Positions 1 to 64,000 of a DNA stretch of 64,000 nucleotides are shown here, one piece after another. Made by a program: the position numbers and the translations under genes. The notes beneath the pieces were generated by a model. The model was not told where the DNA came from, made no database searches, and saw nothing but the letters and a program-made list of their open reading frames with translations. Source of the stretch: Nitrospira sp. KM1 (GTDB taxonomy: Bacteria; Nitrospirota; Nitrospiria; Nitrospirales; Nitrospiraceae); assembly GCF_011405515.1 (NCBI RefSeq), contig NZ_AP022671.1, positions 1,240,001 through 1,304,000 of the forward strand, written 5' to 3'. Each line of letters begins with the position of its first letter. The first letter of the stretch is position 1.

Positions 1-2605
1 CGACTTCGAAATACTTCGGATCATCCATCCCGATTCCCAACTCGGTATTGGGATGGTATTTCGACGGATTTTTCACCGTGATGCTGCGGGTGCCGGCCTT
101 CGTATCGGCCAGAATGACCGTGTTGCCGGGCAACGGCATCCCTTTATCTGGTTGTGGATCTTCCAGCATGGTGAACGCCCGCAGCGACATATCGTACGAG
201 AAACCGATCGTCGGACCGTCGGACGCGCTGGTATCGAACTGGAAGAAGTGGGGATGGAGGTTGATCTTGTTCGCCCATCCCGTCCGTGCATCATCGGGAA
301 TTTCGTTTTTGAAGATGATGTCGACGCAATCGTACACGTTGCCGCGGATCACCAGCGGCACCTGCTTCTTCGGATTCTTCCTGACTTCATCCTCTTCTTC
401 GTGCAGGACGAAAATCATGCCGATCGGATCCACGATGGCGGCGGATTTCGCCGTTGCGGGCTTCAAGGTAATCGGCAGCGTAATCGAATGGATGGTGTAG
501 AACTTCCGAGGAGAATTCTCGGGGCAGAGACTCCACGGCCCCTGCTCGCCCGGCTTGGCCTGCTCCGTGCTGCGCGTCCCGTCCTCGCGGACCCGGAACG
601 GCTCCAGCCACGGCGCGCCGCCGTGATTGGGCGCGAACGGCGGCCGTTTGCCCAGGTGCGGGCGGAGCCATGGGAACGCCAGCTTGCCTGTCTGAGGATC
701 AAAGGTGATGGCCGGACGCTCGTTCGGCGTCGGTGAGGCATAGTCCGCCCACTTGTGCGGAGTCTCCGGCTCGTTCATTGCCATCGTACCATCCCATTTC
801 CAGTTCACGACCGTCGCATCATGCGCCTTCGCCTGCTTCACTTGATCTTCTGTTTTTCCTGGAAGACCCTGGGGAGGCAACATGTATTCGACCCAATTCT
901 TGATCGACACCTTCACCGGATTGGACTTCCAATCCGTCTTGTCCTTGGTGATCTCATACTTTTTCCCGCCATACCAATCGACGGTGGTCCCGACCAACTT
1001 GTCTGAGCTGACGGCAAGCTTGATCTTGCCCTTGCGATCAGGCAGCTCCGCCAGCGGCTTCATGACATCGGTCTGGAACCCGGGCGATTGCAGTGTGTTG
1101 TAGACACGCCAGAATCCCCACATGCCGGTGACATAGTGCTGCGGAATGTGGCAATGGAAAACGAACTCCCCGGCGAGCGCCTGAAGACCTCCCGACCCGC
1201 CTTCGGTCACCTCATCGTAGATCTCCGATGGACCGATCGATTGGACGTCGAGGCGATCCGACGTATCGCTGATCGGCGGGAATTTCACCGGACCGTTCTT
1301 TGACAGTGTCGGATCGAGCTTGCTCGTTCCCGGCTGTCTGGCCCATCGAATCGAGCCTCCGTGCAGGTGATGCGAGTGGACGATTTCCGATCCACCGATC
1401 ATACGGAACTTGGCCGGATCGCCGAGGTAAGAACGCGGAATCGTCGTGGCCGGATCGCCAAAGGTGTAGGAACCGTAGCCCTGAGATTCATCGGCAAAAC
1501 CGACGAGATGAGCCTGCAGTTCCAGCCGAGTTCCATGCGGCTCGCTCCGATAATTCAACAGGCGGGCGGCAGGACGATAGGTATCAGTGTGAGGATCGCG
1601 TTGCGGCAGCATATCGCCACGGCGGTCCAACAGGCGGAAGGTTTCGTCACCGGCTTCATGGTAGAAGATCACGAACTCTCGGAAATCCGAGCCGTTCCCC
1701 ACGTCGATCATCGCCTCCCACCCGCTCTTCATTTCTTCTGCCGTGAACGGGCTCAAGAACCTTGAACCACGTGGCTCAATCACAATGGATCCCAGCATGC
1801 CCAACGAATATTGCTCTCTGGTGGCATGGCTGTGAAACGCCCGCCCGCCTTCCTGGAGGTCGATCGGGACATACCATTCGAACTCGCCGGTCTTTCCGGA
1901 AGCCACGAGCGCATCGGGGTTGTTGGCCGTCGCAGGTTTCCCCGTGCTCGCGACCAGCATCTGCGAACCGTTGACGATCATGTTGGTGGGCTCTTCCGCA
2001 ATTTCGTTCTTCAGCGTGATGCGCAGACAGTCGCCCTGATTGGCCCGGATGACCAGCGGCTGAATCAAGTCGCCTTGCAGACCGTTGGACACAGCGCCGC
2101 CGGAAAAAGTCGGATCGTCGCTTTCGCGAGCCGCCTTGTTCTTCGCCTCTTCTTCGCGGACGCCCGCCACGTGCTCGCTCAGCACATACATGTAGCCGGG
2201 ATAAAAATCGCCGAATCGATTCACGGTGATCTCGACATTGATCGCGGACACGTCGTAGGCCCGGATCGGCGCGGTGGCCGGACAGCGGGTGCCCTGAGTG
2301 ACTTTCACCTTGTCCGGATCTTCCGCGACCAACAACACGCCCTGTTGCATGGCGTGCGCGCCCGCGCCTTGGAACGGGCCCTTGGTCTTCACCTCGCGCT
2401 CGATTTGCTCGACCGCCTTGGCCATCTTGTCCTGCAATACCTGGCCGGCCTGCGCGTGCACCGGCACCGCAAGGTCGTCCGTCTGACCTTCAATCATGTG
2501 TGCGTCATGCGACATGGCCGCCCATGCCGGGAGCAACCCCGCCAGCACAAGTCCTGCGGCGAGTCCTGCGACTGTAACCCGTCCCCCTCGTGTTGAGATT
2601 CCCAT
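1..2605 (-). CDS. Large multicopper oxidase, MnxG-like (3' end beyond window)
   Basis: The reading frame is open from an ATG at 2605, behind a strong GAGGAGG ribosome site, to the window edge, giving 868 codons without the C-terminus. A signal peptide (hydrophobic to about residue 30, ending AWA) predicts export. Copper-ligand motifs visible are HSH at 258-260, HSHHLH at 410-415, HCHIPQHYVTGM from 484 (joined type-1/type-3 site) and HPHFFQFD from 784. Several cupredoxin domains are therefore present, and the length exceeds ordinary three-domain laccases. The phrase LNYRSEP and the overall size recall MnxG-type manganese oxidases; this is a family impression and the substrate is unproven. It lies 203 bp downstream of a small periplasmic protein and a two-component system, and may share their regulation. 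Confidence 0.85.
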   Translation of the reverse strand, partial: MGISTRGGRVTVAGLAAGLVLAGLLPAWAAMSHDAHMIEGQTDDLAVPVHAQAGQVLQDKMAKAVEQIEREVKTKGPFQGAGAHAMQQGVLLVAEDPDKVKVTQGTRCPATAPIRAYDVSAINVEITVNRFGDFYPGYMYVLSEHVAGVREEEAKNKAARESDDPTFSGGAVSNGLQGDLIQPLVIRANQGDCLRITLKNEIAEEPTNMIVNGSQMLVASTGKPATANNPDALVASGKTGEFEWYVPIDLQEGGRAFHSHATREQYSLGMLGSIVIEPRGSRFLSPFTAEEMKSGWEAMIDVGNGSDFREFVIFYHEAGDETFRLLDRRGDMLPQRDPHTDTYRPAARLLNYRSEPHGTRLELQAHLVGFADESQGYGSYTFGDPATTIPRSYLGDPAKFRMIGGSEIVHSHHLHGGSIRWARQPGTSKLDPTLSKNGPVKFPPISDTSDRLDVQSIGPSEIYDEVTEGGSGGLQALAGEFVFHCHIPQHYVTGMWGFWRVYNTLQSPGFQTDVMKPLAELPDRKGKIKLAVSSDKLVGTTVDWYGGKKYEITKDKTDWKSNPVKVSIKNWVEYMLPPQGLPGKTEDQVKQAKAHDATVVNWKWDGTMAMNEPETPHKWADYASPTPNERPAITFDPQTGKLAFPWLRPHLGKRPPFAPNHGGAPWLEPFRVREDGTRSTEQAKPGEQGPWSLCPENSPRKFYTIHSITLPITLKPATAKSAAIVDPIGMIFVLHEEEDEVRKNPKKQVPLVIRGNVYDCVDIIFKNEIPDDARTGWANKINLHPHFFQFDTSASDGPTIGFSYDMSLRAFTMLEDPQPDKGMPLPGNTVILADTKAGTRSITVKNPSKYHPNTELGIGMDDPKYFEV

Positions 2606-2666
2606 ACCTCTGCCTCCTCTAAGACATGCCTGAAAAAAATCAACTCGACATTCGTACGATTAAGTA

Positions 2667-2740
2667 GTCTGGCGGAGACCAATTATGCATTGGCGGGATA
2701 CTTTGGAGGCCAGTCCATGGTTTCCCGACCTCCGCCAGAC
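2667..2740. repeat. 11-bp perfect inverted repeat upstream of the multicopper oxidase
   Basis: GTCTGGCGGAG at 2667-2677 is matched exactly by its reverse complement at 2730-2740, with 52 bp between. A short palindrome, CCAAT-N5-ATTGG, lies inside at 2679-2693. The arms lie about 60 to 135 bp upstream of the oxidase start codon, where an operator or a looping repressor/activator site would sit. The arms are too far apart for a simple terminator hairpin. No sigma-54 or clear sigma-70 promoter was recognised between this repeat and the gene, so the regulatory role is inferred from position only. Confidence 0.45.
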
Positions 2741-2808
2741 AGTCCATTACCACTGCTGCGTCACGCTGCCATTCTGAGAGCTTCGCACGTTGCGAGGCCG
2801 TCGAACGA

Positions 2809-3294
2809 CTATTGCGCGGGGTGAAGATCGATCACGCTGCCGGCTTCGTTCAGTTCCGCCTTCACGCGCGCTCCATCTTTGATGGATCCTGTCATTTCCA
2901 GTTTCTCGAGCGGGAAGGACTGCTCGCCTTCAGACGTTCTCAACTTGATAATCTTTTCTGGTATTCCGATAGAGATCACTTCTCCGGTGATATACCGATG
3001 CGCCCCACGCGTTCCGGGAGGATGGACCTCCAGCACCATATTGTTTTCATCGATGATGACTGTTACTTCGTCGCCGACTTTGGGAAGATCGTGGCCATGT
3101 CGATGCGCCCGGTTCTCGTTTAACTGGTATGTGGTCCCGTCGGGGACCTTCACCGCGAGCGCGCCCCCTTTTTCAACGACCATGCCCTGCAGACTCCGGT
3201 GAGCGCTCTGAGTTTTCGGCTCAGCCGCTCCTGCGTGCGGCGCCAGCAACAAGAGCAGTACAGCGAGTATTCCTTTCATGATGACATGTTGCAT
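2809..3294 (-). CDS. Small predicted periplasmic protein, unknown function
   Basis: The start is set at the ATG at 3294, seven bases after GGAGG; a TTG one codon earlier is also in frame. The 161-residue product begins with a clear signal peptide (MKGILAVLLLLLAPHAGAA) and continues as a soluble, beta-rich domain. Two similar modules, each with a GxVxxxGxxxxVK-like or GEVISIGIPEKIIKL-like strand pattern, suggest paired OB-fold/SH3-like barrels. There is a histidine-rich patch (NRAHRHGHD) that could bind metal. It lies between the regulator gene and the multicopper oxidase and is the first gene after the predicted sigma-54 promoter. A copper- or metal-handling accessory role is a guess from this context; I do not recognise the family. 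Confidence 0.7.
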   Translation of the reverse strand: MQHVIMKGILAVLLLLLAPHAGAAEPKTQSAHRSLQGMVVEKGGALAVKVPDGTTYQLNENRAHRHGHDLPKVGDEVTVIIDENNMVLEVHPPGTRGAHRYITGEVISIGIPEKIIKLRTSEGEQSFPLEKLEMTGSIKDGARVKAELNEAGSVIDLHPAQ

Positions 3295-3371
3295 CAATCC
3301 TCCAGAGCCATCACATCCCCAAAAGGCACCAAAACGGCGGGTTGATTAGATTTCTGTGCAGCATGCCGATC

Positions 3372-3386
3372 GCAAATCCCGTTCCG
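3372..3386 (-). promoter_or_regulatory. Predicted sigma-54 (RpoN) promoter
   Basis: On the minus strand the bases read CGGAACG-N4-TTGC, against the sigma-54 consensus TGGCACG-N4-TTGC. The invariant GG (-24) and GC (-12) are correctly spaced and two of the eleven defined positions differ. Transcription would start near 3361, about 65 nt before the small periplasmic protein gene. An NtrC-type activator gene and two dyad sites lie just upstream, as expected for a sigma-54 promoter. Confidence 0.6.
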
Positions 3387-3459
3387 GCCTTCGAGCCGAA
3401 AGTTTTTACGGGTTTAAAAGGGCTTTTGCTGGAATCGCGATCGTGAACGAATTCCGCGA

Positions 3460-3477
3460 TGGGGCGCACGCGCCCCA
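3460..3477. promoter_or_regulatory. Proximal upstream activator site (dyad TGGGGC-N6-GCCCCA)
   Basis: TGGGGCGCACGCGCCCCA is an 18-bp dyad with 7-bp arms. Its centre lies about 108 bp upstream of the predicted sigma-54 start site. A second copy lies 89 bp further out. Paired dyads at this distance are typical of enhancers bound by Fis-type HTH domains of NtrC-family activators; the adjacent regulator gene is the obvious candidate. Confidence 0.6.
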
Positions 3478-3548
3478 CTCAGAATAGAGAGCGAAAACAA
3501 TCTATTGATATGTTGGGTGATTTACGTTTTCAGAAGGAATGACGAGAA

Positions 3549-3566
3549 TGGGGCACGCACGCCCCA
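3549..3566. promoter_or_regulatory. Distal upstream activator site (dyad TGGGGC-N6-GCCCCA)
   Basis: TGGGGCACGCACGCCCCA has the same TGGGGC-N6-GCCCCA arms as the proximal site. The flanks also match in inverted orientation: CGCGATGGGGCG at 3456-3467 and CGCCCCATCGCG at 3560-3571, with arm boundaries read by eye. It lies about 197 bp upstream of the predicted start site, just past the end of the response regulator gene. Confidence 0.55.
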
Positions 3567-3593
3567 TCGCGACGTATCACGATTACGGCGAAC

Positions 3594-5006
3594 TCAGAAC
3601 GCCCCGCGCAAGCCGTGCTTTTTCACCATTCGTTCAATGGTCTTCCGATCGACACCGGCTTCGCGCGCCGCACGGCTCATGTGCCCATCGTTACGTTTGA
3701 GGAGATCCATCAGAAAGTTTCGCTCGAAGGTTTCCACCGCCTGCTGCTTCGCCTGTTTGAACGACGCCGCCTCCGTCAAGACGGCATTGGGCTGGACACC
3801 CGCCAAGAGACGGTCAGGCAAATGAGCACTCATGACGGTGTGGCCATCGACCAAGACAGCCGCGCGTTCCATGATATTTTGCAGCTCCCGGACGTTGCCG
3901 GGCCAGGGATACCGCATCAGCACATCGGCGGCCGAGGGATCGATCATGGGGACGGATCCCGCTTCAGGGCGCACCCGATGAACGAATCGTGTCACAAACT
4001 CGTTCGCCAATAGGAGAATGTCCCCCTCCCGTACGCGCAATGGCGGGAGCGCGATCGGAATGACGTTGAGCCGATAGTACAGATCTTCGCGGAACGTCCC
4101 CTGCCGGCACAAATCTTCCAAATTTTGGTTGGACGCCGCAATGACCCTCACGTCCACGTGCGTGAATTTTGTCCCGCCGACCCTTCGCACCTGCCGTTCC
4201 TGCAACACGCGCAGCAGCCTGGCCTGCAAATTCGGGCTCATTCCGCTGACTTCGTCAAGAAAGATCGTTCCTCCGTGAGCGACCTCGAACAATCCGGGCT
4301 TGGCGATATGCGCTCCTGTAAATGCGCCCTTTTCATGGCCGAACAGTTCCGATTCCAACAAGGAGTCGTTCAGGGAGACGCAGTCGACCGGAATCAATGC
4401 TCGCTCTGTCCGCCGGCTCGCCTTGTGAATATACCGCGCCAACATTTCCTTCCCGGTCCCGCTTTCACCATACACGAGCACGTTCGAATCCGTGGGCGCA
4501 ACCCGGTCGGCGAGCGCCAACACCGCTTTCATCGAAGCGCTGCTGCCGACTATCTGAATGCCGCCGGAGGATCCGGACGATGAGGGCCGGGCCGCGACGC
4601 TCGCCGAGCGGATAGTGGCAGTCGCCTGACCCCCGGCTTCGGCATCGAACGCCCGGCGTACGACCTGAAGCAATTCCTCGCCCGTAAACGGCTTGGTGAT
4701 GTAGTCGAACGCCCCGTAACGCATGGACGTCACAGCGGTCTCGATCGTGGCATGAGCCGTCAACAGTACGACTTGGACGGCCGGATCCACTCGCTTCGCG
4801 GCCGTGAGGACTTCAATGCCGTCCATCTTCGGCATACGAAGATCGGTCAGGACCAATCCGGGATGCTCCCGTTCGAGAAGCGCCATGGCCTGGCCCGGAT
4901 TCGACGTGGCCACACAATCATAGGGGACGCGGCTCAGGATGCGCCGGCAGTTCTCCAGTGCATCCTCTTCGTCGTCAACGATCAGGATTTTGCCTGCGAT
5001 TCCCAT
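3594..5006 (-). CDS. Sigma-54-dependent response regulator, NtrC family
   Basis: The 470-residue protein has the full three-domain layout. The receiver domain (about 5-120) has DD at 11-12, phosphoacceptor D55, T83 and K105. The AAA+ domain carries Walker A GESGTGKE at 180-187, the sigma-54-contacting GAFTGA loop at 227-232 and Walker B GGTIFLDE from 245. A C-terminal Fis-type helix-turn-helix ([18 protein letters not shown]) completes it. The start overlaps the end of the kinase gene by 25 nt, so the two are translationally coupled. It should activate sigma-54 promoters once phosphorylated by the kinase. The paired dyad sites just downstream of its own stop are the likely targets. Confidence 0.95.
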
Positions 5007-7033
5007 GGAGTCTCTCGCTCAGTGACCATGGAGCGCCCGACAGCGGGCAGGACCACGGTAAAGACGGCTCCGCATTCGACATTCTTGGCTTGGACTCGTC
5101 CACGATGCTCGGACACGATGCCATAGGTCAGGAACAAGCCAAGTCCGGTGCCCTGGCCGGCCCGCTTGGTGCTGAAAAAGGGGTCGAAGACCCGGCCGAT
5201 GATGGTATCGGGGATTCCCGGCCCATTATCTGCCACATTGATTTCCACCCACTGCTGCCCTTCCATCTGCACGACGGACGTCTGTACCAATACCGTTCCG
5301 GCATTGCCGTGGGAGCTGACCGCGTCGATGGCGTTGTTGATGAGATTGAGCATGACGGTTTCCAGCCGGTCCCGGTCGCCCATGACCGGCGGGAGAGACA
5401 CCGCCAGCTGAGATTCGAGCCGTACGGGCAGCGCCGATACCCGCTCGCTCGCCATGACCAGACAGCTGCGGACGATCGTGTTCATCTCGACCTGCTTGAG
5501 CGTGGACACGGTGCCCCGGGAAAACGTCAGGATGCTTTTCGTCACGCGCACGATGCGTTCGGCATGCGATCTGATCGTCATGAGATCTCGACGGACTTCA
5601 CCCGGCATCGGCAGTCGAACGGCATCGGCTTCCATGCATTCGATGCGGTTGAGAATGATGCCCAGGGGATTGTTGATCTCGTGGGCGATCCCGCTGGCGA
5701 CTTTGCCCAACGTTGCCAGGCGTTCCGCCAGTTCGAGACTCTGCATGTGCTTGGTAATTTCCTGTGTTTTTTCTTCCACGCGATGAGACAACTCGCGATT
5801 GAGCCCTTCGAGCTCCGCACGCGAGGCTTTCAGTCGATCCGCCATTCGATGCACGGCCTTGGAGAGAACTTCGAACTCGTCGCCGGTCGCAATATTGATC
5901 GGCCGGTCGTAGGTGCCTTGGCTGATCGCCTCCACGCCCCGCTGCAACAGATGAATCGGACGCACGATTCTGGTGGCGACATAGCGGCCCATCGCCCACA
6001 GGAGGAACAGCATGACCAAGCCGATCGCCGCCAAATTACGAACCTGGTCGCGAATCGGCGCATAACTTTCCCCCGGTTGCTGCCTGACAAAGACGTGCCA
6101 TGAATTATCCGGCAACTTCAGTCCGGTCACCGGCGCATAGCCGACGACGGTATCGGAGGCGCCGTGTCCATCGTCTTCCGCAATGGCCCATCCCGGGTCC
6201 GACGACACGATCATGGCCATCAATTGGCTGGGAATCCGATGCGCCTCGCGGGCGAGTATCGGACACACGAGCGGCTGTCCGGCCGCATCGAACAACATGG
6301 CGTGCCCTGTCTGTCCGATCTGAATCTGCGCGATCATGACAAAGAGGCCGTCGAAACGATACGACGCGATCACCGCGCCGATGACATCGTGTTGATGGTC
6401 GTCAAGGATCGGCACGATCACGTCCATCGTTTCATCCGAAGCCTTGAACGTGCCCTCTTCCGCGGGAATGAGACCGCTCAAGTAGACCGGCTCATTCCCA
6501 CGACGTATGGCGGTCCACCAGGCTTCATTTCCAAAATAGTACCGATCGGGCTCCGAACTGGCCGCGACTAAAGCTCCGTGCCGGTCCAGGATGAGCAACC
6601 CGACAATCTTGTCCCCGTCCCGTACTTTTGTCTCCATGAGAAATCGAGAGAGTTCTGAATTCAACAGGGACGTGGAGAAGTTGCTGCTCTGTTCCCATGA
6701 GTGCATCCTGTCACGGATCCGTCTTTCGACGCCCTTGCCGTCGGCGGGATAGGCGGCATTGGCTTCTTCGACCGGCTGCCGCACGCGGAGCGGGGCGGAG
6801 CCCAACAACCGAATGTTGCGGATCTCGCCTTGCACCAGCATCCTCACGCGCTCGGCCGCCTGCACAGCCACGGCCTGTAGATTTCCGCCGATGACGTCGC
6901 GCAGGGATCGCATGCCGGACACGTAGGCCAATACAAGGCCGATGACCAGCGGGATACAACCCACCAGCACGATGGCCCAGACAATTCTCCCGCGGATGGT
7001 TCGCGTTCTCATACCTTCCCGACCGAAGTGCAC
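4982..7033 (-). CDS. Membrane sensor histidine kinase with extracytoplasmic Cache-like sensor
   Basis: The frame opens at a GTG at 7033; an ATG at 7012 (MRTRTIRG) fits the usual start just before the first membrane segment. Layout: TM1 at about 16-40, a long periplasmic region of about 290 residues resembling a double Cache/PDC sensor, TM2 at about 332-350, HAMP to about 402, then a HisKA domain with phosphoacceptor H451 in GIAHEINNPLG. A HATPase domain follows, with N-box NLINNAID and G-boxes DNGPGIPD and GQGTGLGL. It phosphorylates the response regulator encoded immediately downstream. Its signal is unknown; the link to a copper oxidase and a small periplasmic protein suggests a metal or redox cue, but this is inference. 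Confidence 0.93.
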   Translation of the reverse strand: MHFGREGMRTRTIRGRIVWAIVLVGCIPLVIGLVLAYVSGMRSLRDVIGGNLQAVAVQAAERVRMLVQGEIRNIRLLGSAPLRVRQPVEEANAAYPADGKGVERRIRDRMHSWEQSSNFSTSLLNSELSRFLMETKVRDGDKIVGLLILDRHGALVAASSEPDRYYFGNEAWWTAIRRGNEPVYLSGLIPAEEGTFKASDETMDVIVPILDDHQHDVIGAVIASYRFDGLFVMIAQIQIGQTGHAMLFDAAGQPLVCPILAREAHRIPSQLMAMIVSSDPGWAIAEDDGHGASDTVVGYAPVTGLKLPDNSWHVFVRQQPGESYAPIRDQVRNLAAIGLVMLFLLWAMGRYVATRIVRPIHLLQRGVEAISQGTYDRPINIATGDEFEVLSKAVHRMADRLKASRAELEGLNRELSHRVEEKTQEITKHMQSLELAERLATLGKVASGIAHEINNPLGIILNRIECMEADAVRLPMPGEVRRDLMTIRSHAERIVRVTKSILTFSRGTVSTLKQVEMNTIVRSCLVMASERVSALPVRLESQLAVSLPPVMGDRDRLETVMLNLINNAIDAVSSHGNAGTVLVQTSVVQMEGQQWVEINVADNGPGIPDTIIGRVFDPFFSTKRAGQGTGLGLFLTYGIVSEHRGRVQAKNVECGAVFTVVLPAVGRSMVTERETPWESQAKS

Positions 7034-7149
7034 TGCATTCTACGCAACGCCCCGGCACAACTTCCAGACTACAGGGGGGAAGCACACGTTGAAGGCCTCG
7101 CGCAGGCGGCTCAAATAGTTCATCCAACAAGGCCGCAGAAAGCGCGATG

Positions 7150-7180
7150 CTTGCGGCGTACCGTTCCGGTACGCCGCAAG
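7150..7180. terminator. 13-bp perfect hairpin downstream of the Memo-like gene
   Basis: CTTGCGGCGTACC at 7150-7162 pairs perfectly with 7168-7180 around a GTTCC loop. It lies about 50 nt after the stop of the Memo-like gene and 117 nt before the kinase start. The T-tract on the minus strand is poor (GCTTTCT), so termination is likely but not certain. It separates the operon upstream from the two-component genes. Confidence 0.5.
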
Positions 7181-7228
7181 GAGATGTGCGACAGAGAACG
7201 ACGTTGGAGGGCTATTGCAGCGGCCTGC

Positions 7229-8470
7229 CTAGAAGAAGGACATGCTGGCAAAGGTGACGGTCGAATTATACTGATCCGTAATGCCTCGATCGTAGCGCAA
7301 CACCTGGCCTTTCTCGGCCTGAATGACCCTCAATAGCGTGTAGATCGGCGAGAATCCCGAAATGCGCCGCTGATCACGCTCCTTCTGGATGTATCCGGCG
7401 AATTCCTCCGGTTTAAGTTCCTCGACGAACTTCAGCATCTCAAGATCGTACTGCATAGAACGATGAAAGGAAAAATCGGTGGGAGGGGCGCTATCGCCAT
7501 AGCGCATGCCGAGGTGGGCGAGTTCGCCTGCCGCGATCAGACAGATCGACTTCTCGCTCGTCGACAGGACCTCCCTCAAGGCATCCACAAACCGGTCCAC
7601 TTGTTGACGAACGGACGGGTCGGAGAGACTTGCTGCTGAAAAGGAGCAGAGAACCGGCACAATCGTAAACGGCTTCGATGAGCCGGCCACCGTTTGCAAA
7701 AACGGCAATTGAAATTCGATCGCATGCTCCGCTTGATGCGCGCGATCTTCGACAAAACAATCCGGTACTACCGCCCGCAACCGGCTGATTATCGCCTGAT
7801 CCGCCTCCACGGATCCGAGCGGGGTGTCGAAATCCTTGTCCGTCACCGCATAAAGATGCTCGAGACCCGCATGGGCGGTACCGAAAACCACATAGGTGTC
7901 GGGCTGCTGGGCGTCCTGTAATTCTTTATACGCCCAGGCATAGATGGGGCCGGCCTGCTTCAGATCGAACGTCGGCGCAACCAAACCCTTGATGGGCTTC
8001 CCCTTGTTCTCCGATGGTTTGAAGTCCGGGCCTTCCTTTGACGTGAAGAAGCCGTCGATCTGTTTACGCAGCTTGACGCCGTCTGTCTCGTAGCTCTTTC
8101 CTGCGAACGCGGCTGGGCGTGACGGGGCGTCCCGATAAGCCGATGCGGCTTGTTGCTTGGCATCCTCGAAACGCGGGCCCTCGAGAAACAACTTCGCATC
8201 CAGATCGGCCACGAGACGTTCCACCTTGTCCGGCATCAGAAACTCCCCGAATCGCTTGAGGTAGAGTCCGGTGATGTCCTGAAGCGAATGCTCCCCGTCA
8301 AAGTGCTGGATGATGAAAAAGTAATTGAGCGGGAGCACCAGTTTTTCCGCACTGAGGCCCGTCGGATCCCATAAGACGACGTATTGTTCTTCTCCTTCTT
8401 TGATCGGAGAGAACTGCAGATTTCTCAGCACGGGAGACGGCGTGGCGTCTTTGGTTGTTCCGGTTGTCAT
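7229..8470 (-). CDS. PqqD-like/Memo-family fusion protein (AmmeMemoRadiSam protein B type)
   Basis: This 413-residue protein has an N-terminal region (about 15-100) resembling a PqqD-type winged helix, followed from about 155 by a Memo domain. Memo landmarks visible are GTAHAG around H200 and EHAIEFQLPFLQ from 249. The usual first metal ligand motif PHAGY is replaced by APTFDL at 165-170, so one conserved histidine is missing. The segment aligned with the last Memo ligand reads GELAHLG. The metal site is therefore probably altered or lost. Memo proteins are iron/copper-binding or dioxygenase-like proteins often encoded near AMMECR1 and radical SAM genes, neither of which is visible here. It has a good ribosome site (AAGGAGCC) and lies 113 bp downstream of the membrane-protein operon. 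Confidence 0.8.
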   Translation of the reverse strand: MTTGTTKDATPSPVLRNLQFSPIKEGEEQYVVLWDPTGLSAEKLVLPLNYFFIIQHFDGEHSLQDITGLYLKRFGEFLMPDKVERLVADLDAKLFLEGPRFEDAKQQAASAYRDAPSRPAAFAGKSYETDGVKLRKQIDGFFTSKEGPDFKPSENKGKPIKGLVAPTFDLKQAGPIYAWAYKELQDAQQPDTYVVFGTAHAGLEHLYAVTDKDFDTPLGSVEADQAIISRLRAVVPDCFVEDRAHQAEHAIEFQLPFLQTVAGSSKPFTIVPVLCSFSAASLSDPSVRQQVDRFVDALREVLSTSEKSICLIAAGELAHLGMRYGDSAPPTDFSFHRSMQYDLEMLKFVEELKPEEFAGYIQKERDQRRISGFSPIYTLLRVIQAEKGQVLRYDRGITDQYNSTVTFASMSFF

Positions 8471-8583
8471 ACGGCTCCTTGCAAAGAACCGCTATTGTAT
8501 CCAACCGGTTTCCCCGGCTGCAATGGGATGTCGCGGCGCAAGGAGGGGGGTAGCATACGGAAGCTCAGGGGAAACTGGATGCG

Positions 8584-9333
8584 CTACCGAACGTCCGGCG
8601 GCTCGCCCTGCCCGCGCCGATTCAGGATGACGAGCGCGATGACCGTGACGAGGAAGAGCCAGACGGTGGGGCGTCCGTAGGATGCGTCGGAAAATTCGAT
8701 CAAATCGGTCAAGCGTCCGATCAACAGAGACATACGGGCCATCACGGTATAGCCGAATGCGGCGCCAAATGAGATCATCAGGAATACGATTCCCGTGCGC
8801 GCGACGACCCTTCCTGTTCCACGGTGCTCGATGGAAAAGAAGAAGTAAAACAGGACCGAGCTCACGCCGATCAGGATGATCACCGCGTTCACATTGCTCG
8901 CCGGGTTGAGCAGATTCATCGAAAAACCGAGTCCGTCGGCGCCGGACATCGAAAGCAGCGGCCGGACGGTATCTTCGATCTGCTTCAGAATGAATGATGA
9001 GATCGTACGCGGAATGGCCAGGCCCGATCCCACGCCCACGATGAACGCAAACGCATAACGCGACAGCCATGCCGCCTTCGGAACATATCTCGTCAGCATC
9101 AGCATCCCGATCGCGACCGGGATCAGCAGGGAGAATTCGCCCTCCTCGAGTATCGGCTTCACGATCAGGTGCATCACGACCGTGTCGTAGGCTTTCACCA
9201 CGGTGTATCCGACGGACACCCCGACATAGAGGTGTTCGGCAAGCTTGAAGAGTGGATTGTCTTTGTACAAAAAGGAGAAGATAAATAGAGTTAACCCCGT
9301 CGCCACCCACGCCCCCAATACCGTGGCATCCAT
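8584..9333 (-). CDS. Conserved-looking integral membrane protein, MutL-linked operon
   Basis: The 249-residue protein has about six or seven hydrophobic segments, the first at 5-23 (LGAWVATGLTLFIFSFLY) and the last near 225-240. It is separated from the upstream 279-residue gene by 15 bp. I do not recognise a family. A moderately polar loop follows the third helix, and the C-terminus (NRRGQGEPPDVR) is positively charged, probably cytoplasmic. Its position as the last of four membrane-protein genes behind a MutL-like ATPase suggests a subunit of one membrane complex. Confidence 0.75.
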   Translation of the reverse strand: MDATVLGAWVATGLTLFIFSFLYKDNPLFKLAEHLYVGVSVGYTVVKAYDTVVMHLIVKPILEEGEFSLLIPVAIGMLMLTRYVPKAAWLSRYAFAFIVGVGSGLAIPRTISSFILKQIEDTVRPLLSMSGADGLGFSMNLLNPASNVNAVIILIGVSSVLFYFFFSIEHRGTGRVVARTGIVFLMISFGAAFGYTVMARMSLLIGRLTDLIEFSDASYGRPTVWLFLVTVIALVILNRRGQGEPPDVR

Positions 9334-9348
9334 CGACTGCCGCTCCTA

Positions 9349-10188
9349 TTAGACCTGACTGGCCCGCCGCGCCGCGCGGCGGAGCGAGAAATAGAAGATG
9401 TTACACAAGATCACGAGCACGATGATCGCCATGTGAGTCGCCGACTGGGCGTCCATGCCGGCAACGGCCCGGCCTTTCTGCCCGATCAAGCTTTCATATT
9501 CTGCGGCGCCCCGCAGCCCGCCGATCAGTCCATTGATCTGCCCGCTTCGCAATAACGGATACAGTCCCGGAGCCATGACCCCCGTGCAGCCCCCCGCCAA
9601 TTCGAATTTATACTTGTCTTTCCCGAATACGTACCAGGCTTCTACCCCGGGAACACCGGCCCCCAGGCTGATCGCGTAGCTCACATCTTTCAAGCTGTGC
9701 ACGCCGTCCAAGACCGGGAGTCCCTTCGTGGATTTGCCTCCGTAATCACTCGGAAAGGCGTTGTACAGATCCTGCCCCATGTTGATGATGACCGCCGATC
9801 CGCCCGGACTCCAACCGAGGAAAACATAATCGGTTCCGTTGGTCTTCCCTGCTTCCTGCGCGACTTGTGTCAGAATCTGATCAGCCAATCCGGTCCCGGT
9901 CACCCACAGCGTCATCACGACGACCCGCAGATTCTTCTTGAAGGCATGGCGCAATATGGCAATCGCTTGCGGCTGCAATTCTGGCTTCGAGGCAGGGTCA
10001 AAATCAGCCGAGAGGAGGAATACCGACCGTTCGGGAAGCGATTCGATATAATCGAACACGCTGCGAACTTCCGGAGAGGTTTTGATCGGCAGGCCGACCG
10101 GGTACAACAGCGGAAGAAGCGTGCACAGCGCAATCACCAAGAAAATGATCCGCCGGTCTATGCTGAGCATGCGTTCCGCGAAGGTCAT
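9349..10188 (-). CDS. Membrane-anchored protein with large soluble domain, MutL-linked operon
   Basis: The 279-residue protein has one N-terminal membrane segment (about 13-32) and one near the C-terminus (about 250-268), with roughly 200 residues between. The central part has alternating strands and helices (SVFLLSADFDP, LRVVVMTLWVTG, DYVFLGWSPGG), which suggests an alpha/beta Rossmann-like domain. The topology would place this domain on one face of the membrane between two anchors. The family is unknown to me. It follows the 217-codon membrane gene by 61 bp. Confidence 0.75.
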   Translation of the reverse strand: MTFAERMLSIDRRIIFLVIALCTLLPLLYPVGLPIKTSPEVRSVFDYIESLPERSVFLLSADFDPASKPELQPQAIAILRHAFKKNLRVVVMTLWVTGTGLADQILTQVAQEAGKTNGTDYVFLGWSPGGSAVIINMGQDLYNAFPSDYGGKSTKGLPVLDGVHSLKDVSYAISLGAGVPGVEAWYVFGKDKYKFELAGGCTGVMAPGLYPLLRSGQINGLIGGLRGAAEYESLIGQKGRAVAGMDAQSATHMAIIVLVILCNIFYFSLRRAARRASQV

Positions 10189-10249
10189 CGTAGGCAGATC
10201 ACCAAGACTCGGCCATTCGTGCGGCCCGGATGGGAACAGGAGGTCACAG

Positions 10250-10900
10250 TCATTCCTTTCCGCCGCCGAGGTACGAACGCTCCACGCCGAAAATGATTTT
10301 GAACGACAACGCGACAGCGCCCAAGCTGACCCCGATCAAGATGGCCCGGCGGACGGAGGCATTCAGCACGTTCAGAATCCACTGGGAGATGTCGCCGGTG
10401 GCGGGAATCAAGTATTCGCCCAAGGGCACCCGCCCCATCATCACGATGATCGCCGCCACCAGCAGAACGGCAGCTTCCCGGCTCCTGGCTCGAAACGATC
10501 GATAGGCGGCCGACGCGATGAAGAAGGCCAGGATGGCAAACATGGTGCCTTGCAGCGGGACCATCATGAATGAATACACCCACCCGAAGGCCGTAGGGGC
10601 GCCATCGACGCTCTCCTTCCCGTTGGCCCAGAGGCCCACGATCACCGTGCCCACGATACCGGCATAGAGCACCAGACTATAGCCCCAGCCGGCTTCTTTC
10701 CGTCTGATCTTCGTGGCATGCAGCTGGAACAGGCTCGTCACGCCCAAGACCAGGGCGAAGCCGCCTATAATTTGCAGCCATTTGGTGACGGAGGTGAGCA
10801 GTTGCTCGGATGCCGGATGCGGCACGTAGTACTGGGCGGCAAAGATCAGCCCGGTGAGCATCGTAATGAGCAGCGGAAGCTGCTTCCGGAGAAAAATCAT
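10250..10900 (-). CDS. Integral membrane protein, MutL-linked operon
   Basis: The start is placed at the ATG at 10900, which overlaps the stop of the upstream gene as ATGA; an earlier in-frame start at 10939 would overlap it by 43 nt. The 216-residue product begins MIFLRKQLPLLITMLTGLIF and has about six membrane segments with short loops. The family is not recognised. The stop/start overlap implies translational coupling with the 427-residue protein, so the two are probably made in fixed proportion and may contact each other. Confidence 0.75.
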   Translation of the reverse strand: MIFLRKQLPLLITMLTGLIFAAQYYVPHPASEQLLTSVTKWLQIIGGFALVLGVTSLFQLHATKIRRKEAGWGYSLVLYAGIVGTVIVGLWANGKESVDGAPTAFGWVYSFMMVPLQGTMFAILAFFIASAAYRSFRARSREAAVLLVAAIIVMMGRVPLGEYLIPATGDISQWILNVLNASVRRAILIGVSLGAVALSFKIIFGVERSYLGGGKE

Positions 10901-12180
10901 TTGAGATCCTTGAAGAGATCGAGAACCAGCTGAGGCCATGCGGCTCCGGTGGCCACCCCGATCGTCGCCAGAACGGTTCCAACGGCGACGATGCCCAAAA
11001 TGACCGCCTTCCCGATGTCCTGTCCCCGCAATGTCCCGATTTGGACGGGCTCCCTCGAGAGGTAGGCGCTGGCGGCGTACAGCTCTTCGCCGATCAAGGT
11101 ATAGTCACACGTGGTCACGAAAAACGGCAGTTGATGATCGGAGTCCGTCCCGGCAATTTGAATGGCGCCCGTGCTCGCTCCCGTTTCCGTCAGCAGCAAT
11201 GACTCGGCAAAGTAGGAACCCATGAAAAAATTTGCCGCGGGTTTTTTTCGGAGCATGATACCGTCTACCGAGGCGGTGTAGCTGAATTGGTCTGACGTGA
11301 TAAAGAAATTCGCGTCATCCTTGAATAAATCCGGCTTTCCAGCCTCGAGATACGCTTGCTTGGTGATTTCCTGGCAGACCGCCATGGTAATCGGATCGCG
11401 GTGGGGCACCATCAACTCCGTCTCATACGCGGCCGCCCGCTTGGCGACGCGACCGAGAATAACCGCAGCGGCAATGGTCGATGGATCGCTCATATCGTGG
11501 GCACCGGTCAGATACAGAATCGGTTTTCCCAATTCGGTGGATCGCCCGATGGCCTCATCGACTGCATCGAGCCCTGCGATGCGCCGCAGGAAAATCTCAT
11601 TCCGTTTCGCATAGTTGATGGAATAAAACACCAGGGCGCCGAACACGAGCGCGGCGACCAGATTGTTGAGCTGATTCCAGTTGAACCAATTCGGAGCGGG
11701 CGTCGCATGCAAGAGCGGCCCGACGGCGCGCTGCTCACCCTCGATGAATGCGACGGCGACGGTGTAGGACACCCCGTTTTTGACCTCCACGCCTTTCCCG
11801 CTCTTGATGGCGAACTGGTGCCATTGCCGGTCGGCTTGTCTCGTCCACCATGGAAGCTTGGCGTCCTTCACCAACCGGCTGTTCGCAGGAAACTCCGCGA
11901 CGACTTTCATCAGCGAGGAGTCTGCGGCGTCTCCCTCCACGGCCAGGACTTGATAGCGCGCATCGGGGCGATCCTGGGGACCGGGCGCCCATATCAACGT
12001 AAGGCTTTCGCCTCCATCATTCGGAGTATCGAACGCACGGACTTCCTGCGGCGGGTGGACAGACGTCTGCGCTCCCGCGGGATTCCCCATGAAACCCAAA
12101 CAAGCTGAGATGACGGCAGCCGTGATCGGCACAATGCACCCGGCTCGGCACGTTTTGGATCCTGGCTGCCTCACGACCAC
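10897..12180 (-). CDS. Membrane protein with FN3-like N-terminal domain (possible DUF6754)
   Basis: The 427-residue protein has a signal peptide or first anchor (about 15-37, ending GAQ). An exported beta-sandwich region of about 120 residues follows (LIWAPGPQDRPDARYQVLAV, VSYTVAVAFIEGEQ), like an FN3 fold. Then come a membrane helix (about 176-192), a soluble cytoplasmic-type domain and a C-terminal hydrophobic segment (about 395-415). The cytoplasmic part resembles what I remember as DUF6754, a family often annotated beside MutL-like genes; this needs a profile search. Its start overlaps the upstream 377-residue gene by 10 nt. Confidence 0.7.
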   Translation of the reverse strand: MVVRQPGSKTCRAGCIVPITAAVISACLGFMGNPAGAQTSVHPPQEVRAFDTPNDGGESLTLIWAPGPQDRPDARYQVLAVEGDAADSSLMKVVAEFPANSRLVKDAKLPWWTRQADRQWHQFAIKSGKGVEVKNGVSYTVAVAFIEGEQRAVGPLLHATPAPNWFNWNQLNNLVAALVFGALVFYSINYAKRNEIFLRRIAGLDAVDEAIGRSTELGKPILYLTGAHDMSDPSTIAAAVILGRVAKRAAAYETELMVPHRDPITMAVCQEITKQAYLEAGKPDLFKDDANFFITSDQFSYTASVDGIMLRKKPAANFFMGSYFAESLLLTETGASTGAIQIAGTDSDHQLPFFVTTCDYTLIGEELYAASAYLSREPVQIGTLRGQDIGKAVILGIVAVGTVLATIGVATGAAWPQLVLDLFKDLK

Positions 12181-13304
12181 GCTCCCTCGATCACTTCGAT
12201 GTTGGTTCTGGGAATAACCGTCCTCGAGCCGTCGGGGAACTTCACTTCCAACACCCGCACGTCACTCTCTGTGGGAATCTTCGTCAGGTCCGGTGGAAGC
12301 GCGGACACTTCGCCGATACGGCCGAACAATGGGTCGCGGATAATCCGTACCGGATCACCGATCTGAATACCTTCATGCGGCGGGCGTAAGGGAGCCTCCC
12401 CCGAGGTTTTCCCGCTCTGCGGAATGATGATTTCAGGACGGATGACACCGGCCCGTATCTGGGTGGCGCCTGAGATCGACGCCTGACGTCCTGCATGGGA
12501 CGATAAGAGCTTGAATGTTTTCATGGCCATCGGAATGGTCCCGAATCCCTCCGTCAGGATCATCGTAAAGCCGACGCGCTCGCCGCCGGTGATCGCCACG
12601 CCGAGATCATAGCCAAGAAGCGCCCGCAAGTCCTTATCATGAATACCACCCACCACCAAGCCCGTGACGCCCAATTCTTTCGCCCTCGCCATCGTTTCCG
12701 CCGGGAGAAACGAGCCTCCTATGACGACCTTCCCCTTCATCGCGGAGGTCAGATGCTGCGGGGTCAGCGGCTCATCGTGGCCTGAAACCGCAACGACAAT
12801 CTCGCCTCTGGCTTCACCGCCGATGCCGAAAATGCCCTGCACCAAACTGCAATCGGCTTCGACGACGACCCCCTGTTCCGGAATCACCTCGACGATGACA
12901 CCGTCGACATAGGCCGACAGTTCCAGGACTTTGGGGGGTTCGCGCAGGAGAACCTGACCGGTGACGGGTGAAATCGATTCAATCGTCCCGCTGACCGGAG
13001 AGCGAATTTCCGTCTTGAACCATTTGATGAACGGTTTGTTTTCGGCCAGAATCTCGTCACGTTCGACCGTATCCCCTTCCCGCTTGACCAGATATTCCTT
13101 AATTTCATCCGGGGCGATGCTGAGCTGGTTAGCCAGGTTGACAGGATAAACCTTTCCGGGAAGCTCAGCTCGGGCCACGGGCTGCTCAGAACGTACCCGG
13201 TGGCCCACCTGAACCAGGACCTTCCCGGGAAGCGGTAACACGCGTCTGCGGCGAACCGTCGTGCGGTCTGTGACGGTCAAGCCCGGTGTGTATGAATGCG
13301 CCAT
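12171..13304 (-). CDS. Soluble barrel-sandwich (biotinyl/lipoyl-like) protein of the MutL-linked operon
   Basis: The 377-residue protein has no signal peptide or membrane segment. Two stretches, PLPGKVLVQVGHRVRSEQPV near the start and SPVSGTIESISPVTGQVL around 105, look like the halves of a barrel-sandwich hybrid domain, as in RnfC or biotinyl carriers. No canonical MKM biotin-attachment motif is visible. The C-terminal part contains a KOW-like stretch, GDPVRIIRDPLFGRIGEV. The role is unknown; it could be a cytoplasmic adaptor between the ATPase and the membrane subunits. It begins 175 bp after the MutL-like gene; that gap holds only a 7-bp hairpin. Confidence 0.65.
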   Translation of the reverse strand: MAHSYTPGLTVTDRTTVRRRRVLPLPGKVLVQVGHRVRSEQPVARAELPGKVYPVNLANQLSIAPDEIKEYLVKREGDTVERDEILAENKPFIKWFKTEIRSPVSGTIESISPVTGQVLLREPPKVLELSAYVDGVIVEVIPEQGVVVEADCSLVQGIFGIGGEARGEIVVAVSGHDEPLTPQHLTSAMKGKVVIGGSFLPAETMARAKELGVTGLVVGGIHDKDLRALLGYDLGVAITGGERVGFTMILTEGFGTIPMAMKTFKLLSSHAGRQASISGATQIRAGVIRPEIIIPQSGKTSGEAPLRPPHEGIQIGDPVRIIRDPLFGRIGEVSALPPDLTKIPTESDVRVLEVKFPDGSRTVIPRTNIEVIEGAWS

Positions 13305-13343
13305 GTCACGAGCCCAACAAATTCAATCTGGATCGTCGGAGTT

Positions 13344-13362
13344 TCTGACAGTGATTGTCAGA
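13344..13362. repeat. Small hairpin in the gap between the MutL-like and barrel-protein genes
   Basis: TCTGACA at 13344-13350 pairs with TGTCAGA at 13356-13362 around a 5-nt loop, about 40 nt before the start of the barrel-protein gene. There is no T-run, so it is not a standard terminator. It could be an operator or an mRNA-stabilising stem. The rest of the 175-bp gap holds no convincing gene. Confidence 0.35.
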
Positions 13363-13479
13363 GGCGGGCGAGCATGTTGTTACCCGCACAATCCCATTCA
13401 CGCGACGACCGATGCGGGTGACGACACGCCGCCCCGCTTACATGATACTGCAGCCGATCGTACGGGTCGCTCGTCCTGT

Positions 13480-15324
13480 TTACGACCCCGGATACAAATC
13501 AACGGCGTGGTACCACTTCTTGAGCGCGGCCACGCGCGCGTTTTGCTCCTCAGGTAGCTGCAACGGGCGGCCTCGGCAATCGATCAGGAGACCTGCAACC
13601 CCGCCTTCCACCGACTGCGACAGCGGAACACCGGCACCGGAACCGACGTCATAATGCTTGGCCGGACGGAGGGCGATCGTCGCCCGGTCGCCGGAGGCCA
13701 GTGGATACAGGCGGAGCTCACCGAACGTCATGCGGTCACTGATCGTCCTGCCATCGGGAAACGTCAGGTCATACTCGATGCAGGCCTCACCCTGCGCGCC
13801 CCGGCCGCGTGGAGCAATGCAGGTTCCGAGATAGACCATGCAGTCACGGACAAAAACATCCGTGGCCGCCTGCTCGTTGATCGTCGACAACACGCCGAGG
13901 TGGGGCATCATGAAAATGCTGTCGACCGCCAACATGGTCGATCCCACGGGTTCGTAGGCGTCGACCATCATCAGCATGGACTGGATGCGGCGCGGCGCAT
14001 GCGACAAGATCCCGCCGCTGCCGACGATCAAATTCAATGTCAGCATGTCGATCAACGTTTTGCCCGATGTCTGCTGTTCGAACACATCCGAAATCGTCCG
14101 CTCCTGCTGGACGCCCTTCAATCCCGTAGCCAGCGATGTATGATGCAGCAACGCCAATCTGAGGGCTTCGCGGGCGATGGCATGTTCGATCTGCAGCTCA
14201 TCAAGGGTTTGCGGAATGGTCGTGGGCCGGATCATCTTGTTCTTGATGCGGTTGCGAAGCGTCTGCTCGTCGATCGTGAAGGGCACCCAGCGCATGATGT
14301 TCGGCAGCCCTGCTTCGGCCAGTACGTTGGAGATGCTGTAAGACATCCCGAGATTGGCGCTGACCGTCCTGTTGAAGATCCCGCCGAATACGGAAAAGAC
14401 ATCGGTCGTGGCCCCGCCGATGTCGACGCCGATCAGATTGAGACGGTTGCGTTTGGCGATCGTTTCCATAATGACACCGACGGCGGCAGGAGTCGGCATG
14501 ATCGGTGCTCCCGCCATGTCAATGAGCTTCTTGTATCCGGGCGCCTGCTGCATGACATGCTCGAGGAACAAGTCGTGAATCTTGTTGCGGGCAGGCCCGA
14601 GATTTTCCTTTTCGAGCACGGGACGGATATTATCGGTCACCACCAGCGCGGTCTTCTCGCCGAGGATCTTTTTGACCTGCGGCTGAGCGTCTTTGTTCCC
14701 CGCGAAAATCAGCGGCAATTTGTACGTCACGCCGAACCGGGGACGCGGCTCGGCGGCCGCCACATAGTCCGCCATTTCGATCACGTGCGTCATCGCTCCG
14801 CCATCGGTCCCGCCCGACATCAGGATCATGTCCGGACGCATGCTGCGGATGCGGTCGATCTTTTCGTGAGGCAGCCGGCCGTCGTTGGAGGCGAGCACGT
14901 CGATGACAATGGCGCCCGCGCCCAGGGCGGCGCGCTGGGCGCTTTCTCCGGTCATGTTCTGGACCACGCCGGTCACCATCATCTGCAGCCCGCCTCCGGC
15001 GCTGCTCGTCGAAATGTAGATGTCCACTCCGGTCTTCGCATCGCCTTCGGACGCGCGATTCGGAGTGATGATCGTCTCGCCGTCGAGAATCTTGCGCCCG
15101 GAAAGTTCTTCGATCTCGGCAATCGCATTGAGCACACCGCGCGTGACGTCCTCGAACGGCGCTTCGACGGTCGTCGGCGCCTCTCCGCGATAGGTCTGGC
15201 GATATTCGTTGCCGATTTTTTCAATCAGAATGGCTTTGGTCGTGGTGCTGCCGCAATCCGTCGCCACGATGACATTGAGCGGGTTGTGGTGCCCGGAGGA
15301 GCCGTTCGCAGAAGCAACCGTCAT
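13480..15324 (-). CDS. MutL/GlmL-family ASKHA ATPase
   Basis: The start is the ATG at 15324, which overlaps the stop of the upstream small gene by one base (TGATG). A longer in-frame extension to 15705 runs in a different frame through that gene and has non-protein-like composition, so it is rejected. The 614-residue product has the ASKHA phosphate loops: ATDCGSTTTKAIL at 21-33 and GVDIGGATTDVFS at 299-311. This family includes glutamate mutase MutL, thought to act as a reactivase/chaperone for B12-dependent mutases, but no mutase subunit genes (GlmS/GlmE) are visible here. It is longer than I remember for glutamate mutase MutL. Its linkage to membrane proteins points to another job. Confidence 0.85.
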   Translation of the reverse strand: MTVASANGSSGHHNPLNVIVATDCGSTTTKAILIEKIGNEYRQTYRGEAPTTVEAPFEDVTRGVLNAIAEIEELSGRKILDGETIITPNRASEGDAKTGVDIYISTSSAGGGLQMMVTGVVQNMTGESAQRAALGAGAIVIDVLASNDGRLPHEKIDRIRSMRPDMILMSGGTDGGAMTHVIEMADYVAAAEPRPRFGVTYKLPLIFAGNKDAQPQVKKILGEKTALVVTDNIRPVLEKENLGPARNKIHDLFLEHVMQQAPGYKKLIDMAGAPIMPTPAAVGVIMETIAKRNRLNLIGVDIGGATTDVFSVFGGIFNRTVSANLGMSYSISNVLAEAGLPNIMRWVPFTIDEQTLRNRIKNKMIRPTTIPQTLDELQIEHAIAREALRLALLHHTSLATGLKGVQQERTISDVFEQQTSGKTLIDMLTLNLIVGSGGILSHAPRRIQSMLMMVDAYEPVGSTMLAVDSIFMMPHLGVLSTINEQAATDVFVRDCMVYLGTCIAPRGRGAQGEACIEYDLTFPDGRTISDRMTFGELRLYPLASGDRATIALRPAKHYDVGSGAGVPLSQSVEGGVAGLLIDCRGRPLQLPEEQNARVAALKKWYHAVDLYPGS

Positions 15325-15692
15325 CACCCGGATGCCCTCTCCGACCGCGATGCGGACTCGATCAGGCCGATGAGACGGGAGACCGTGTCGCGGCGTTCGA
15401 GCAGGTGCGCAATTCGCTCGATGTCTTGAGCGCTGCAGGCCAGTTCGATGATGGGCGCGAAAAAGTGAAGGGCTTGGCTTCCCAGAAAATTCATCGGCCC
15501 CATGGATTCGAGAAAGACGGTCGCGGGGGCGGCCATGCCGCGGGAGACGACAATCGCGGCCAGGCGGGTCAGCAATTCCCGGTCTTCCGGAGCCAACGCA
15601 TCGGTATGCGGCTGCACGGAAAAAGCGTGCTGGAAGCCGTTTCGCAATCCTCGCAGCATGTGTGAGAGGTGTTCCCTGGACAGCGAGCGCAT
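15324..15692 (-). CDS. Small helical protein coupled to the MutL-like ATPase
   Basis: The 122-residue protein is predicted mostly helical, without signal peptide or membrane segment (MRSLSREHLSHMLRGLRNGF at the start, LACSAQDIERIAHLLERRD near the end). It reads as a real gene: amino-acid use is protein-like, and its TGA overlaps the ATG of the MutL-like gene, the usual sign of partner proteins. The family is unknown to me. It lies 117 bp after plsY, in the same direction, so the operon may be read from the plsY side or from a promoter in this gap. Confidence 0.7.
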   Translation of the reverse strand: MRSLSREHLSHMLRGLRNGFQHAFSVQPHTDALAPEDRELLTRLAAIVVSRGMAAPATVFLESMGPMNFLGSQALHFFAPIIELACSAQDIERIAHLLERRDTVSRLIGLIESASRSERASG

Positions 15693-15809
15693 CAGTGCAG
15701 GTCAACCGGACTCAATCAGAAGCTGGATGGGCATTATATGGAGAGGGGAAAGGAGAGTCAATTCACCGGCAATCGCCGGCCGCGATATCGGTCTGCTTAC
15801 GAACTCCTG

Positions 15810-16424
15810 TCACGATGGCTGCACCCGTTTCTCTCCTATTTTGCTTTCAGTCCCTCTCCAGAGACGGATGATGTTGTCTTTGTGCCTCACCCAAATCAGG
15901 ACGCTCACGATGATGGCGAACAGGAGGAATTCCTGACGCTGCTCATTGACGATCGCGACGACGGGGAACAGGCCAAACGCGGCGAGCGCCCCTCCGGACG
16001 AGTAACGCCAGATGGCGACCGCCCCCAGCCAAATCAGGAGCAGCAGCAGTCCGATCGAGGGCGCCAATCCCAATACCGACCCCAGCGCCGTCGCCACGCC
16101 TTTTCCCCCTTTGAACTGTAGAAAGGGTGAAAAGAGGTGCCCGAGAATCGGCGCCAACGCCACGATCATGATAAAACGCTCGTCGGTAAGCCATTGCATA
16201 GCCGCCCAGCCCATCACCCATCCTTTTCCCATGTCGCCGAGCAGGGTGAGCAGACCTGCCTTTGCACCGGAAACGCGCAACACGTTCGTAAAGCCGACGT
16301 TCATGCTGCCGACCGTGCGGGGATCCGGAAGTCCGAATGCACTGGAAACGACAATGCCGAACGGAATGGCGCCAAGCAGAAAGCCCAGCGCGGTCAGCAG
16401 GGACCAGAGCAGTACTTCGTCCAT
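15810..16424 (-). CDS. plsY: Glycerol-3-phosphate acyltransferase PlsY (acyl-phosphate dependent)
   Basis: The 204-residue integral membrane protein matches PlsY in size and layout (about five membrane helices). It transfers an acyl group from acyl-phosphate to glycerol-3-phosphate, the first step of phospholipid synthesis. The glycine-rich motif FKGGKGVATALG, a hallmark of the family, is present around residue 105. The first motif is unusual: family members normally read SGNxGATNVLR, but here it is GSMNVGFTNVLR. The Asn and Thr-Asn are kept while neighbouring small residues have changed. It follows pgsA by about 45 bp, forming a phospholipid pair at the end of the envelope operon. Confidence 0.9.
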   Translation of the reverse strand: MDEVLLWSLLTALGFLLGAIPFGIVVSSAFGLPDPRTVGSMNVGFTNVLRVSGAKAGLLTLLGDMGKGWVMGWAAMQWLTDERFIMIVALAPILGHLFSPFLQFKGGKGVATALGSVLGLAPSIGLLLLLIWLGAVAIWRYSSGGALAAFGLFPVVAIVNEQRQEFLLFAIIVSVLIWVRHKDNIIRLWRGTESKIGEKRVQPS

Positions 16425-16468
16425 GGACTAGGGAATGGCGGAGGAACGGTGCATAGCGGCTCGGAGTC

Positions 16469-17065
16469 TTACAACCCTTTTGCGACCACCTGTCTCCAAA
16501 AACTCCACACGTATTGGCCGCCGGATACATACCCGAGTACGAGCGAAAGGTACAATGTCACGATGCCGGCCAGATGGAGGTTTCCCAATTCGCCGAGATC
16601 GGTGCCCTCGAGAATCAATAACGTGATGGCCACGACCTGCAGGGCCATCTTATACTTTCCGGTATTTTCTGCGGAAATGATCATCCCTTCACCGGCCGCA
16701 ATGGCCCGGATGCCTGTGACGGCCACCTCGCGGGCAATGACGAGAATCGCAACGAGCGCACTGACCCGATCGACATTGACTAAGAGAATGAGCGCGGAGA
16801 GAACCAAGAGTTTGTCGGCAATGGGGTCGAGCAGTTTCCCAAGCTTGGTCACCTGACCGGTCCGCCGCGCGATGTAGCCGTCGAGCATGTCGGTGACGGC
16901 CGCCACGACGAAAATCACGGCGGCGCTCATCGAGCGATCCGGCGTGGGCGTGATAAAGAGAATGATGAAAAACGGAATGAGCAGAATGCGCACGAGCGTA
17001 ATAAAATTCGGGAGGTTCAGCGACTCCTGCCCGACCGCTCTCCAAGCTGCCAATACGCGATGCAT
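16469..17065 (-). CDS. pgsA: CDP-diacylglycerol-glycerol-3-phosphate 3-phosphatidyltransferase
   Basis: The 198-residue membrane protein carries the CDP-alcohol phosphotransferase signature DG-x2-AR-x8-G-x3-D-x3-D as DGYIARRTGQVTKLGKLLDPI. It makes phosphatidylglycerol phosphate, the committed step to phosphatidylglycerol and cardiolipin. About five hydrophobic segments follow the expected layout, and the length is typical. It lies 17 bp after kdsD and shortly before plsY, so the two phospholipid steps are co-transcribed with the KDO genes. Confidence 0.93.
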   Translation of the reverse strand: MHRVLAAWRAVGQESLNLPNFITLVRILLIPFFIILFITPTPDRSMSAAVIFVVAAVTDMLDGYIARRTGQVTKLGKLLDPIADKLLVLSALILLVNVDRVSALVAILVIAREVAVTGIRAIAAGEGMIISAENTGKYKMALQVVAITLLILEGTDLGELGNLHLAGIVTLYLSLVLGYVSGGQYVWSFWRQVVAKGL

Positions 17066-17082
17066 GATCCGCTCAGTATCCT

Positions 17083-18147
17083 CTAGACGATGCCATTCTT
17101 CAAGATATCGTGCAGATGGACGACGCCCATGGCACGTTGGTGACGATCTATGACGACAAGCGCGGTGATCGTGTGACGCTCCATGAGAGCGAGGGCGGCG
17201 GTGGCGAGTTCGTCAGGACCGACGGTTTTTGGCGTCCGGTTCTGATTCTCTTCGCCAACACGCTTGTGAACGGGGTTCGCCAGCTCAGCAGCGGTCGCAG
17301 TGGTAAAGTCCCCTCCCCCTTGTAAAAACCTTCGCAGGTCACCGTCAGTCACGACACCGACCAATTTCCCCGCTTCATCAAGCACGGTCGTCATGCCGAG
17401 ACGTTTTCCGGTCATTTCAAGCATCGCTTCAGAGCCGGGCGTGTTCGGCCGGACGCGCGGCATGTCCGATCCCGTGTGCATGAGATCCCGCACTTTTACC
17501 AGGAGACGGCGCCCTAAGGTGCCACCGGGATGAAACTGTGCATAGTCCTCTTGCTTGAACCCTCGTCTTTGCAGAAGCGCGATGGCCAAGGCGTCACCCA
17601 TCGCCAGAGCCGCTGTCGTACTTGCGGTTGGAGTCAAGCCGAGAGGACAGGCTTCTTCGCTCACCGACACGTCCAGCGTCACATCGCTGTTCTTGGCCAG
17701 AGTAGAATTCACTCTGCCCGTGAGGGCAACCAAGGGAATATTGATGCGCTTAACAAATGGCAACAATTGTAAAACTTCCTGGACTTCCCCGCTGTTCGAG
17801 ATGGCAAGCATGACATCATGTTTTGCCACCATGCCCAAATCGCCATGAATGCCTTCCGCAGGATGAAGGAAGAAAGACGGCGTGCCGGTGCTGGCCAGCG
17901 TCGCGGCTATTTTTTGACCGACTTGCCCAGATTTTCCCATACCGGACACCACGACCTTACCCTTGCATCCCATCAGCAGTTCGACCGCCTTGGAGAAGTG
18001 ATGATCCAGCCGTTCGACGAGCGCCTGGACGGCACGAGCCTCGACCGCGAGTACACGTCGGCCTTCTTCGAGCGTGCCGTCGGCGTGACGGGTCGACATC
18101 GCCGAGCGGGCAGCTCTTTTTACTTTGGTGGATTGGCCGCGTCGCAT
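17083..18147 (-). CDS. kdsD: Arabinose-5-phosphate isomerase (SIS + two CBS domains)
   Basis: KdsD converts ribulose-5-phosphate to arabinose-5-phosphate, the first step of KDO synthesis for lipopolysaccharide. The SIS domain is clear ([20 protein letters not shown], then [20 protein letters not shown]), followed by two CBS domains ending [20 protein letters not shown]. The 354-residue frame starts inside kdsA (28-nt overlap). A second Met at 18099 (MSTRHADG) matches the usual family N-terminus and would leave a 20-bp gap. Neither start has a strong ribosome site, so the start is uncertain. Confidence 0.94.
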
Positions 18148-18947
18148 ATTCGCATCACGCGCTCAAGGAGCGCCTTTAATTGATGAAGCGGAACCATGTT
18201 GGGTCCGTCCGAGAGAGCCGCATCGGGGTTTGGATGAACTTCCATGAAGAAACCATCGACACCGGCACCGGCAGCGGCGCAGGCCAACGGTTCGACGAAT
18301 TCGCGCTGACCGCTGGATTTGGAGCCTCCTCCGCCCGGCAACTGCACACTGTGCGTCGCGTCGAAAACCACCGGATAGCCGAAGCTTCGCAAAATGGGAA
18401 ACGACCGCATATCCACGACCAGATTATTGTACCCGAATGAAGATCCCCGTTCGGTCAGCACAATCTTGGTGTTACCGCTTTCCTCGATCTTCTTCACGGC
18501 ATGTCCCATTTCGGGGGGCGACAAAAACTGTCCCTTTTTCACGTTCACGACTTTTCCCGTCTTGGCGGCGGCGATCAGAAGATCGGTCTGCCGGCAGAGA
18601 AACGCCGGGATCTGGAGCATGTCGACCACCCGGCCCGCTTTCGTCGCATCATTTTCCGTATGAACGTCCGTCAGGACCGGAACGCCGATCGCGCGCTTCA
18701 CTTTTTCAAGAACCGCGAGCCCCTGTTCCAACCCCGGTCCGCGAAACGACGTGATCGAAGTCCGGTTGGCTTTGTCATACGACGATTTGAACACGTATGG
18801 AATCCCCATCGACCGCGTAATCTCGGCGATGCGTCCCGCGGTGTCCAGCGCGAGTTGTTCACTCTCAATAACGCAAGGGCCTGCGATGAGAAACGGCCGC
18901 TGACCGTGGCCGGCCTTGAAGGTCCCGATGTCGACAAGGTGTGCCAT
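18120..18947 (-). CDS. kdsA: 3-deoxy-8-phosphooctulonate synthase
   Basis: The 275-residue enzyme condenses arabinose-5-phosphate with phosphoenolpyruvate to KDO-8-phosphate. Family motifs are [12 protein letters not shown] near the start, [24 protein letters not shown] and [22 protein letters not shown]. The length is standard. It lies 6 bp after pyrG and overlaps the first possible kdsD start. Together with kdsD, kdsB and the heptose kinase it gives nearly the whole KDO/heptose inner-core supply. KdsC phosphatase is not seen in the window. Confidence 0.97.
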
Positions 18948-18953
18948 AGGCGG

Positions 18954-20555
18954 TCAATGACCGAGCTTGTTGCGCAGGGCCGCGCCGATGAAACCGCTGA
19001 ACAACGGATGCGGATGATGGGGGCGAGAGCTATATTCGGGATGGAATTGCGTGGCCAGGAACCATGGATGATCTTTCAATTCGACGATTTCGACCAGCTG
19101 ACCATCCGGCGAGACCCCGCTCAGGACCAGTCCTTTGGCGCTCAACACATCACGGTAGGCATTGTTGAATTCGAACCGGTGGCGATGCCGCTCGCGGACT
19201 TCCCCCACGCCGTACATTTTCTGCGCCAACGTGCCGTCGCCGAGATTGCAGAGATACGCGCCCAACCGCATGGTCCCGCCCTTCCCACTCACGGAATGCT
19301 GCGCATGCATCAGATGAATCACAGGATGGGCCGTCCGCTCGTCGAATTCCGCGCTGTTGGCTCCGGTCAGCCCCGCCACGTTGCGCGCAAACTCGATGGT
19401 CGCGCATTGCATGCCGAGACACAGGCCGAGAAACGGGATCTTGCGTTCACGCGCGTACCGGATGGTGGTGATTTTCCCTTCGATGCCGCGTGATCCGAAT
19501 CCTCCGGGGATGAGAATGCCGTCGGCCTCCCGAAGAATTCGTTCCGTTCCCAGGCGCTCAACGTCCTCGGATTCGATCCAGTTGATATTCACTTTGGTTT
19601 CATGGTCGATGCCGCCATGGATCAGCGCCTCTGCCAGACTCTTGTAACACTCTTTCAGTCCGGCATACTTTCCGACCAATGCGACTGAAATTTCGTGTTT
19701 CGGATGCTTGATCTTCTGGACCATGGCATCCCACTCGCGGAGATTCGGAGGACCGGTCTCCAGTTTCAACTGTTTGACGATGAGCTCGTCCAGTCCCTCC
19801 TTGCGGAAAACAATCGGCACTTCGTAGATCGTTTCCACATCCTTGGCGGTGATGACCGCGTCCTTTTCGACATTGCAGAACATCGCGATCTTCGCCTTCA
19901 ATTCAGGCGGAAGATAACGGTCGGTGCGGCATAATAAAATATTCGGCTGGATACCGATCTCCCTCAGCTTGTTCACCGAATGCTGGGTCGGCTTGGTTTT
20001 CAGTTCACCGGCGGCCCCGATATAAGGCACGAGCGTCAGGTGCACATACAGGACGTTTTCACGGCCGACGTCATAGGGCATCTGCCGGATGGCTTCCAGA
20101 AACGGCAGGCTCTCGATGTCTCCAACCGTCCCCCCGATCTCGACGATCGTGACATCCATGCCCCTGGCGAGCCGCACGATGCACTGTTTGATTTCATCCG
20201 TCACGTGGGGAACCACCTGCACCGTCCCGCCCAGGTAGTCGCCTCGGCGCTCTTTGGTGATGACGGAATTATAAATACGGCCGGTCGTGTAATTATTCTC
20301 CTGGGTCAGCGTCAATGACGTATAGCGTTCGTAATGACCCAGATCGAGATCGGTCTCGGCTCCGTCGTCCGTGACATAGACTTCTCCGTGCTGGTAGGGA
20401 TTCATCGTCCCGGGATCGACGTTGATATACGGATCGAGCTTTAAAAACGTGATCTTGAGTCCACGGCTCTCCAACAGATTTCCGATCGAGGCGGACGCCA
20501 GCCCTTTCCCCAGCGAGGACACCACGCCGCCGGTGACGAATATGAATTTACTCAT
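18954..20555 (-). CDS. pyrG: CTP synthase
   Basis: The 533-residue enzyme aminates UTP to CTP using glutamine. The N-terminal synthase domain starts [20 protein letters not shown]. The C-terminal glutaminase domain has the nucleophile in [11 protein letters not shown] and the His/Glu pair in [10 protein letters not shown]. Its place directly before kdsA and after kdsB makes sense because KdsB consumes CTP to activate KDO and PgsA uses CDP-lipid. It is part of the long lepA-plsY operon, not of the pyr operon further right. Confidence 0.98.
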
Positions 20556-20604
20556 GATTCCACCTGTCTTTTACGATCGGACCGCCGCCTGACCCCTCCC
20601 TCGT

Positions 20605-21405
20605 TCATCGGCCGGCTGGTCCTCGCGTCAAGTTGAGTTCGCGCTTCAGAACTTCGAACTTCTGAAGTTTGTCAGCCACCTCCGGAACATCCTCAGGCGT
20701 GTCGACCCGAAGCGACGCATGTTTCGTTTCCCACACTCTGATGCGCATCCCGTTCTCCAGTGCCCGGAGTTGTTCCAGTTTTTCCGCATCTTCCAATGTG
20801 CTGGTCGGCCACTCGGCAAAACGCAGCAAGGCCTTTCTGGTGTACATGTACAGCCCGAGGTGGACATGATGAAGTCCGCCCACGACACGTCCGTCGGCGT
20901 CATCGCGGACCATCGGAACCGGGGCGCGTGAAAAATACAGGGCGTAGCCCTGCGCATCGGTGACCACCTTGACGATGGCGGGGTTCTGCAGATCATCCGT
21001 GGTGTCCATAGCCCGTTTCAACGTGCCCATCTCCACATTGGCCCGGAGAAACGGATCGATCAAATCGGTCAACAGATCCGGATCAAGTGGAATTTCATCC
21101 CCTTGAAGATCCACGAAATATTCTCCGGCATACATGGTGGCGACCGCCGCAACCCGGTCCGTTCCGGTCCGGTAGTCACCTTTCACCATGACGACGCGCC
21201 CGCCGAATTGTTCAATGGCCTGTTTGATGCGGTCGTCATCGGTGGCTACGAGCACGTTGGTGACGGCACGACAGGCGACGGCTTGTTCATAGACGTGCTG
21301 GATCATGGGCTTGCGCCCCAGACGCGCCAACGGTTTTCCCGGAAAGCGTGATGATCCGTAGCGGGCGGGAATCACTACCGTGACCTGCCGCTCCGTCTTA
21401 CTCAC
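20605..21405 (-). CDS. kdsB: 3-deoxy-manno-octulosonate cytidylyltransferase
   Basis: KdsB makes CMP-KDO. The 266-residue protein has the nucleotide-binding start VVIPARYGSSRFPGKPLA and the family motif NVQGDE seen here as VDLQGDEIPLD. The length is slightly above the usual 245-255, with a charged C-terminal extension. It overlaps the upstream heptose kinase gene by 8 nt and lies 49 bp before pyrG. Confidence 0.96.
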   Translation of the reverse strand: MSKTERQVTVVIPARYGSSRFPGKPLARLGRKPMIQHVYEQAVACRAVTNVLVATDDDRIKQAIEQFGGRVVMVKGDYRTGTDRVAAVATMYAGEYFVDLQGDEIPLDPDLLTDLIDPFLRANVEMGTLKRAMDTTDDLQNPAIVKVVTDAQGYALYFSRAPVPMVRDDADGRVVGGLHHVHLGLYMYTRKALLRFAEWPTSTLEDAEKLEQLRALENGMRIRVWETKHASLRVDTPEDVPEVADKLQKFEVLKRELNLTRGPAGR

Positions 21406-22432
21406 GGTCCAACGCCTCCATCAGTTGCTTGGCCGTCACGGTCGCAGTTCCCACCTGCCCCACGACGATCCCGGCTGCCTGGTTCGCCAATGTCGCCGAT
21501 TCCCGCATGGACGCGCCCGTCGCGAGCGCCAACGCCATCGTCCCGACGACCGTATCGCCCGCGCCGGTCACATCGAACACCTGGCGTGCCCGCGTGGGAA
21601 TATGCCAGGAGACACCCTCCCCTTCGAACAGGCTCATCCCTTTCTCACCTCGCGTGATGAGCACGGTTTGACAACCAAGCCGCTGGCGGATTGTCGCCCC
21701 GGCCTCTTGAACGGTCTGATCGCTATCACCGTGAAGTCCGGCCGCCTGTGTCGCTTCGAGATGATTCGGTGTGATGACAGTCACGCCTTTGTAATAACTG
21801 AAATGTTCGACTTTGGGATCGACAATGACGGGCACGCGTCGAAGCGCCGCGAGCCGAGTCAATTCGGACATCAATGCGGCGGTGATGACACCCTTGGCAT
21901 AGTCCGATACGACGACACACGAGAGCTCGCGGAGGCGGGATTCGACATACCGCAGCATGCGTTTTTGCAGCAGAGGTTTGGGTTCACCGCGCCGCTCGAC
22001 GTCGTAGCGGACGACCTGCTGGTTGTGAGCAATCACCCTCGACTTCCTGGTCGTGGGCCGGTCGTGGTCGATGACGACGCCGCCGCGACCGGAACGCCGC
22101 GGTCCCAGCTCTTTGAGCAAACGCCGGCCGCTTTCGTCCGCCCCGATGATTCCGCACAGATCGGCCTTGCCGCCGAGCGCCAACACATTATTGAAGACAT
22201 TGGCCGCTCCACCCAGTCTCATGGATTCCGAATCCACGTGAACGACCGGCACCGGAGCTTCGGGGGAAATCCGACTGACGCGGCCCCAGATGTAATGGTC
22301 CAAGATGAGGTCTCCGATGACCAAGACGGAGGCCTGCGGAAAGCGCTGAATGTACTGGCGCAACGCCGTGCTCGAGAGCATGCCGCTCTGCGGAGACGAT
22401 CCGGCATCGGACTTGGCATTTCGTCTGGTCAT
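21398..22432 (-). CDS. hldA: D-glycero-beta-D-manno-heptose-7-phosphate kinase (HldE kinase domain / RfaE1)
   Basis: The 344-residue protein is a PfkB-family sugar kinase. It has the heptose-kinase motif VLVIGDLILDHYIWG, the GGAANVFNNVLALG substrate loop and the anion-hole/catalytic DVTGAGDTVVGTMALA. Only the kinase half of the bifunctional HldE is present; the adenylyltransferase half is absent and not seen elsewhere in the window, as in organisms with split hldA/hldC. It supplies ADP-heptose for the inner core. It overlaps lepB by 4 nt (ATGA) and kdsB by 8 nt. Confidence 0.92.
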   Translation of the reverse strand: MTRRNAKSDAGSSPQSGMLSSTALRQYIQRFPQASVLVIGDLILDHYIWGRVSRISPEAPVPVVHVDSESMRLGGAANVFNNVLALGGKADLCGIIGADESGRRLLKELGPRRSGRGGVVIDHDRPTTRKSRVIAHNQQVVRYDVERRGEPKPLLQKRMLRYVESRLRELSCVVVSDYAKGVITAALMSELTRLAALRRVPVIVDPKVEHFSYYKGVTVITPNHLEATQAAGLHGDSDQTVQEAGATIRQRLGCQTVLITRGEKGMSLFEGEGVSWHIPTRARQVFDVTGAGDTVVGTMALALATGASMRESATLANQAAGIVVGQVGTATVTAKQLMEALDRE

Positions 22433-23205
22433 TGGATGGCCTTACCCAACCGATCCCAGCGAACCCATTCCGTCCACTGTCCCTGCCCGCTCCATGACCA
22501 ATAGATACGAAACGCCTTGCCGCGGATCTTTTCACCCCTTACGTAACCCCAAAACCGGCTGTCCAGGCTCTGGTCGCGGTTATCCCCCATGACGAAATAT
22601 GAATCGTCCGGTACCGTCACCGGACCGAAGTTATCCCGCGGATTGATGGTCCCGTCGATGATCCCGGGATCGATCCGCTGCGTGAACGTCTTGTCATCGA
22701 GGGGGGCGCCATTGACGAGCACGACTTTGTTCTTTATTTGCACGGTGTCGCCGGGAGTGCCGACGATGCGTTTAATGAAGTCCTTCTCCTCATCCTCCGG
22801 AAAGCGGAACACAATGATGTCTCCCCGCTGCGGTTTGCCGAATTCGATGATGCCGTGAGAGGCGTAGCAATTCACCGGGGGAAATCCCCATTGGAATTTG
22901 CACTCGCTCGGCCACTGGAGACCGTACGAGAGCTTGCTGACGAGAATATGGTCTCCAATCAACAAGGTCGGGATCATCGAACCCGAGGGAATCTTGAACG
23001 CCTGAACCACGAACACCCGAATGGCGAATGCCAGCAACATGGCCACGACGATGGCCTCGGCATACTCACGGAGAACCGATTTTCTGGCCGGCTGGACGGA
23101 GACCGGAGGTTCGGAAATCGAGGATGCGCCAACGGACTCGGCTGCGGCTTCGGGGACCTGAGGCCTCACATCATCGCCGCCGGGCCTATTCAGATCCCCG
23201 CTCAT
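22429..23205 (-). CDS. lepB: Signal peptidase I
   Basis: The 258-residue membrane protease has a cytoplasmic N-terminal tail rich in Pro/Glu and one membrane anchor (about 53-73). The catalytic serine is in [20 protein letters not shown], the lysine in [14 protein letters not shown], and the [14 protein letters not shown] box is present. It cleaves signal peptides of exported proteins. It overlaps lepA by 4 nt on one side and the heptose kinase by 4 nt on the other. The lepA-lepB pairing is common in bacteria. Confidence 0.97.
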
Positions 23206-25001
23206 TCGTCACCGACTTTCAGAATGGCCAAGAATGCTTCCTGAGGCACTTCCACGCTGCCGACGGCTTTCATGCGCTTCTTTCCTTCTTTTTGCTTTTC
23301 CAACAACTTTCGCTTCCGTGTGATATCTCCGCCGTAGCATTTCGCCGTCACGTTCTTTTTCATCGCCCCGATCGTCTCGCGCGCAATCACTTTGTTGCCG
23401 ATCGCCGCCTGAATGGCGATTTCGAACATCTGCCGTGGGATGAGCTCTTTCATTTTTTCCGCGAGCTGCCGGCCGCGAGGATAGGAGCGGTCGCGATGCG
23501 TAATGAAGGAAAGCGCATCGACGGCCTCTCCGTTAAGGAGAATATCCAGCTTGACCAGATCCGATTCCCGATAGCCCAGGAGTTCATAATCCAAGGACGC
23601 GTATCCCTGTGTACGGGATTTCAGCTTATCGTAGAAATCCAGGATGACTTCGTTCAGCGGCAACTCATAGCTGATCATTACCCGGGTGGGATCGAGAAAA
23701 TGGATGCTTCGCTGAATGCCCCGGCGCTCCTGGCACAACTGTAAAATTGCCCCCATGTAGCGCTCAGGCGTAATGACGGTGGCAAGAATGAACGGCTCTT
23801 CGAATTTTGCAATGCTGCCCGGCGGCGGCAATTCGGCCGGATTGTCGATTTCGAGCACTTCGTCTTTCGTCGTCGTGATGTGGTAGACGACCGTCGGCGC
23901 CGTCGTAATCAGTGTAAGGCCGTATTCGCGCTCCAGCCGCTCCTGAATGATTTCCATGTGGAGCAGACCGAGAAACCCGCAGCGGAATCCGAATCCTAAC
24001 GCCAGAGAAGTCTCGGGTTCGTAGACGAAAGACGAATCATTCAAGCGTAATTTGACCAGCGCGTCACGGAGGTCTTCATACTTGGACGTATCGGTCGAAT
24101 ACAGTCCGCAGAAGACCAACGGATTGACTTCTTTATAACCGGGAAACGGCTCGGACGTCGGTTGAATCGCATCGGTCAATGTGTCGCCGATTTTAACGTC
24201 GGCCACCTCTTTCATGTTGGCGCACAGATAACCCACCTCGCCGGTCAGCAGCTCGTTTCTCTTCGTTCGCTTGGGCGTGAACTGCCCCACTTCCATGACT
24301 TCGAACGTCCGGTTGTTCGACATGACCTTGATTTTCATGCCGGGCCGGACCGCGCCGTCTACGATTCTCGTCAACACGATGACGCCTTGGTAATTGTCGA
24401 ACCAGGAATCGAAGATGAGCGCCTTGAGCGGAGCCGTCGGATCGCCGGAGGGAGGAGGGATGCGCTCGATAATCGTTTCAAGGACCTCCGGAACGCCGCG
24501 GCCCTCTTTCGCGCTGATGGGGAGGGCCTCACTCGCCTCAAGCATGAGCACATCGGAGATGGAATGCTTCGTATTCTCCACATCTGCGCTTGCCAGATCG
24601 ATCTTGTTGATGACCGGAATGATGGTCAGCTTGTTGGCCATCGCTAAATTGACATTTGCGATGGTTTGAGCCTGCACTCCCTGTGTGGCATCAACGAGCA
24701 GCAACGCCCCCTCGCAGGCTGCAAGACTTCTCGACACTTCGTAGGTAAAGTCTACGTGGCCGGGAGTGTCGATGAGATGCAAGGCATAAGTCTTCCCGTC
24801 CCCGGCACGATATTTGATCGCGACCGCGTGCGCCTTGATGGTGATGCCACGCTCGCGCTCCAGATCCATCGCATCGAGGATCTGCTCCTTGGCTTCACGA
24901 GCGGTAACAGCGCCAGTAGCTTCGAGGAACCGGTCAGCGAGGGTCGATTTGCCGTGGTCGATATGGGCGATAATCGAAAAATTACGTATCAGGCTTTGCA
25001 A
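23202..25001 (-). CDS. lepA: Elongation factor 4 (LepA)
   Basis: The 599-residue GTPase matches LepA in length and order. The G1 loop [13 protein letters not shown] is at the start, followed by the switch region [19 protein letters not shown], and NKIDLASAD for guanine recognition. The C-terminal EF4-specific domain ends in a Lys/Arg-rich tail. It acts on stalled or mis-translocated ribosomes. It is the first gene of the envelope operon, about 25 nt from the start site of a perfect consensus promoter. Confidence 0.98.
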
Positions 25002-25032
25002 ATCCTAGCTCATTTCTCAAGAAAATCGCTTC

Positions 25033-25061
25033 ATTATAGTAAGTGCCCTCCAGGTTGTCAA
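25033..25061 (-). promoter_or_regulatory. Consensus sigma-70 promoter of the lepA operon
   Basis: On the minus strand TTGACA (25061-25056), a 17-bp spacer and TATAAT (25038-25033) match the ideal promoter exactly. Transcription should start near 25026, leaving a leader of about 25 nt to lepA. The -35 box overlaps that of the bioA promoter on the other strand. Confidence 0.85.
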
Positions 25062-25084
25062 AGAATCCACCCGCCTCGTATAAT
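25055..25084 (+). promoter_or_regulatory. Sigma-70 promoter of bioA, overlapping the lepA promoter
   Basis: TTGTCA (25055-25060), an 18-bp spacer and TATAAT (25079-25084) read toward bioA. The start site would be near 25091, with a leader of about 65 nt. The -35 hexamer shares five bases with the divergent lepA -35 box, so two polymerases could not bind at once. Confidence 0.7.
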
Positions 25085-25157
25085 CCTTCACGCGCGTGTC
25101 CACCACGACCGTTCACCGCCACTTCTTCGCTCCGGTTTTTGACGAAATCACCTCACC

Positions 25158-26543
25158 ATGACTCCCCGCCGCGATAAGAAGCTGCTGGCCGATTGGGATC
25201 GCCGGTTCATCTGGCATCCGTTCACGCAGATGCAGGAATGGGAACGGGAAGAACCCTTGATCGTCGGACGAGGCAAGGGGCCCTATCTGTTCGATCTCGA
25301 TGGAAGACGCTATCTCGACGGCACCTCGTCGATCTGGGTCAATCTTCACGGCCACGGTCATGCCGCACTCGACAGGGCGATCAAGAAACAACTCGGCGCG
25401 ATTGCGCATTCAACCCTCCTGGGCCAATCCAGTCCTCCGGCCATTCGATTGGCTCGCGAGCTCATCCGCATCGCGCCGAAGGGACTTGCGCGCGTGTTCT
25501 ATTCTGATAACGGATCGACCGCCATCGAAGTGGCATTGAAGATGGCGATCCAGTATTGGCAGCAGCGTCCGTCTCCACTTCCGTCAAAGCGGCGCTTTCT
25601 CCATCTTAAGCTCGCCTACCATGGAGATACGGTCGGAGCCGTGAGCGTCGGGAATATCGAGTTGTTTCATTCCCGCTTTCACTCCTTGACCTTTCCGACC
25701 GTCGAAGCGGACCCTCCCTATTGCTACCGCTGCCCGTTGAAGCTCCGTTTTCCGTCTTGCGAGATGGCCTGCCTGGATCCCATCGAAACAATTCTCAAAC
25801 ACCGGCATTTAGAACTTGCAGGATTTGTCATCGAACCGCTGGTTCAGGCTGCCGCCGGCATGATCACCTCGCCTCCCGGATATTTGCGGCGCATCCGCGA
25901 ACTCTGCGACCGATACAAGGTGCTGCTGATCGCGGACGAAGTCGCGACAGGTTTCGGCCGCACAGGCAGAATGTTCGCTTGCGACCACGAGCGTGTCACC
26001 CCGGATCTCATGGCGATCAGCAAAGGGTTGACGGGCGGCTACATGCCGCTCGCTGCGACCCTGACGACGGAAGAAGTTTACAATGCGTTCCTCGGCCGGT
26101 ATGAGGAGTTCAAAACCTTCTTTCATGGACACAGTTACACCGGAAATGCCCTGGGGTGTGCCGTCGCGTTGGCAAATATCGAGGTCTTTCGGAAAGAAAA
26201 GACGCTTGCCCGCCTCCAGCCTAAAGTCAAGTCGCTGACACGTTTGCTGCGCTCGCTGCAGACCCTTCCCCACATCGGGGACATACGGCAACGGGGTTTC
26301 ATGGCAGGAATTGAGTTGGTTCAGAATCGTGACAGTCGTCTGGCTTACCCACTGGAGGCTCGTATAGGGCACCTTGTCGCTCAAGAGGCCAGAAAGCAGG
26401 GTCTCCTGCTTCGTCCCTTAGGGCATGTCTTAGTGCTCATCCCACCATTGTCCACAAGCTTGCGGGAGCTCAAAGAGATGGTGCACATCCTTCGCGGATC
26501 AATCGAGACCGTGACTGGAAAAACCGTCCCCATGCGTCGGTAG
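25158..26543 (+). CDS. bioA: Adenosylmethionine-8-amino-7-oxononanoate aminotransferase
   Basis: The 461-residue PLP enzyme makes 7,8-diaminopelargonate in biotin synthesis. Family motifs are WHPFTQMQEW at the N-terminus, FYSDNGSTAIEVALKMA, LIADEVATGFGRTGRMFAC and the PLP lysine in AISKGLTGGYMPLAATLT. No other bio gene is in the window, so it stands alone. It is divergent from lepA with an overlapping promoter. BioA normally uses SAM as amino donor and some homologues use lysine; the sequence does not settle which. Confidence 0.93.
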   Translation: MTPRRDKKLLADWDRRFIWHPFTQMQEWEREEPLIVGRGKGPYLFDLDGRRYLDGTSSIWVNLHGHGHAALDRAIKKQLGAIAHSTLLGQSSPPAIRLARELIRIAPKGLARVFYSDNGSTAIEVALKMAIQYWQQRPSPLPSKRRFLHLKLAYHGDTVGAVSVGNIELFHSRFHSLTFPTVEADPPYCYRCPLKLRFPSCEMACLDPIETILKHRHLELAGFVIEPLVQAAAGMITSPPGYLRRIRELCDRYKVLLIADEVATGFGRTGRMFACDHERVTPDLMAISKGLTGGYMPLAATLTTEEVYNAFLGRYEEFKTFFHGHSYTGNALGCAVALANIEVFRKEKTLARLQPKVKSLTRLLRSLQTLPHIGDIRQRGFMAGIELVQNRDSRLAYPLEARIGHLVAQEARKQGLLLRPLGHVLVLIPPLSTSLRELKEMVHILRGSIETVTGKTVPMRR

Positions 26544-26685
26544 CGTAATTCGGAACTCAGCATCGGTCCTTACCGAAAAAGCGACATGAATTCACAGTAT
26601 TTTATATTAAATTTCAATATGTTAGTCATATTTTTTATGAGTGCTAGACTTCATATGTCCCCGGACCATCCGGCGCATGTGAACC

Positions 26686-27918
26686 ATGTCACTCCTTCCA
26701 ATATTCGGCCTAGCGCTCCTCCTAGCCCTCCCTACCCCTGTTGCCAGGGCCAATGACGTACAGGCATCGGAATCCGTGTCGCAGCGTTGGAATGCCCTGT
26801 TTTCCGACCAGGAAAGCGGATCGCTTCCCGGATACAGGACTGGAAGTGCCCCGATTTACCAGACCAGCCTAGCTCCCACGTTTTTCGTCCCACCTGTCAC
26901 GTCCCCGCGCCTGCGCGACCTTGCTCCCGAAACGGACCAGGCACGGACCAGGGGCACGTTGAGTTCATCGAGCTGGTTCAAGGGAAATCTGGTGACTGAG
27001 ACGGAAGTCGCGAACAATCAGGGCGGCGCCGGTTGGTTACAAAGCAAAATCCCTGGGGACACCAGGACCGACGCCTCTGAACGAATGATGCGCATGGGAT
27101 TCACCGGTACAAGCGGCGCCCTGCGCTATGGAATGCACTACCGGTCGGCCGGGCAGGCGTTTTTGAACGGGCCCGATCTTGCCACCCGCGAGATGTGGGG
27201 AGAGTGGAAAACCGGTTGGACGACGTTTCGCAGTTCGGTTGGGCAACTGTGGAACAACGTGGCCGGCGATTCTTCTCGCTCACGTCTGGAACAGACTTAT
27301 GGCCGAGTCGGTCTCATATGGAACCGTCCGGCCTGGCCGAATCTCTCCCTCACCTACTCGAAAAACTCGTTGAACAGCGCCATGGACCCCGCAGGCATCG
27401 CGCCGCAGCGCATGATGAGCCACACCTTGGAAGCCGCCCTGGCTTATCAGAGCGCGTCTTGGGACGCGCTCTTGGCCTCGAGCTACAATCTCGGCAACGA
27501 CTTGATGCGCAACGGCGCAGACAGCACCGTGAAGGTGCAGATGATGACGGCATCGTTTCGCCCGCTCAATACACTCACGATTGCTCCGACCTTCACCTAC
27601 CGGGCTGAAATCCAGGACTGGTCCGGTGTCCGGATCAATTCTCCCATCGCCTCCCTAGCCCTGCACTACATGCAAAGCTACAATGTCCGGATCAGCGCCA
27701 TGGGCAACTACATCGGTACCCGTTCAAGCGACGGGCTTATCGATACGGAAAATGTCGGAGGAAGGGGAACTCTCGCGTGGAACATGCAGCGGTCCAACCA
27801 TTGGGCGACGCTCGTCTCCATTGAAGCGGGATACAACCGGCTCAGCAACCGCGTCATGCCCGCGGATGAAACCGAAGACATTTCCGGCCTCATACGCTTC
27901 GTCGTTGCCGCTCTCTAA
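26686..27918 (+). CDS. Predicted outer membrane beta-barrel-like protein, unknown function
   Basis: The 410-residue product starts with a signal peptide (MSLLPIFGLALLLALPTPVARA). The rest has alternating amphipathic strands rich in Trp/Tyr and Ser, with many short xxSxxYxxN patterns (LSLTYSKNSLNSAM, ALLASSYNLGNDL, TIAPTFTYRAEIQ). It ends in strands resembling a barrel closure (GLIRFVVAAL). No known porin family is recognised. It lies 142 bp after bioA; the gap is AT-rich and probably holds its own promoter. No strong ribosome site precedes the ATG. Downstream is a long inverted repeat. Confidence 0.7.
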   Translation: MSLLPIFGLALLLALPTPVARANDVQASESVSQRWNALFSDQESGSLPGYRTGSAPIYQTSLAPTFFVPPVTSPRLRDLAPETDQARTRGTLSSSSWFKGNLVTETEVANNQGGAGWLQSKIPGDTRTDASERMMRMGFTGTSGALRYGMHYRSAGQAFLNGPDLATREMWGEWKTGWTTFRSSVGQLWNNVAGDSSRSRLEQTYGRVGLIWNRPAWPNLSLTYSKNSLNSAMDPAGIAPQRMMSHTLEAALAYQSASWDALLASSYNLGNDLMRNGADSTVKVQMMTASFRPLNTLTIAPTFTYRAEIQDWSGVRINSPIASLALHYMQSYNVRISAMGNYIGTRSSDGLIDTENVGGRGTLAWNMQRSNHWATLVSIEAGYNRLSNRVMPADETEDISGLIRFVVAAL

Positions 27919-27948
27919 CCGTTCTGCGGTCTTTCCCCGCATCCCCAG

Positions 27949-28027
27949 CTAGCAGTGCGTTGACAAACCCTGTGCTGACCTCGGAAATGGCGTCATGCCT
28001 GAGACACGATTGTCAACAGCCTGCTAG
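27949..28027. repeat. Long imperfect inverted repeat between convergent genes
   Basis: CTAGCAGTGCGTTGACAA at 27949-27966 matches the reverse complement of 28010-28027 at 15 of 18 positions, with 43 bp between. It lies between the ends of two convergent genes, and its right arm covers the stop of the SAM hydrolase gene. It could act as a bidirectional terminator or mRNA 3'-end stem; there is no T-run. Confidence 0.45.
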
Positions 28028-28824
28028 GACAATCGCACCGGCTCACGGACAGCCACATTGAGCGATGACGCGGCGCTTCCCTGCTTGAGAAACACTTCCA
28101 GCCGGCCGTCGCTGTTCATCAGCGCATGCGCGCTGGCGGCGTCCCCTGCTTCGTAATTTCGGACCAATCCGTCGATGACATACCCGCCGATCCGGATCGA
28201 CGGATTCGGCCTCTTCGTCAACTCTTGCACTTCCCGGACGTGGGCCATCGTGAAATTCGTGATGAGATTTCCAAACCGATCGACGTGGACGACCTCACCG
28301 ACCAATGCCTGTTGTTGCCATTGCGGCACGCGAACCGGGAACGAGACGTAATCCTGCAGCACCGGACCGTAGGAAGCCACCGACTGCTGTTTCGTCAACC
28401 ACGCCGCCGCCGGAGCAAACACATCGCGCCCGTCGAACGTCTGTCCGTCCGGCTCAAGACTATACTGCTTATTTCGGATTTCCCGCACCTCCGCCTCACC
28501 CTCTTCCGCGAGCACATGCGTGAGCACGCCGTTATCGGGAGCCAGGAAAAAATAGCGTGGAGTTTTGACGATCAGCGGCAGCCGGGCGCCCCCGACGCCA
28601 GGGTCGATGACTGCAACATGCACGGTTCCGGGGGGGAAGTAGCGATAGCACGACTTCAGGAGAAAGGCCCCTTCATCGACGGCATGAGGAGTGACGCGAT
28701 GGGCGAGATCGATGATCGTGGCTTGCGGATTGATGGAAAGGATCACACCCTTCATGCTCGCCACGAACCAATCGTGGTCTCCGAAATCCGTCAGCAGCGT
28801 GATGATCCCGAGCGGATGCGTCAC
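28024..28824 (-). CDS. SAM hydroxide adenosyltransferase (DUF62 / SAM hydrolase)
   Basis: The 266-residue protein matches the DUF62 family, which cleaves S-adenosylmethionine with hydroxide to adenosine and methionine. Typical features are ITLLTDFGDHDWFVASMKG at the start, a DLAHRVTPHAVDEGAFLL segment, VDPGVGGARLPL (here VIDPGVGG) and the VDRFGNLITNF motif in the C-terminal barrel. It relates to fluorinase and chlorinase, but the short form and lack of an obvious halide loop favour the hydrolase. It lies 52 bp after greA and is probably the last gene of the pyr operon. Confidence 0.9.
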   Translation of the reverse strand: MTHPLGIITLLTDFGDHDWFVASMKGVILSINPQATIIDLAHRVTPHAVDEGAFLLKSCYRYFPPGTVHVAVIDPGVGGARLPLIVKTPRYFFLAPDNGVLTHVLAEEGEAEVREIRNKQYSLEPDGQTFDGRDVFAPAAAWLTKQQSVASYGPVLQDYVSFPVRVPQWQQQALVGEVVHVDRFGNLITNFTMAHVREVQELTKRPNPSIRIGGYVIDGLVRNYEAGDAASAHALMNSDGRLEVFLKQGSAASSLNVAVREPVRLS

Positions 28825-28876
28825 GGATGTCCTGTGGGGAAGACCGAATCAGAGCGAGACACCCACCGCCGGTCCT

Positions 28877-29353
28877 TCAGAATTCCTCGAATTTGATTCC
28901 CACCACTTCGTATTCGACGGTTTTTGCCGGGGTCGTGACCTCGACAAAATCGCCGACACGCTTACCGATCAACGCACGGCCGACCGGAGACTGGATCGAA
29001 ATTCGGTTGAACTTCATGTCGGCCTCGTCCTGGCCTACCAACGTATACTGTCTCTTGGATTGCGACTCTTGCTCGACCACGAGCACCGTTGCTCCAAACA
29101 CGACGGTGTCGGACGTCCGTCCGGCAATCTCCACAACCCGGGCTTCGGCGAGTTTTCCTTCGATTTCAGCAATGCGAGATTCGATAAATCCCTGACGCTC
29201 TTTCGCAGCATCATACTCGGCATTTTCGCTCAAATCTCCGTGCGCCCTTGCTTCCGCTATCGCTTCTATCACTTGCGGCCGTTCGACTTTCCGGAGTCGG
29301 TCCAATTCGGCTTTGAGCGCGTCATACCCTTTTTTTGTGATCGGTGTCGGCAT
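28877..29353 (-). CDS. greA: Transcription elongation factor GreA
   Basis: The 158-residue protein has the N-terminal antiparallel coiled coil (about 5-75) with the DLSENAEYDAAKERQ signature whose acidic tip enters the RNA polymerase channel. The C-terminal FKBP-like domain follows. It rescues backtracked polymerase by stimulating RNA cleavage. It begins 21 bp after carB; carB-greA linkage is frequent in bacteria. Confidence 0.97.
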   Translation of the reverse strand: MPTPITKKGYDALKAELDRLRKVERPQVIEAIAEARAHGDLSENAEYDAAKERQGFIESRIAEIEGKLAEARVVEIAGRTSDTVVFGATVLVVEQESQSKRQYTLVGQDEADMKFNRISIQSPVGRALIGKRVGDFVEVTTPAKTVEYEVVGIKFEEF

Positions 29354-29374
29354 GAGCCTGGTACCCTCTCTGCG

Positions 29375-32300
29375 TTATCGGTGATATTCCTGTAATGTTC
29401 GGATTGATAAATCTTTTCCGAGTACCGCCTCGATTCCCATGACGGCCGCCCGGGCCCCTCGCATGGTCGTAAAATACGCGAGGCCCTTGTTCAGCGCCTC
29501 CCGCCTGATCGAAATCGAATCGGTATGGGCGGATGCCGTTATCACGGTGTTGACGACCAGCGCGACTTCGCCGTTCTTGATGTGATCGACGATGTGAGGG
29601 CGGCCCTCGTTGACCTTATGAACAGTTTTGACCTCCAAGCCGTGCTCGCGCAAGTACAAAGCGGTGCCACTGGTCCCTTGGATCGAAAACCCGAGTTTCT
29701 GAAGCCGTGTGGCGATGTCGAGGGCGGCCGCCTGGTCGCTTTGTTTCACACTGATAAAGGCGGTACCTTGACGCGGCAAGACTGCGCCCGCGCCGGCTTG
29801 CGATTTCGCGAATGCCCAACCGAAGTCCGCATCGATGCCCATGACTTCACCGGTCGATTTCATTTCAGGGCCGAGCAGCACGTCAACCCCTGGAAACTTG
29901 TTGAAGGGAAAGACCGATTCTTTCACCGACAGATGAGCCGGTGTTTTCGCTTCGGTAAATCCCAGTTCCTTCAAGCTCTTCCCGATCATCGTCTTCATCG
30001 CCAGCTTGGCCAGAGGCACACCGATGGCTTTGCTCACGAATGGTACGGTCCTGGATCCGCGAGGATTCACCTCCAGCACATATACCGTACGGTCCTTGAT
30101 CGCGAACTGCGCATTCATCAGTCCAATGACCCCGAGTTCCAGCGCCAGCGCCGTCATCTGACGCCTGATCTCCTCGACAATCGATTGATCGAGCGAATAC
30201 GGCGGCAGGGAGCAGGCCGAATCACCTGAATGCACGCCGGCTTCCTCGATATGCTCCATGATGCCGGCCACGACCACCCGGGTGCCGTCGGAAATCGCAT
30301 CCGCATCGACTTCAATGGCATCCGAGAGGTACTTATCGATCAGGACCGGATGCTTGGGCGAGGCTTTGACGGCCGAGGCCATATAACCGAGGAGACCCGC
30401 TTCATCGTAGACGATCTGCATCGAACGACCGCCGAGAACATATGACGGCCTGACCATGACCGGATAGGTAATCTGCGCAGCGACGCGGACCGCCTCATCG
30501 ACCGATCTCGCGATGCCACTCTCCGCCTGCCGCAGTCCCAGCGTATTCAATAAATCGCGAAACCGTTCCCGATCCTCTGCCCGATCGATTGCATCAGGGC
30601 TCGTCCCCAGGATCTGCACACCGGCCTTGGACAAGGGCAGGGCAAGTTTGAGAGGCGTCTGCCCTCCGAACTGCAAGACGACACCCAGCGGCTGCTCGCG
30701 CTGGATGATGTTCATCACGTCTTCTTCCGTCAATGGCTCAAAGTACAATCGGTCAGACGTGTCGTAATCGGTACTGACCGTCTCGGGATTGCAATTCACC
30801 ATGATCGTCTCGATGCCTTCTTCCCGGAGGGCCATGGCGGCATGCACACAGCAGTAATCGAATTCGATTCCCTGTCCGATCCGATTCGGCCCACCCCCGA
30901 GAATGACCACCTTCTTACGATCCGTTGGACGGGCTTCGCATTCGCTCCCGTACGTCGAGTAGAGATACGGGGTATGAGCCTCGAATTCCGCCGCGCACGT
31001 ATCGACTCGTTTGTACGTGACCGCCCGAGCCCCGCGAGTCATGCGGGTGCGCGGCGTGCGGATCGACGGCAGCGAGAGACCGGTAAGTTGTGACAGGCGA
31101 TCATCCGAGAATCCCAATTCCTTGGCTTCCCATAAAATCGTTTCGTCGAGTGTAGTCGCTTTCCCCTGGTCCTGCGATACCAAGTGAGATTCGAATTCCA
31201 CGATATCCCGCAATTGGTTCAAGAACCAGACATCGATCTTCGTCAGCGCGAAGAGCTCATCATTGGACAGGCCGAGTCTCATGGCATCGGCCACGTGCCA
31301 CACCCGTTCAGGCGTGGGAGTGCGGATCGTGCGACGCAGCTTTTCGGCGGCACCCTGACGATCGAAGTCCGGTGGAATCCCGCGATCGATGCCCAGGCGC
31401 GACACGAGTCCGTTCAACTCCAATTCAAGCGATCGAACGGCCTTTTGAAACGACTCCTTGAACGTACGCCCGATGGCCATGGCCTCGCCCACCGACTTCA
31501 TCTGGGTCGTGAGCGTCGTATCGGCGCCCTTGAACTTCTGGAACGCAAAGCGGGGGATCTTCACCACCACGTAGTCGATGGTCGGTTCGAACGAGGCCTT
31601 CGTCACCCCCGTGATGTCGTTCGTGATTTCATCGAGCGTATATCCGACGGCCAGTTTCGCGGCAATCTTTGCAATGGGGAAGCCGGTGGCCTTCGAGGCC
31701 AGCGCAGAACTGCGCGACACGCGGGGATTCATCTCGATCACGACCATTTCGCCCGTGTCGGGATCGACACCGAACTGGATGTTCGACCCTCCGGTGTCCA
31801 CACCGATTTCGCGTATGATCTTCACTGCGGCATTGCGCATCCGTTGATACTCTTTGTCCGTCAACGTCATGGCGGGCGCCACCGTAATACTGTCGCCGGT
31901 GTGAACCCCCATCGGATCCAGGTTCTCGATCGGGCACACGATCACCACGTTGTCTTTGAGGTCCCGCATGACCTCGAGCTCGTACTCTTTCCACCCGATC
32001 AGCGATTCTTCGATCAGCACCTGTCCCACGGGACTCATGGCCAGCGCCCAATCGATGAGTTTTTCGAACTCCTCCCGGTTGTATGCGATATTGCCGCCGG
32101 TTCCCCCCATCGTAAACGAGGGACGGATGATGGCGGGAAATCCGACGCGGTCCAAGACCTGAAATGCTTCCTCACGATTGTGAATGGTCCCGCTTTCCGG
32201 GACACGCAGGCCGATCTTCTGCATTGCCTGTTTGAACGCATCGCGATCCTCGGCCTTATGAATGGCCTCAGCGGAGGCGCCGATAAGCTTGACGCCATAC

Positions 32301-32629
32301 TTGTCCAACGTGCCGCGCTTGACCAGGCCCATCGTGGTATTGAGAGCGGTCTGGCCTCCCATGGTGGGCAGCAGTGCATCCGGGCGTTCGCGCTCTACCA
32401 CCTTCTCCACAACGTCGAGCGTGATGGGCTCCACATACGTCCGGTCGGCAAATTCCGGGTCCGTCATGATCGTGGCAGGATTGCTGTTGATCAAGATGAC
32501 CCGATAGCCCTCCTCCTTGAGCGCTTTACACGCCTGCGTGCCCGAATAGTCGAATTCGCAGGCTTGACCGATGACGATCGGTCCGGACCCAATTAACAGT
32601 ATCGACCTGATATCCGTGCGTTTTGGCAT
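29375..32629 (-). CDS. carB: Carbamoyl-phosphate synthase large subunit
   Basis: The 1084-residue protein has the two homologous halves expected: an ATP-grasp carboxyphosphate domain beginning [20 protein letters not shown] and a carbamate-kinase half beginning [20 protein letters not shown]. Both contain [13 protein letters not shown] motifs. The C-terminal MGS-like allosteric domain ends TLQEYHR. With CarA it makes carbamoyl phosphate for pyrimidines and arginine. It is separated from carA by a signal peptide peptidase and an M48 protease gene, which is unusual. Confidence 0.98.
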
Positions 32630-32635
32630 GAAGCG

Positions 32636-33637
32636 CTAACTCGTTTGAGGCATCGGGCCGATGGCAGGTTTAAATGGAGCCGGAGCCGGCGTGGTTTCGC
32701 CGGTGGTGCCATGATAGTGGTGCATCGCTTCCGGCAGCCATGCCTCCAGCTGATTGATTCGAGTGACATCGGACGGATGAGTCGAGAGAAATTCTGGAAT
32801 CGCATGCTGCGATCGAAAGCAGACCTTGTCGATCATCTGTCTTGGACAGCCGCTCATCCGTTCCCAAAAAGGCACCGACTCGCGGGGATCGTAACCGGCT
32901 TCAGCCATCAGACGGAGACCGATGAAATCGGCCTCGGACTCCTGCTTCCGGTTGAACGGCAGCGCGACGTTGACTCCGTATGCCCCGAGCAGCCCTTGAA
33001 TCGCCGCGCCGCTGGAATTCCCTGAGGCGGCGGCTCCCAAGGCGCCGAGTTGCGCGATCTGATCGATGATGCTCCGGCTCATTCGCTCGACTCCGTGCCG
33101 CTGAAGCGCATGCGCGATTTCATGCCCCATGACCGTGGCAAGCCCCGCATCAGTTCTCGTGTGCTTGAGAATACCCGTGAACACGGCGACTTTGCCGCCT
33201 GGAAGACAGAAGGCGTTGATGGTCTTGTCATCCTCAATGACTGCAAACTCCCATTGGTACTCCGGCTTGTTCGCGACCTTGGCAATTCTGTTGCCGACCC
33301 GTTGGATCGTCTCATTGATCTCGGGATTGGTGCTCAGCGGCGCCTGCCGCAACACTTCTCGGTAGGCGCTGAGACCGAACTGCAGTTCCTTTTCTTCCGA
33401 AAAGAAGATCAGCTGATCACGGGCCGTGCCAGGGGCACGATAGCAGCCGGCGAGGCCGCCGAACACTCCCAGAGCCGAACCGGCGCCCAAGACCGTGCAA
33501 AGTCCCATGACTCCTCTTGCCCCGAGAGCAAGCATCGTGCGCCGGCCCACGGAAGTCGCAAGAGCGCGGGCAATGGATGCTTCTACCTTGCCGGAACTTT
33601 GTGAGAATCTCGCCATCTTGAATTCTAGGGCATCCAC
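32636..33637 (-). CDS. M48-family metalloprotease, predicted exported lipoprotein
   Basis: The zinc-binding motif HEIAH lies in VMGHEIAHALQRHGVERM, and a downstream KQESEADFIGLRLM supplies the third ligand, as in BepA/LoiP-type M48 proteases. The N-terminus has a twin-arginine-like GRRTMLALGARG followed by a hydrophobic stretch ending GLAGC, so export and lipidation at that Cys are likely. The frame begins at 33637, overlapping sppA by 13 nt; a Met at 33616 (MARFSQ) is an alternative. Such proteases act on outer-membrane protein assembly. Its place between sppA and carB is odd for a pyrimidine operon. Confidence 0.9.
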   Translation of the reverse strand: MDALEFKMARFSQSSGKVEASIARALATSVGRRTMLALGARGVMGLCTVLGAGSALGVFGGLAGCYRAPGTARDQLIFFSEEKELQFGLSAYREVLRQAPLSTNPEINETIQRVGNRIAKVANKPEYQWEFAVIEDDKTINAFCLPGGKVAVFTGILKHTRTDAGLATVMGHEIAHALQRHGVERMSRSIIDQIAQLGALGAAASGNSSGAAIQGLLGAYGVNVALPFNRKQESEADFIGLRLMAEAGYDPRESVPFWERMSGCPRQMIDKVCFRSQHAIPEFLSTHPSDVTRINQLEAWLPEAMHHYHGTTGETTPAPAPFKPAIGPMPQTS

Positions 33638-34596
33638 AAATACATAAACTGCGGGGTGCCGCCGCGGATCATCGACAACATATCGACATTGGCCAAGCCC
33701 GCCAAGCCGGAACCGGCTCCGGACAGCGCACGTGAATAAATATTGTTGCGGTATTCTCCCGGTCGCTGATACGTAACGACGCGGGCCTCCGCCAATCCTG
33801 ATTTCCGTTTCGCCAACTCAATGGCCTCATCCAGATAGCCGATATCATCGACCAACCCGGCGGCCTTGGCCTGCTCGCCGGAATAAATTCTTCCATCAGC
33901 AAGTTTTTTAATCTGATCGATCGAGAGATTCGGGCGCCCTTCCTGGACCACGGTGAGAAATCGCTGATAGAACGAATCGATGACACCTTGGAAGATGGCT
34001 TTTTCTTCGGGAGTCATCGTGCGGAATGGAGATCCCATGTCCTTCCTGGGTCCGGAGGTAATGGCATTGGCCTCCACTCCTACCTTTTCCAGCAAGCCCC
34101 TGGCATTGACGGTCAACATGATGACCCCGATGCTTCCGGTGACGGTGGAAGGATGTACGAGAATGGCATCTCCCGCCATGGCGAGGTAATAGCCGCCGGA
34201 GGCAGCCACATCCATCATGGATACGATCACAGGCACTTTCCTGGCGGCTTTGAACGTCTTCAATTCGTGATACAGGATATCCGATGCCGTGACAGTGCCG
34301 CCTGGGCTGTTGACCCTGACGACGACCGCTTTGATCTTCTCGTCTTTGGCCGCCCGTGTGAGTTCCTCCTTGAATGTGGCCAGCATGTTGGGTTGAGAAA
34401 CAAGACCATCTTTTTCCTGTCCGCTGATGACCCCGGACAGATCAAGGAGAAGGATTTTTGCGCTACCTGTTCCGCTCACCTGAGTTTCACGTACCGGACC
34501 GGGTGGCTCCAGAAGATTGACGGTGATGCAGCCGGACGTCACGACGATCGCAACCGCCAGCAATACGATACCAAGACCGTTTCGAATTCTAAGCAT
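33625..34596 (-). CDS. sppA: Signal peptide peptidase SppA (short form)
   Basis: The 323-residue protein has an N-terminal membrane anchor or lipoprotein signal ending VVTSGC. The catalytic serine is in [15 protein letters not shown] and the general-base lysine in [11 protein letters not shown], the Ser/Lys dyad of the short bacterial SppA. A typical [10 protein letters not shown] segment lies between. It degrades cleaved signal peptides in the membrane. It overlaps carA by 8 nt and the M48 protease by 13 nt, so translation of these genes is tightly linked. Confidence 0.93.
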
Positions 34597-35779
34597 GGGA
34601 TTTCTCCATCATACGGATGAATTCCGTGAACAAATAGGCCGAATCATGAGGGCCTGGTGAAGCTTCGGGATGATATTGTACCGAAAACACCGGGCGGTCC
34701 ATACAGGCAAGACCTTCGATCGAATGATCATTCAGACTGACATGCGTGACCGCGACTTTTCCGAAACCGGTCTCCAGAACGGGTGGTTTCTGCGGCACTG
34801 AAGCAATCGGCTCGACAAGTCGGACCGCGAAATTGTGATTCTGCGAGGTAATCTCGACCTTCCCCGTCCGAAGGTCCATGACCGGATGATTGGCTCCGTG
34901 ATGACCGAACTTCAGCTTATAGGTTTGCAGACCCAGCGCCAACCCTAGGATCTGATGGCCGAGACAGATCCCGAAGATTGGACGACGACCGATCAACTCC
35001 CGGACCGCCTCCACAGCATAGGGAACCCCCTCGGGATCGCCGGGCCCATTGGAGAGGAACACTCCATCCGGATTCAACGCCTCCACCCGCTTGGCATTGG
35101 TTGATGCCGGCACCACGGTGACTTCACAGCCGACATCGACCAGCCGCCTCAAGATGTTATGCTTGACGCCGAAATCGTAGGCGACAACCTTCCAGCGTCG
35201 CGACGGCGGCGGCGTCCGAGGATCGAGGGATGGCACCCACTCACCCGAATGATCCGCCCAAGAGTAGGAACGATCGCACGTCACTTCTGCAGCCAGATCC
35301 CGCCCGATAATACCGGGAGCTTGCCGCGCTTTTTCGACTGCTCGCGCTTTATCCCCCTCCAAATGAGTGATTACCCCCTGCTGCGAACCCTGATCGCGCA
35401 GATGTCTCGTAAGGGCGCGCGTATCAATACCCTCGATGGCCACCATTTTGGCCGCCGCGAGATACTCCTGTAAATGCTGGCGGCTGCGCCAGTTGCTGGT
35501 AATCGCACTGGCTTCCTTTACCACGAATCCTTCAGCCCACATGCGGCGAGATTCGACATCTTCCGGAGTCACTCCGTAATTGCCGATATGGGGGCAAGTC
35601 ATCGTAATGATCTGTCCTTTGTATGACGGATCGGTGAGCACCTCCTGGTAGCCTGTCATCGCAGTATTGAACACCACTTCACCGGACGTTTCCCCTTCGA
35701 ATCCAAGCGCGCGGCCTTCGAAGACCGCTCCATCCGCCAAGGCTAACAATGCCTTCTTCACAATGCTCCGTCCTCTCAT
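34589..35779 (-). CDS. carA: Carbamoyl-phosphate synthase small subunit
   Basis: The glutaminase subunit feeds ammonia to CarB. The class-I amidotransferase domain has nucleophile Cys in [17 protein letters not shown] and His/Glu in [14 protein letters not shown]. The ATG at 35779 overlaps the stop of the DUF4149 gene (ATGA). A GTG at 35761, preceded by GAGGACGGAG, would give [10 protein letters not shown] directly, the usual family N-terminus. Either start is possible. The length of 396 (or 390) residues is typical. Confidence 0.97.
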
Positions 35780-36279
35780 CTTAACGAACGCTTCGCCTTC
35801 ATGACGAGAAGGCCCATGCCGAGACCAAGATTGACCATGTACAGGGAACGAACGGGCATATGCAGCCGGAAAAACGCCTCGAATGCGGCCTTCCTGGCCT
35901 GCTCATCCTTGGCAGCGAATGCCTCCGCTTGCAGCGTGGCGGCCAGTGGGTGCAGCACAAAAATAATCGCGGCCGCGATCAGACCCATACAGACCAGAAG
36001 CATGGCCTCCGATTTCGTCACCGCCAACGCAGCATCTCCGTACCTCCATCGACACCCGGCGACAACAACCAGAATGAGAAAAGCAGCCGCGACCAGCCGA
36101 TTGTACCCTTCGAATGTTCTGGTCAGAAGAAAACCTCCAGAGTCCTGACCGCCCAAGGTGTTAAAGACTGCCGGAATCACGGCCCCTATCAACACAACCA
36201 ATCCCCCAACCCAGACACCGAGTGCGAGCAACTCCAAACTCAACCCAAGCACCGCGCCCCACCGCCACGCGCGGCCCAC
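35776..36279 (-). CDS. DUF4149/TMEM205-like membrane protein
   Basis: The 167-residue protein has four predicted membrane helices: about 13-38, 57-75, 88-108 and 143-160. The pattern [19 protein letters not shown] followed by a Phe-rich loop is what I associate with DUF4149. The function is unknown. It is wedged between pyrC (3-bp gap) and carA (4-nt overlap), so it is co-expressed with pyrimidine synthesis genes; whether this is functional or only operon packing cannot be told. Confidence 0.75.
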
Positions 36280-36282
36280 GGC

Positions 36283-37566
36283 CTATCGCTCCGCTGCGGA
36301 CAGGTCGAACACGATCCGGCCATTGACCACGGTTGTCATGACGCGCCCTTTGACCGTCCATCCTGCGAATGGGGTGTTCCGGCTTTTTGACCGAAACTTC
36401 GCCGGATCGACCTCCCAGGATGCATTCGGATCGATGATGGCCACGTCCGCATCGGCACCCACGGTCAGCGTACCTTTGTTCAGGCCGAATGCCTTGGCTG
36501 GAGCGGAACTCAGCTTGTCCACTGCGGACTCGAGCGTGAGCACACGTTCTTCGACAAGCGCCAGCGTCAGCGAAAGAGCCGTTTCCAATCCGACGATGCC
36601 GAACGGCGCTTCGGTGAATCCCTGCTGCTTTTCCTGGGTGGCATGTGGCGCATGATCGGTGGCAATGACGTCGATCGTGCCATCCCTTAAGCCTTCTTTA
36701 ATGGCTTGAACGTCGGACCATGTACGAAGAGGCGGATTCATCTTGGCGCACGTGTCATAACCACGAACGGCCTCCTCAGTAATCGTGAAATGATGAGGAC
36801 AGGCCTCGGCAGTCACCCGAATTCCCCTGGACTTCGCTTCACGGACCATCCGGACCGATCCGGCCGTACTAATGTGGGCGAGATGGAGTCTGGCGCCCGT
36901 TAATTCAGACAGCGAGACATTGCGCGCCACCATGACGTCCTCAGCCGCAGATGGAATGCCTGGCAGGCCCAGTTCCGTCGAAATAAGCCCTTCATTCATG
37001 CAACCGCCCTCGGCCAAGTGGATATCTTCACAGTGATCCACGACCGGGACGTCGAATGCCAGAGCGTACTCCATGGCACGGCGCATGACGAGGCTGTTCA
37101 TGACGGGCTTCCCGTCGTCCGAGATCGCCACGCAGCCGGCACGGCGCAGGTCCCCGATTTCCGCCAATTCCTTGCCTTCCGATCCTTTGGTGATCGCGCC
37201 GATCGGAAGGACATTCGCCAAGGCAGCCGACCTGGCACGTTCCAGTATGAATTCGGTGATCGCTTGATTGTCATTGACCGGATTGGTGTTCGGCATGCAA
37301 CAGACCGTCGTAAATCCCCCGGCCACGGCCGACGCGGCTCCGCTTCGTATCGTTTCCTTGTATTCAAACCCCGGCTCTCTAAAATGCACGTGCAGATCCA
37401 CGAAGCCGGGCACGACCAACCGCTTATGCGCGACGATCCTCGTCGCTCCGGCGGGCGCCTGCACATCCGCACCGATGGCCGCAACTTTGCCGCGGTCGAT
37501 GAGGAGATTCCCTACCCCGTTGAACCGTCCCGGATCGATGATGTGTCCGCCTTCTATAAAGATCAC
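36283..37566 (-). CDS. pyrC: Dihydroorotase (class I)
   Basis: The 427-residue amidohydrolase cyclises carbamoyl aspartate to dihydroorotate. The metal-binding motif DLHVHFREPG is near residue 58, DHCEDIHLA supplies another ligand region, and DVIATDHAPH carries the catalytic Asp. All catalytic landmarks are present, so it is an active PyrC rather than the inactive paralogue found with some PyrB enzymes. It begins 2 bp after pyrB. Confidence 0.96.
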   Translation of the reverse strand: MIFIEGGHIIDPGRFNGVGNLLIDRGKVAAIGADVQAPAGATRIVAHKRLVVPGFVDLHVHFREPGFEYKETIRSGAASAVAGGFTTVCCMPNTNPVNDNQAITEFILERARSAALANVLPIGAITKGSEGKELAEIGDLRRAGCVAISDDGKPVMNSLVMRRAMEYALAFDVPVVDHCEDIHLAEGGCMNEGLISTELGLPGIPSAAEDVMVARNVSLSELTGARLHLAHISTAGSVRMVREAKSRGIRVTAEACPHHFTITEEAVRGYDTCAKMNPPLRTWSDVQAIKEGLRDGTIDVIATDHAPHATQEKQQGFTEAPFGIVGLETALSLTLALVEERVLTLESAVDKLSSAPAKAFGLNKGTLTVGADADVAIIDPNASWEVDPAKFRSKSRNTPFAGWTVKGRVMTTVVNGRIVFDLSAAER

Positions 37567-37568
37567 AA

Positions 37569-38489
37569 TCAGCTCGCTCCCGACATGAGATACAGAATGC
37601 CCATTCGAACGGCAACGCCGTTCGCCACCTGATCCAGAATGACCGATGAAAGACTGTCCGCCACTTCCGGCGCGATTTCGACTCCCCGATTGATCGGACC
37701 CGGATGCATGACGATCGCGCCGGGATCAGCCGACTTGACGCGATCCGACGTCAGGCCATACAGGCGCGCGTACTCGCGGATCGTTGGGAACAATGCCCGC
37801 CCCTGACGCTCGAGTTGGAGACGCAGCATCATAATCACTTGAACGCCCGCGAGGGCTTCATCGAAATTGCGATAGACGCGCGCCCCGAGCCGTTCGACGC
37901 CATATGGCATCATCGTCGGAGGGCCAACCAATCGAACCTCGGCGCCGAGCTTGGAGAGCGCGTGGATATTCGAGCGCGCCACCCGGCTGTGCGCCACATC
38001 GCCCACGATCGCGACCTTGAGCCCTTCAAATGACAGTCCCCGCTCCCGAATCGTGTACAAATCGAGCAATGCTTGGGTCGGATGTTCGTGCCAGCCGTCT
38101 CCTGCATTGATGACGGAAGATTTCACGCCGCGGGCAAGGGCTTCTGCCGCGCCGGCCGACGGGTGACGCAGCACGATGATGTCCGCCTGCATCGCTTCGA
38201 TGTTGCGCGCCGTATCCAGCAGCGTTTCGCCTTTGACCACGCTGCTGGAAGACGGGGAAAAATTGATGACGTCCGCACTCAGGCGTTTGGCGGCCAGCTC
38301 GAACGAGGTTCTCGTCCTCGTGCTCGGTTCGAAGAACAAATTCACCACGGTCCGCCCGCGCAGTGCCGGGACCTTTTTGATCTCCCGTCCGGTCACCTCT
38401 TTGAATGAATCCGCGGTTTCAAGAATCAGCTCGATCTCCTCCACGGACAGGGGTGCAAGGCTGAGCAGGTCTTTGCGTTTAAGACTCAT
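37569..38489 (-). CDS. pyrB: Aspartate carbamoyltransferase catalytic subunit
   Basis: The 306-residue enzyme joins carbamoyl phosphate and aspartate. Carbamoyl-phosphate loop [19 protein letters not shown], the [10 protein letters not shown] segment, [18 protein letters not shown] and [12 protein letters not shown] are all as in the family. No pyrI regulatory gene follows; control is likely through PyrR. It lies 13 bp after pyrR. Confidence 0.97.
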
Positions 38490-38502
38490 GGCTCGTCCTC
38501 CT

Positions 38503-39163
<661 letters not shown>

Positions 39164-39170
<7 letters not shown>

Positions 39171-39183
39171 TCACCGGATGAGC
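39164..39183 (-). promoter_or_regulatory. PyrR-binding loop (anti-antiterminator)
   Basis: The RNA GCUCAUCCGGUGAGGUGAGC has a perfect 5-bp stem (GCUCA/UGAGC) closing UCCGGUGAGG. The known PyrR recognition sequence is ARUCCNGNGAGGYU; the core UCCNGNGAGGY matches fully. The flanking AR/YU pair is replaced by CA/UG, which keeps the pairing. Confidence 0.85.
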
Positions 39184-39198
39184 ATTAAAGGTGTCTGC

Positions 39199-39228
39199 AT
39201 CTTAGCGTCGCTGAATCGAAACTGTCAA
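39199..39228 (-). promoter_or_regulatory. Sigma-70 promoter of the pyr operon
   Basis: TTGACA (39228-39223), an 18-bp spacer and TAAGAT (39204-39199) on the minus strand. The start would be near 39192, just ahead of the PyrR-binding loop and about 115 nt before pyrR. Confidence 0.75.
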
Positions 39229-39440
39229 GCAATCAGACTTCGAAGAGCAGCCATTCTGCCGAGCAATGTCGGTAATCGGTACGCAGTCCGGAATCACATA
39301 TCCTGGGAACGGCTGCGATTCAAGAAAAGGGATTCCATGGGTCTACCCTGGATTAAGGAGCCTCGAACCCGCCCGTCGTTGTAGCCGAAGGAGATCAGCT
39401 CACCGTTCACGCAACGATTGAAGTGCCACCCGTTAATGTG
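39229..39440. other. Intergenic stretch between pyr promoter and downstream-gene terminator
   Basis: About 210 bp with no convincing gene, tRNA or repeat. A 67-codon minus-strand frame runs through it but crosses the terminator at 39441-39464 and has no ribosome site I trust. Confidence 0.4.
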
Positions 39441-39464
39441 AAAAAACCCGACGGCAGTGCGGGT
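39441..39464 (-). terminator. Intrinsic terminator after the 593-residue protein gene
   Basis: On the minus strand ACCCG-N9-CGGGT is followed by a T6 run (39446-39441). It lies about 65 nt past the stop at 39530 and would end the proA/unknown transcript before the pyr promoter. The stem is short but the T-run is clean. Confidence 0.6.
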
Positions 39465-39529
39465 GGGTGCCCGAGCCATGGCCACGGCCATCATCAAACA
39501 TCGGCCATGAGATCACCTCGCTCGCTCTG

Positions 39530-41311
39530 TCATTGCCTGACGACGTGATAGAGGGTGAGTCCGGCCTTGAGACGAGCTTTCGGCAAGATGTTCTTGTGCA
39601 TTCGAAACGTCGGGAGCTGATCCACCGGTTCACTCCATGACAGGATCACCCCTGAAGAGGCCAAGCGGGATTCAAGCCCGCGGGGACCCGTGATAAAGGC
39701 ATGCCCTCCGGCAGACAGCGCCGATCGAAGATCATCGACCATACGGCGCAGCGCCGATGAATGGATATCTGCGGCATAGGGAATCCAGTAATACATGAGA
39801 TCATAGTTCTTGGGGATGCTGGGATCCTGCTGTACATCCGTGAGCGGGACGAACCGGATTCGACTCAGCCAATCCCAGCGCTGGAGTTTCGCACAGACGC
39901 CCCATAACTGTTGCGCCTGCCGCTGGGCCATGGCCGGCACACTCACGCGCACGGTATATTCTCTCGGCCGATCAAACGCCACGCAGGCGCCGATGACAGC
40001 GTCGCCGTTGACGATGAGAACACGATTTGCCGCTGCGAAGATACGGCCGACATCGCGATCCTGCTCAGCAAGATCCTGGATGTAATCCGCCACGAAGGGT
40101 TGCGCCGCAGTCTCACCGATTTCGTCTTCATGTGCAGGGTAGAGAAGGACGGCACCGAAGGCATCCTCGGGAGCGATCGGTGGAACCCCGCGGACAAATA
40201 GAGCCCGCCAATCCATCGGACTGATCATGTTCCTCTGAACCGGCAGTTCCCTGACCCCGTCCGGCAGCGTTACCGAAATGGTCTCCAGATGTTCCCGATC
40301 GCGAGCGGCGATCTTCCCGTTGACGATGGATACGCTACGGTCACAGTGCGCATATCCGTCTCGCGACTGAACGTATGGAAGGCCCGTCGAATCATCGGAG
40401 CAGGTAAGCTTCTGCAGCGTGCCAACCCTGAATGTCAGACACAGACGCCGTTCGCGGTCGAAGTATCTCAGGGGCGGATCAGGAGCCGGATGCCAGAGAA
40501 GCTGGCTGGATCGGCCGGGATCCATAAACGTCGAAAGTGGATCGCTTGTTCCCGAACCTCGCGGCACATAAAAACTTGAAAACAGCCTGAACGCCCCTTC
40601 GGATGGATAAGGAGGAATTCCTCGGTACCGCAACGGCAAGGGGCCGGCTCGTTCCCGCTGCTGATCGTCGTAGAGGCCCCGGATGAGCTCAAAGACTGCG
40701 GAGCCCGTTCCCGGCAACAGCGATTTGAATAATTCGACCACAGGCAGAAAGTCGACGTGATCCCAATGCATGGCCCCCATACAGGACATGAAGCGGGGCC
40801 GTTCGAAGTCCCCCTGCTCGAGGTGATACAGCGCGTCTTTACGATGCCGGATGGTCGCTGAGCCAGAGGCACCAATCACAAGATCCTCATCCCGGTAGAA
40901 CCAGCGTATTTCATCCAGCGATACTTGCAGCGCCTGGGCGGCCATCCCGCGCAGATCATCGGGCGTCATCGGCCGCCGGCCGGGTCTGACACCGAGATTG
41001 ACCGTGATTTCGTTCACAAGCCCCTGCGGCACGATTCCCACCCATGCGTCCCAATCCAATCTGACACGAGCCCGGCTCATGACGATTTTTCCGTCGGAGC
41101 CTGAAACCCATTCACACTCATGCAGGGGATTGCCGGCAGGATCGGTTGAAAGAAATCTGCGTCCGTCGGGACGATACAGGACAAGATGCCCGGTGGGCCG
41201 GCGAACGATGCGCCCGCCGGAGCGGACGATCTCGTCAGCCAAGATGCGATTCGAGGGGAAAAGGATGTGACCCGGTGTTTGGAGAGCAACGAGGAGAGGA
41301 TCTGCAGGCAT
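39530..41311 (-). CDS. Conserved-looking protein of unknown function, possible methyltransferase-like C-terminus
   Basis: The 593-residue protein lacks a signal peptide and membrane segments. I do not recognise the family. The C-terminal 130 residues run as alternating strand/helix (NYDLMYYWIPYAADIHSSAL, LRSALSAGGHAFITGPRGLE), recalling the second half of a class I methyltransferase, but no clear SAM-binding GxGxG is visible, so this is weak. The N-terminal region is beta-rich with short DGRRFL / DPAGNPLH repeats. It begins directly after the proA stop and ends before a terminator. Joint transcription with proA is likely. Confidence 0.6.
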   Translation of the reverse strand: MPADPLLVALQTPGHILFPSNRILADEIVRSGGRIVRRPTGHLVLYRPDGRRFLSTDPAGNPLHECEWVSGSDGKIVMSRARVRLDWDAWVGIVPQGLVNEITVNLGVRPGRRPMTPDDLRGMAAQALQVSLDEIRWFYRDEDLVIGASGSATIRHRKDALYHLEQGDFERPRFMSCMGAMHWDHVDFLPVVELFKSLLPGTGSAVFELIRGLYDDQQRERAGPLPLRYRGIPPYPSEGAFRLFSSFYVPRGSGTSDPLSTFMDPGRSSQLLWHPAPDPPLRYFDRERRLCLTFRVGTLQKLTCSDDSTGLPYVQSRDGYAHCDRSVSIVNGKIAARDREHLETISVTLPDGVRELPVQRNMISPMDWRALFVRGVPPIAPEDAFGAVLLYPAHEDEIGETAAQPFVADYIQDLAEQDRDVGRIFAAANRVLIVNGDAVIGACVAFDRPREYTVRVSVPAMAQRQAQQLWGVCAKLQRWDWLSRIRFVPLTDVQQDPSIPKNYDLMYYWIPYAADIHSSALRRMVDDLRSALSAGGHAFITGPRGLESRLASSGVILSWSEPVDQLPTFRMHKNILPKARLKAGLTLYHVVRQ

Positions 41312-42643
41312 TTACTCGCGGATCTGCCCGCTCCCCAGGACGATAAACTTGGAACAGGTCAACTCTTCCAAGCCCATGGGTCCCCTGGCATGGATGCGCG
41401 AGGTACTGATTCCGATCTCGGCTCCGAGACCGAACTGATAGCCGTCATTCAGCCTCGTTGACGCATTCACTAATACTGCGCTGGCATCGACCTCCCGGAG
41501 AAACCGCATCGCCTTTTGATAGTCACCGGTCACGATCGATTCCGTGTGCCGCGACCCATGCCGGGCGATATGATCCACGGCCTCATCGATGTTCTTGACC
41601 ACTTTGACGGCCAGCGTCAAATCGAGAAATTCCTTGCCATAATCGCTCTCACTTGCGGGCTTGGCCAACGAAGAGAGCTGGCAGGTTTTCTGGCACCCTC
41701 GCACTTCCACCTTGGCGGCCACAGCCTTTTCAATGAACCCCGCCAACCATGTCCGGGCAATGCCCTGATGAACCAGAAGCGTCTCCATGGCGTTACAGGT
41801 CGAAGGCCGCTGCACCTTGGCGTTGAAGGCAATCCGTTCGGCCATGGCCGGATCGGCGTCTCCATCCACATACACATGGCACACACCGGCGTCGTGTTTG
41901 ATCACCGGAATGGTGGAATGTTCAGCGACGATGCGCATCAAGGATTCGCCGCCCCGGGGAATGATCAGATCGATGAACCGGTCTTGCTTGAGCAGAACGG
42001 GGACGAGTTCGCGTTCAGGCTTCGAGACGAAGCTGATCGCACCCGCAGGAATGTCGTTTTTTTCCGCCGCCGCCGAAAGTACAGCGGCGATCGCGCTGTT
42101 CGAACGAATCGCTTCGCTGCCTCCGCGCAGGACGCAGGCGTTTCCGGATTTCACGCAAAGAGCGGCCGAATCGGCCGTCACGTTCGGACGCGACTCATAG
42201 ATAATCCCGATCACTCCGATGGGCACCCGCACACGACCGACTTGCATACCGTTCGGTCTCGTCCACATCGCCGGCATGCCTCCGACCGGATCGGGCAGCG
42301 CGGCCACTTCACGGATACCGGCTGCCATTTCTGATATTCGATCGGATGTCAGGCGAAGTCGATCGGCGGCGGCTTTTTTTTCAGGCGCATTCCCAAATGC
42401 CTCGAGGTCCTCGCCGTTCGCCGCGATCAGCTCAGCCGACTGCTCTTCTATGGCATCCGCCATGGCAGACAACGCACGATTTTTCGCTGCTGTGGAGAGT
42501 GTCGCCAGCCGGTGTGATGCCTGTCGAGCCCGTGTCACCAATTCCAATACATAGTCAGGGATGCTCTGAACCGGCAATTCATCCCCGTCTGTCTGTTCAC
42601 CTGTATCGGCCGGTGTCACTGGATTCGCATTCTTCTCGGTCAT
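41312..42643 (-). CDS. proA: Gamma-glutamyl phosphate reductase
   Basis: The 443-residue enzyme reduces glutamyl-5-phosphate in proline synthesis. Aldehyde-dehydrogenase fold landmarks are present, with catalytic Cys in VQRPSTCNAMETLLVH and the VPIGVIGIIYESRPNVT cofactor segment. It has a short acidic N-terminal extension of about 25 residues relative to the usual start. No proB is seen in the window. A candidate promoter lies about 45 bp upstream. Confidence 0.95.
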   Translation of the reverse strand: MTEKNANPVTPADTGEQTDGDELPVQSIPDYVLELVTRARQASHRLATLSTAAKNRALSAMADAIEEQSAELIAANGEDLEAFGNAPEKKAAADRLRLTSDRISEMAAGIREVAALPDPVGGMPAMWTRPNGMQVGRVRVPIGVIGIIYESRPNVTADSAALCVKSGNACVLRGGSEAIRSNSAIAAVLSAAAEKNDIPAGAISFVSKPERELVPVLLKQDRFIDLIIPRGGESLMRIVAEHSTIPVIKHDAGVCHVYVDGDADPAMAERIAFNAKVQRPSTCNAMETLLVHQGIARTWLAGFIEKAVAAKVEVRGCQKTCQLSSLAKPASESDYGKEFLDLTLAVKVVKNIDEAVDHIARHGSRHTESIVTGDYQKAMRFLREVDASAVLVNASTRLNDGYQFGLGAEIGISTSRIHARGPMGLEELTCSKFIVLGSGQIRE

Positions 42644-42686
42644 GGCTTGGTGCGGCTCCCCTCGTGTACGGTTTTTCGTTCGACAC

Positions 42687-42716
42687 AGGATACAGTGCTG
42701 CTTTCGAAAGGGTCAA
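42687..42716 (-). promoter_or_regulatory. Candidate sigma-70 promoter of proA
   Basis: TTGACC (42716-42711), an 18-bp spacer and TATCCT (42692-42687) on the minus strand, in the 160-bp gap after the secretion operon. The -35 differs at one base and the -10 at two from consensus. Confidence 0.45.
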
Positions 42717-42803
42717 GCGACGCTCCGGCAAAGGCAGTTCCCTTCAAACCGGAGATCCCTTCAGATCAGTACACCGTGCGGAGAACGTTTTGCGGAGAAC
42801 GTC

Positions 42804-43484
42804 TTATTGTGTAGCCGGCAGAATCGGGCTGAACGTGCTGTCTTCCGGAGCCGTATCGTCGGAGGGTGTGGTAAAGGGTTCGGGGACACCCGGAGACGGC
42901 GCTGATTGCTGTGGAGAGCCTCCTGGGCCGGGTGGCGCGGTTGAGGGAAATAGACTGACTGTAGAGGGATTGGGGTGTTGGAAGATCCAATCGCGGTAGC
43001 TTTTCATGCCATCAAAGTGTCGCACGGCTAACGGAAATTCATGCTTCTTCATGGGCTCGCCTTTTCTGCGGGTCCGCACTCCCATAATTCCACCGCTGGG
43101 GCTTCTGATATAGTCCCACGTGCCGCGAGTCAGTGGATCGAGATAGACTTTCCGCAGATAGGGCTTCGGGAGCCTCGTGAGATCCATGAGGGATTGGGGA
43201 TAGACTTCTCCCTGGATAACCCTGCCGGCCTTCATGGCGGTGGAATACAATGCCAGCGCATTCTGTATTTCGATACCCTTTGTCAGCAGATCCGCCTCCA
43301 ATTCGCGCTGCATCATCATTTTCCACTGCTGGGCTCCCATAGTCGTCACAATCCCGATCAGCACGATAGCGAACATCAGGAACAGGTAGGTAATCCCCCG
43401 TTCACCGCCCGCATGGAGCGACACCAATATTGATCTTTTTGCAAGAAGCCAACTGGCCGTCCGGCGTGGCATCGGGAAACCCAC
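42804..43484 (-). CDS. Pseudopilin-like protein (last gene of the secretion operon)
   Basis: The 226-residue protein has a charged leader ending GGERG, then ITYLFLMFAIVLIGIVTTMG, a long hydrophobic helix like that of type IV pilin-like proteins cleaved after Gly. The conserved Glu at mature position 5 is missing (Phe instead), which is typical only of minor pseudopilins of the GspK kind or of degenerate ones. The soluble part has GEVYPQSLMDLTRLP and YLDPLTRGTWDYI, a pattern seen in GspG-like pseudopilins. The C-terminal 45 residues are Pro/Ser rich. It lies 3 bp after the PilP-like gene. Confidence 0.75.
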   Translation of the reverse strand: MGFPMPRRTASWLLAKRSILVSLHAGGERGITYLFLMFAIVLIGIVTTMGAQQWKMMMQRELEADLLTKGIEIQNALALYSTAMKAGRVIQGEVYPQSLMDLTRLPKPYLRKVYLDPLTRGTWDYIRSPSGGIMGVRTRRKGEPMKKHEFPLAVRHFDGMKSYRDWIFQHPNPSTVSLFPSTAPPGPGGSPQQSAPSPGVPEPFTTPSDDTAPEDSTFSPILPATQ

Positions 43485-43487
43485 TGT

Positions 43488-44057
43488 CTAGGGATCGGAA
43501 AGTTCTTCCTCAGAGAGAGGAACGGTATGTTCTTGCCTCGACCGTCGATCCTGTAACGTGATGCTTTCCGGTGTGATCTGCTTCACGACGATACGACTCT
43601 CCACGACTTGGCCTTTTCTCACCAGGTGAAGATCCTCATTTCTCGTCACGACCGCGAGATCCCGTGTCTTGTCCCATTCCTCACCGGTCCTTACGAAACC
43701 CAGATATTGGTACTGTGAGAGTTCCGTGTCAGCCTGCGCTCCGGCCTGTAATGGATCGCCCTCACCTTGCTGGTCGGACAGAGCTGCAGATGGAGTCGAT
43801 GTCAGGGAGAAAATATTCCGCGGAACGACGAAAGCCAGATCCCGCTGTGTCCGAACGGCGGCGAGGAGTTCCAGCTGTACGTGGAATGGGTTGGAGGCCA
43901 TCCTTGAGCTCCTCTGGACGGCTGATGCCGTTCCTGTCACGTTGGCAAGAGGCATGCGGAGGGGTTGCTGAGTCGTGAACCACTGCCAGGCTGCGAGTCC
44001 ACTCCACAGCATCACGAGGACGACCAGCATTCCCATTTGTTTTTGAGTACTGCTCAC
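43488..44057 (-). CDS. PilP/GspC-like inner-membrane linker protein
   Basis: The 189-residue protein has one N-terminal membrane anchor (about 8-26), a variable linker, and a C-terminal beta domain (YQYLGFVRTGEEWDKTRDLA, then RNEDLHLVRKGQVVESRIVVKQI) resembling the homology region of GspC or PilP. That domain usually contacts the secretin. The assignment rests on shape and operon position rather than a strong motif. It lies 18 bp after the PilO-like gene. Confidence 0.65.
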   Translation of the reverse strand: MSSTQKQMGMLVVLVMLWSGLAAWQWFTTQQPLRMPLANVTGTASAVQRSSRMASNPFHVQLELLAAVRTQRDLAFVVPRNIFSLTSTPSAALSDQQGEGDPLQAGAQADTELSQYQYLGFVRTGEEWDKTRDLAVVTRNEDLHLVRKGQVVESRIVVKQITPESITLQDRRSRQEHTVPLSEEELSDP

Positions 44058-44075
44058 GGAACAAGTCTCCCGGTA

Positions 44076-44627
44076 TTACGACGGCTCGGACGGACTACCC
44101 TTCAAGTAGGTCGCAATCTTGATATTGAACGTCATGTTCCCATGCTGTGCAGGAGGATGCAGGAGAACGAGGTCTTCGATGTACACAAGTTCCTCTGCCG
44201 TTTCGATGTCATACAGAAACCGTCGAAGATCTTCGTACTTGCCTGTCAACGTCCCTTCCAACAGTCCTTTGCTGGTATTGGGAACCCCCGTGGCCTCTGT
44301 CTTGTACGAAAGCGACGGAAGTGTGACATGGTTCCGTTTTGACTCCTCAGTAATCCCGAGGGCCAGTGGGGCAAAATCATGCTCATCGGGCAGAGCAGCC
44401 CGCACTTGTGCCAGATCCTTTTTCGCACGGACGGCATTTCGATGAAGTTGGATGTCCTCCCTGGCCTGTCTCCATTCCGCCTCCAGCGCTACCACAGCGA
44501 GCCGAGCAGGCTCCGTGCCGGCCGTTCTCACAAGCATGAGCGCACCGAAAAGTCCCGCTGCCAGTACCACCCAGGGAATGAGCGGACCATACGGCTTTTT
44601 CAGTTCTTGGATCAGCAAGTTCCACAT
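44076..44627 (-). CDS. PilO/GspM-like inner-membrane protein
   Basis: The 183-residue protein has one membrane helix (about 17-35), a coiled coil of about 40 residues (EAEWRQAREDIQLHRNAVRA) and a ferredoxin-like C-terminal domain (GVPNTSKGLLEGTLTGKYEDLRRFLYDIETAEELVYIEDLVLL). This is the classic PilO/GspM layout. With the PilM- and PilN-like proteins it should form the inner-membrane assembly platform. Confidence 0.75.
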   Translation of the reverse strand: MWNLLIQELKKPYGPLIPWVVLAAGLFGALMLVRTAGTEPARLAVVALEAEWRQAREDIQLHRNAVRAKKDLAQVRAALPDEHDFAPLALGITEESKRNHVTLPSLSYKTEATGVPNTSKGLLEGTLTGKYEDLRRFLYDIETAEELVYIEDLVLLHPPAQHGNMTFNIKIATYLKGSPSEPS

Positions 44628-44633
44628 GGCAGA

Positions 44634-45263
44634 TCACGCTCCGCCCTGGTGATACTTCAAGGTAAGGTCGAATTCGACCAGTCCGTCGCTGCCGACGCGA
44701 TGTTGTCCCAGGACAGGATCGCGGAAGATGGGATGGCGCTGCATCTTCAGCGCAAGAGCCGTGACGTCCCCCACCGATACCGCCGAGCCGGTCAAGTGGA
44801 CGACAGCGCTCGTAGAATCGAGCCTCACGCTTTTGATCGCCACGTTCGACGGAATGGCCGCTTCGAGACCCGAAAGAAATCGGGTCCATGAGAAATTCCG
44901 CTTCCCCAACATCTGATTCGCCAATGCCACTTCCGCCGGCAACCGAAGCAGGGATTCCGGCGAGACATCGATGCCTTCCTGCAGAGCGGCAGACATCAGT
45001 TGCCGGTCTTGGTCGCGGACCTGGTCCAGACGGGATCGGACCATTTCCCCCTCGAACATCCAGTCTGCGGCCTCAAAAATGCTCCACGCAATGCCGATCG
45101 CCAGCACGACGCACAAGCCGATGAGTCCGAGACGGGCCGGGGCAAAATAGGATCGGTGCCGGCGGCTGAACTCGAGCTCAAAATATCGTGAGCGCCGTGA
45201 GAGGGACATCACGGCACCTGAGAATGGCGGCCAGGTCACATACGGTGGGCGAAAATGCATCAT
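44634..45263 (-). CDS. PilN/GspL-C-like inner-membrane protein
   Basis: The start is placed at the ATG at 45263, which overlaps the TGA of the PilM-like gene; the longer frame to 45410 lies in that gene and reads as non-protein. The 209-residue product has a short cytoplasmic N-terminus, one membrane helix (APARLGLIGLCVVLAIGIAW), a coiled coil and a small alpha/beta domain, as in PilN. Overlapping stop and start suggest tight coupling with the PilM-like partner that binds its N-terminus. Confidence 0.7.
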   Translation of the reverse strand: MMHFRPPYVTWPPFSGAVMSLSRRSRYFELEFSRRHRSYFAPARLGLIGLCVVLAIGIAWSIFEAADWMFEGEMVRSRLDQVRDQDRQLMSAALQEGIDVSPESLLRLPAEVALANQMLGKRNFSWTRFLSGLEAAIPSNVAIKSVRLDSTSAVVHLTGSAVSVGDVTALALKMQRHPIFRDPVLGQHRVGSDGLVEFDLTLKYHQGGA

Positions 45264-46261
45264 GCGGCCATTCCTGCGACAGTGGGAAGGGTCGTCGAAG
45301 AGGAATTTCCACCGTGCTGGCTCCAACCGAGAGGAGCGAGATGATCCCAATTTAATCGATCGACGGTCATATTCAATTCGTGTTCCAGCGTGCCGGCCAA
45401 GTGGGCCCACTCGTCGGCCGCGGCTACCACGAGGCGACGAAGCGTCAGCTCCGGGTAACTTTCCCGACAGGAAAGAATCGACGCCTGGATCTCATGGACG
45501 ATTCTCATTGAGAGCTCACTGTCGGTTCCATTTCGATGAGTCGAGGACGCCACGATGGCCGGTTTGTTCCTGATAAAGACGGGTCTGCCCCGGTGGATGA
45601 CGAGACAGGTGAACCCACCGTCTGAACATGAAATCCACACGAGATCTTCGAGAAACGTCTTGTGTGTTCCAGATGCCCTGAGCCAGAGATTAAACAGATG
45701 GAGACTCGTCACACCGACTTCACGAGGAATCAAGCCGGTGGATTCACACAGTGATTCATATTCAGCAAGAATATTTTCTTGGATGGAAACGACGACCACC
45801 TGGTATGACGGCTCAGCCGCGCATGAAGCAGGAAACGTCTGCCAGACAATTTTCGCCCCCACCAAAGGAAGCCGCTGATCCTGCCCAAGCCGCCATCGAA
45901 TGAGCGCGTCCTGCTCCTCCCAGCGGCGGGGCAAGCGTTCCAGGGAAAGCACGGTCATCCGGACCGACCAATCCGGCAACAACAACGTCACCGACCGCGG
46001 CAGATCGCGGGCGACGGCCCAGCCCCCTATGCGAAACCCGCGCGGCGTACCGACCAGCGCTCTCAGTCGCTCTTCCAGAGCGGGCCGGTCAATGACATTC
46101 GGTTCGATCGGTGACGCTTTCACAGCTCCATGAGGGATCTGAGATACGAGACATCGATACCGCGGCCGGCCGCGCCACGACCTCGACCGTTCTCCCCAGG
46201 ACAGAGTCTGACTGCCGATCGTCACGCAATACTTCGGACGCCCGCCGCTCAAGCCCAACAT
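45260..46261 (-). CDS. PilM-like actin-fold protein of the secretion platform
   Basis: The 333-residue protein has no membrane segment and follows the PilM/GspL-N arrangement. It has a domain with LLLPDWSVRMTVLSLERLPR (substrate-like strand in PilM), then NLWLRASGTHKTFLEDLVWISCSDGGFTCLVIHRGRPVFIRNK, an ASKHA-type beta sheet with phosphate-loop-like SCSDGGFT. Identity is low and the N-terminal 40 residues are Arg-rich and atypical. It lies 2 bp after the GspE gene. Confidence 0.65.
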   Translation of the reverse strand: MLGLSGGRPKYCVTIGSQTLSWGERSRSWRGRPRYRCLVSQIPHGAVKASPIEPNVIDRPALEERLRALVGTPRGFRIGGWAVARDLPRSVTLLLPDWSVRMTVLSLERLPRRWEEQDALIRWRLGQDQRLPLVGAKIVWQTFPASCAAEPSYQVVVVSIQENILAEYESLCESTGLIPREVGVTSLHLFNLWLRASGTHKTFLEDLVWISCSDGGFTCLVIHRGRPVFIRNKPAIVASSTHRNGTDSELSMRIVHEIQASILSCRESYPELTLRRLVVAAADEWAHLAGTLEHELNMTVDRLNWDHLAPLGWSQHGGNSSSTTLPTVAGMAA

Positions 46262-46263
46262 GG

Positions 46264-48024
46264 CTAGCCTTCCTCGTTGAACGTAACCCGATTGATCTCC
46301 CGCAGTGTGGTCGATCCTTCGAGAACCTTGCGGACTGCAGACTGCCTCAAGGTGATCATGCCGGAGGTGACGGCCCGATAGCGGATTTCAGAAAGCGGAC
46401 GCTCGGCCAGGATCATCTCTTTGATCTCGTCGGTGAGATCCAGAAATTCCGTGATGCACTTCCGCCCGCGGTAGCCGGTGCCGTGGCACTCGTGGCATCC
46501 CTTACCCTGATAAAAGGGCAGGTCTTTATACTCTTCGTAGTCGAGACCTGATTCCGCCGCGAGTGCCTCGTCGAGGATGACGACGGTCCGGCACGCCGGA
46601 CAGACCATCCGGATGAGCCGCTGAGCCAACACACAGTTCAACGCTGCAAGAAAATTATAGGCGTCGATTCCCATCGATGCGAAACGGCCGATGACGTCGA
46701 ACACATTGTTCGCATGCACGGTCGTTAACACGAGATGCCCGGTCAGGGCGGATTGAATCGCAATCTGCGCAGTTTCCGAATCGCGGATTTCTCCCACCAT
46801 GATTTTGTCGGGGTCGTGTCTCAAGATCGATCTCAACCCCCGTGCGAAGGTCAGCCCTTTTTTCTCATTGACGGGAATCTGCACTACGCCGGCCAGTTGA
46901 TATTCCACCGGATCTTCAATGGTGATCAGCTTGTCCTCTTTCACGTTCATCTCGGTAATTGCCGCATAGAGGGTCGTCGTCTTTCCGCTGCCGGTCGGAC
47001 CCGTGACGAGTACCATTCCGTACGGCCTCGTAATGGCACGCCTGAATCGTTTGAGATCTTCTTCGTTGAAACCCAGGCGATCCAGTCGCAATGACGACAC
47101 GCCCGTCGTGATGGCCTCGCGGTCCAGTATTCGAATCACGACGGATTCTCCAAATACGCTCGGAAGGATCGAGACGCGGAAATCGACCGTCTTTCGCTCG
47201 AGTCGCATCCGGAAACTTCCATCCTGGGGAACCCGGCGCTCGGCAATGTCCAGATCCGACATGACTTTGAGACGGGACACGAGCGGCGCATGCAATCTGA
47301 TATCAAGCGGTTCCATCGCGGGCACGAGAATACCGTCCACACGAAACTTGACCTTTGTCGCCCGGTCGGCCGCTTCAATGTGGATATCGCTGGCCCGCCG
47401 CTGCATGGCACTGAGGAGAATGGAATCGAGCAGCTTGACGGCGGGGCTTTGATCTTCTCCGCCCGAATCGATGGTCAGAACTTCATCGCCGCGCTCATCT
47501 TCTTTGACCAGCACCGAACGATATTCGGCCTCCAGCTCGCGCAAGGCCTGGCTGGACCCTTCGCTTCGCTCCAGCGCCACGAGAATGGCACTCCGAGGGC
47601 TGACGACCAAGCCGAGAGGCCGATCCAGAAGCAGTTCCAGTTCGTCGAGTCCAAGAAGATTCTGCGGATCAGGAACGGCAATCACGAGAAGGCCGCCCTC
47701 CTCCGCAATCGGCACGAAGGGGTGCCGCTGCATCAATTTGATGGAGACGGAATCATAAAACGTCTGGTTGATTCGGAAATCCGTGAGAGGCTCAAATGGA
47801 AGTCCGTGCTGAACGGCCAATGCCTTTGCCAGTTGTTCTTCCGAGATGGAACCCTCACTGACCAGCGTCGATCCGAGCGCGGCGGATACTCCCTTCAACC
47901 GGTCCAGTGTCTGGCTGACTGTTTGCGCAGATACCATGGCCTGGTCAACCAGGACATCGGCCAAGGTTGACCTGACGGGTGTCCTCACTATGGAAGGCTG
48001 CTTGATTCCCATCTCGTCCTGCAA
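46264..48024 (-). CDS. Type II secretion / type IV pilus assembly ATPase (GspE/PilB)
   Basis: The 586-residue ATPase has an N-terminal MshEN/GspE-N region, Walker A GPTGSGKTTTLYA from 342, an Asp box with EDPVEYQL, Walker B LRHDPDKIMVGEIRD, and a His box LTTVHAN. The tetracysteine zinc site of PilB/GspE is complete: CPAC then CHEC about 40 residues later. It powers pseudopilin assembly and is an extension ATPase. No PilT retraction ATPase gene is in the operon, favouring secretion over a retractile pilus. Confidence 0.95.
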   Translation of the reverse strand: MQDEMGIKQPSIVRTPVRSTLADVLVDQAMVSAQTVSQTLDRLKGVSAALGSTLVSEGSISEEQLAKALAVQHGLPFEPLTDFRINQTFYDSVSIKLMQRHPFVPIAEEGGLLVIAVPDPQNLLGLDELELLLDRPLGLVVSPRSAILVALERSEGSSQALRELEAEYRSVLVKEDERGDEVLTIDSGGEDQSPAVKLLDSILLSAMQRRASDIHIEAADRATKVKFRVDGILVPAMEPLDIRLHAPLVSRLKVMSDLDIAERRVPQDGSFRMRLERKTVDFRVSILPSVFGESVVIRILDREAITTGVSSLRLDRLGFNEEDLKRFRRAITRPYGMVLVTGPTGSGKTTTLYAAITEMNVKEDKLITIEDPVEYQLAGVVQIPVNEKKGLTFARGLRSILRHDPDKIMVGEIRDSETAQIAIQSALTGHLVLTTVHANNVFDVIGRFASMGIDAYNFLAALNCVLAQRLIRMVCPACRTVVILDEALAAESGLDYEEYKDLPFYQGKGCHECHGTGYRGRKCITEFLDLTDEIKEMILAERPLSEIRYRAVTSGMITLRQSAVRKVLEGSTTLREINRVTFNEEG

Positions 48025-48048
48025 ATGAGGTCTGCTCGATGCCGACCG

Positions 48049-49260
48049 CTATACGGTTCCAGCCAATTGGAAGACCGGGAGATACATGGCGATCACGATT
48101 GCACCCACCATGATCCCCATGATCAGCAACAAGACCGGCTCAATCCAAGTGGTCAATTGGACCAGGCGAAGGTCGAGGTCTCCTTCGTAAAACTCAGCCA
48201 CCTCCTGCAACATCGCTTCGAGCGATCCGGTTTCTTCACCCACCGACAGCATTTCCATCGCCAATTTGGGGAACACATCGGGACGACTCAATGCCGCAGC
48301 CAATGTGGCGCCTTCCCGAATCTCTTCCACAGCGTCGGTCATGGTGGTGGCAATATATCGATTTGAAATGGCGCTCCTTGTAATGTGTAGCGCCTCGACC
48401 AGGGGAGTGCCTCCAGCGAGGACGGTTCCCAACGTCCTGGCCATCTGAATAGTGTGCTGCTTGATCGACAGCGTTCCGATCACCGGGGTGCGGAGGAGCA
48501 ATCGGTCTATGGCCAAACGCCCGACCGCCGTGCCGTAGTAACCGCGACACAGCAATAGCAGGCCGCCGGCGCCGACCGACACCGGGATGACGTACGTTTT
48601 TGCGGTCACGATCATATCGATGAGAATCTGCGTGGCCAGCGGCAGACTCTTTGCCGACTCCCCATACACGGACACGAATGTCGGCATGACAAAGCTCAGC
48701 AGAAATCCCATCACCCCGACGCCGACAAGAACGAGAAATGCCGGATACGCCATGGCTTTTCCCAACTTCTGGCGCAGCGCGATGACCAGTTTCAAATAGA
48801 TGACAAAGCGGTTCAGCACCTCCGCGAGGTTTCCCGACTGCTCGCCGGCTTTGATCGTGGCAATATAGAGTTCTGAAAAGTACATGGGGTGTTTGGCCAG
48901 CGCTTCCGAAGCGGAGGCGCCGCCACGGATATCCTGCCGGACGAGTCGAATCACATTCTGAAATCCCGCGTGTTGGGCGCGCTCAATGAGTAAATCCCAC
49001 ACTCGCAGCACGGGAAGCCCGGCTTTGATCAGCGCGAGCAGTTCCTGATTGAATACGAGAAAATGTGTCAGCGAAAACCCTCGCAGTGATGGGATACGAA
49101 ACAACGGACGACTCGCAGTTTGTCCGCGGCGCTGCAGCTGGAAGATCAGAAATCCCTGTCCCTCCAGCTTCGAGCGAACGAGCTGTTCATCGTCAGCTTC
49201 GAGCTGGCCGTTGACGGTGGATCCGTCCGGTCGGGCGACTCTGTAGGCGAATACAGCCAT
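48049..49260 (-). CDS. Type II secretion / pilus inner-membrane platform protein (GspF/PilC)
   Basis: The 403-residue protein has two GspF domains, each about 120 residues with membrane helices (about 173-195, 210-240 and 375-395). Family motifs include VFNQELLALIKAGLPVLRVWDLL and PVIGTLSIKQHTIQMARTLGTVLAGGTPL. The N-terminus MAVFAYRVARPDGSTVNGQLEADDE is typical. It lies 24 bp before gspE. Confidence 0.94.
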   Translation of the reverse strand: MAVFAYRVARPDGSTVNGQLEADDEQLVRSKLEGQGFLIFQLQRRGQTASRPLFRIPSLRGFSLTHFLVFNQELLALIKAGLPVLRVWDLLIERAQHAGFQNVIRLVRQDIRGGASASEALAKHPMYFSELYIATIKAGEQSGNLAEVLNRFVIYLKLVIALRQKLGKAMAYPAFLVLVGVGVMGFLLSFVMPTFVSVYGESAKSLPLATQILIDMIVTAKTYVIPVSVGAGGLLLLCRGYYGTAVGRLAIDRLLLRTPVIGTLSIKQHTIQMARTLGTVLAGGTPLVEALHITRSAISNRYIATTMTDAVEEIREGATLAAALSRPDVFPKLAMEMLSVGEETGSLEAMLQEVAEFYEGDLDLRLVQLTTWIEPVLLLIMGIMVGAIVIAMYLPVFQLAGTV

Positions 49261-49292
49261 GGTTGAGATGGCAGCAGGGGGAACGTTGCTGT

Positions 49293-50153
49293 TTACCGAC
49301 TGCTGCCGGAACTCTGCACGACGGTTTCGTTCGATGGGAATTTGCTTGGAAGCCAGATAGCCTGCCCGACGACAATGAGATCATCATTGAGACCGTTCAA
49401 TGACTTCAGTTGCTCCAGATCCACATGATGCCGGTGGGCGATGTTCCACAGGGTGTCCCCCGACTTCACCGAAACGCTGCGCATCGCGGGGAATTCAGAG
49501 CGGTCATCGGATATCGCCATGGAGTCGGTTGAGACTCCCACGTGGGCTGCGGGAGTGACGAGCATACGGACCGGAATCTCCGAACCGTACGGCCAATCGG
49601 CCGGAAGTGCACTCATCGCCGACGCCTTGGGGGCCTTCTTCGCCGCCGAATCCGCCGCAGCCGGCGAGGTCTCTTGCTCACCGTCCTGACTGCCGCCTGT
49701 TCTTGCCGGACGCCTCTGCATTTTCCTCATCTGACTCTGCAACAAGGCGCTGTTTCTGGAAACCCGTTCCCGCTCGGTTCTGGCCGCCGCGAGTTCCTCA
49801 CGCTGAAGATTGATCACCTGTCTGGCTTCAGCCACACGGCGTTCGGCCTCCCGAACACGCCCTTCCAATTGAGCCCTTGCCACCTGCGCGTCGGCCAATT
49901 CCTGCCGCCGCGCCTCCAGCTCGGTGCGTAATTCGTTCAAATTCCTTTGCGTGTCACGAACCTGTGTTTTCAACGTATCGATGGTCAACTGAAGGTCCAT
50001 GATCTCCGGTTCCGCCAACGGTTCCAATTCGCCGCATCCGACCGAGAACAACAGGGCCGCATACAACGAAGCGATCAGCACGGCACGAAAGGCCACCTGG
50101 GCAAGACGACCGCCTTGACCAGCCGGTTGAACATACATGAGATGAGTATTCAT
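49293..50153 (-). CDS. LysM lipoprotein with coiled coil, in secretion operon
   Basis: The start is placed at the ATG at 50153 (MNTHLMYVQPAG); upstream in-frame sequence lies inside the pseudopilin gene. The 286-residue product has a lipoprotein signal ending FSVGCGELEP, so it should be outer-membrane anchored. A coiled coil spans about 60-160 (TLKTQVRDTQRNLNELRTEL, AEARQVINLQREEL), and a C-terminal LysM domain (VKSGDTLWNIAHRHHVDLEQ) should bind peptidoglycan. A role in holding the secretin complex to the cell wall, like FimV or TsaP, is plausible. Confidence 0.8.
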   Translation of the reverse strand: MNTHLMYVQPAGQGGRLAQVAFRAVLIASLYAALLFSVGCGELEPLAEPEIMDLQLTIDTLKTQVRDTQRNLNELRTELEARRQELADAQVARAQLEGRVREAERRVAEARQVINLQREELAAARTERERVSRNSALLQSQMRKMQRRPARTGGSQDGEQETSPAAADSAAKKAPKASAMSALPADWPYGSEIPVRMLVTPAAHVGVSTDSMAISDDRSEFPAMRSVSVKSGDTLWNIAHRHHVDLEQLKSLNGLNDDLIVVGQAIWLPSKFPSNETVVQSSGSSR

Positions 50154-50161
50154 GTGACGAC

Positions 50162-50563
50162 TTACCAACGGTTGTATGGAGTGCCGTTCGTGCCGATGTA
50201 GTCGGCGCCTGAAAACACGTCGATAATTCCTTCTTCCGACGCGCTGGTCATTTCCTGCCATGTCCCTTCAGAATTCGTAAACGGATCCTTGGGAACCGCC
50301 CGGAGGTATCCCGCCGAGACCAGCATCTGCAAGGTCAAAGGGTACTTTCCTTGGTCCGCTCGATGTTGATCGAGGACATCGCGCAGCGTGAACAAATCCT
50401 GGCGCAGAGCCGCCTCCTTGGCCTTGATGACAGACGCCTGATAGGTCGGCACCGCCATTGTGGCAAGAATGCCCACGATGGAAATGACGATCATGAGCTC
50501 GAGTAACGTAAATCCGTTGGGTCGCGTCTTGTTCGAACTACCAATCCCGATATTTCGTGCCAT
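50162..50563 (-). CDS. Major-type pseudopilin, GspG-like
   Basis: The start at 50563 (MARNIGIGSSNKTRPNG) gives 133 residues; a codon at 50581 is also in frame. Prepilin cleavage would fall before FTLLELMIVISIVG, with the essential Glu at mature position 5. The body has VIKAKEAALRQDLFTLRDVLDQHRADQGKYPLTLQML, the GspG pattern, and ends YIGTNGTPYNRW. It overlaps the upstream pseudopilin by 26 nt. Confidence 0.9.
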   Translation of the reverse strand: MARNIGIGSSNKTRPNGFTLLELMIVISIVGILATMAVPTYQASVIKAKEAALRQDLFTLRDVLDQHRADQGKYPLTLQMLVSAGYLRAVPKDPFTNSEGTWQEMTSASEEGIIDVFSGADYIGTNGTPYNRW

Positions 50564-51044
50564 CGAGCGCCACGTCCTCACTTTTGGTCATCAAATCGTA
50601 GACATCATCTCCACACCAGCTTGTTGCAGTGGGGCTGTCCCGGTAACAACGGAATTGCCAATCCGCCTTCTTGGTAATTGGATCGATCGGCAGCGCTCTC
50701 AGATAACGGCGCGTGGTCGTCCCGCGAATCGTCGCTTCCTCGCTGGTCAGTTTCACTCCCATGAGCATGTCCAAAGACTTCGGATACCCGTAGATGCTTG
50801 TCGCGTCCTTGCATGCCAATCTGTTCTTGATGCAGAGGGGACCGATCAGTTGATCGCCATCCCGATTCCACTCCACTTTGAACGTGTCGATGGCCGCCCG
50901 GATGTTTCGCAAGTGCTGTCGCAGCTCTACTTCCTGCGCGCGTTTGGCCGACACTCGCCCTAAAGGAAGCGCCACAGACGCGAGGACCATGACGATCGTG
51001 AGCGTGACCATCAATTCAAGAAACGTCACGCCCGACTGTCTCAC
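50538..51044 (-). CDS. Second pseudopilin, GspG/GspH-like
   Basis: The 168-residue protein begins MRQSGVTFLELMVTLTIVM: a very short leader (MRQSG), then a type-IV-pilin helix with Glu at +5. The body repeats the GspG-like layout (LRNIRAAIDTFKVEWNRDGD, YPKSLDMLMGV) and has four Cys near the middle and end. Its start overlaps the secretin stop by 4 nt. Confidence 0.88.
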   Translation of the reverse strand: MRQSGVTFLELMVTLTIVMVLASVALPLGRVSAKRAQEVELRQHLRNIRAAIDTFKVEWNRDGDQLIGPLCIKNRLACKDATSIYGYPKSLDMLMGVKLTSEEATIRGTTTRRYLRALPIDPITKKADWQFRCYRDSPTATSWCGDDVYDLMTKSEDVALDGTKYRDW

Positions 51045-53389
51045 CGCACCCTCACGATGCCTTTTCCCTCCATGTCCGGATCGGCGGAGTTCCCGTCATT
51101 CGTGTCCTGAAGTCCCACACTGACCGGTGATACACCCGGGGACCGGGCGATGAACGTGGCAGTCACGATTCGCCCTCCCCCGGTTGCCCTCGGAGCAGAC
51201 GATTCCACCTTGAAGCTGATGCGACCGCTTTCGTCATCTTGTTGCCGTGCTTCGTCGCTCGGAACAATCTCACCATGGACCAAAGACTTCAGCGCCATGA
51301 CCTTCGGATCGTACTGAAGGCGGAACAGACCTTCCGGCGACGAGCGCAGCCGTTCATCGTGAAGGGCAAGTTTAAACTCACGCCCGACGGCTACAACGGT
51401 TTGATCCGGCTTGATTGACACATAGGGGCCTGCCGAGGTCATCCGTGTGAGAGACGCCAGAGGAGGTTTTGCCGCGCGGCTGGCTTTCGATATCTTGCCG
51501 GCCTGGGATATGTCGCTGAGCGCCTTTACTCCGCTTCCGCTTTTTCCCTGAGGGGTAAACAACGGCCCGGTGGCATAGGTCGATTCCGTTCCCGACCAGA
51601 ACGCCTGCTTGCTCATCCCCGGCGGCGTCATGGTTTGGACGATATGGGGAGTCAAGGTGAGAATGACTTCCGTAGTGACCCGCTGCGTCTTGAATGAGCT
51701 CAAGAGATTGCCAATCACCGGCAAACTGCCGATCCAAGGGATCGTCACCTTGGTACGGCGATCTTCTTCCTGGAGGAGGCCTCCCAGCACGATGGTTTCT
51801 CCGTCCTTCACGTTCAGCATGGTTTCGGCGGATCGATTGCCGAACTTGAACTGCGTGATAGGAGGATTGGCCTGCAGCAATACTTGCTCGCCGAGACGCA
51901 CGACCTCGATCTTCATCTTGAGTGACATTTCATTGTTGAGATGAATCAGCGGTTCGACGGTCAGCTTGACTCCTGTGTCCCGGAATTCGATCGAAGTGAC
52001 CGTGGAGGTCGTTGGAACCGCACCGGTGGCCGCCTGCCCGGGAAGTACATTGGTCGTCGATAAGAGAATCGGCTGTTTGTCACCGATATTGATCTCGGCC
52101 TTCTTATTGTTCACGACGCGAACTTTTGGCGCTGCCAGCGTCTTGGCATCGGTCACCTGCTTGAAGAAATCGAGCTGCACATTCGTGGGCAGCTTAAGCA
52201 AGTAGTTGCCCTTGCCAAGACTCGTCAACTGTTGCAGTGTGAACTGCTGCGCCAGATCTCCCGCGATCGCTCCGGTAAAGCCTGGAGGGACGATGGCTCC
52301 GGCGACCTGCTTGGGATAGGTCAGGCCATAGGTTTGATCCACCGTTCGATCGACTTCGAGAACCTCGACGTCGAACAGCACTTCCGAGTCCAGCCGATCG
52401 TTGGCCAGGATGATCTTCTCGGCCATCTCGACCTTTTCAGGCTGGTCCCGTATGACGATCGTATTCAACTGCTCATTGGCATGTACGCGCTTGGAGTCCA
52501 GCATGCCCTTGAGAAGAACCGCCATGTCTTTTGCTTTCGCGTTGGACAGATAGAACGTTCGAACCATCAAATCCTGATACTGCTCCTGCTTCTGCTTCGT
52601 GTTCGGGCTGATGATCAGCAACCCGGGGGCAACGGTTCGCGCGAACAGACTGTTGCTGTTCAGGATCAGATTCAGCGCATCCTCAAACGGTGTGTCCTCT
52701 ATGGTGATCGTGACGGGATCGTTACGAACATCCTTGTCGAAGATGAGATTCGTCCCGCCGGCTTTACCTATCCCCTCCAACACATCCTTGAGCCCGGCAT
52801 TTCTGAAACGTAGTGTGACGGGCTGCTTCCGTCTGTCTTCGCGATCCGATGCCTGTTGCTCGGCCGTCAGCTGCGAAATGCCTTCCAGCGCCTCGGAATA
52901 GGATGGATCGAGTTCGGCAGCTTTGGAGAACGCTTCCATCGCTTCGTCCGTTCTCCCCAACTGAACAAGCCGTTCGGCTTCGCGGTACTGCAGACGCGAT
53001 TCCTTGAGTCGCATGGCCTCTGCAAATCCGGACTGATGTTCAGGATTCGTCGGCTCCATCGACAGGGCTTTCTTGAACTGCTCCGCGGCAGGCTCGATCT
53101 GACGTTCCTTCAACAAGGCACGGCCACGATCCTCGTACTGGGCAGCCGCCCGCTCCCGTGCCATGGCATATTTGTCCTGAAGCGAAGGATTGAAGGGGTC
53201 ATCCTTGAGCGCCTGGCGATAGGCCAATACGGCTTCTTCCCATTTACCGGCGGCCAGATGCTGATCGCCCATTTTGATGTCGTTGGAGGTGAAGTACGCG
53301 CATCCGCCTGATAGCGCCACAAATAAAACGATCAAAGGTCGAATGTGTGCGCGTGACCGCCGGTGCAGTTGGCAAGAATGATTACTCAT
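51041..53389 (-). CDS. Secretin with TPR repeats and C-terminal cohesin-like domain (GspD-like)
   Basis: The 782-residue protein has a lipoprotein signal ending LSGGC and TPR repeats at about 40-180. STN/N1-type domains follow (VTLRFRNAGLKDVLEGIGKA, then TFYLSNAKAKDMAVLLKGML), then the secretin channel at about 350-600 with KTQRVTTEVILTLTPHIV. About 180 residues follow the channel, ending in a beta-sandwich that resembles a cohesin domain (FRLQYDPKVMALKSLVHGEI). The TPR and cohesin-like parts are absent from standard GspD or PilQ. It is the first gene of the operon. The preceding gap contains two hairpins. Confidence 0.9.
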   Translation of the reverse strand: MSNHSCQLHRRSRAHIRPLIVLFVALSGGCAYFTSNDIKMGDQHLAAGKWEEAVLAYRQALKDDPFNPSLQDKYAMARERAAAQYEDRGRALLKERQIEPAAEQFKKALSMEPTNPEHQSGFAEAMRLKESRLQYREAERLVQLGRTDEAMEAFSKAAELDPSYSEALEGISQLTAEQQASDREDRRKQPVTLRFRNAGLKDVLEGIGKAGGTNLIFDKDVRNDPVTITIEDTPFEDALNLILNSNSLFARTVAPGLLIISPNTKQKQEQYQDLMVRTFYLSNAKAKDMAVLLKGMLDSKRVHANEQLNTIVIRDQPEKVEMAEKIILANDRLDSEVLFDVEVLEVDRTVDQTYGLTYPKQVAGAIVPPGFTGAIAGDLAQQFTLQQLTSLGKGNYLLKLPTNVQLDFFKQVTDAKTLAAPKVRVVNNKKAEINIGDKQPILLSTTNVLPGQAATGAVPTTSTVTSIEFRDTGVKLTVEPLIHLNNEMSLKMKIEVVRLGEQVLLQANPPITQFKFGNRSAETMLNVKDGETIVLGGLLQEEDRRTKVTIPWIGSLPVIGNLLSSFKTQRVTTEVILTLTPHIVQTMTPPGMSKQAFWSGTESTYATGPLFTPQGKSGSGVKALSDISQAGKISKASRAAKPPLASLTRMTSAGPYVSIKPDQTVVAVGREFKLALHDERLRSSPEGLFRLQYDPKVMALKSLVHGEIVPSDEARQQDDESGRISFKVESSAPRATGGGRIVTATFIARSPGVSPVSVGLQDTNDGNSADPDMEGKGIVRVR

Positions 53390-53445
53390 AGCGTGTAACG
53401 GGAAGGCAAATATTCATATCGGCCCCAAACGGCGAATAACATTAT

Positions 53446-53469
53446 GATGCAGGCGTATTGTCCTGCATC
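53446..53469. repeat. 8-bp hairpin upstream of the secretin operon
   Basis: GATGCAGG at 53446-53453 pairs with CCTGCATC at 53462-53469 around 8 nt. It lies about 60-80 bp before the secretin start, so it may be an operator or part of the mRNA leader. Confidence 0.4.
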
Positions 53470-53512
53470 TCTTATGATTCGAGAAAGAAATTCGGATTTT
53501 TTACATGAGAGG

Positions 53513-53541
53513 GACGTTCAGAATGAACGGCGCTGAACGTC
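53513..53541. repeat. 9-bp perfect hairpin downstream of the UDP-sugar dehydrogenase gene
   Basis: GACGTTCAG at 53513-53521 pairs with CTGAACGTC at 53533-53541 around 11 nt. It lies about 50 nt after the dehydrogenase stop. No T-run follows, so it could be a weak terminator or an operator of the secretin operon. Confidence 0.45.
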
Positions 53542-53591
53542 GACGGGGAATCGAGCGGACCAAAGAGAACGACATCGTTCGCGCGAGAGGA

Positions 53592-54905
53592 TCAGAGTCT
53601 CCAATATTTCAATGTTGAGGGGAGCGTAGATCGATCAAGCATGCATTTCACATCAATCACAACTCCGTCTTTGCAGCTCCGCAGAGATTCGAGCAACATC
53701 TCCGGCTTCATGTCGGAAAACACACGGTGTGCAACGGCGATCACGATGCCGTCCACGCCCCTTAAGTCTTCCCACTTGCTGAGATGCACTCCATACTCCT
53801 CGACGGCTTCTTCCGGTTCGGCTATCGGATCATGGACGAGAACCTGCACTCCATATTCTTTCAATTCGTGGATAATGTCTGGAACCTTGCTGTTCCGCAG
53901 GTCAGGAACATTTTCTTTGAATGTGAGCCCGAGGACCGCCACCTTGAGGTCATTGACTGGACGATCGAGCTCACTCAAGCGTTTCATCGTTTGCTCGGCC
54001 ACGAATTTCCCCATCCCATTGTTGATCCGCCGCCCAGCCAGAATAACCTGGGGGTGATACCCGACGGACTCGGCCTTACTGGTCAGATAATAGGGATCGA
54101 CGCCGATGCAGTGTCCTCCGACCAGCCCGGGAGAAAACTTGAGGAAATTCCATTTAGTCCCGGCCGCATCGAGAACAGATTTCGTGTCGATGCCGAGGCG
54201 GTGAAAGATCAACGCCAATTCATTCATTAACGCGATGTTCAAGTCCCTCTGAGTGTTCTCAATCACCTTTGCCGCTTCCGCCACCCTGATGCTGGATGCG
54301 CGGTGAATACCCGCCTTCACCACCAACGCATAGGTGTCGGCGACTATTCCCAGGGATTCTTCATCCTGCGCGGATACGACCTTGATGATCTTTTCAAGAG
54401 TATGTTCTTTATCGCCCGGATTGATGCGCTCCGGGGAGTACCCGAGTTTAAAGTCAACGCCGCACTTGAGGCCTGATGCCTGCTCCAATATCGGCTGGCA
54501 CACCTCCTCCGTCGCCCCCGGATATACGGTGGATTCGTAAACCACAATGGATCCGGGCGACAGATTGGCACCGATCAATTCGGAAGATTTTCGCAGGGCG
54601 GTCAAATCCGGTTGGAGCGCCTCATTAATAGGAGTCGGAACTGCCACAATGATGAAGTCGGCTGCCTTTAGGTCCGAGGCCTGGTGTGTGTATTGAACTT
54701 TCGAGCTCTTAAGATCGTCGGACGAGACCTCGCCGGTCCGGTCCACTCCCCGTTGAAGTTCTTCGATCTTTATTTTATTGATGTCGAATCCAATCACTGC
54801 CTGACGTTTACCGAATGCAACTGCGATTGGAAGACCGACATAACCGAGACCAACCACGGCGATCTTTCGCTCCGCACTTTTTTGACGAGTTCTCTGGACT
54901 GACAT
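53592..54905 (-). CDS. Nucleotide-sugar 6-dehydrogenase (UDP-GlcNAc/GalNAc type, TviB/WbpO-like)
   Basis: The start at 54905 follows a GGGGGG ribosome site; a codon at 54929 is also in frame. The 437-residue enzyme has the NAD-binding AVVGLGYVGLPIAVAFG, the central lysine/asparagine helix and the catalytic Cys in VGGHCIGVDPYYLT. Motifs such as VYESTVYPGATEEVC and YSPERINPGDKEHTLE are those of dehydrogenases acting on UDP-N-acetyl-hexosamines rather than UDP-glucose. It supplies uronic-acid sugars for surface polysaccharide and is the first gene of the polysaccharide region. Confidence 0.92.
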   Translation of the reverse strand: MSVQRTRQKSAERKIAVVGLGYVGLPIAVAFGKRQAVIGFDINKIKIEELQRGVDRTGEVSSDDLKSSKVQYTHQASDLKAADFIIVAVPTPINEALQPDLTALRKSSELIGANLSPGSIVVYESTVYPGATEEVCQPILEQASGLKCGVDFKLGYSPERINPGDKEHTLEKIIKVVSAQDEESLGIVADTYALVVKAGIHRASSIRVAEAAKVIENTQRDLNIALMNELALIFHRLGIDTKSVLDAAGTKWNFLKFSPGLVGGHCIGVDPYYLTSKAESVGYHPQVILAGRRINNGMGKFVAEQTMKRLSELDRPVNDLKVAVLGLTFKENVPDLRNSKVPDIIHELKEYGVQVLVHDPIAEPEEAVEEYGVHLSKWEDLRGVDGIVIAVAHRVFSDMKPEMLLESLRSCKDGVVIDVKCMLDRSTLPSTLKYWRL

Positions 54906-55379
54906 ATTCCCCCCTGGAGGATTTTTCACAGAATGGCAGAATGGATAATTTCAGTCAACGAAGTCACGGGAAACCGACGATCACTTGCTTGTGATGCTGT
55001 GCGATCATGTTTTCAAAACTCTGGACCTGATAAGTGGGAGATCCAATTTCTCTCCGGACACGAAAGTCAGTGGCAGAATCCGCTCTGATTGTAAGACTGT
55101 GATCTCATCTTGTGCGAATATCCAAAACCACCAGCTGCACACTCACGATTTAGAGGCTGAGCCGAGTCCCGCCCACTCATTATTGGCAGACCCTAGCGCC
55201 CATTGCCAAATGTACTCACCTGATAACGATGGCTGTCAAACCGCATCACGTCCATAATCTTCAACGGTGTCTGCAGGAGCGTGCACTCTTGTCGAAAATG
55301 TCAATTTGAAGGGAAATTGTCTGCATCCTTCAAAGCACAGTGGTCTGTCAGTATTAGTGATAACAATCAACTGGTTGGC

Positions 55380-55394
55380 TGGAACTTCATATGC
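55380..55394 (+). promoter_or_regulatory. Weak sigma-54-like promoter candidate upstream of the BACON protein
   Basis: TGGAACT-N4-ATGC keeps the GG and GC of a -24/-12 promoter at the right spacing but differs at several other positions. It would give a leader of about 175 nt. Confidence 0.3.
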
Positions 55395-55436
55395 CTATTG
55401 AATTTTGCATTCACCATAACTTTAAGGGCACCGCTC

Positions 55437-55475
55437 TTGCTAGTGCACCCCCTGGTCGCCAATGAAATTTGACCC
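55437..55475 (-). mobile_element. Possible solo end of an IS21-type element
   Basis: On the minus strand GGGTCAAATTTCATTGGCGA then CCAGGGGGTGCAC resembles the repeated motifs at ends of IS21-family elements. No transposase is attached. Identification is from memory of the motif only. Confidence 0.25.
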
Positions 55476-55580
55476 TATCCGTAGCCTCAGCGCCACGGAA
55501 GGGAGCGTTACCATCGGCAGGCCTGTTCTCAATAGACTTCGCGCGGTAGCGGGTTTTTTGTAATTTGGAGGACCTAGACC

Positions 55581-56939
55581 ATGCGTAAGGAAGGCGGGGC
55601 TGCGGGGGTAAGAGTGTGGTCGCACGTCAGATTCGATTTTAAGCAGTTGTTATGCATACTGTATGTGACAGCTCTAGTGACGACTCAATCAGCACCAGAG
55701 ATTGCATTCGGGCAAATCTCTTCGATGAAAACAAACAAACCGACCTCCACCACGATGACGGCTTCGCCCACGAGTTTCAACTTTACGGCGCCGGCCGGCA
55801 GTACGGCCTCCATGACGCAGACCCTGGCGATCAGCAGTCCGGCCGGCGGCGCGTTGAACTGGACCGTCTACGACGATTCCAACTGGGTCATCAAAAACGT
55901 GGGCGAGGGCACAGGTAATGGCACGGTCGCGGTGACCGTCCTCCCCGCCGGTATGAAACCGGGCACGCATACCTCCATGATCACCCTCACCGCTTCCGGA
56001 GCGAGTAACTCGCCCCTGCGAATCCCGGTGACCTTGACCCTCACCGCTGCCGCCGCCCCGCAAGCCGCCTCCGCTCTGACGGTGTCGCCGACGAGCTTCA
56101 GCTTTACGGCCCCGGCCGGCAGTACGGCCTCCATGACGCAGACCCTGGCGATCAGCAGTCCGGCCGGTGGGGCGCTGAACTGGACCGTCGTGGACGATTC
56201 CAACTGGGTCATCAAAAACGTGGGCGGCGGGACAGGCAATGGCACGGTTGCCGTGACCGTTCAGCCAGCCGGTATGAAAGCGGGCACGCATACCTCCATG
56301 ATCACCCTCACCGCGGCCGGAGCGAGTAACTCGCCCCTGCAGGTCCCGGTGACCTTGACCCTCACCGCCGCCGCGCAAAATAACACGGCCAGTCAGCCTA
56401 CCATCAGCCTGACTCCGGCCAGCCTGGCCTTCAGCACCACGACCTCGGGAAGCAATCCCTCGGCCCAAAACATTGCGATCCACAACAGCGGCACGGGCAC
56501 ACTCACGTGGAGCGTCGCCGATAATGCCAATTGGCTCACGGCCACGCAGGCCGGCACTACCGTCACCGCGAGCGTGAACAAGAGCGGGCTGGCCGCCGGC
56601 ACCTACAACGCGGCGATCACCATCACCGCCTCCGGCGCCACCAACACCCCGCAGACCATCCCCGTCAGCCTGGTCGTGACTTCCAACCAGACAGTAAATC
56701 AGACAGCGATCTTGCAGTGGAATGCGAATAAGGAACAGAATCTTTCCGGCTATCGCGTCTATCGCGCGACATCATCCGGAGGCTATGGCGCGCCTGTCGC
56801 CACGCTGCAAGGTAATGTCACGAGCTTTACATCCTCGGGGCTACAGCTCGGCACCACCTATTTCTTTGTCATCACGGCTTATGATAGTCAGGGGAACGAA
56901 AGCGGTTGGTCGAATGAAGTAAGTAAGAGTATTTTTTAG
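55581..56939 (+). CDS. Secreted surface protein with three BACON-like repeats and one FN3 domain
   Basis: The 452-residue protein has a good ribosome site (GGAGGACC) and an N-terminal export segment (about 20-45). Three immunoglobulin-like repeats of about 100 residues follow, each with SPTSFxFTAPAGS or TPASLAFSTT and a W-x-V core, as in BACON domains. The C-terminal FN3 domain begins about 365 (ILQWNANKEQNLSGYRVYRA). Repeats one and two are almost identical in DNA and protein; the third is diverged. BACON/FN3 proteins are usually carbohydrate-binding or cell-surface. It heads a short plus-strand operon with the following gene. Confidence 0.85.
   Translation: MRKEGGAAGVRVWSHVRFDFKQLLCILYVTALVTTQSAPEIAFGQISSMKTNKPTSTTMTASPTSFNFTAPAGSTASMTQTLAISSPAGGALNWTVYDDSNWVIKNVGEGTGNGTVAVTVLPAGMKPGTHTSMITLTASGASNSPLRIPVTLTLTAAAAPQAASALTVSPTSFSFTAPAGSTASMTQTLAISSPAGGALNWTVVDDSNWVIKNVGGGTGNGTVAVTVQPAGMKAGTHTSMITLTAAGASNSPLQVPVTLTLTAAAQNNTASQPTISLTPASLAFSTTTSGSNPSAQNIAIHNSGTGTLTWSVADNANWLTATQAGTTVTASVNKSGLAAGTYNAAITITASGATNTPQTIPVSLVVTSNQTVNQTAILQWNANKEQNLSGYRVYRATSSGGYGAPVATLQGNVTSFTSSGLQLGTTYFFVITAYDSQGNESGWSNEVSKSIF
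55757..56398 (+). repeat. Tandem 321-bp duplication inside the BACON-repeat gene
   Basis: Two adjacent units of 321 bp (107 codons), roughly 55757-56077 and 56078-56398, share long identical stretches, for example the bases around 55797 and 56118. The identity at silent sites shows a recent duplication or gene conversion. The copy number may vary between strains. Confidence 0.8.
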
Positions 56940-56975
56940 CTGCACTAAACACACAGATTAGGGAGTTTGTAGGTT

Positions 56976-57842
56976 ATGAAGCATGTGAATTTCGTATTGG
57001 GATATGGCTTAGGATTCTTTTTACTGGCAGGCGGCCTGGTTTGGAATACGGACGCCTCAGGTCAGGCGTGGCCGAATGAGCCACCAGGTTCACAATTGAT
57101 CACAGACTTCTCATTCAGCACAACAGGTGGTCAAGGCTGGAGCTACAACTGGTGGGGCCAGATTGTTGATGATGCAACTGCTCCAGGAAGTCCATCCAAG
57201 GTTATGCAATATAGACGTCCTTTAGGCAGCGCTGGTGCTGGTGGCGATGCGTGGTACGACTTCCCTGACTCAAACGAAATCTATGTCGGATTTTGGTGGA
57301 AACCAAGTAATCCGTTTCAAGGATGGCCTCACCTTCAAAATAAGGTGGCCTTTCTCTGGGGCCCTCCAGGCCAGGGGCAACTTGTATGGTATATGTTCGG
57401 AAACGAAAGAGGAGGTCCCTACTCATTTGGAGTACAACTCGAAACTCCTTGGAGCAATTGTCATCTAGGAAGTGGTTTCGGAGATTGCCCTGGCAGTTAT
57501 AACCTTTTCCCTAACCGAGGAGGTGGAACAATTGCTCTTGGCCAATGGCATAGGATTGAAATTTACGCAAAAGCAAGCAGTTCAACTTCCTCTCGTAATG
57601 GAATTTTAAGATGGTGGATGGATGGCGTATTACTAGGAGACTACTCTACAGTCAATTTGGCTTCACCTTGGACATGGTTCCAATTCACCCCCGCGTGGGA
57701 TTCCTTTGATTCTACTCAAACTGAAGAATTTTCACATCGATTCGATCATGCGAGGATCAGCAAACCGAACGGTAGCGGAAGTCCAGCTCCTGCGTCCGAT
57801 GCACAACCGCCAGCTTCTCCAACGGGACTTAGGGTCCAATAG
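56976..57842 (+). CDS. Secreted protein with lectin/lyase-like jelly-roll domain, unknown function
   Basis: The 288-residue protein has a signal peptide (VLGYGLGFFLLAGGLVWNTDASGQA) and a single domain rich in Trp and Gly. Phrases such as YVGFWWKPSNPFQGWPHLQN, GQWHRIEIYAKASSST and GILRWWMDGVLLGDY are typical of concanavalin-like jelly rolls found in polysaccharide lyases and laminin-G modules. Catalytic residues cannot be assigned. It ends in a Pro/Ala linker and PTGLRVQ, which looks like the first strand of an FN3 domain that is not there. Base composition is AT-richer than its neighbour, suggesting transfer. It lies 36 bp after the BACON gene. Confidence 0.75.
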   Translation: MKHVNFVLGYGLGFFLLAGGLVWNTDASGQAWPNEPPGSQLITDFSFSTTGGQGWSYNWWGQIVDDATAPGSPSKVMQYRRPLGSAGAGGDAWYDFPDSNEIYVGFWWKPSNPFQGWPHLQNKVAFLWGPPGQGQLVWYMFGNERGGPYSFGVQLETPWSNCHLGSGFGDCPGSYNLFPNRGGGTIALGQWHRIEIYAKASSSTSSRNGILRWWMDGVLLGDYSTVNLASPWTWFQFTPAWDSFDSTQTEEFSHRFDHARISKPNGSGSPAPASDAQPPASPTGLRVQ

Positions 57843-57900
57843 ATGCGTAGATATTTAGCAATTAAATCACTCATGACTACTGTAAACTCCCCCGTCAAGG
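57843..57900 (+). pseudogene. Possible 5' fragment of a gene interrupted by the IS element
   Basis: An ATG directly follows the stop of the previous gene (TAGATG) and opens a frame, MRRYLAIKSLMTTVNSPVKA, that enters the IS3-like element. It may be the start of a third operon gene destroyed by the insertion. The fragment is too short to identify. Confidence 0.25.
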
Positions 57901-58735
57901 CGACACTGCCAAGGGAGAACTTCGGGCTTCAAGATTGGCCCGATACGTGGCCGGCGGCAGGCCGGCCAATGCATCATGGGGCCGCTCTTCGTTGTAACTC
58001 TGCAACCATGCCGCAGTGATCTCCTGGATCTGGTCGAGTGACTCGAACACATAGGCATTGAGGACTTCGGTGCGATAGGTGCGGTTGAATCGCTCGATGA
58101 ACGCATTCTGATCCGGCTTGCCCGGCTGGATGTACCGCAGTTCGATCCCGCGTTCGGCACACCAGGTCATGAAGCGCTCCGCAATGAGTTCAGGGCCGTT
58201 GTCGAGCCGAATCGCCTGCGGCCGTCCCCGCCCGGGTGTTGGAGCAAGTGGTGGCCGGATCACGCGCTCGGCTGGCAGCGACGTATCGATTTCAATGGCC
58301 AGCGCTGCCCGCACACCTTCATCGAGGATGTTGAGCGTCCGAAACCGGCGGCCGCCATCGAGCGTGTCGCATGAAGTCCACGGCCCACGTGGTATTCGGC
58401 TATGGCACCACGACCAACGAGTGGCGCAGCCGAAGCGGCAGCCGCTTCTTGGTCCGCCGTGGTAAATTCAGCCGCAACTGACAGTACACCCGCCACAGCC
58501 GCTTATGGTTCCAGGGATGGCCGAGGTTCCGGAGCCGATCGCAACACTTCCCACCGACTCTTGGCCGCCACCAGCGTGGTCAAGGCCACGATCACTGGCG
58601 CATCCCGCCGGGCTCAATCCACGAGCGGCCGATAGTACGCGGCCCGATTCAATCCCACGGCGCGACAGGCCTGCTGAACCGGGAGACCGTTCACCGTCAC
58701 CAGATGCGTGACGACCTCCCGCCGTTCGGTAGGCC
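57895..58735 (-). pseudogene. IS3 transposase orfB, frameshifted remnant
   Basis: The C-terminal part is intact from 58314 (IRLDNGPELIAERFMTW, FIERFNRTYRTEVLNAYVF, NEERPHDALAG), keeping DDE-domain residues DNG and the final Glu. Upstream, fragments such as HPWNHKRLWRVYCQLRLNLP and WAVDFM occur in different frames with a stop after AAYYRPLVD, so at least three lesions inactivate it. The HPWNHKRLWRVYC-like signature points to the IS407/IS2-like side of IS3. Confidence 0.8.
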
Positions 58736-58998
58736 CTAGAGCTTTTTTGCGATGACATCCTTCAGCGCCAGATTCTCTAACGACAGGTCGGCATACATCC
58801 GTTTGAGCCGGCTGTTCTCGTGCTCAAGATCTTTCAGCCGCTTCACGCCGGAAGCCTCAAGGCCACCATACTTCGCTGTCCACTTGTAGTAGCTGAGCTG
58901 ATGCCGTAGTGCCGCCAGATCTCGTTGACGGGGCGGCAGGCATCGGCCTCTTTCAGAATAAACACAATCTGCATTTCAGTGAACTTCGACTGGCGCAT
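58736..58998 (-). pseudogene. IS3 transposase orfA, frameshifted remnant
   Basis: It begins MRQSKFTEMQIVFILKEADA, a typical helix-turn-helix orfA start. The frame breaks near 58890 and resumes as YYKWTAKYGGLEASGVKRLK, ending in the leucine-zipper-like LEHENSRLKRMYADLSLEN and a stop at 58736. A single-base indel explains the break. Confidence 0.75.
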
Positions 58999-59050
58999 GG
59001 GAACCTCCTGGCTAGGGTGGTGTATTGTGCCAGAAAGTTCTCCCTACTGA

Positions 59051-59206
59051 GTGTCGTGATTTCTGGGGAGCTTACGAGACGATCTGCTCTTCGGAGAATT
59101 TCGACCGCTTCATCGATCCGCTCCTTTCGTCGAGGACCGTTGAAGCCAGTAGTCTACTCCAGTTTTACGTTGCCGTCGTTTTCGGGGGAGACGTCACTGG
59201 TGAATT
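59051..59206 (+). other. Stretch right of the IS element, possible gene remnant
   Basis: About 155 bp between the IS right end and the stop of the prenyltransferase gene. A plus-strand frame through it (RDFWGAYETICSSENFDRF, then LLQFYVAVVFGG) reads like protein but has no start of its own and may be the tail of the interrupted gene or a remnant of another element. Confidence 0.3.
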
Positions 59207-60094
59207 TCACGCGAGGTAGACAATGAGGACAAATGTTACAATCCATCCAAGGATTGAAAACAGTACGGGGATGTCCTGCACGACAAGGTCGGTTGGGGAT
59301 CCTCCAAGATCTTTTTGATGCACTAAATAGAGGTAACGGAATATCCCAAAGATGACAAAAAGACTTGTAAGATATAAGTGCTCGGAATGAAACCTGCTCA
59401 CTGTGACAGTGTCCAATGTGTAAAGAATATAGGTCAATAAAGTCACAGGAGTAACAACAGAAATCAACTCGTCGACAAGCTTAATAGAGTATTCCTCTAA
59501 GACGGGTCGATGAGCGTTGGCCTCCGATCTCATCAAGAATAATTCGTGACGCCGTTTTGCCAGAGCCAGAAAAAGCGAAAGCAAAAACGTTGCGAGAATG
59601 AGCCAGGAGGACGGAATTACATTAATAGCAAAACCCCCAGCAAATACTCGAAGAACAAATCCTAGGCTAATACTAAATACATCGACGATAACTATATGCT
59701 TAAGCCATAAGCTATAGGCGACATTCATAACCCCATAAAGTGCTAGCGTACCTACAACTTCCAGAGAAAAATACGCAAGCGCAATAGCCAGTAACGAAAG
59801 TAAAATTGCCACAACACTAGCAAAACCTATACTTAGATCGCCTGATGCAATAGGCCTCAACCGTTTCTTCGGATGCATTCGATCATGTTCACGATCGTTA
59901 ATATCATTCACTAAATACATGGAACTGGACATCAAACTGAAGGCAATCGCAACGTATAGCGATGGCAATAATTTGCTTGGCTGATTTGCCCCTCCTGAAA
60001 AAAACAATGGGGCCAATACAAAAGCGTTCTTAATCCAGTCGGCGGGACGCAGTGCCCTCCCAAGCTTGCTTGCCAACTTTCTATAATCCTTCAC
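59207..60094 (-). CDS. UbiA-family prenyltransferase, decaprenyl-phosphate phosphoribosyltransferase-like
   Basis: The 295-residue membrane protein starts at a GTG (GTGAAGGATTAT). The first Asp-rich motif reads YLVNDINDREHDRMHPKKRLRP and the N-terminus LGRALRPADWIKNAFVLAPL, both typical of DPPR-synthase-like members that attach phosphoribose to polyprenyl phosphate. About eight or nine membrane helices are predicted. In actinobacteria the product leads to decaprenylphosphoryl arabinose; here it may supply a lipid-linked pentose for surface glycans. The gene is AT-rich relative to most of the window. Confidence 0.85.
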   Translation of the reverse strand: MKDYRKLASKLGRALRPADWIKNAFVLAPLFFSGGANQPSKLLPSLYVAIAFSLMSSSMYLVNDINDREHDRMHPKKRLRPIASGDLSIGFASVVAILLSLLAIALAYFSLEVVGTLALYGVMNVAYSLWLKHIVIVDVFSISLGFVLRVFAGGFAINVIPSSWLILATFLLSLFLALAKRRHELFLMRSEANAHRPVLEEYSIKLVDELISVVTPVTLLTYILYTLDTVTVSRFHSEHLYLTSLFVIFGIFRYLYLVHQKDLGGSPTDLVVQDIPVLFSILGWIVTFVLIVYLA

Positions 60095-60139
60095 AAAAAC
60101 CTGCTTACATTATTAATTCTGGATTTGTTCGCCAGTTCA

Positions 60140-61408
60140 TCACCGATTTTTATACGTAATTAGTGGAAGCCATTTCAATCTCTTGCCAATGTCTTCAATC
60201 CCCAATCCCGCAATAGCAATCACGTACGGCATAATGGGAACCATATAGCGAAATAACGGCAACGCGAGCCAATGAACAATGATGAAGTATGCTATCAGCA
60301 GAAGCGGCAGCCATATAAACATCGAAGGCCTCGCATAGATCACATATATCCCCCAAATTGCAAAAAGGTAAAAGATCAGGTTTACTCCTAGAATTAAGCC
60401 ATGGCTATTTCCAGATTCAGTCGAGTACCACATTCGAAAGAATTTTGCGGTCAAGAAGAATGGCATATCGCCAGGACTGCGAAGAAGCTTATTCCTGTAA
60501 TTCTGAAGTCCTGCTTCAAACAAAAAATTCGCTTTTTCTTTAGGCCCACCTCCAGGTTTTGGCGTCAAAAAGCCGGTCTTACTCAGGTTATCCAAGTACT
60601 CTGGCAAGGTTCGCTCCCTACTTTCTATAGTATAGAAATCAGAGGATGATCCATAAAGAAACACCATGCCACCGGACGTCGCGACGGGAATAAACTCTTG
60701 GAGAACAATGTAGTTTCGCAATGTCCACGGCAACAACGTTACTACGAAGGACAAAAGAAATATGAGGCCAGCCTTACGTATTTCGTTTTGATTTTTGGCT
60801 AAAAAGATTAGGAGGAACCCAAGAGGTATTGGCAAAAACTGCGTCGTTCCACGCGTGAGTGTCGCCAATCCGAGTACGATGCCAGATGCGCAATAACATA
60901 GATAGGAATTGAATTTGACGGCCTGGATGAAGAGTAATACAAATGAACACAAGAAAAATGTAAAATGCGCTTCAGGACCGATATAAAGCGTTGTATATAT
61001 GGCAAAGGGATAAACAGCCCAAACTACCGAAGAAAACTGCGCGATTGCCAAACTAAACACTTCTCGAACAATCAGGTATATAAGTACAACAGTTGCCGAA
61101 TCAATAATCACCTGAAACACTTTGACGGCCAACTGAGCATTTTCAGAAATCAGTGAGCAAGCTGCTATGATCACGGCGTAGAAAGGAGGAGTAAGAACTG
61201 AAAAAGAAGGGTCGCTGAACCCTTTTCCTTCAAGCAATAGCTGAGCGCCACTCAGGTACGCGTATGTGGCATTAGTCGATAATGGGAAGTCTGGATACAT
61301 CCACAATGCAAGAAGTCTGATTCCGAGAGCCGAAGTGAATAAAGCCAGTACCCATATCAATTCTCTCCTTGAAATCTTTGCGACGCTTTCCTCAATCTGA
61401 ATTCCCAA
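60140..61408 (-). CDS. Membrane glycosyltransferase, GT39/ArnT-like (PMT family)
   Basis: The 422-residue protein starts at a TTG, nine bases after a GCGGAG site. It has about ten to twelve membrane helices and a first loop with the acidic MYPDFPLSTNATYAYLSGAQ, where GT-C enzymes carry their catalytic Asp. The segment LATLTRGTTQFLPIPLGFLL matches the PMT_2 pattern. It probably moves a sugar from a lipid carrier, perhaps the product of the neighbouring prenyltransferase. AT-rich codon use marks it as part of a transferred block. Confidence 0.8.
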   Translation of the reverse strand: MGIQIEESVAKISRRELIWVLALFTSALGIRLLALWMYPDFPLSTNATYAYLSGAQLLLEGKGFSDPSFSVLTPPFYAVIIAACSLISENAQLAVKVFQVIIDSATVVLIYLIVREVFSLAIAQFSSVVWAVYPFAIYTTLYIGPEAHFTFFLCSFVLLFIQAVKFNSYLCYCASGIVLGLATLTRGTTQFLPIPLGFLLIFLAKNQNEIRKAGLIFLLSFVVTLLPWTLRNYIVLQEFIPVATSGGMVFLYGSSSDFYTIESRERTLPEYLDNLSKTGFLTPKPGGGPKEKANFLFEAGLQNYRNKLLRSPGDMPFFLTAKFFRMWYSTESGNSHGLILGVNLIFYLFAIWGIYVIYARPSMFIWLPLLLIAYFIIVHWLALPLFRYMVPIMPYVIAIAGLGIEDIGKRLKWLPLITYKNR

Positions 61409-61459
61409 AGCAGAGACTCCGCATCAAGACAAATCTATTTTTACATCAGCTTCTAAAAT

Positions 61460-62578
61460 TCACCAACTCAAGACTGTTTCACAAATTTGCCTGCCAACCT
61501 GTTTTGGATCAAGTATTTCATCAAAATAATTTCGAGATGCTCTTGCAGTTGCAACCACCTTCTTTGGATTTCCCAGAAATTCTTCCAGCAAACTCGGTAT
61601 TAGGCGATATTCAGTATCCATTGCGACAGGTTGGTCAGGAGATGTAGATGTATTTAGAGATAGGTAGTGCTCTCCTTCAACTAATGGAACAGTCCATTGC
61701 GTCTTGGGGTGTTGATCTAATACGGTACAACTTCCCAGTGCCAATTGATCGCACATACGCCATGGTACACAGTGATGCATGCCTAACCTGATAATACTAA
61801 GCCGGGACCGGGCAGTATGTTCCCAAAGTAGTTTAGGTGGTATTGGCTCCATAGTGTAGGCGATTCCGGCCTTTTCTAGCCGAGTGGTCATACTTTTGAT
61901 ATCTCCTCCGACTAAATAGGCAAGAAGAAATTTACTCCTCTTCGATTTGGCGACAGCCTCCAACAGCCGCAAACAGTGCTCGCTTCCTTCAACTTCATTA
62001 TTCCCTCCCCAAACTCTAACAATAAAAGTGATGTCGACCGTCGGGGTCTGATTGCGCAGTGCTCGCAAGAGTTTCAGGTGCTCAATAACAATCGGATTGC
62101 AGTTGAACAGAGGAATGACACGCCGATCATACGAATCTCTCTTCCAATAATTAGTTTTAAAGTAAATGTCGTTCACCTTGGCAAGATCCGAGCTAGTAAG
62201 TTCACCGGAGTCATGGCTGTCGATGCAGACCTTCAATTCTCTTCCGTCCGATAGACGAAACAGATATTCTCCAACTAGTGGGGTTGTTGATCTGTCATCC
62301 GAGCCAAACAACCGTGCCACATTATTTGCAACTGATTTACTTAGAGGAGCCAACGGACCAAGCAACCGTCCTGCTGTGTAGGAGTCCCTAAATGCAGCTA
62401 AACTTCTTAATACTGCAGGAAATCTTGCTGTGCTGGTAATGTTGAGATTACCGCCCTGTTCTGCCAGATATAATCTCAAACCTTGTCGATAGTATTTTTG
62501 GTACCACTCATACCAAAAATCAAAGGGAAAACTTTTAGCCTGCACATTTGTTACATGAGTTTTATCTAATCGAGTCAA
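61460..62578 (-). CDS. Predicted glycosyltransferase-like protein
   Basis: The start is taken as the TTG at 62578, five bases after GGAGG; the frame also opens at another TTG at 62590, but that lies inside the ribosome site. The product of about 372 residues has no signal peptide. The C-terminal part (VWGGNNEVEGSEHCLRLLEA, YTMEPIPPKLLWEHTARSRL, HCVPWRMCDQLALGSCTVLD) resembles the nucleotide-sugar half of GT-B transferases, with an exposed loop and a C-terminal helix carrying an E residue. The family and sugar are unknown. Confidence 0.6.
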   Translation of the reverse strand: MTRLDKTHVTNVQAKSFPFDFWYEWYQKYYRQGLRLYLAEQGGNLNITSTARFPAVLRSLAAFRDSYTAGRLLGPLAPLSKSVANNVARLFGSDDRSTTPLVGEYLFRLSDGRELKVCIDSHDSGELTSSDLAKVNDIYFKTNYWKRDSYDRRVIPLFNCNPIVIEHLKLLRALRNQTPTVDITFIVRVWGGNNEVEGSEHCLRLLEAVAKSKRSKFLLAYLVGGDIKSMTTRLEKAGIAYTMEPIPPKLLWEHTARSRLSIIRLGMHHCVPWRMCDQLALGSCTVLDQHPKTQWTVPLVEGEHYLSLNTSTSPDQPVAMDTEYRLIPSLLEEFLGNPKKVVATARASRNYFDEILDPKQVGRQICETVLSW

Positions 62579-62769
62579 GCGACCCTCCAAAAGACACAGA
62601 AATGTTCTGGTTCCGCTCCCGTATTGTAGTCACACCATGATTATCAAATTTCTTGAGAACCATATAGGATTTTTCTTTTTTTCAGTTTGAAGACCCTGGA
62701 AAGAATCAAATTGCACTCAACATTCTCTGCGTTTCCCAAGCGATCGACTCTGAAGAGAGCACCTAGATG
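62579..62769. other. Intergenic gap in the glycosylation block
   Basis: About 190 bp, AT-rich, with no gene or clear repeat; it probably holds the promoter of the glycosyltransferase-like gene. Confidence 0.4.
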
Positions 62770-64000
62770 TTATTCTTTCCTCATACGGAATAACATCGTT
62801 ACACCCTTCTCAGCCACGAAATCTCCTTTCGAGAGCAGAAATTCCTTGAGCGGTTCAGACAATTTGTATCCCAATAGATAATCATATTTTGAAAATATGA
62901 CATCCCACTTTACTTGATCCACGGTGATATTCCGCTCAATTTGTACATAACCTGTATCGGAAGAGCGCCGATGTATCAGGAACGCCCCACGCGCAGCCCA
63001 CAGGGTCGGAACGAATGCATGTCGATAGATGGTTGCGTAATGGGCCGTATTGAAGAAATGCATGTCCCAAAGCCAGCTTCCGGTCAATGATGGATCGTGA
63101 ACAAACATGGGGTAGAGCCTAGCCCCCTCGGGTAATTGCTTCAGCATCTGCACCTGTTCTTGTACTTCTTCGCCGATGCGATCCCAGTAATACCAGACCT
63201 CTGCCACTCGAACGACACAAACGCACAACAAGCCAATCAGGAGATAGCGCCCTACCCGTTTCGATAGATCGATCCTGAGCGCCAACAACATCAGAACGAT
63301 GGCTGGGACTACGATGCGCCGATCCACGTACGTTGATTGAACCCCGCCGCTCATCGGGGCGACGGCATACAGAACGAAAAGTATTCCTCCAACAAAAAAC
63401 AGCTCTCGGCTGACGAGTGGATTGGCGGTAACCTTCAGAGCGAACAACATCAATACAACGAATGACAGACCAAGTCCTCCGTCGATAATCAAATCATAGG
63501 TCAAGAATGGATATAACAATCCCATGACTTTCTTGACGAGGACTGGTTGCCACCATTCCATGGGGGCTTTCTCTAGAATTCCCGAGCTGTACCAGAGATA
63601 GATAAGGGTCGGCGGCACTAACGGCAGAAACCCGATAATCTGCTGAATTCCGAGCTTCTTCGCTTTGAGCAAATCCAGCCCCGCGAGACACGCGATAGAG
63701 ACTCCCAGGAACACAAACGCAGACAAATGCGTGACATAGCAAACGCCTGCGAGGATCGTGATCATAAAAACACGCCCCATGGTCCATGCAGACCGGAACC
63801 GTAGCCACAATGCCAATGTAACGAAAAAGAGGCCAAGACCCAGCAGATAGTTCGGCAACCCCATGGGCCAAAAGAAATTATAAAGAAACAGGGTGCTGAC
63901 GGGAGCATGCCAGTGAGGACGGGCATAGATAGCAACTCCCAGCAGATGAACTCCCATATTGAAAACCAGGATGATGAGCGACAGAAACAGCCTGCTCGCC
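62770..64000 (-). CDS. Multi-pass membrane protein, glycosyltransferase-like (5' end beyond window)
   Basis: The frame stays open to the window edge (ASRLFLSLIILVFN precedes the first internal Met at 63957 and continues a membrane helix), so the true start is outside. At least nine membrane helices are visible, followed by a soluble C-terminal domain of about 150 residues. The layout resembles GT-C/PMT-type or O-antigen-ligase-like proteins, but no catalytic motif is certain. Base composition returns toward the window norm here, unlike the neighbouring genes. Confidence 0.7.
   Translation of the reverse strand, partial: ASRLFLSLIILVFNMGVHLLGVAIYARPHWHAPVSTLFLYNFFWPMGLPNYLLGLGLFFVTLALWLRFRSAWTMGRVFMITILAGVCYVTHLSAFVFLGVSIACLAGLDLLKAKKLGIQQIIGFLPLVPPTLIYLWYSSGILEKAPMEWWQPVLVKKVMGLLYPFLTYDLIIDGGLGLSFVVLMLFALKVTANPLVSRELFFVGGILFVLYAVAPMSGGVQSTYVDRRIVVPAIVLMLLALRIDLSKRVGRYLLIGLLCVCVVRVAEVWYYWDRIGEEVQEQVQMLKQLPEGARLYPMFVHDPSLTGSWLWDMHFFNTAHYATIYRHAFVPTLWAARGAFLIHRRSSDTGYVQIERNITVDQVKWDVIFSKYDYLLGYKLSEPLKEFLLSKGDFVAEKGVTMLFRMRKE

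Follow-up and report, generated by a model that had tools for sequence, protein, structure and literature searches.

Probable sigma-54 two-component control of a giant MnxG-like multicopper oxidase in Nitrospira

Which gene is controlled by the kinase/regulator pair that lies beside a giant multicopper oxidase in Nitrospira sp. KM1, and through which promoter? We addressed this question in a window of 64,000 nucleotides (the whole stretch of DNA analysed), the relevant features of which are listed in Table 1. We consider it very probable that the locus is a dedicated sigma-54 two-component control unit for the giant MnxG-like oxidase. A GAFTGA motif and a Fis-type HTH had been read from the regulator sequence beforehand; both were found (the motif as GAFTGAH), together with a receiver domain, giving the receiver/AAA+/Fis-type HTH architecture of an activator. 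In none of its matches to equivalog families did the regulator reach the cut-off, and its gene adjoins the kinase gene also in the wide loci of relatives. Directly upstream of the kinase gene, the window encodes a Memo-like protein (PF01875; 7229-8470, minus strand) with an N-terminal extension of ~120 residues.

Table 1 Features of the Nitrospira sp. KM1 locus (positions in the window)
Feature	Position	Strand	Remarks
Giant multicopper oxidase, N-terminal part	1-2605	minus	Pfam Cu-oxidase_3/_2
Conserved structured oxidase leader RNA	2661-2744	minus	Three-way junction, core GGACUGGCCUCC
Small predicted periplasmic protein gene	2809-3294	minus	ORF from TTG 3297, 162 aa
-24/-12 sigma-54 promoter core GGAACGGGATTTGC	3372-3385	minus	GGAAYR-N4-TTGC at fixed position, 31 aligned loci
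Proximal enhancer dyad TGGGGC-GCACGC-GCCCCA	3460-3477	.	Exact match
Distal enhancer dyad TGGGGC-ACGCAC-GCCCCA	3549-3566	.	Exact match
NtrC-family response regulator	3594-5006	minus	Receiver, AAA+ with GAFTGA, Fis-type HTH
Sensor histidine kinase	4982-7033	minus	dCache, HAMP, HisKA, HATPase; overlaps regulator gene

The -24/-12 element reads CGGAACGGGATTTGCG on the minus strand, with GG at 3385-3384 and GC at 3373-3372, and thus has the GG-N10-GC spacing of a sigma-54 core, which is conserved in relatives. The sequence-only reading had credited it with only two mismatches; we counted three relative to TGGCACG-N4-TTGCW, a consensus for which the window contains two-mismatch elements about as often as expected by chance. 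Taken alone, the element is weak and unremarkable, and its value lies in its position and its conservation: it fits exactly the lineage promoter consensus GGAAYR-N4-TTGC, with a predicted transcription start near 3361. The genome contains a single copy of rpoN (one Sigma54_DBD, E=3e-56).

Both dyads upstream of this element are exact copies of TGGGGC-N6-GCCCCA, 89 bp apart, and they lie 108 and 197 bp from the predicted start, in line with what had been noted from the sequence. The genome scan proposed at that time, for dyads near sigma-54 promoters, returned only these two exact copies in 4,509,223 bases, both at this locus, while one-mismatch matches in the 4.51-Mb genome were close to the control level. 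In 31 aligned loci the family consensus is ATGGGRC-RTCGAY-GYCCCAT, the dyads start 88-92 bp from each other, and arm positions carry 1-2 bits as compared to ~0.3 for the flanks. The start of the proximal dyad is 89-94 bp away from the promoter GG, or 103-104 bp in three loci, and one relative found with a relaxed motif has 81 bp. These length classes (81, 89-94, 103-104) lie about one helical turn apart, which is suggestive only, as few independent events are involved. Palindromic upstream sites at conserved spacing are the pattern of NtrC-type enhancers.

Since the distal dyad is located 28-45 bp past the regulator stop codon and both dyads are G+C-rich inverted repeats, they could instead form RNA hairpins (a terminator or REP-like) that close the kinase/regulator operon. 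However, no T run follows the dyads, and they are fixed to the promoter, whereas the stop codon is ~590 bp off in N. defluvii and more than 3 kb off in genome G079. Moreover, half-sites vary between R and Y independently of each other, including A opposite C, which would break a stem, and the letters of the arms are conserved beyond mere pairing. Position and half-site pattern led us to reject the dyads as terminators, and a role as hairpins is highly improbable.

As paired enhancers, the dyads can be searched for jointly with the promoter as a composite motif (TGGGRC-N6-GYCCCA-N65..90-GGAAYR-N4-TTGC). The composite is present exactly once per genome in 33 of the 147 genomes of the family set, in which kinship prevents counts from being read as independent events, and the reversed control motif gave no match in these 147 genomes. 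N. defluvii (FP929003) is among the positive genomes. A scan of 84,980 species, with the gap extended to 95, yielded 31 matches, and all 21 that belong to the Nitrospira lineage have the second dyad and an adjoining regulator and/or oxidase. The other ten are scattered, have neither the regulator nor the oxidase beside them and lack a second dyad at the proper spacing; they were taken as chance matches. The motif is thus searchable, as the sequence-only reading had it, but it marks essentially one promoter per genome and not the regulon that was expected from it. With one composite per genome we rejected a broad regulon in favour of a dedicated switch.

Close orthologs of the regulator (E<=1e-150) were detected in 47 of the 147 family genomes. 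Every one of the 33 composite genomes carries such an ortholog, while the composite is absent from all 100 regulator-less genomes (Fisher p=4e-22). Fourteen regulator-bearing genomes lack the strict composite; nine of these carry it upon slight relaxation of the motif and two could not be assessed (one N-run, one contig end), which brings the composite, strict or slightly relaxed, to 42 of 45 assessable regulator-bearing genomes. No dyads were found near the regulator ortholog of G004 (83% identical; genome 85% complete). The nearest oxidase of G010 and of G019 is preceded by one dyad only, whose spacing to the -24/-12 element differs. Twenty-five regulator-less genomes keep the oxidase at >=84% identity, yet none has a composite. 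Since in the family set the composite occurs only together with the regulator and close oxidases persist without either, the dyads track the regulator and not the oxidase. The genome encodes further NtrC-type regulators, one of which might occupy the dyads in place of the adjacent one, but the nesting of the composite within ortholog-bearing genomes, and the persistence of close oxidases without the regulator, make this improbable. Fixed spacing, co-occurrence with the regulator and the single rpoN support the assignment of the predicted sigma-54-type promoter and its paired enhancers to the adjacent NtrC-type regulator. In both G010 and G019 the regulator is followed by a second copy (L071:7439-8620 and L044:3045-4250), which matches only residues up to 400 and apparently has no HTH, and a dyad and a -24/-12-like element lie between the two copies. 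A similar dyad/promoter layout follows the regulator of G172 (L152).

The first gene after the promoter encodes the small periplasmic protein. Its start at ATG 3294, as previously suggested, is reasonable, with GGAGG upstream, although the called ORF starts at TTG 3297, and the protein matched no Pfam family above cut-off. This first position, and the 203-bp gap to the oxidase, which could hold a second promoter, would fit a switch with the small protein as its true target and an oxidase transcribed from a promoter of its own. At the other enhancer-pair loci, however, the oxidase follows the promoter directly without the small gene: wherever the contig reaches far enough, the next gene after the enhancer pair is the giant oxidase. 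Among the loci examined, only this genome has the small gene at this place, between the promoter and the conserved leader of the oxidase, and homologs of the small protein elsewhere do not adjoin an oxidase. The small gene is an insertion in this genome, and we rejected it as the conserved target; that it is the true target is improbable. Of the targets originally proposed for the kinase/regulator pair, the oxidase, then named as possible, stands as the conserved one and the small protein falls away as inserted in this genome only. Two more homologs of the small protein are joined in one frame of 326 aa elsewhere in the genome (G000:C1:3670944-3671864), and such tandem copies recur in relatives.

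The conserved target of the switch is thus, judging from gene order, the giant multicopper oxidase, which has a full length of 1578 aa, ~2131 bp of its gene extending past the window start. It matches MnxG (PDB 9bxa) with E=4e-88 and is homologous over most of its length, and HXH-type copper motifs are visible in its sequence. With 143.5 bits it scored far under the cut-off of 3100 of the MnxG equivalog NF041487; its sequence therefore marks it as a distant MnxG relative and no more than a candidate manganese oxidase. Members of the oxidase family are present in nearly all family genomes (144 of 147). Four such oxidases are encoded in the genome, and two of the other three lie near NtrC-type regulators. 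One giant oxidase near an NtrC-type regulator is L143:7257-10852 (genome 2.31 Mb), and its neighbour of 334 aa has a good -24/-12 element (CGGCACGACAGTTGCT) upstream. At L065:4020-4922 the oxidase is immediately followed by a gene of 300 aa that encodes a carboxypeptidase-regulatory-like domain and stays beside the oxidase in several relatives.

The leaders downstream of these promoters share a fold. The copy in the window folds with z=-4.7, and a first leader model detected the element in 104 of the 147 family genomes. A second model, based on the leaders of a different group of oxidase paralogs (34 sequences), describes a three-way junction; 98% of the cells are paired, and both partners have changed in 11 pairs, as compared to 3-4 for slid controls. 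Addition of sister-family sequences gave 97% paired cells, 16 both-side pairs and 131 double-changed cells versus 10-30 in slid controls, in an alignment that is biased towards the model, to which it had been fitted. Among 396 genomes of the phylum 114 were positive, all of them members of this family or of a second one in the order; no match was found outside these two families. Each of the 86 distinct leader sites that were checked immediately precedes an oxidase of this kind in the same orientation; for L267 the evidence is a short match. Other copies that precede MnxG-like oxidase genes include L144:10714-10806 and L163-L282.

In the second leader class each of 63 distinct leaders carries a GG-N10-GC element at a distance of 51-54 bp upstream of the core, which would place the transcription start at the first stem of the leader RNA, and 59 of the 63 elements have at most 3 mismatches to TGGCACG-N4-TTGCW. 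The core GGAYYGRCCUCC is near-invariant and the P3 hairpin is often GNRA-capped. The GGAGG ribosome site of the oxidase gene could pair with the invariant CCUCC, and one may guess that the latter masks this site for translational control, but such complementarity is expected for any ribosome site. P1 is a nearly perfect inverted repeat, and paired changes occur in DNA palindromes too, so that the element could be a DNA site for a protein and not an RNA structure. Against this speak the second covarying hairpin P3 with its frequent GNRA cap, G-U pairs in P1, the invariant core and the constant orientation on the sense strand of the oxidase, and we regard a DNA palindrome as improbable.

A search of Rfam gave no meaningful match to the leader up to E values of 1 for the window and of 5 for six further loci. 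A match to mir-2450 is spurious as a leader RNA family: it covers the two dyads and reaches 24 bits with a cut-off of 59. No published report of the leader RNA was found in the open PMC subset. The element is therefore a candidate class of cis-acting leader RNA without an Rfam match. More tentatively, and with slightly more doubt than confidence, we suggest that the MnxG-like oxidases of Nitrospira and the sister family carry a new, sigma-54-coupled leader RNA class and are gated twice: once by an activator, be it the two-component enhancer system or a different one, and once by an RNA sensor that might respond to a metal.

We propose that the membrane sensor kinase senses a signal and phosphorylates the NtrC-type regulator, which in its phosphorylated form would bind both palindromes as an upstream enhancer pair. 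By DNA looping, the GAFTGA-bearing AAA+ domain would then open sigma-54 polymerase at the -24/-12 element, and transcription would begin near 3361. These steps, from the kinase to the start site, follow the established behaviour of NtrC-family activators. The transcript would carry here, in this order, the small periplasmic gene, the leader RNA and the oxidase, the leader most likely tuning oxidase expression after transcription starts. Regulator binding, use of sigma-54, co-transcription across the small gene and action of the RNA are what we infer from the arrangement and its conservation.

For the signal and substrate of this system, manganese is the leading candidate and copper the alternative. 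Many bacteria use multicopper oxidases in copper handling (PMC13374858), and the system could answer copper and serve its detoxification instead of manganese chemistry. We consider this rather unlikely, since the sole solved relative found by sequence is the manganese oxidase MnxG and since sigma-54 two-component control matches that of Pseudomonas manganese oxidases (PMC11409713; PMC11930936), although neither point is decisive. A role of Nitrospira in manganese removal has been proposed, a question raised by drinking-water filters (PMC12070406). The locus offers a handle on manganese oxidation in Nitrospira, including N. defluvii, as it combines a dedicated regulator, a defined motif and a promoter before an MnxG-like oxidase; the inducing signal could be read from one promoter, and in the leader RNA the locus provides a concrete candidate for a new RNA family.

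NtrC, ZraR and AtoC act from paired palindromic enhancers that precede a GG-N10-GC promoter by ~100-200 bp, and they have the receiver-AAA+-Fis architecture. The Nitrospira locus shows the same layout of paired palindromes, promoter and regulator, whereas its dyad sequence and the use of a single promoter were not found described. The oxidase is homologous to MnxG (PDB 9bxa; NF041487), but differs in its 1578 aa and its score of 143.5 bits of 3100. The leader resembles Rfam riboswitches and leader RNAs in position, multi-stem junction, invariant core and compensatory changes, but matches no curated family. In P. putida GB-1 manganese oxidation requires MnxS1/MnxS2 and the sigma-54-type regulator MnxR, and in Pseudomonas sp. 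MS-1 an rpoN insertion abolishes it (PMC11409713). The mnxG and mcoA promoters, which this system controls, contain predicted sites for IHF and sigma-54 and become activated only with manganese (PMC11930936), a requirement shown for Pseudomonas only. The Nitrospira system appears to work like MnxS/MnxR: a sigma-54-type regulator and a kinase are likewise associated with an MnxG-like oxidase, here on the basis of gene layout and conserved promoter. While two sensor kinases are present in MnxS1/MnxS2-MnxR, the Nitrospira locus has one, its regulator genes adjoin the oxidase, and it adds paired ATGGGRC palindromes and a structured leader RNA.

Follow-up and report, generated by a model that had tools for sequence, protein, structure and literature searches.

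Can two unrelated genes rely on a single −35 element, and if they do, does transcription of one come at the expense of the other? This question is raised by the gap between lepA and bioA in the window (the whole 64-kb stretch of Nitrospira sp. KM1 DNA that was analysed), where two divergent promoters appear to use the same bases on opposite strands.

Layout of the lepA/bioA intergenic region

The plus strand of the gap reads ATTATA-N16-TTGTCAA-N17-TATAAT, as established by direct reading of the sequence and by a promoter scan of the window. The promoter elements and the genes on either side are as follows.

18954..20555, minus strand: pyrG (CTP synthase), a possible later member of the operon
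20605..21405, minus strand: kdsB
21398..22432, minus strand: heptose-7-phosphate kinase (rfaE domain I)
22429..23205, minus strand: lepB, signal peptidase I, overlapping the end of lepA
23202..25001, minus strand: lepA (elongation factor 4; TIGR01393), first gene of the minus-strand operon, with a TTG start according to the ORF tool
25026, minus strand: predicted lepA start site, about 7 nt beyond the −10 (from spacing)
25033..25038, minus strand: lepA −10, TATAAT, spacer 17 (sequence, scan, conservation)
25055..25060, plus strand: bioA −35, TTGTCA (sequence, scan)
25055..25061, no strand assigned: −35 near-palindrome TTGTCAA (reverse complement TTGACAA), common to both promoters (sequence, scan)
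25056..25061, minus strand: lepA −35, TTGACA (sequence, scan)
25079..25084, plus strand: bioA −10, TATAAT, spacer 18 in the window (sequence, scan, conservation)
25091, plus strand: predicted bioA start site (from spacing)
25158..26543, plus strand: bioA (adenosylmethionine-8-amino-7-oxononanoate transaminase; TIGR00508)

When scored on the presumption that Nitrospira has an E. coli-like sigma factor and promoter preference, the lepA promoter (TTGACA-N17-TATAAT, minus strand) carries 12 of 12 consensus bases and the bioA promoter (TTGTCA-N18-TATAAT, plus strand) carries 11 of 12. The two −35 hexamers share one 7-bp near-palindrome, shifted by a single base relative to each other. The central base of this element (25058) sets which strand has the full TTGACA, and in the window this is the lepA strand. 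The earlier note on this DNA had described an exact consensus promoter for lepA and an opposite-strand promoter for bioA with −35 regions displaced by one base; the sequence reading and the scan agree on all of these points, including the coordinates. The locus has opposite-strand promoters with overlapping core elements, as do overlapping divergent sigma70-type promoters. The start sites predicted from spacing lie about 65 bp apart, and our literature search found no papers on Nitrospira transcription start sites.

On the minus strand, lepA leads a series of overlapping or closely spaced genes: lepB, the rfaE-type kinase gene, kdsB and pyrG. The TTG start codon assigned to lepA (24999-25001) has the sequence AGGA just 2-3 nt upstream, and the real start codon may differ.

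Chance occurrence of the double promoter

Exact matches to TTGACA-N16-18-TATAAT are found at seven sites in the 4.51-Mb, single-contig genome, compared with none for a reversed-pattern control. For the exact double pattern there is one occurrence in the genome (control, 0), against 4.5e-5 per genome predicted from base composition. No second equal double promoter is present in this genome at three or fewer mismatches with 16/16 spacing, a narrow search in that the window's own 16/17 site falls outside it. The genome has two further consensus promoters with TTGACAA (at 1600484 and 2663587); neither matches the double pattern, and both are one-directional by that test. A chance match is ruled out by the single-genome counts, the expectation, the reversed controls, and the conservation in the family and order.

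Conservation within the family

The earlier note had named conservation in relatives as a check. This comparison was run, and it bears out the arrangement: the shared −35 is present in 125 of the 130 family genomes that are readable at the site, and it is also seen across the order. These family counts come from related genomes and are not independent events. In 116 of the 125 genomes the double promoter is exact, eight carry TATACT (L149-L156), and one has a TGGTCAA variant (L160) that weakens both −35s together. The remaining five readable genomes are uncoupled or one-sided. An exact double promoter is present, as a single copy, in 118 of all 147 family genomes (reversed-pattern control, 0 in all); 116 of these copies are at lepA/bioA and two elsewhere. 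The 17 genomes that are unreadable at the site comprise six in which it is cut or partial and 11 (including G010, G040, G056 and G064) in which neither gene has a match. The joint absence of lepA and bioA from these 11 suggests that the region was left unbinned rather than that the genes were lost.

For a finer comparison, 110 bioA loci were fetched (80 plus 30), and lepA lies divergently within 310 bp of bioA in 103 of these. The 103 loci were kept and yield 85 distinct intergenic sequences. Those dropped were L004, L009, L070, L091 and L096 (no lepA in the stretch), L049 (lacking the lepA N-terminus) and L056 (lepA 2.6 kb away). The TTGTCAA element is kept in all 85 sequences, and its central base never flips, so that the full consensus is always on the lepA side. 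In 84 of the 85, both promoters are present at the identical one-base (−1) offset, with L017, which has lost the bioA −10, as the exception. The lepA −10 is TATAAT in 81 sequences and TAGAAT in four, and the bioA −10 is TATAAT in 77, TATACT in seven, and lost in one. The bioA spacer measures 17 in 70 of 84 sequences and 18 in the other 14. The aligned distance between the gene starts ranges from 100 to 309 bp, with the variation falling chiefly in the bioA leader.

Parsimony on the bioA protein tree of the 85 sequences counts no changes in the seven −35 columns, one in the six columns of the lepA −10, and seven in the six columns of the bioA −10, where L017 contributes one per column. Spacer columns average 10.1-10.2 changes each (Mann-Whitney p 1.2e-8). 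One spacer base was deleted from the rows with 18-bp spacers to align the −10s, a treatment that favours the −10 columns and leaves the −35 columns unaffected.

The two bases after TTGTCAA, A and G, are also near invariant, with zero and two changes, respectively. An unchanging short near-palindrome flanked in this manner might be the binding site of a regulator and not a promoter element. We regard this as very improbable, because each of the two −10 hexamers is maintained at the distance expected of a promoter. Moreover, in sister families the lepA half of the arrangement alone is retained, and where the −35 has been duplicated (G015 and G029) or split (G136), promoter spacing is held for each half.

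Distribution in the order and class

Outside the family, 21 of 33 members of the order carry the double pattern, compared with none of 20 further members of the class. Upstream regions were fetched for 25 of the 33 order genomes, one of which (G247) does not have bioA beside lepA. Of the 24 that do, 23 carry TTGTCAA, and 15 of these 23 have an opposite −10 matching at 5-6 of 6 positions. In the others this −10 is weak; it reads only TAGGTT in five genomes of family f2 (genera g27 and g30), and it matches at 2 of 6 positions in G420 and at 0 of 6 in G328. Judging from sequence, the bioA side is weaker or replaced where its −10 is this poor.

Among the 20 class members outside the order, lepA is found in 19 and bioA in 19. 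The lepA upstream regions were fetched for 15 of these 19 genomes, and none of them showed bioA in the vicinity of lepA. TTGTCAA is present in 12 of the 15, always with a lepA TATAAT at N17, and the opposite −10 matches at no more than 4 of 6 positions in any of these 12 regions. The counts of 15 and 12 exclude the order genome G247 and become 16 and 13 when it is included. In G247 (L193), the opposite TATAAT is retained, bioA is on another contig, and a GC-rich repeat-like stretch occupies its place, which we read as a probable recent move of bioA.

Because the sister families that lack an adjacent bioA keep the lepA consensus promoter without the opposite −10, the lepA promoter is probably the older of the two, and bioA probably borrowed its −35. 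The persistence of the lepA −35 even where bioA does not lie beside it means that conservation of this element is no proof of sharing.

Natural uncouplings

Natural controls for the arrangement exist in the form of half-promoters in the sister families, and of duplications and splits. Two genomes, G015 (L159) and G029 (L148), carry two copies of TTGTCAA 11 bp apart, in the form TTGTCAAAGAGTTGTCAA. A 17-bp spacer separates the lepA −10 from the first copy and the other −10 from the second; the G015 contig stops short of bioA. In G136 (L158), a 2.4-kb insert (approximately 170-2580) separates lepA from bioA, and TTGTCAA is found on either side of it. The promoter on the lepA side is intact, and the idle leftover bioA −10 beside it has decayed to TATAAC. 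The bioA side retains TTGTCAA...TATAAT and has no lepA −10. The remaining two cases are G139, which has lost the bioA −10, and G003, in which an insertion accompanies a degenerate −35.

Three of the five lineages (G015, G029 and G136) therefore have a separate −35 for each side. Sharing of the −35 is not obligatory, since all five lineages are uncoupled or have lost the bioA −10 and yet are viable. Conservation together with these natural uncouplings indicates that both promoters are very probably real and serve lepA and bioA. The insert in G136 carries a 147-aa ORF, which we take to be PIN/VapC-looking.

A model for the shared promoter

We consider it likely that the site is one bidirectional housekeeping-sigma promoter with a lepA-first history and a constitutive output subject to at most mild competition. 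Sigma region 4 would bind the near-palindromic TTGTCAA either way round, with a −10 available at 16-17 bp on each side. RNA polymerase would then face lepA or bioA and never both at once; the earlier note's statement that the shared −35 admits a single polymerase at a time is sound on steric grounds, given the geometry. Owing to the central A:T pair, lepA would have the complete TTGACA and bioA a 5/6 match, TTGTCA, which presumably makes lepA the stronger side.

With regard to history, the lepA promoter, a consensus TTGACAA...TATAAT, would predate the order. In the order's ancestor, bioA would subsequently have come to lie next to it in divergent orientation, and could have gained a promoter by acquiring just a TATAAT at a distance of 17 bp from the −35 already there. 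The arrangement might then have been locked in, as a mutation in the shared −35 would hurt both genes and separating them would require a second −35. As a consequence, both genes would be expressed constitutively at a ratio fixed by the core sequence, without a biotin-responsive switch.

Relation to known systems

In E. coli, bioA is paired with bioB at the bioA/bioBFCD operator-promoter, which is repressed by BirA. The Nitrospira bioA is probably likewise served by a bidirectional promoter. However, its partner is lepA, bioB is situated elsewhere in the genome, and the BirA protein lacks a DNA-binding domain. The only TIGR00121 match in the genome is a 277-aa BirA consisting of the ligase domain alone, rather than the protein with an N-terminal DNA-binding domain that a BirA-regulated bio promoter calls for. 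A BirA switch was rejected for this reason, and the same observation, together with the distant location of bioB, makes a biotin signal at the lepA/bioA site unlikely. A riboswitch or other RNA element was also rejected, as the only nearby Rfam match is to AsrC antisense RNA, scores 27.9 bits against a gathering score of 111, and lies inside lepA. We take this match as a resemblance of lepA-coding sequence and not as an RNA.

The bidirectional promoters described by Warman, Grainger and colleagues, as presented in PMC12825309, also use a pseudo-symmetrical core element for two divergent transcripts, with polymerase able to bind in a single orientation at any moment and with competition that depends on strength. 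Those promoters share the −10 and have start sites 10-23 bp apart, whereas the lepA/bioA site shares the −35, has separate −10s at 25033-25038 and 25079-25084, and has start sites that by prediction lie well outside that range. Overlapping divergent promoters at which polymerase excludes polymerase are also described for Pc/Pr of pLS20 (PMC4207663). That account concerns a strong/weak pair under the regulator RcoLS20, with one −10 proposed to lie on the other promoter's −35. In contrast, the lepA/bioA pair consists of two near-consensus promoters with a common −35 and no known regulator.

What is novel here is that overlapping divergent promoters share the −35 instead of the −10, in a layout kept across an order. 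A search of open-licence papers, in which the term '-35' is not directly searchable, found no conserved shared −35 among published promoters. The locus is a deeply conserved and sequence-simple case of two unrelated genes relying on one −35. It opens the questions of how a new promoter can form by taking over half of an adjacent one, and of whether competition between polymerases for a common element is ever used to set an expression ratio.

Competition between the two directions

The earlier note had gone further, and proposed that strong transcription of the lepA operon should suppress that of bioA, and the reverse. The most direct data come from five E. coli bidirectional promoters, one of which is bioA/bioB, for which strong competition is described only once one direction is made strong (Warman et al. 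2026, PMC12825309). In that account, 'up' changes in the −35 strongly cut the other direction, which favours the proposal, but the same five promoters are described as showing no competition at basal activity, which does not. A toy model of occupancy, run with made-up rates, gives the remaining bioA output as (1+kb*tb)/(1+kb*tb+kl*tl); a drop of about 2-fold or more requires the lepA promoter to be filled for roughly half the time or longer. Consensus promoters could reach such occupancy, and near-consensus promoters may stay occupied long enough for competition. The proposal also draws on the retention of the layout in nearly all readable family genomes despite the variable length of the bioA leader. 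Nevertheless, we consider it distinctly unlikely: there is no regulator site or signal known at lepA/bioA, BirA lacks a DNA-binding domain, five lineages are uncoupled or lack the bioA −10, and about 2-fold suppression requires the occupancy noted above.

At the other extreme, the sharing might be purely historical, with occupancy too low for any measurable effect on expression, which amounts to a null version of the preferred model. The lepA promoter stands without bioA in the sister families (12 of 15 regions read), so that simple borrowing is possible; the natural uncouplings are tolerated; and the basal E. coli data point the same way (PMC12825309). On the other hand, both promoters are near consensus, so that occupancy might be expected to exceed that of the tested E. 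coli promoters, and both −10s and the spacing are kept in most genomes. We give this reading somewhat less than an even chance.

A more ambitious reading is that TTGWCAA is a selected direction-choosing device. A single polymerase site would serve two near-consensus half-promoters, its central base pair would pick the gene that receives the full consensus, mutual exclusion would fix the ratio of translation/envelope to biotin gene expression and damp noise throughout the order, and the device would have evolved separately at lysS/rpmF-plsX. We find this doubtful. Supercoiling between divergent promoters, as described for ilvY/ilvC (PMC4469952), could by analogy help rather than hinder the co-expression of lepA and bioA.

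Occurrence elsewhere in the phylum

Another family of the phylum, f29, includes five genomes (L220 at 1467-1518, L221, L226, L227 and L228) that carry ATTATA...TTGACAA...TATAAT beside yceD-rpmF-plsX; the name yceD is tentative, and that protein matched no NCBIfam model. On the opposite side, lysS is present in four of the five genomes and was not found in L228. This site differs from lepA/bioA in its genes, in having the consensus side towards the rpmF operon, and in its AT-rich intergenic sequence, such that chance is less excluded. As judged from these sequences, the shared −35 layout probably arose more than once. Other members of the phylum also match the double pattern. In that comparison, ordinary promoters reading in one direction already contain half of the pattern, which makes the reversed-pattern control a poor one.

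The two exact double promoters found elsewhere in the Nitrospira family belong to one genus (G008 and G027; L161 at 1087-1140, and L162). They are located between a pgsA-like gene, whose model score of 106.6 is just below the cut-off of 109.1, and a 139-aa ORF without a family. In the window itself, a 410-aa ORF located 3′ of bioA (26686-27918) has no NCBIfam match, and its sole Pfam match (E 0.027) is below the curated cut-off and is read as chance.
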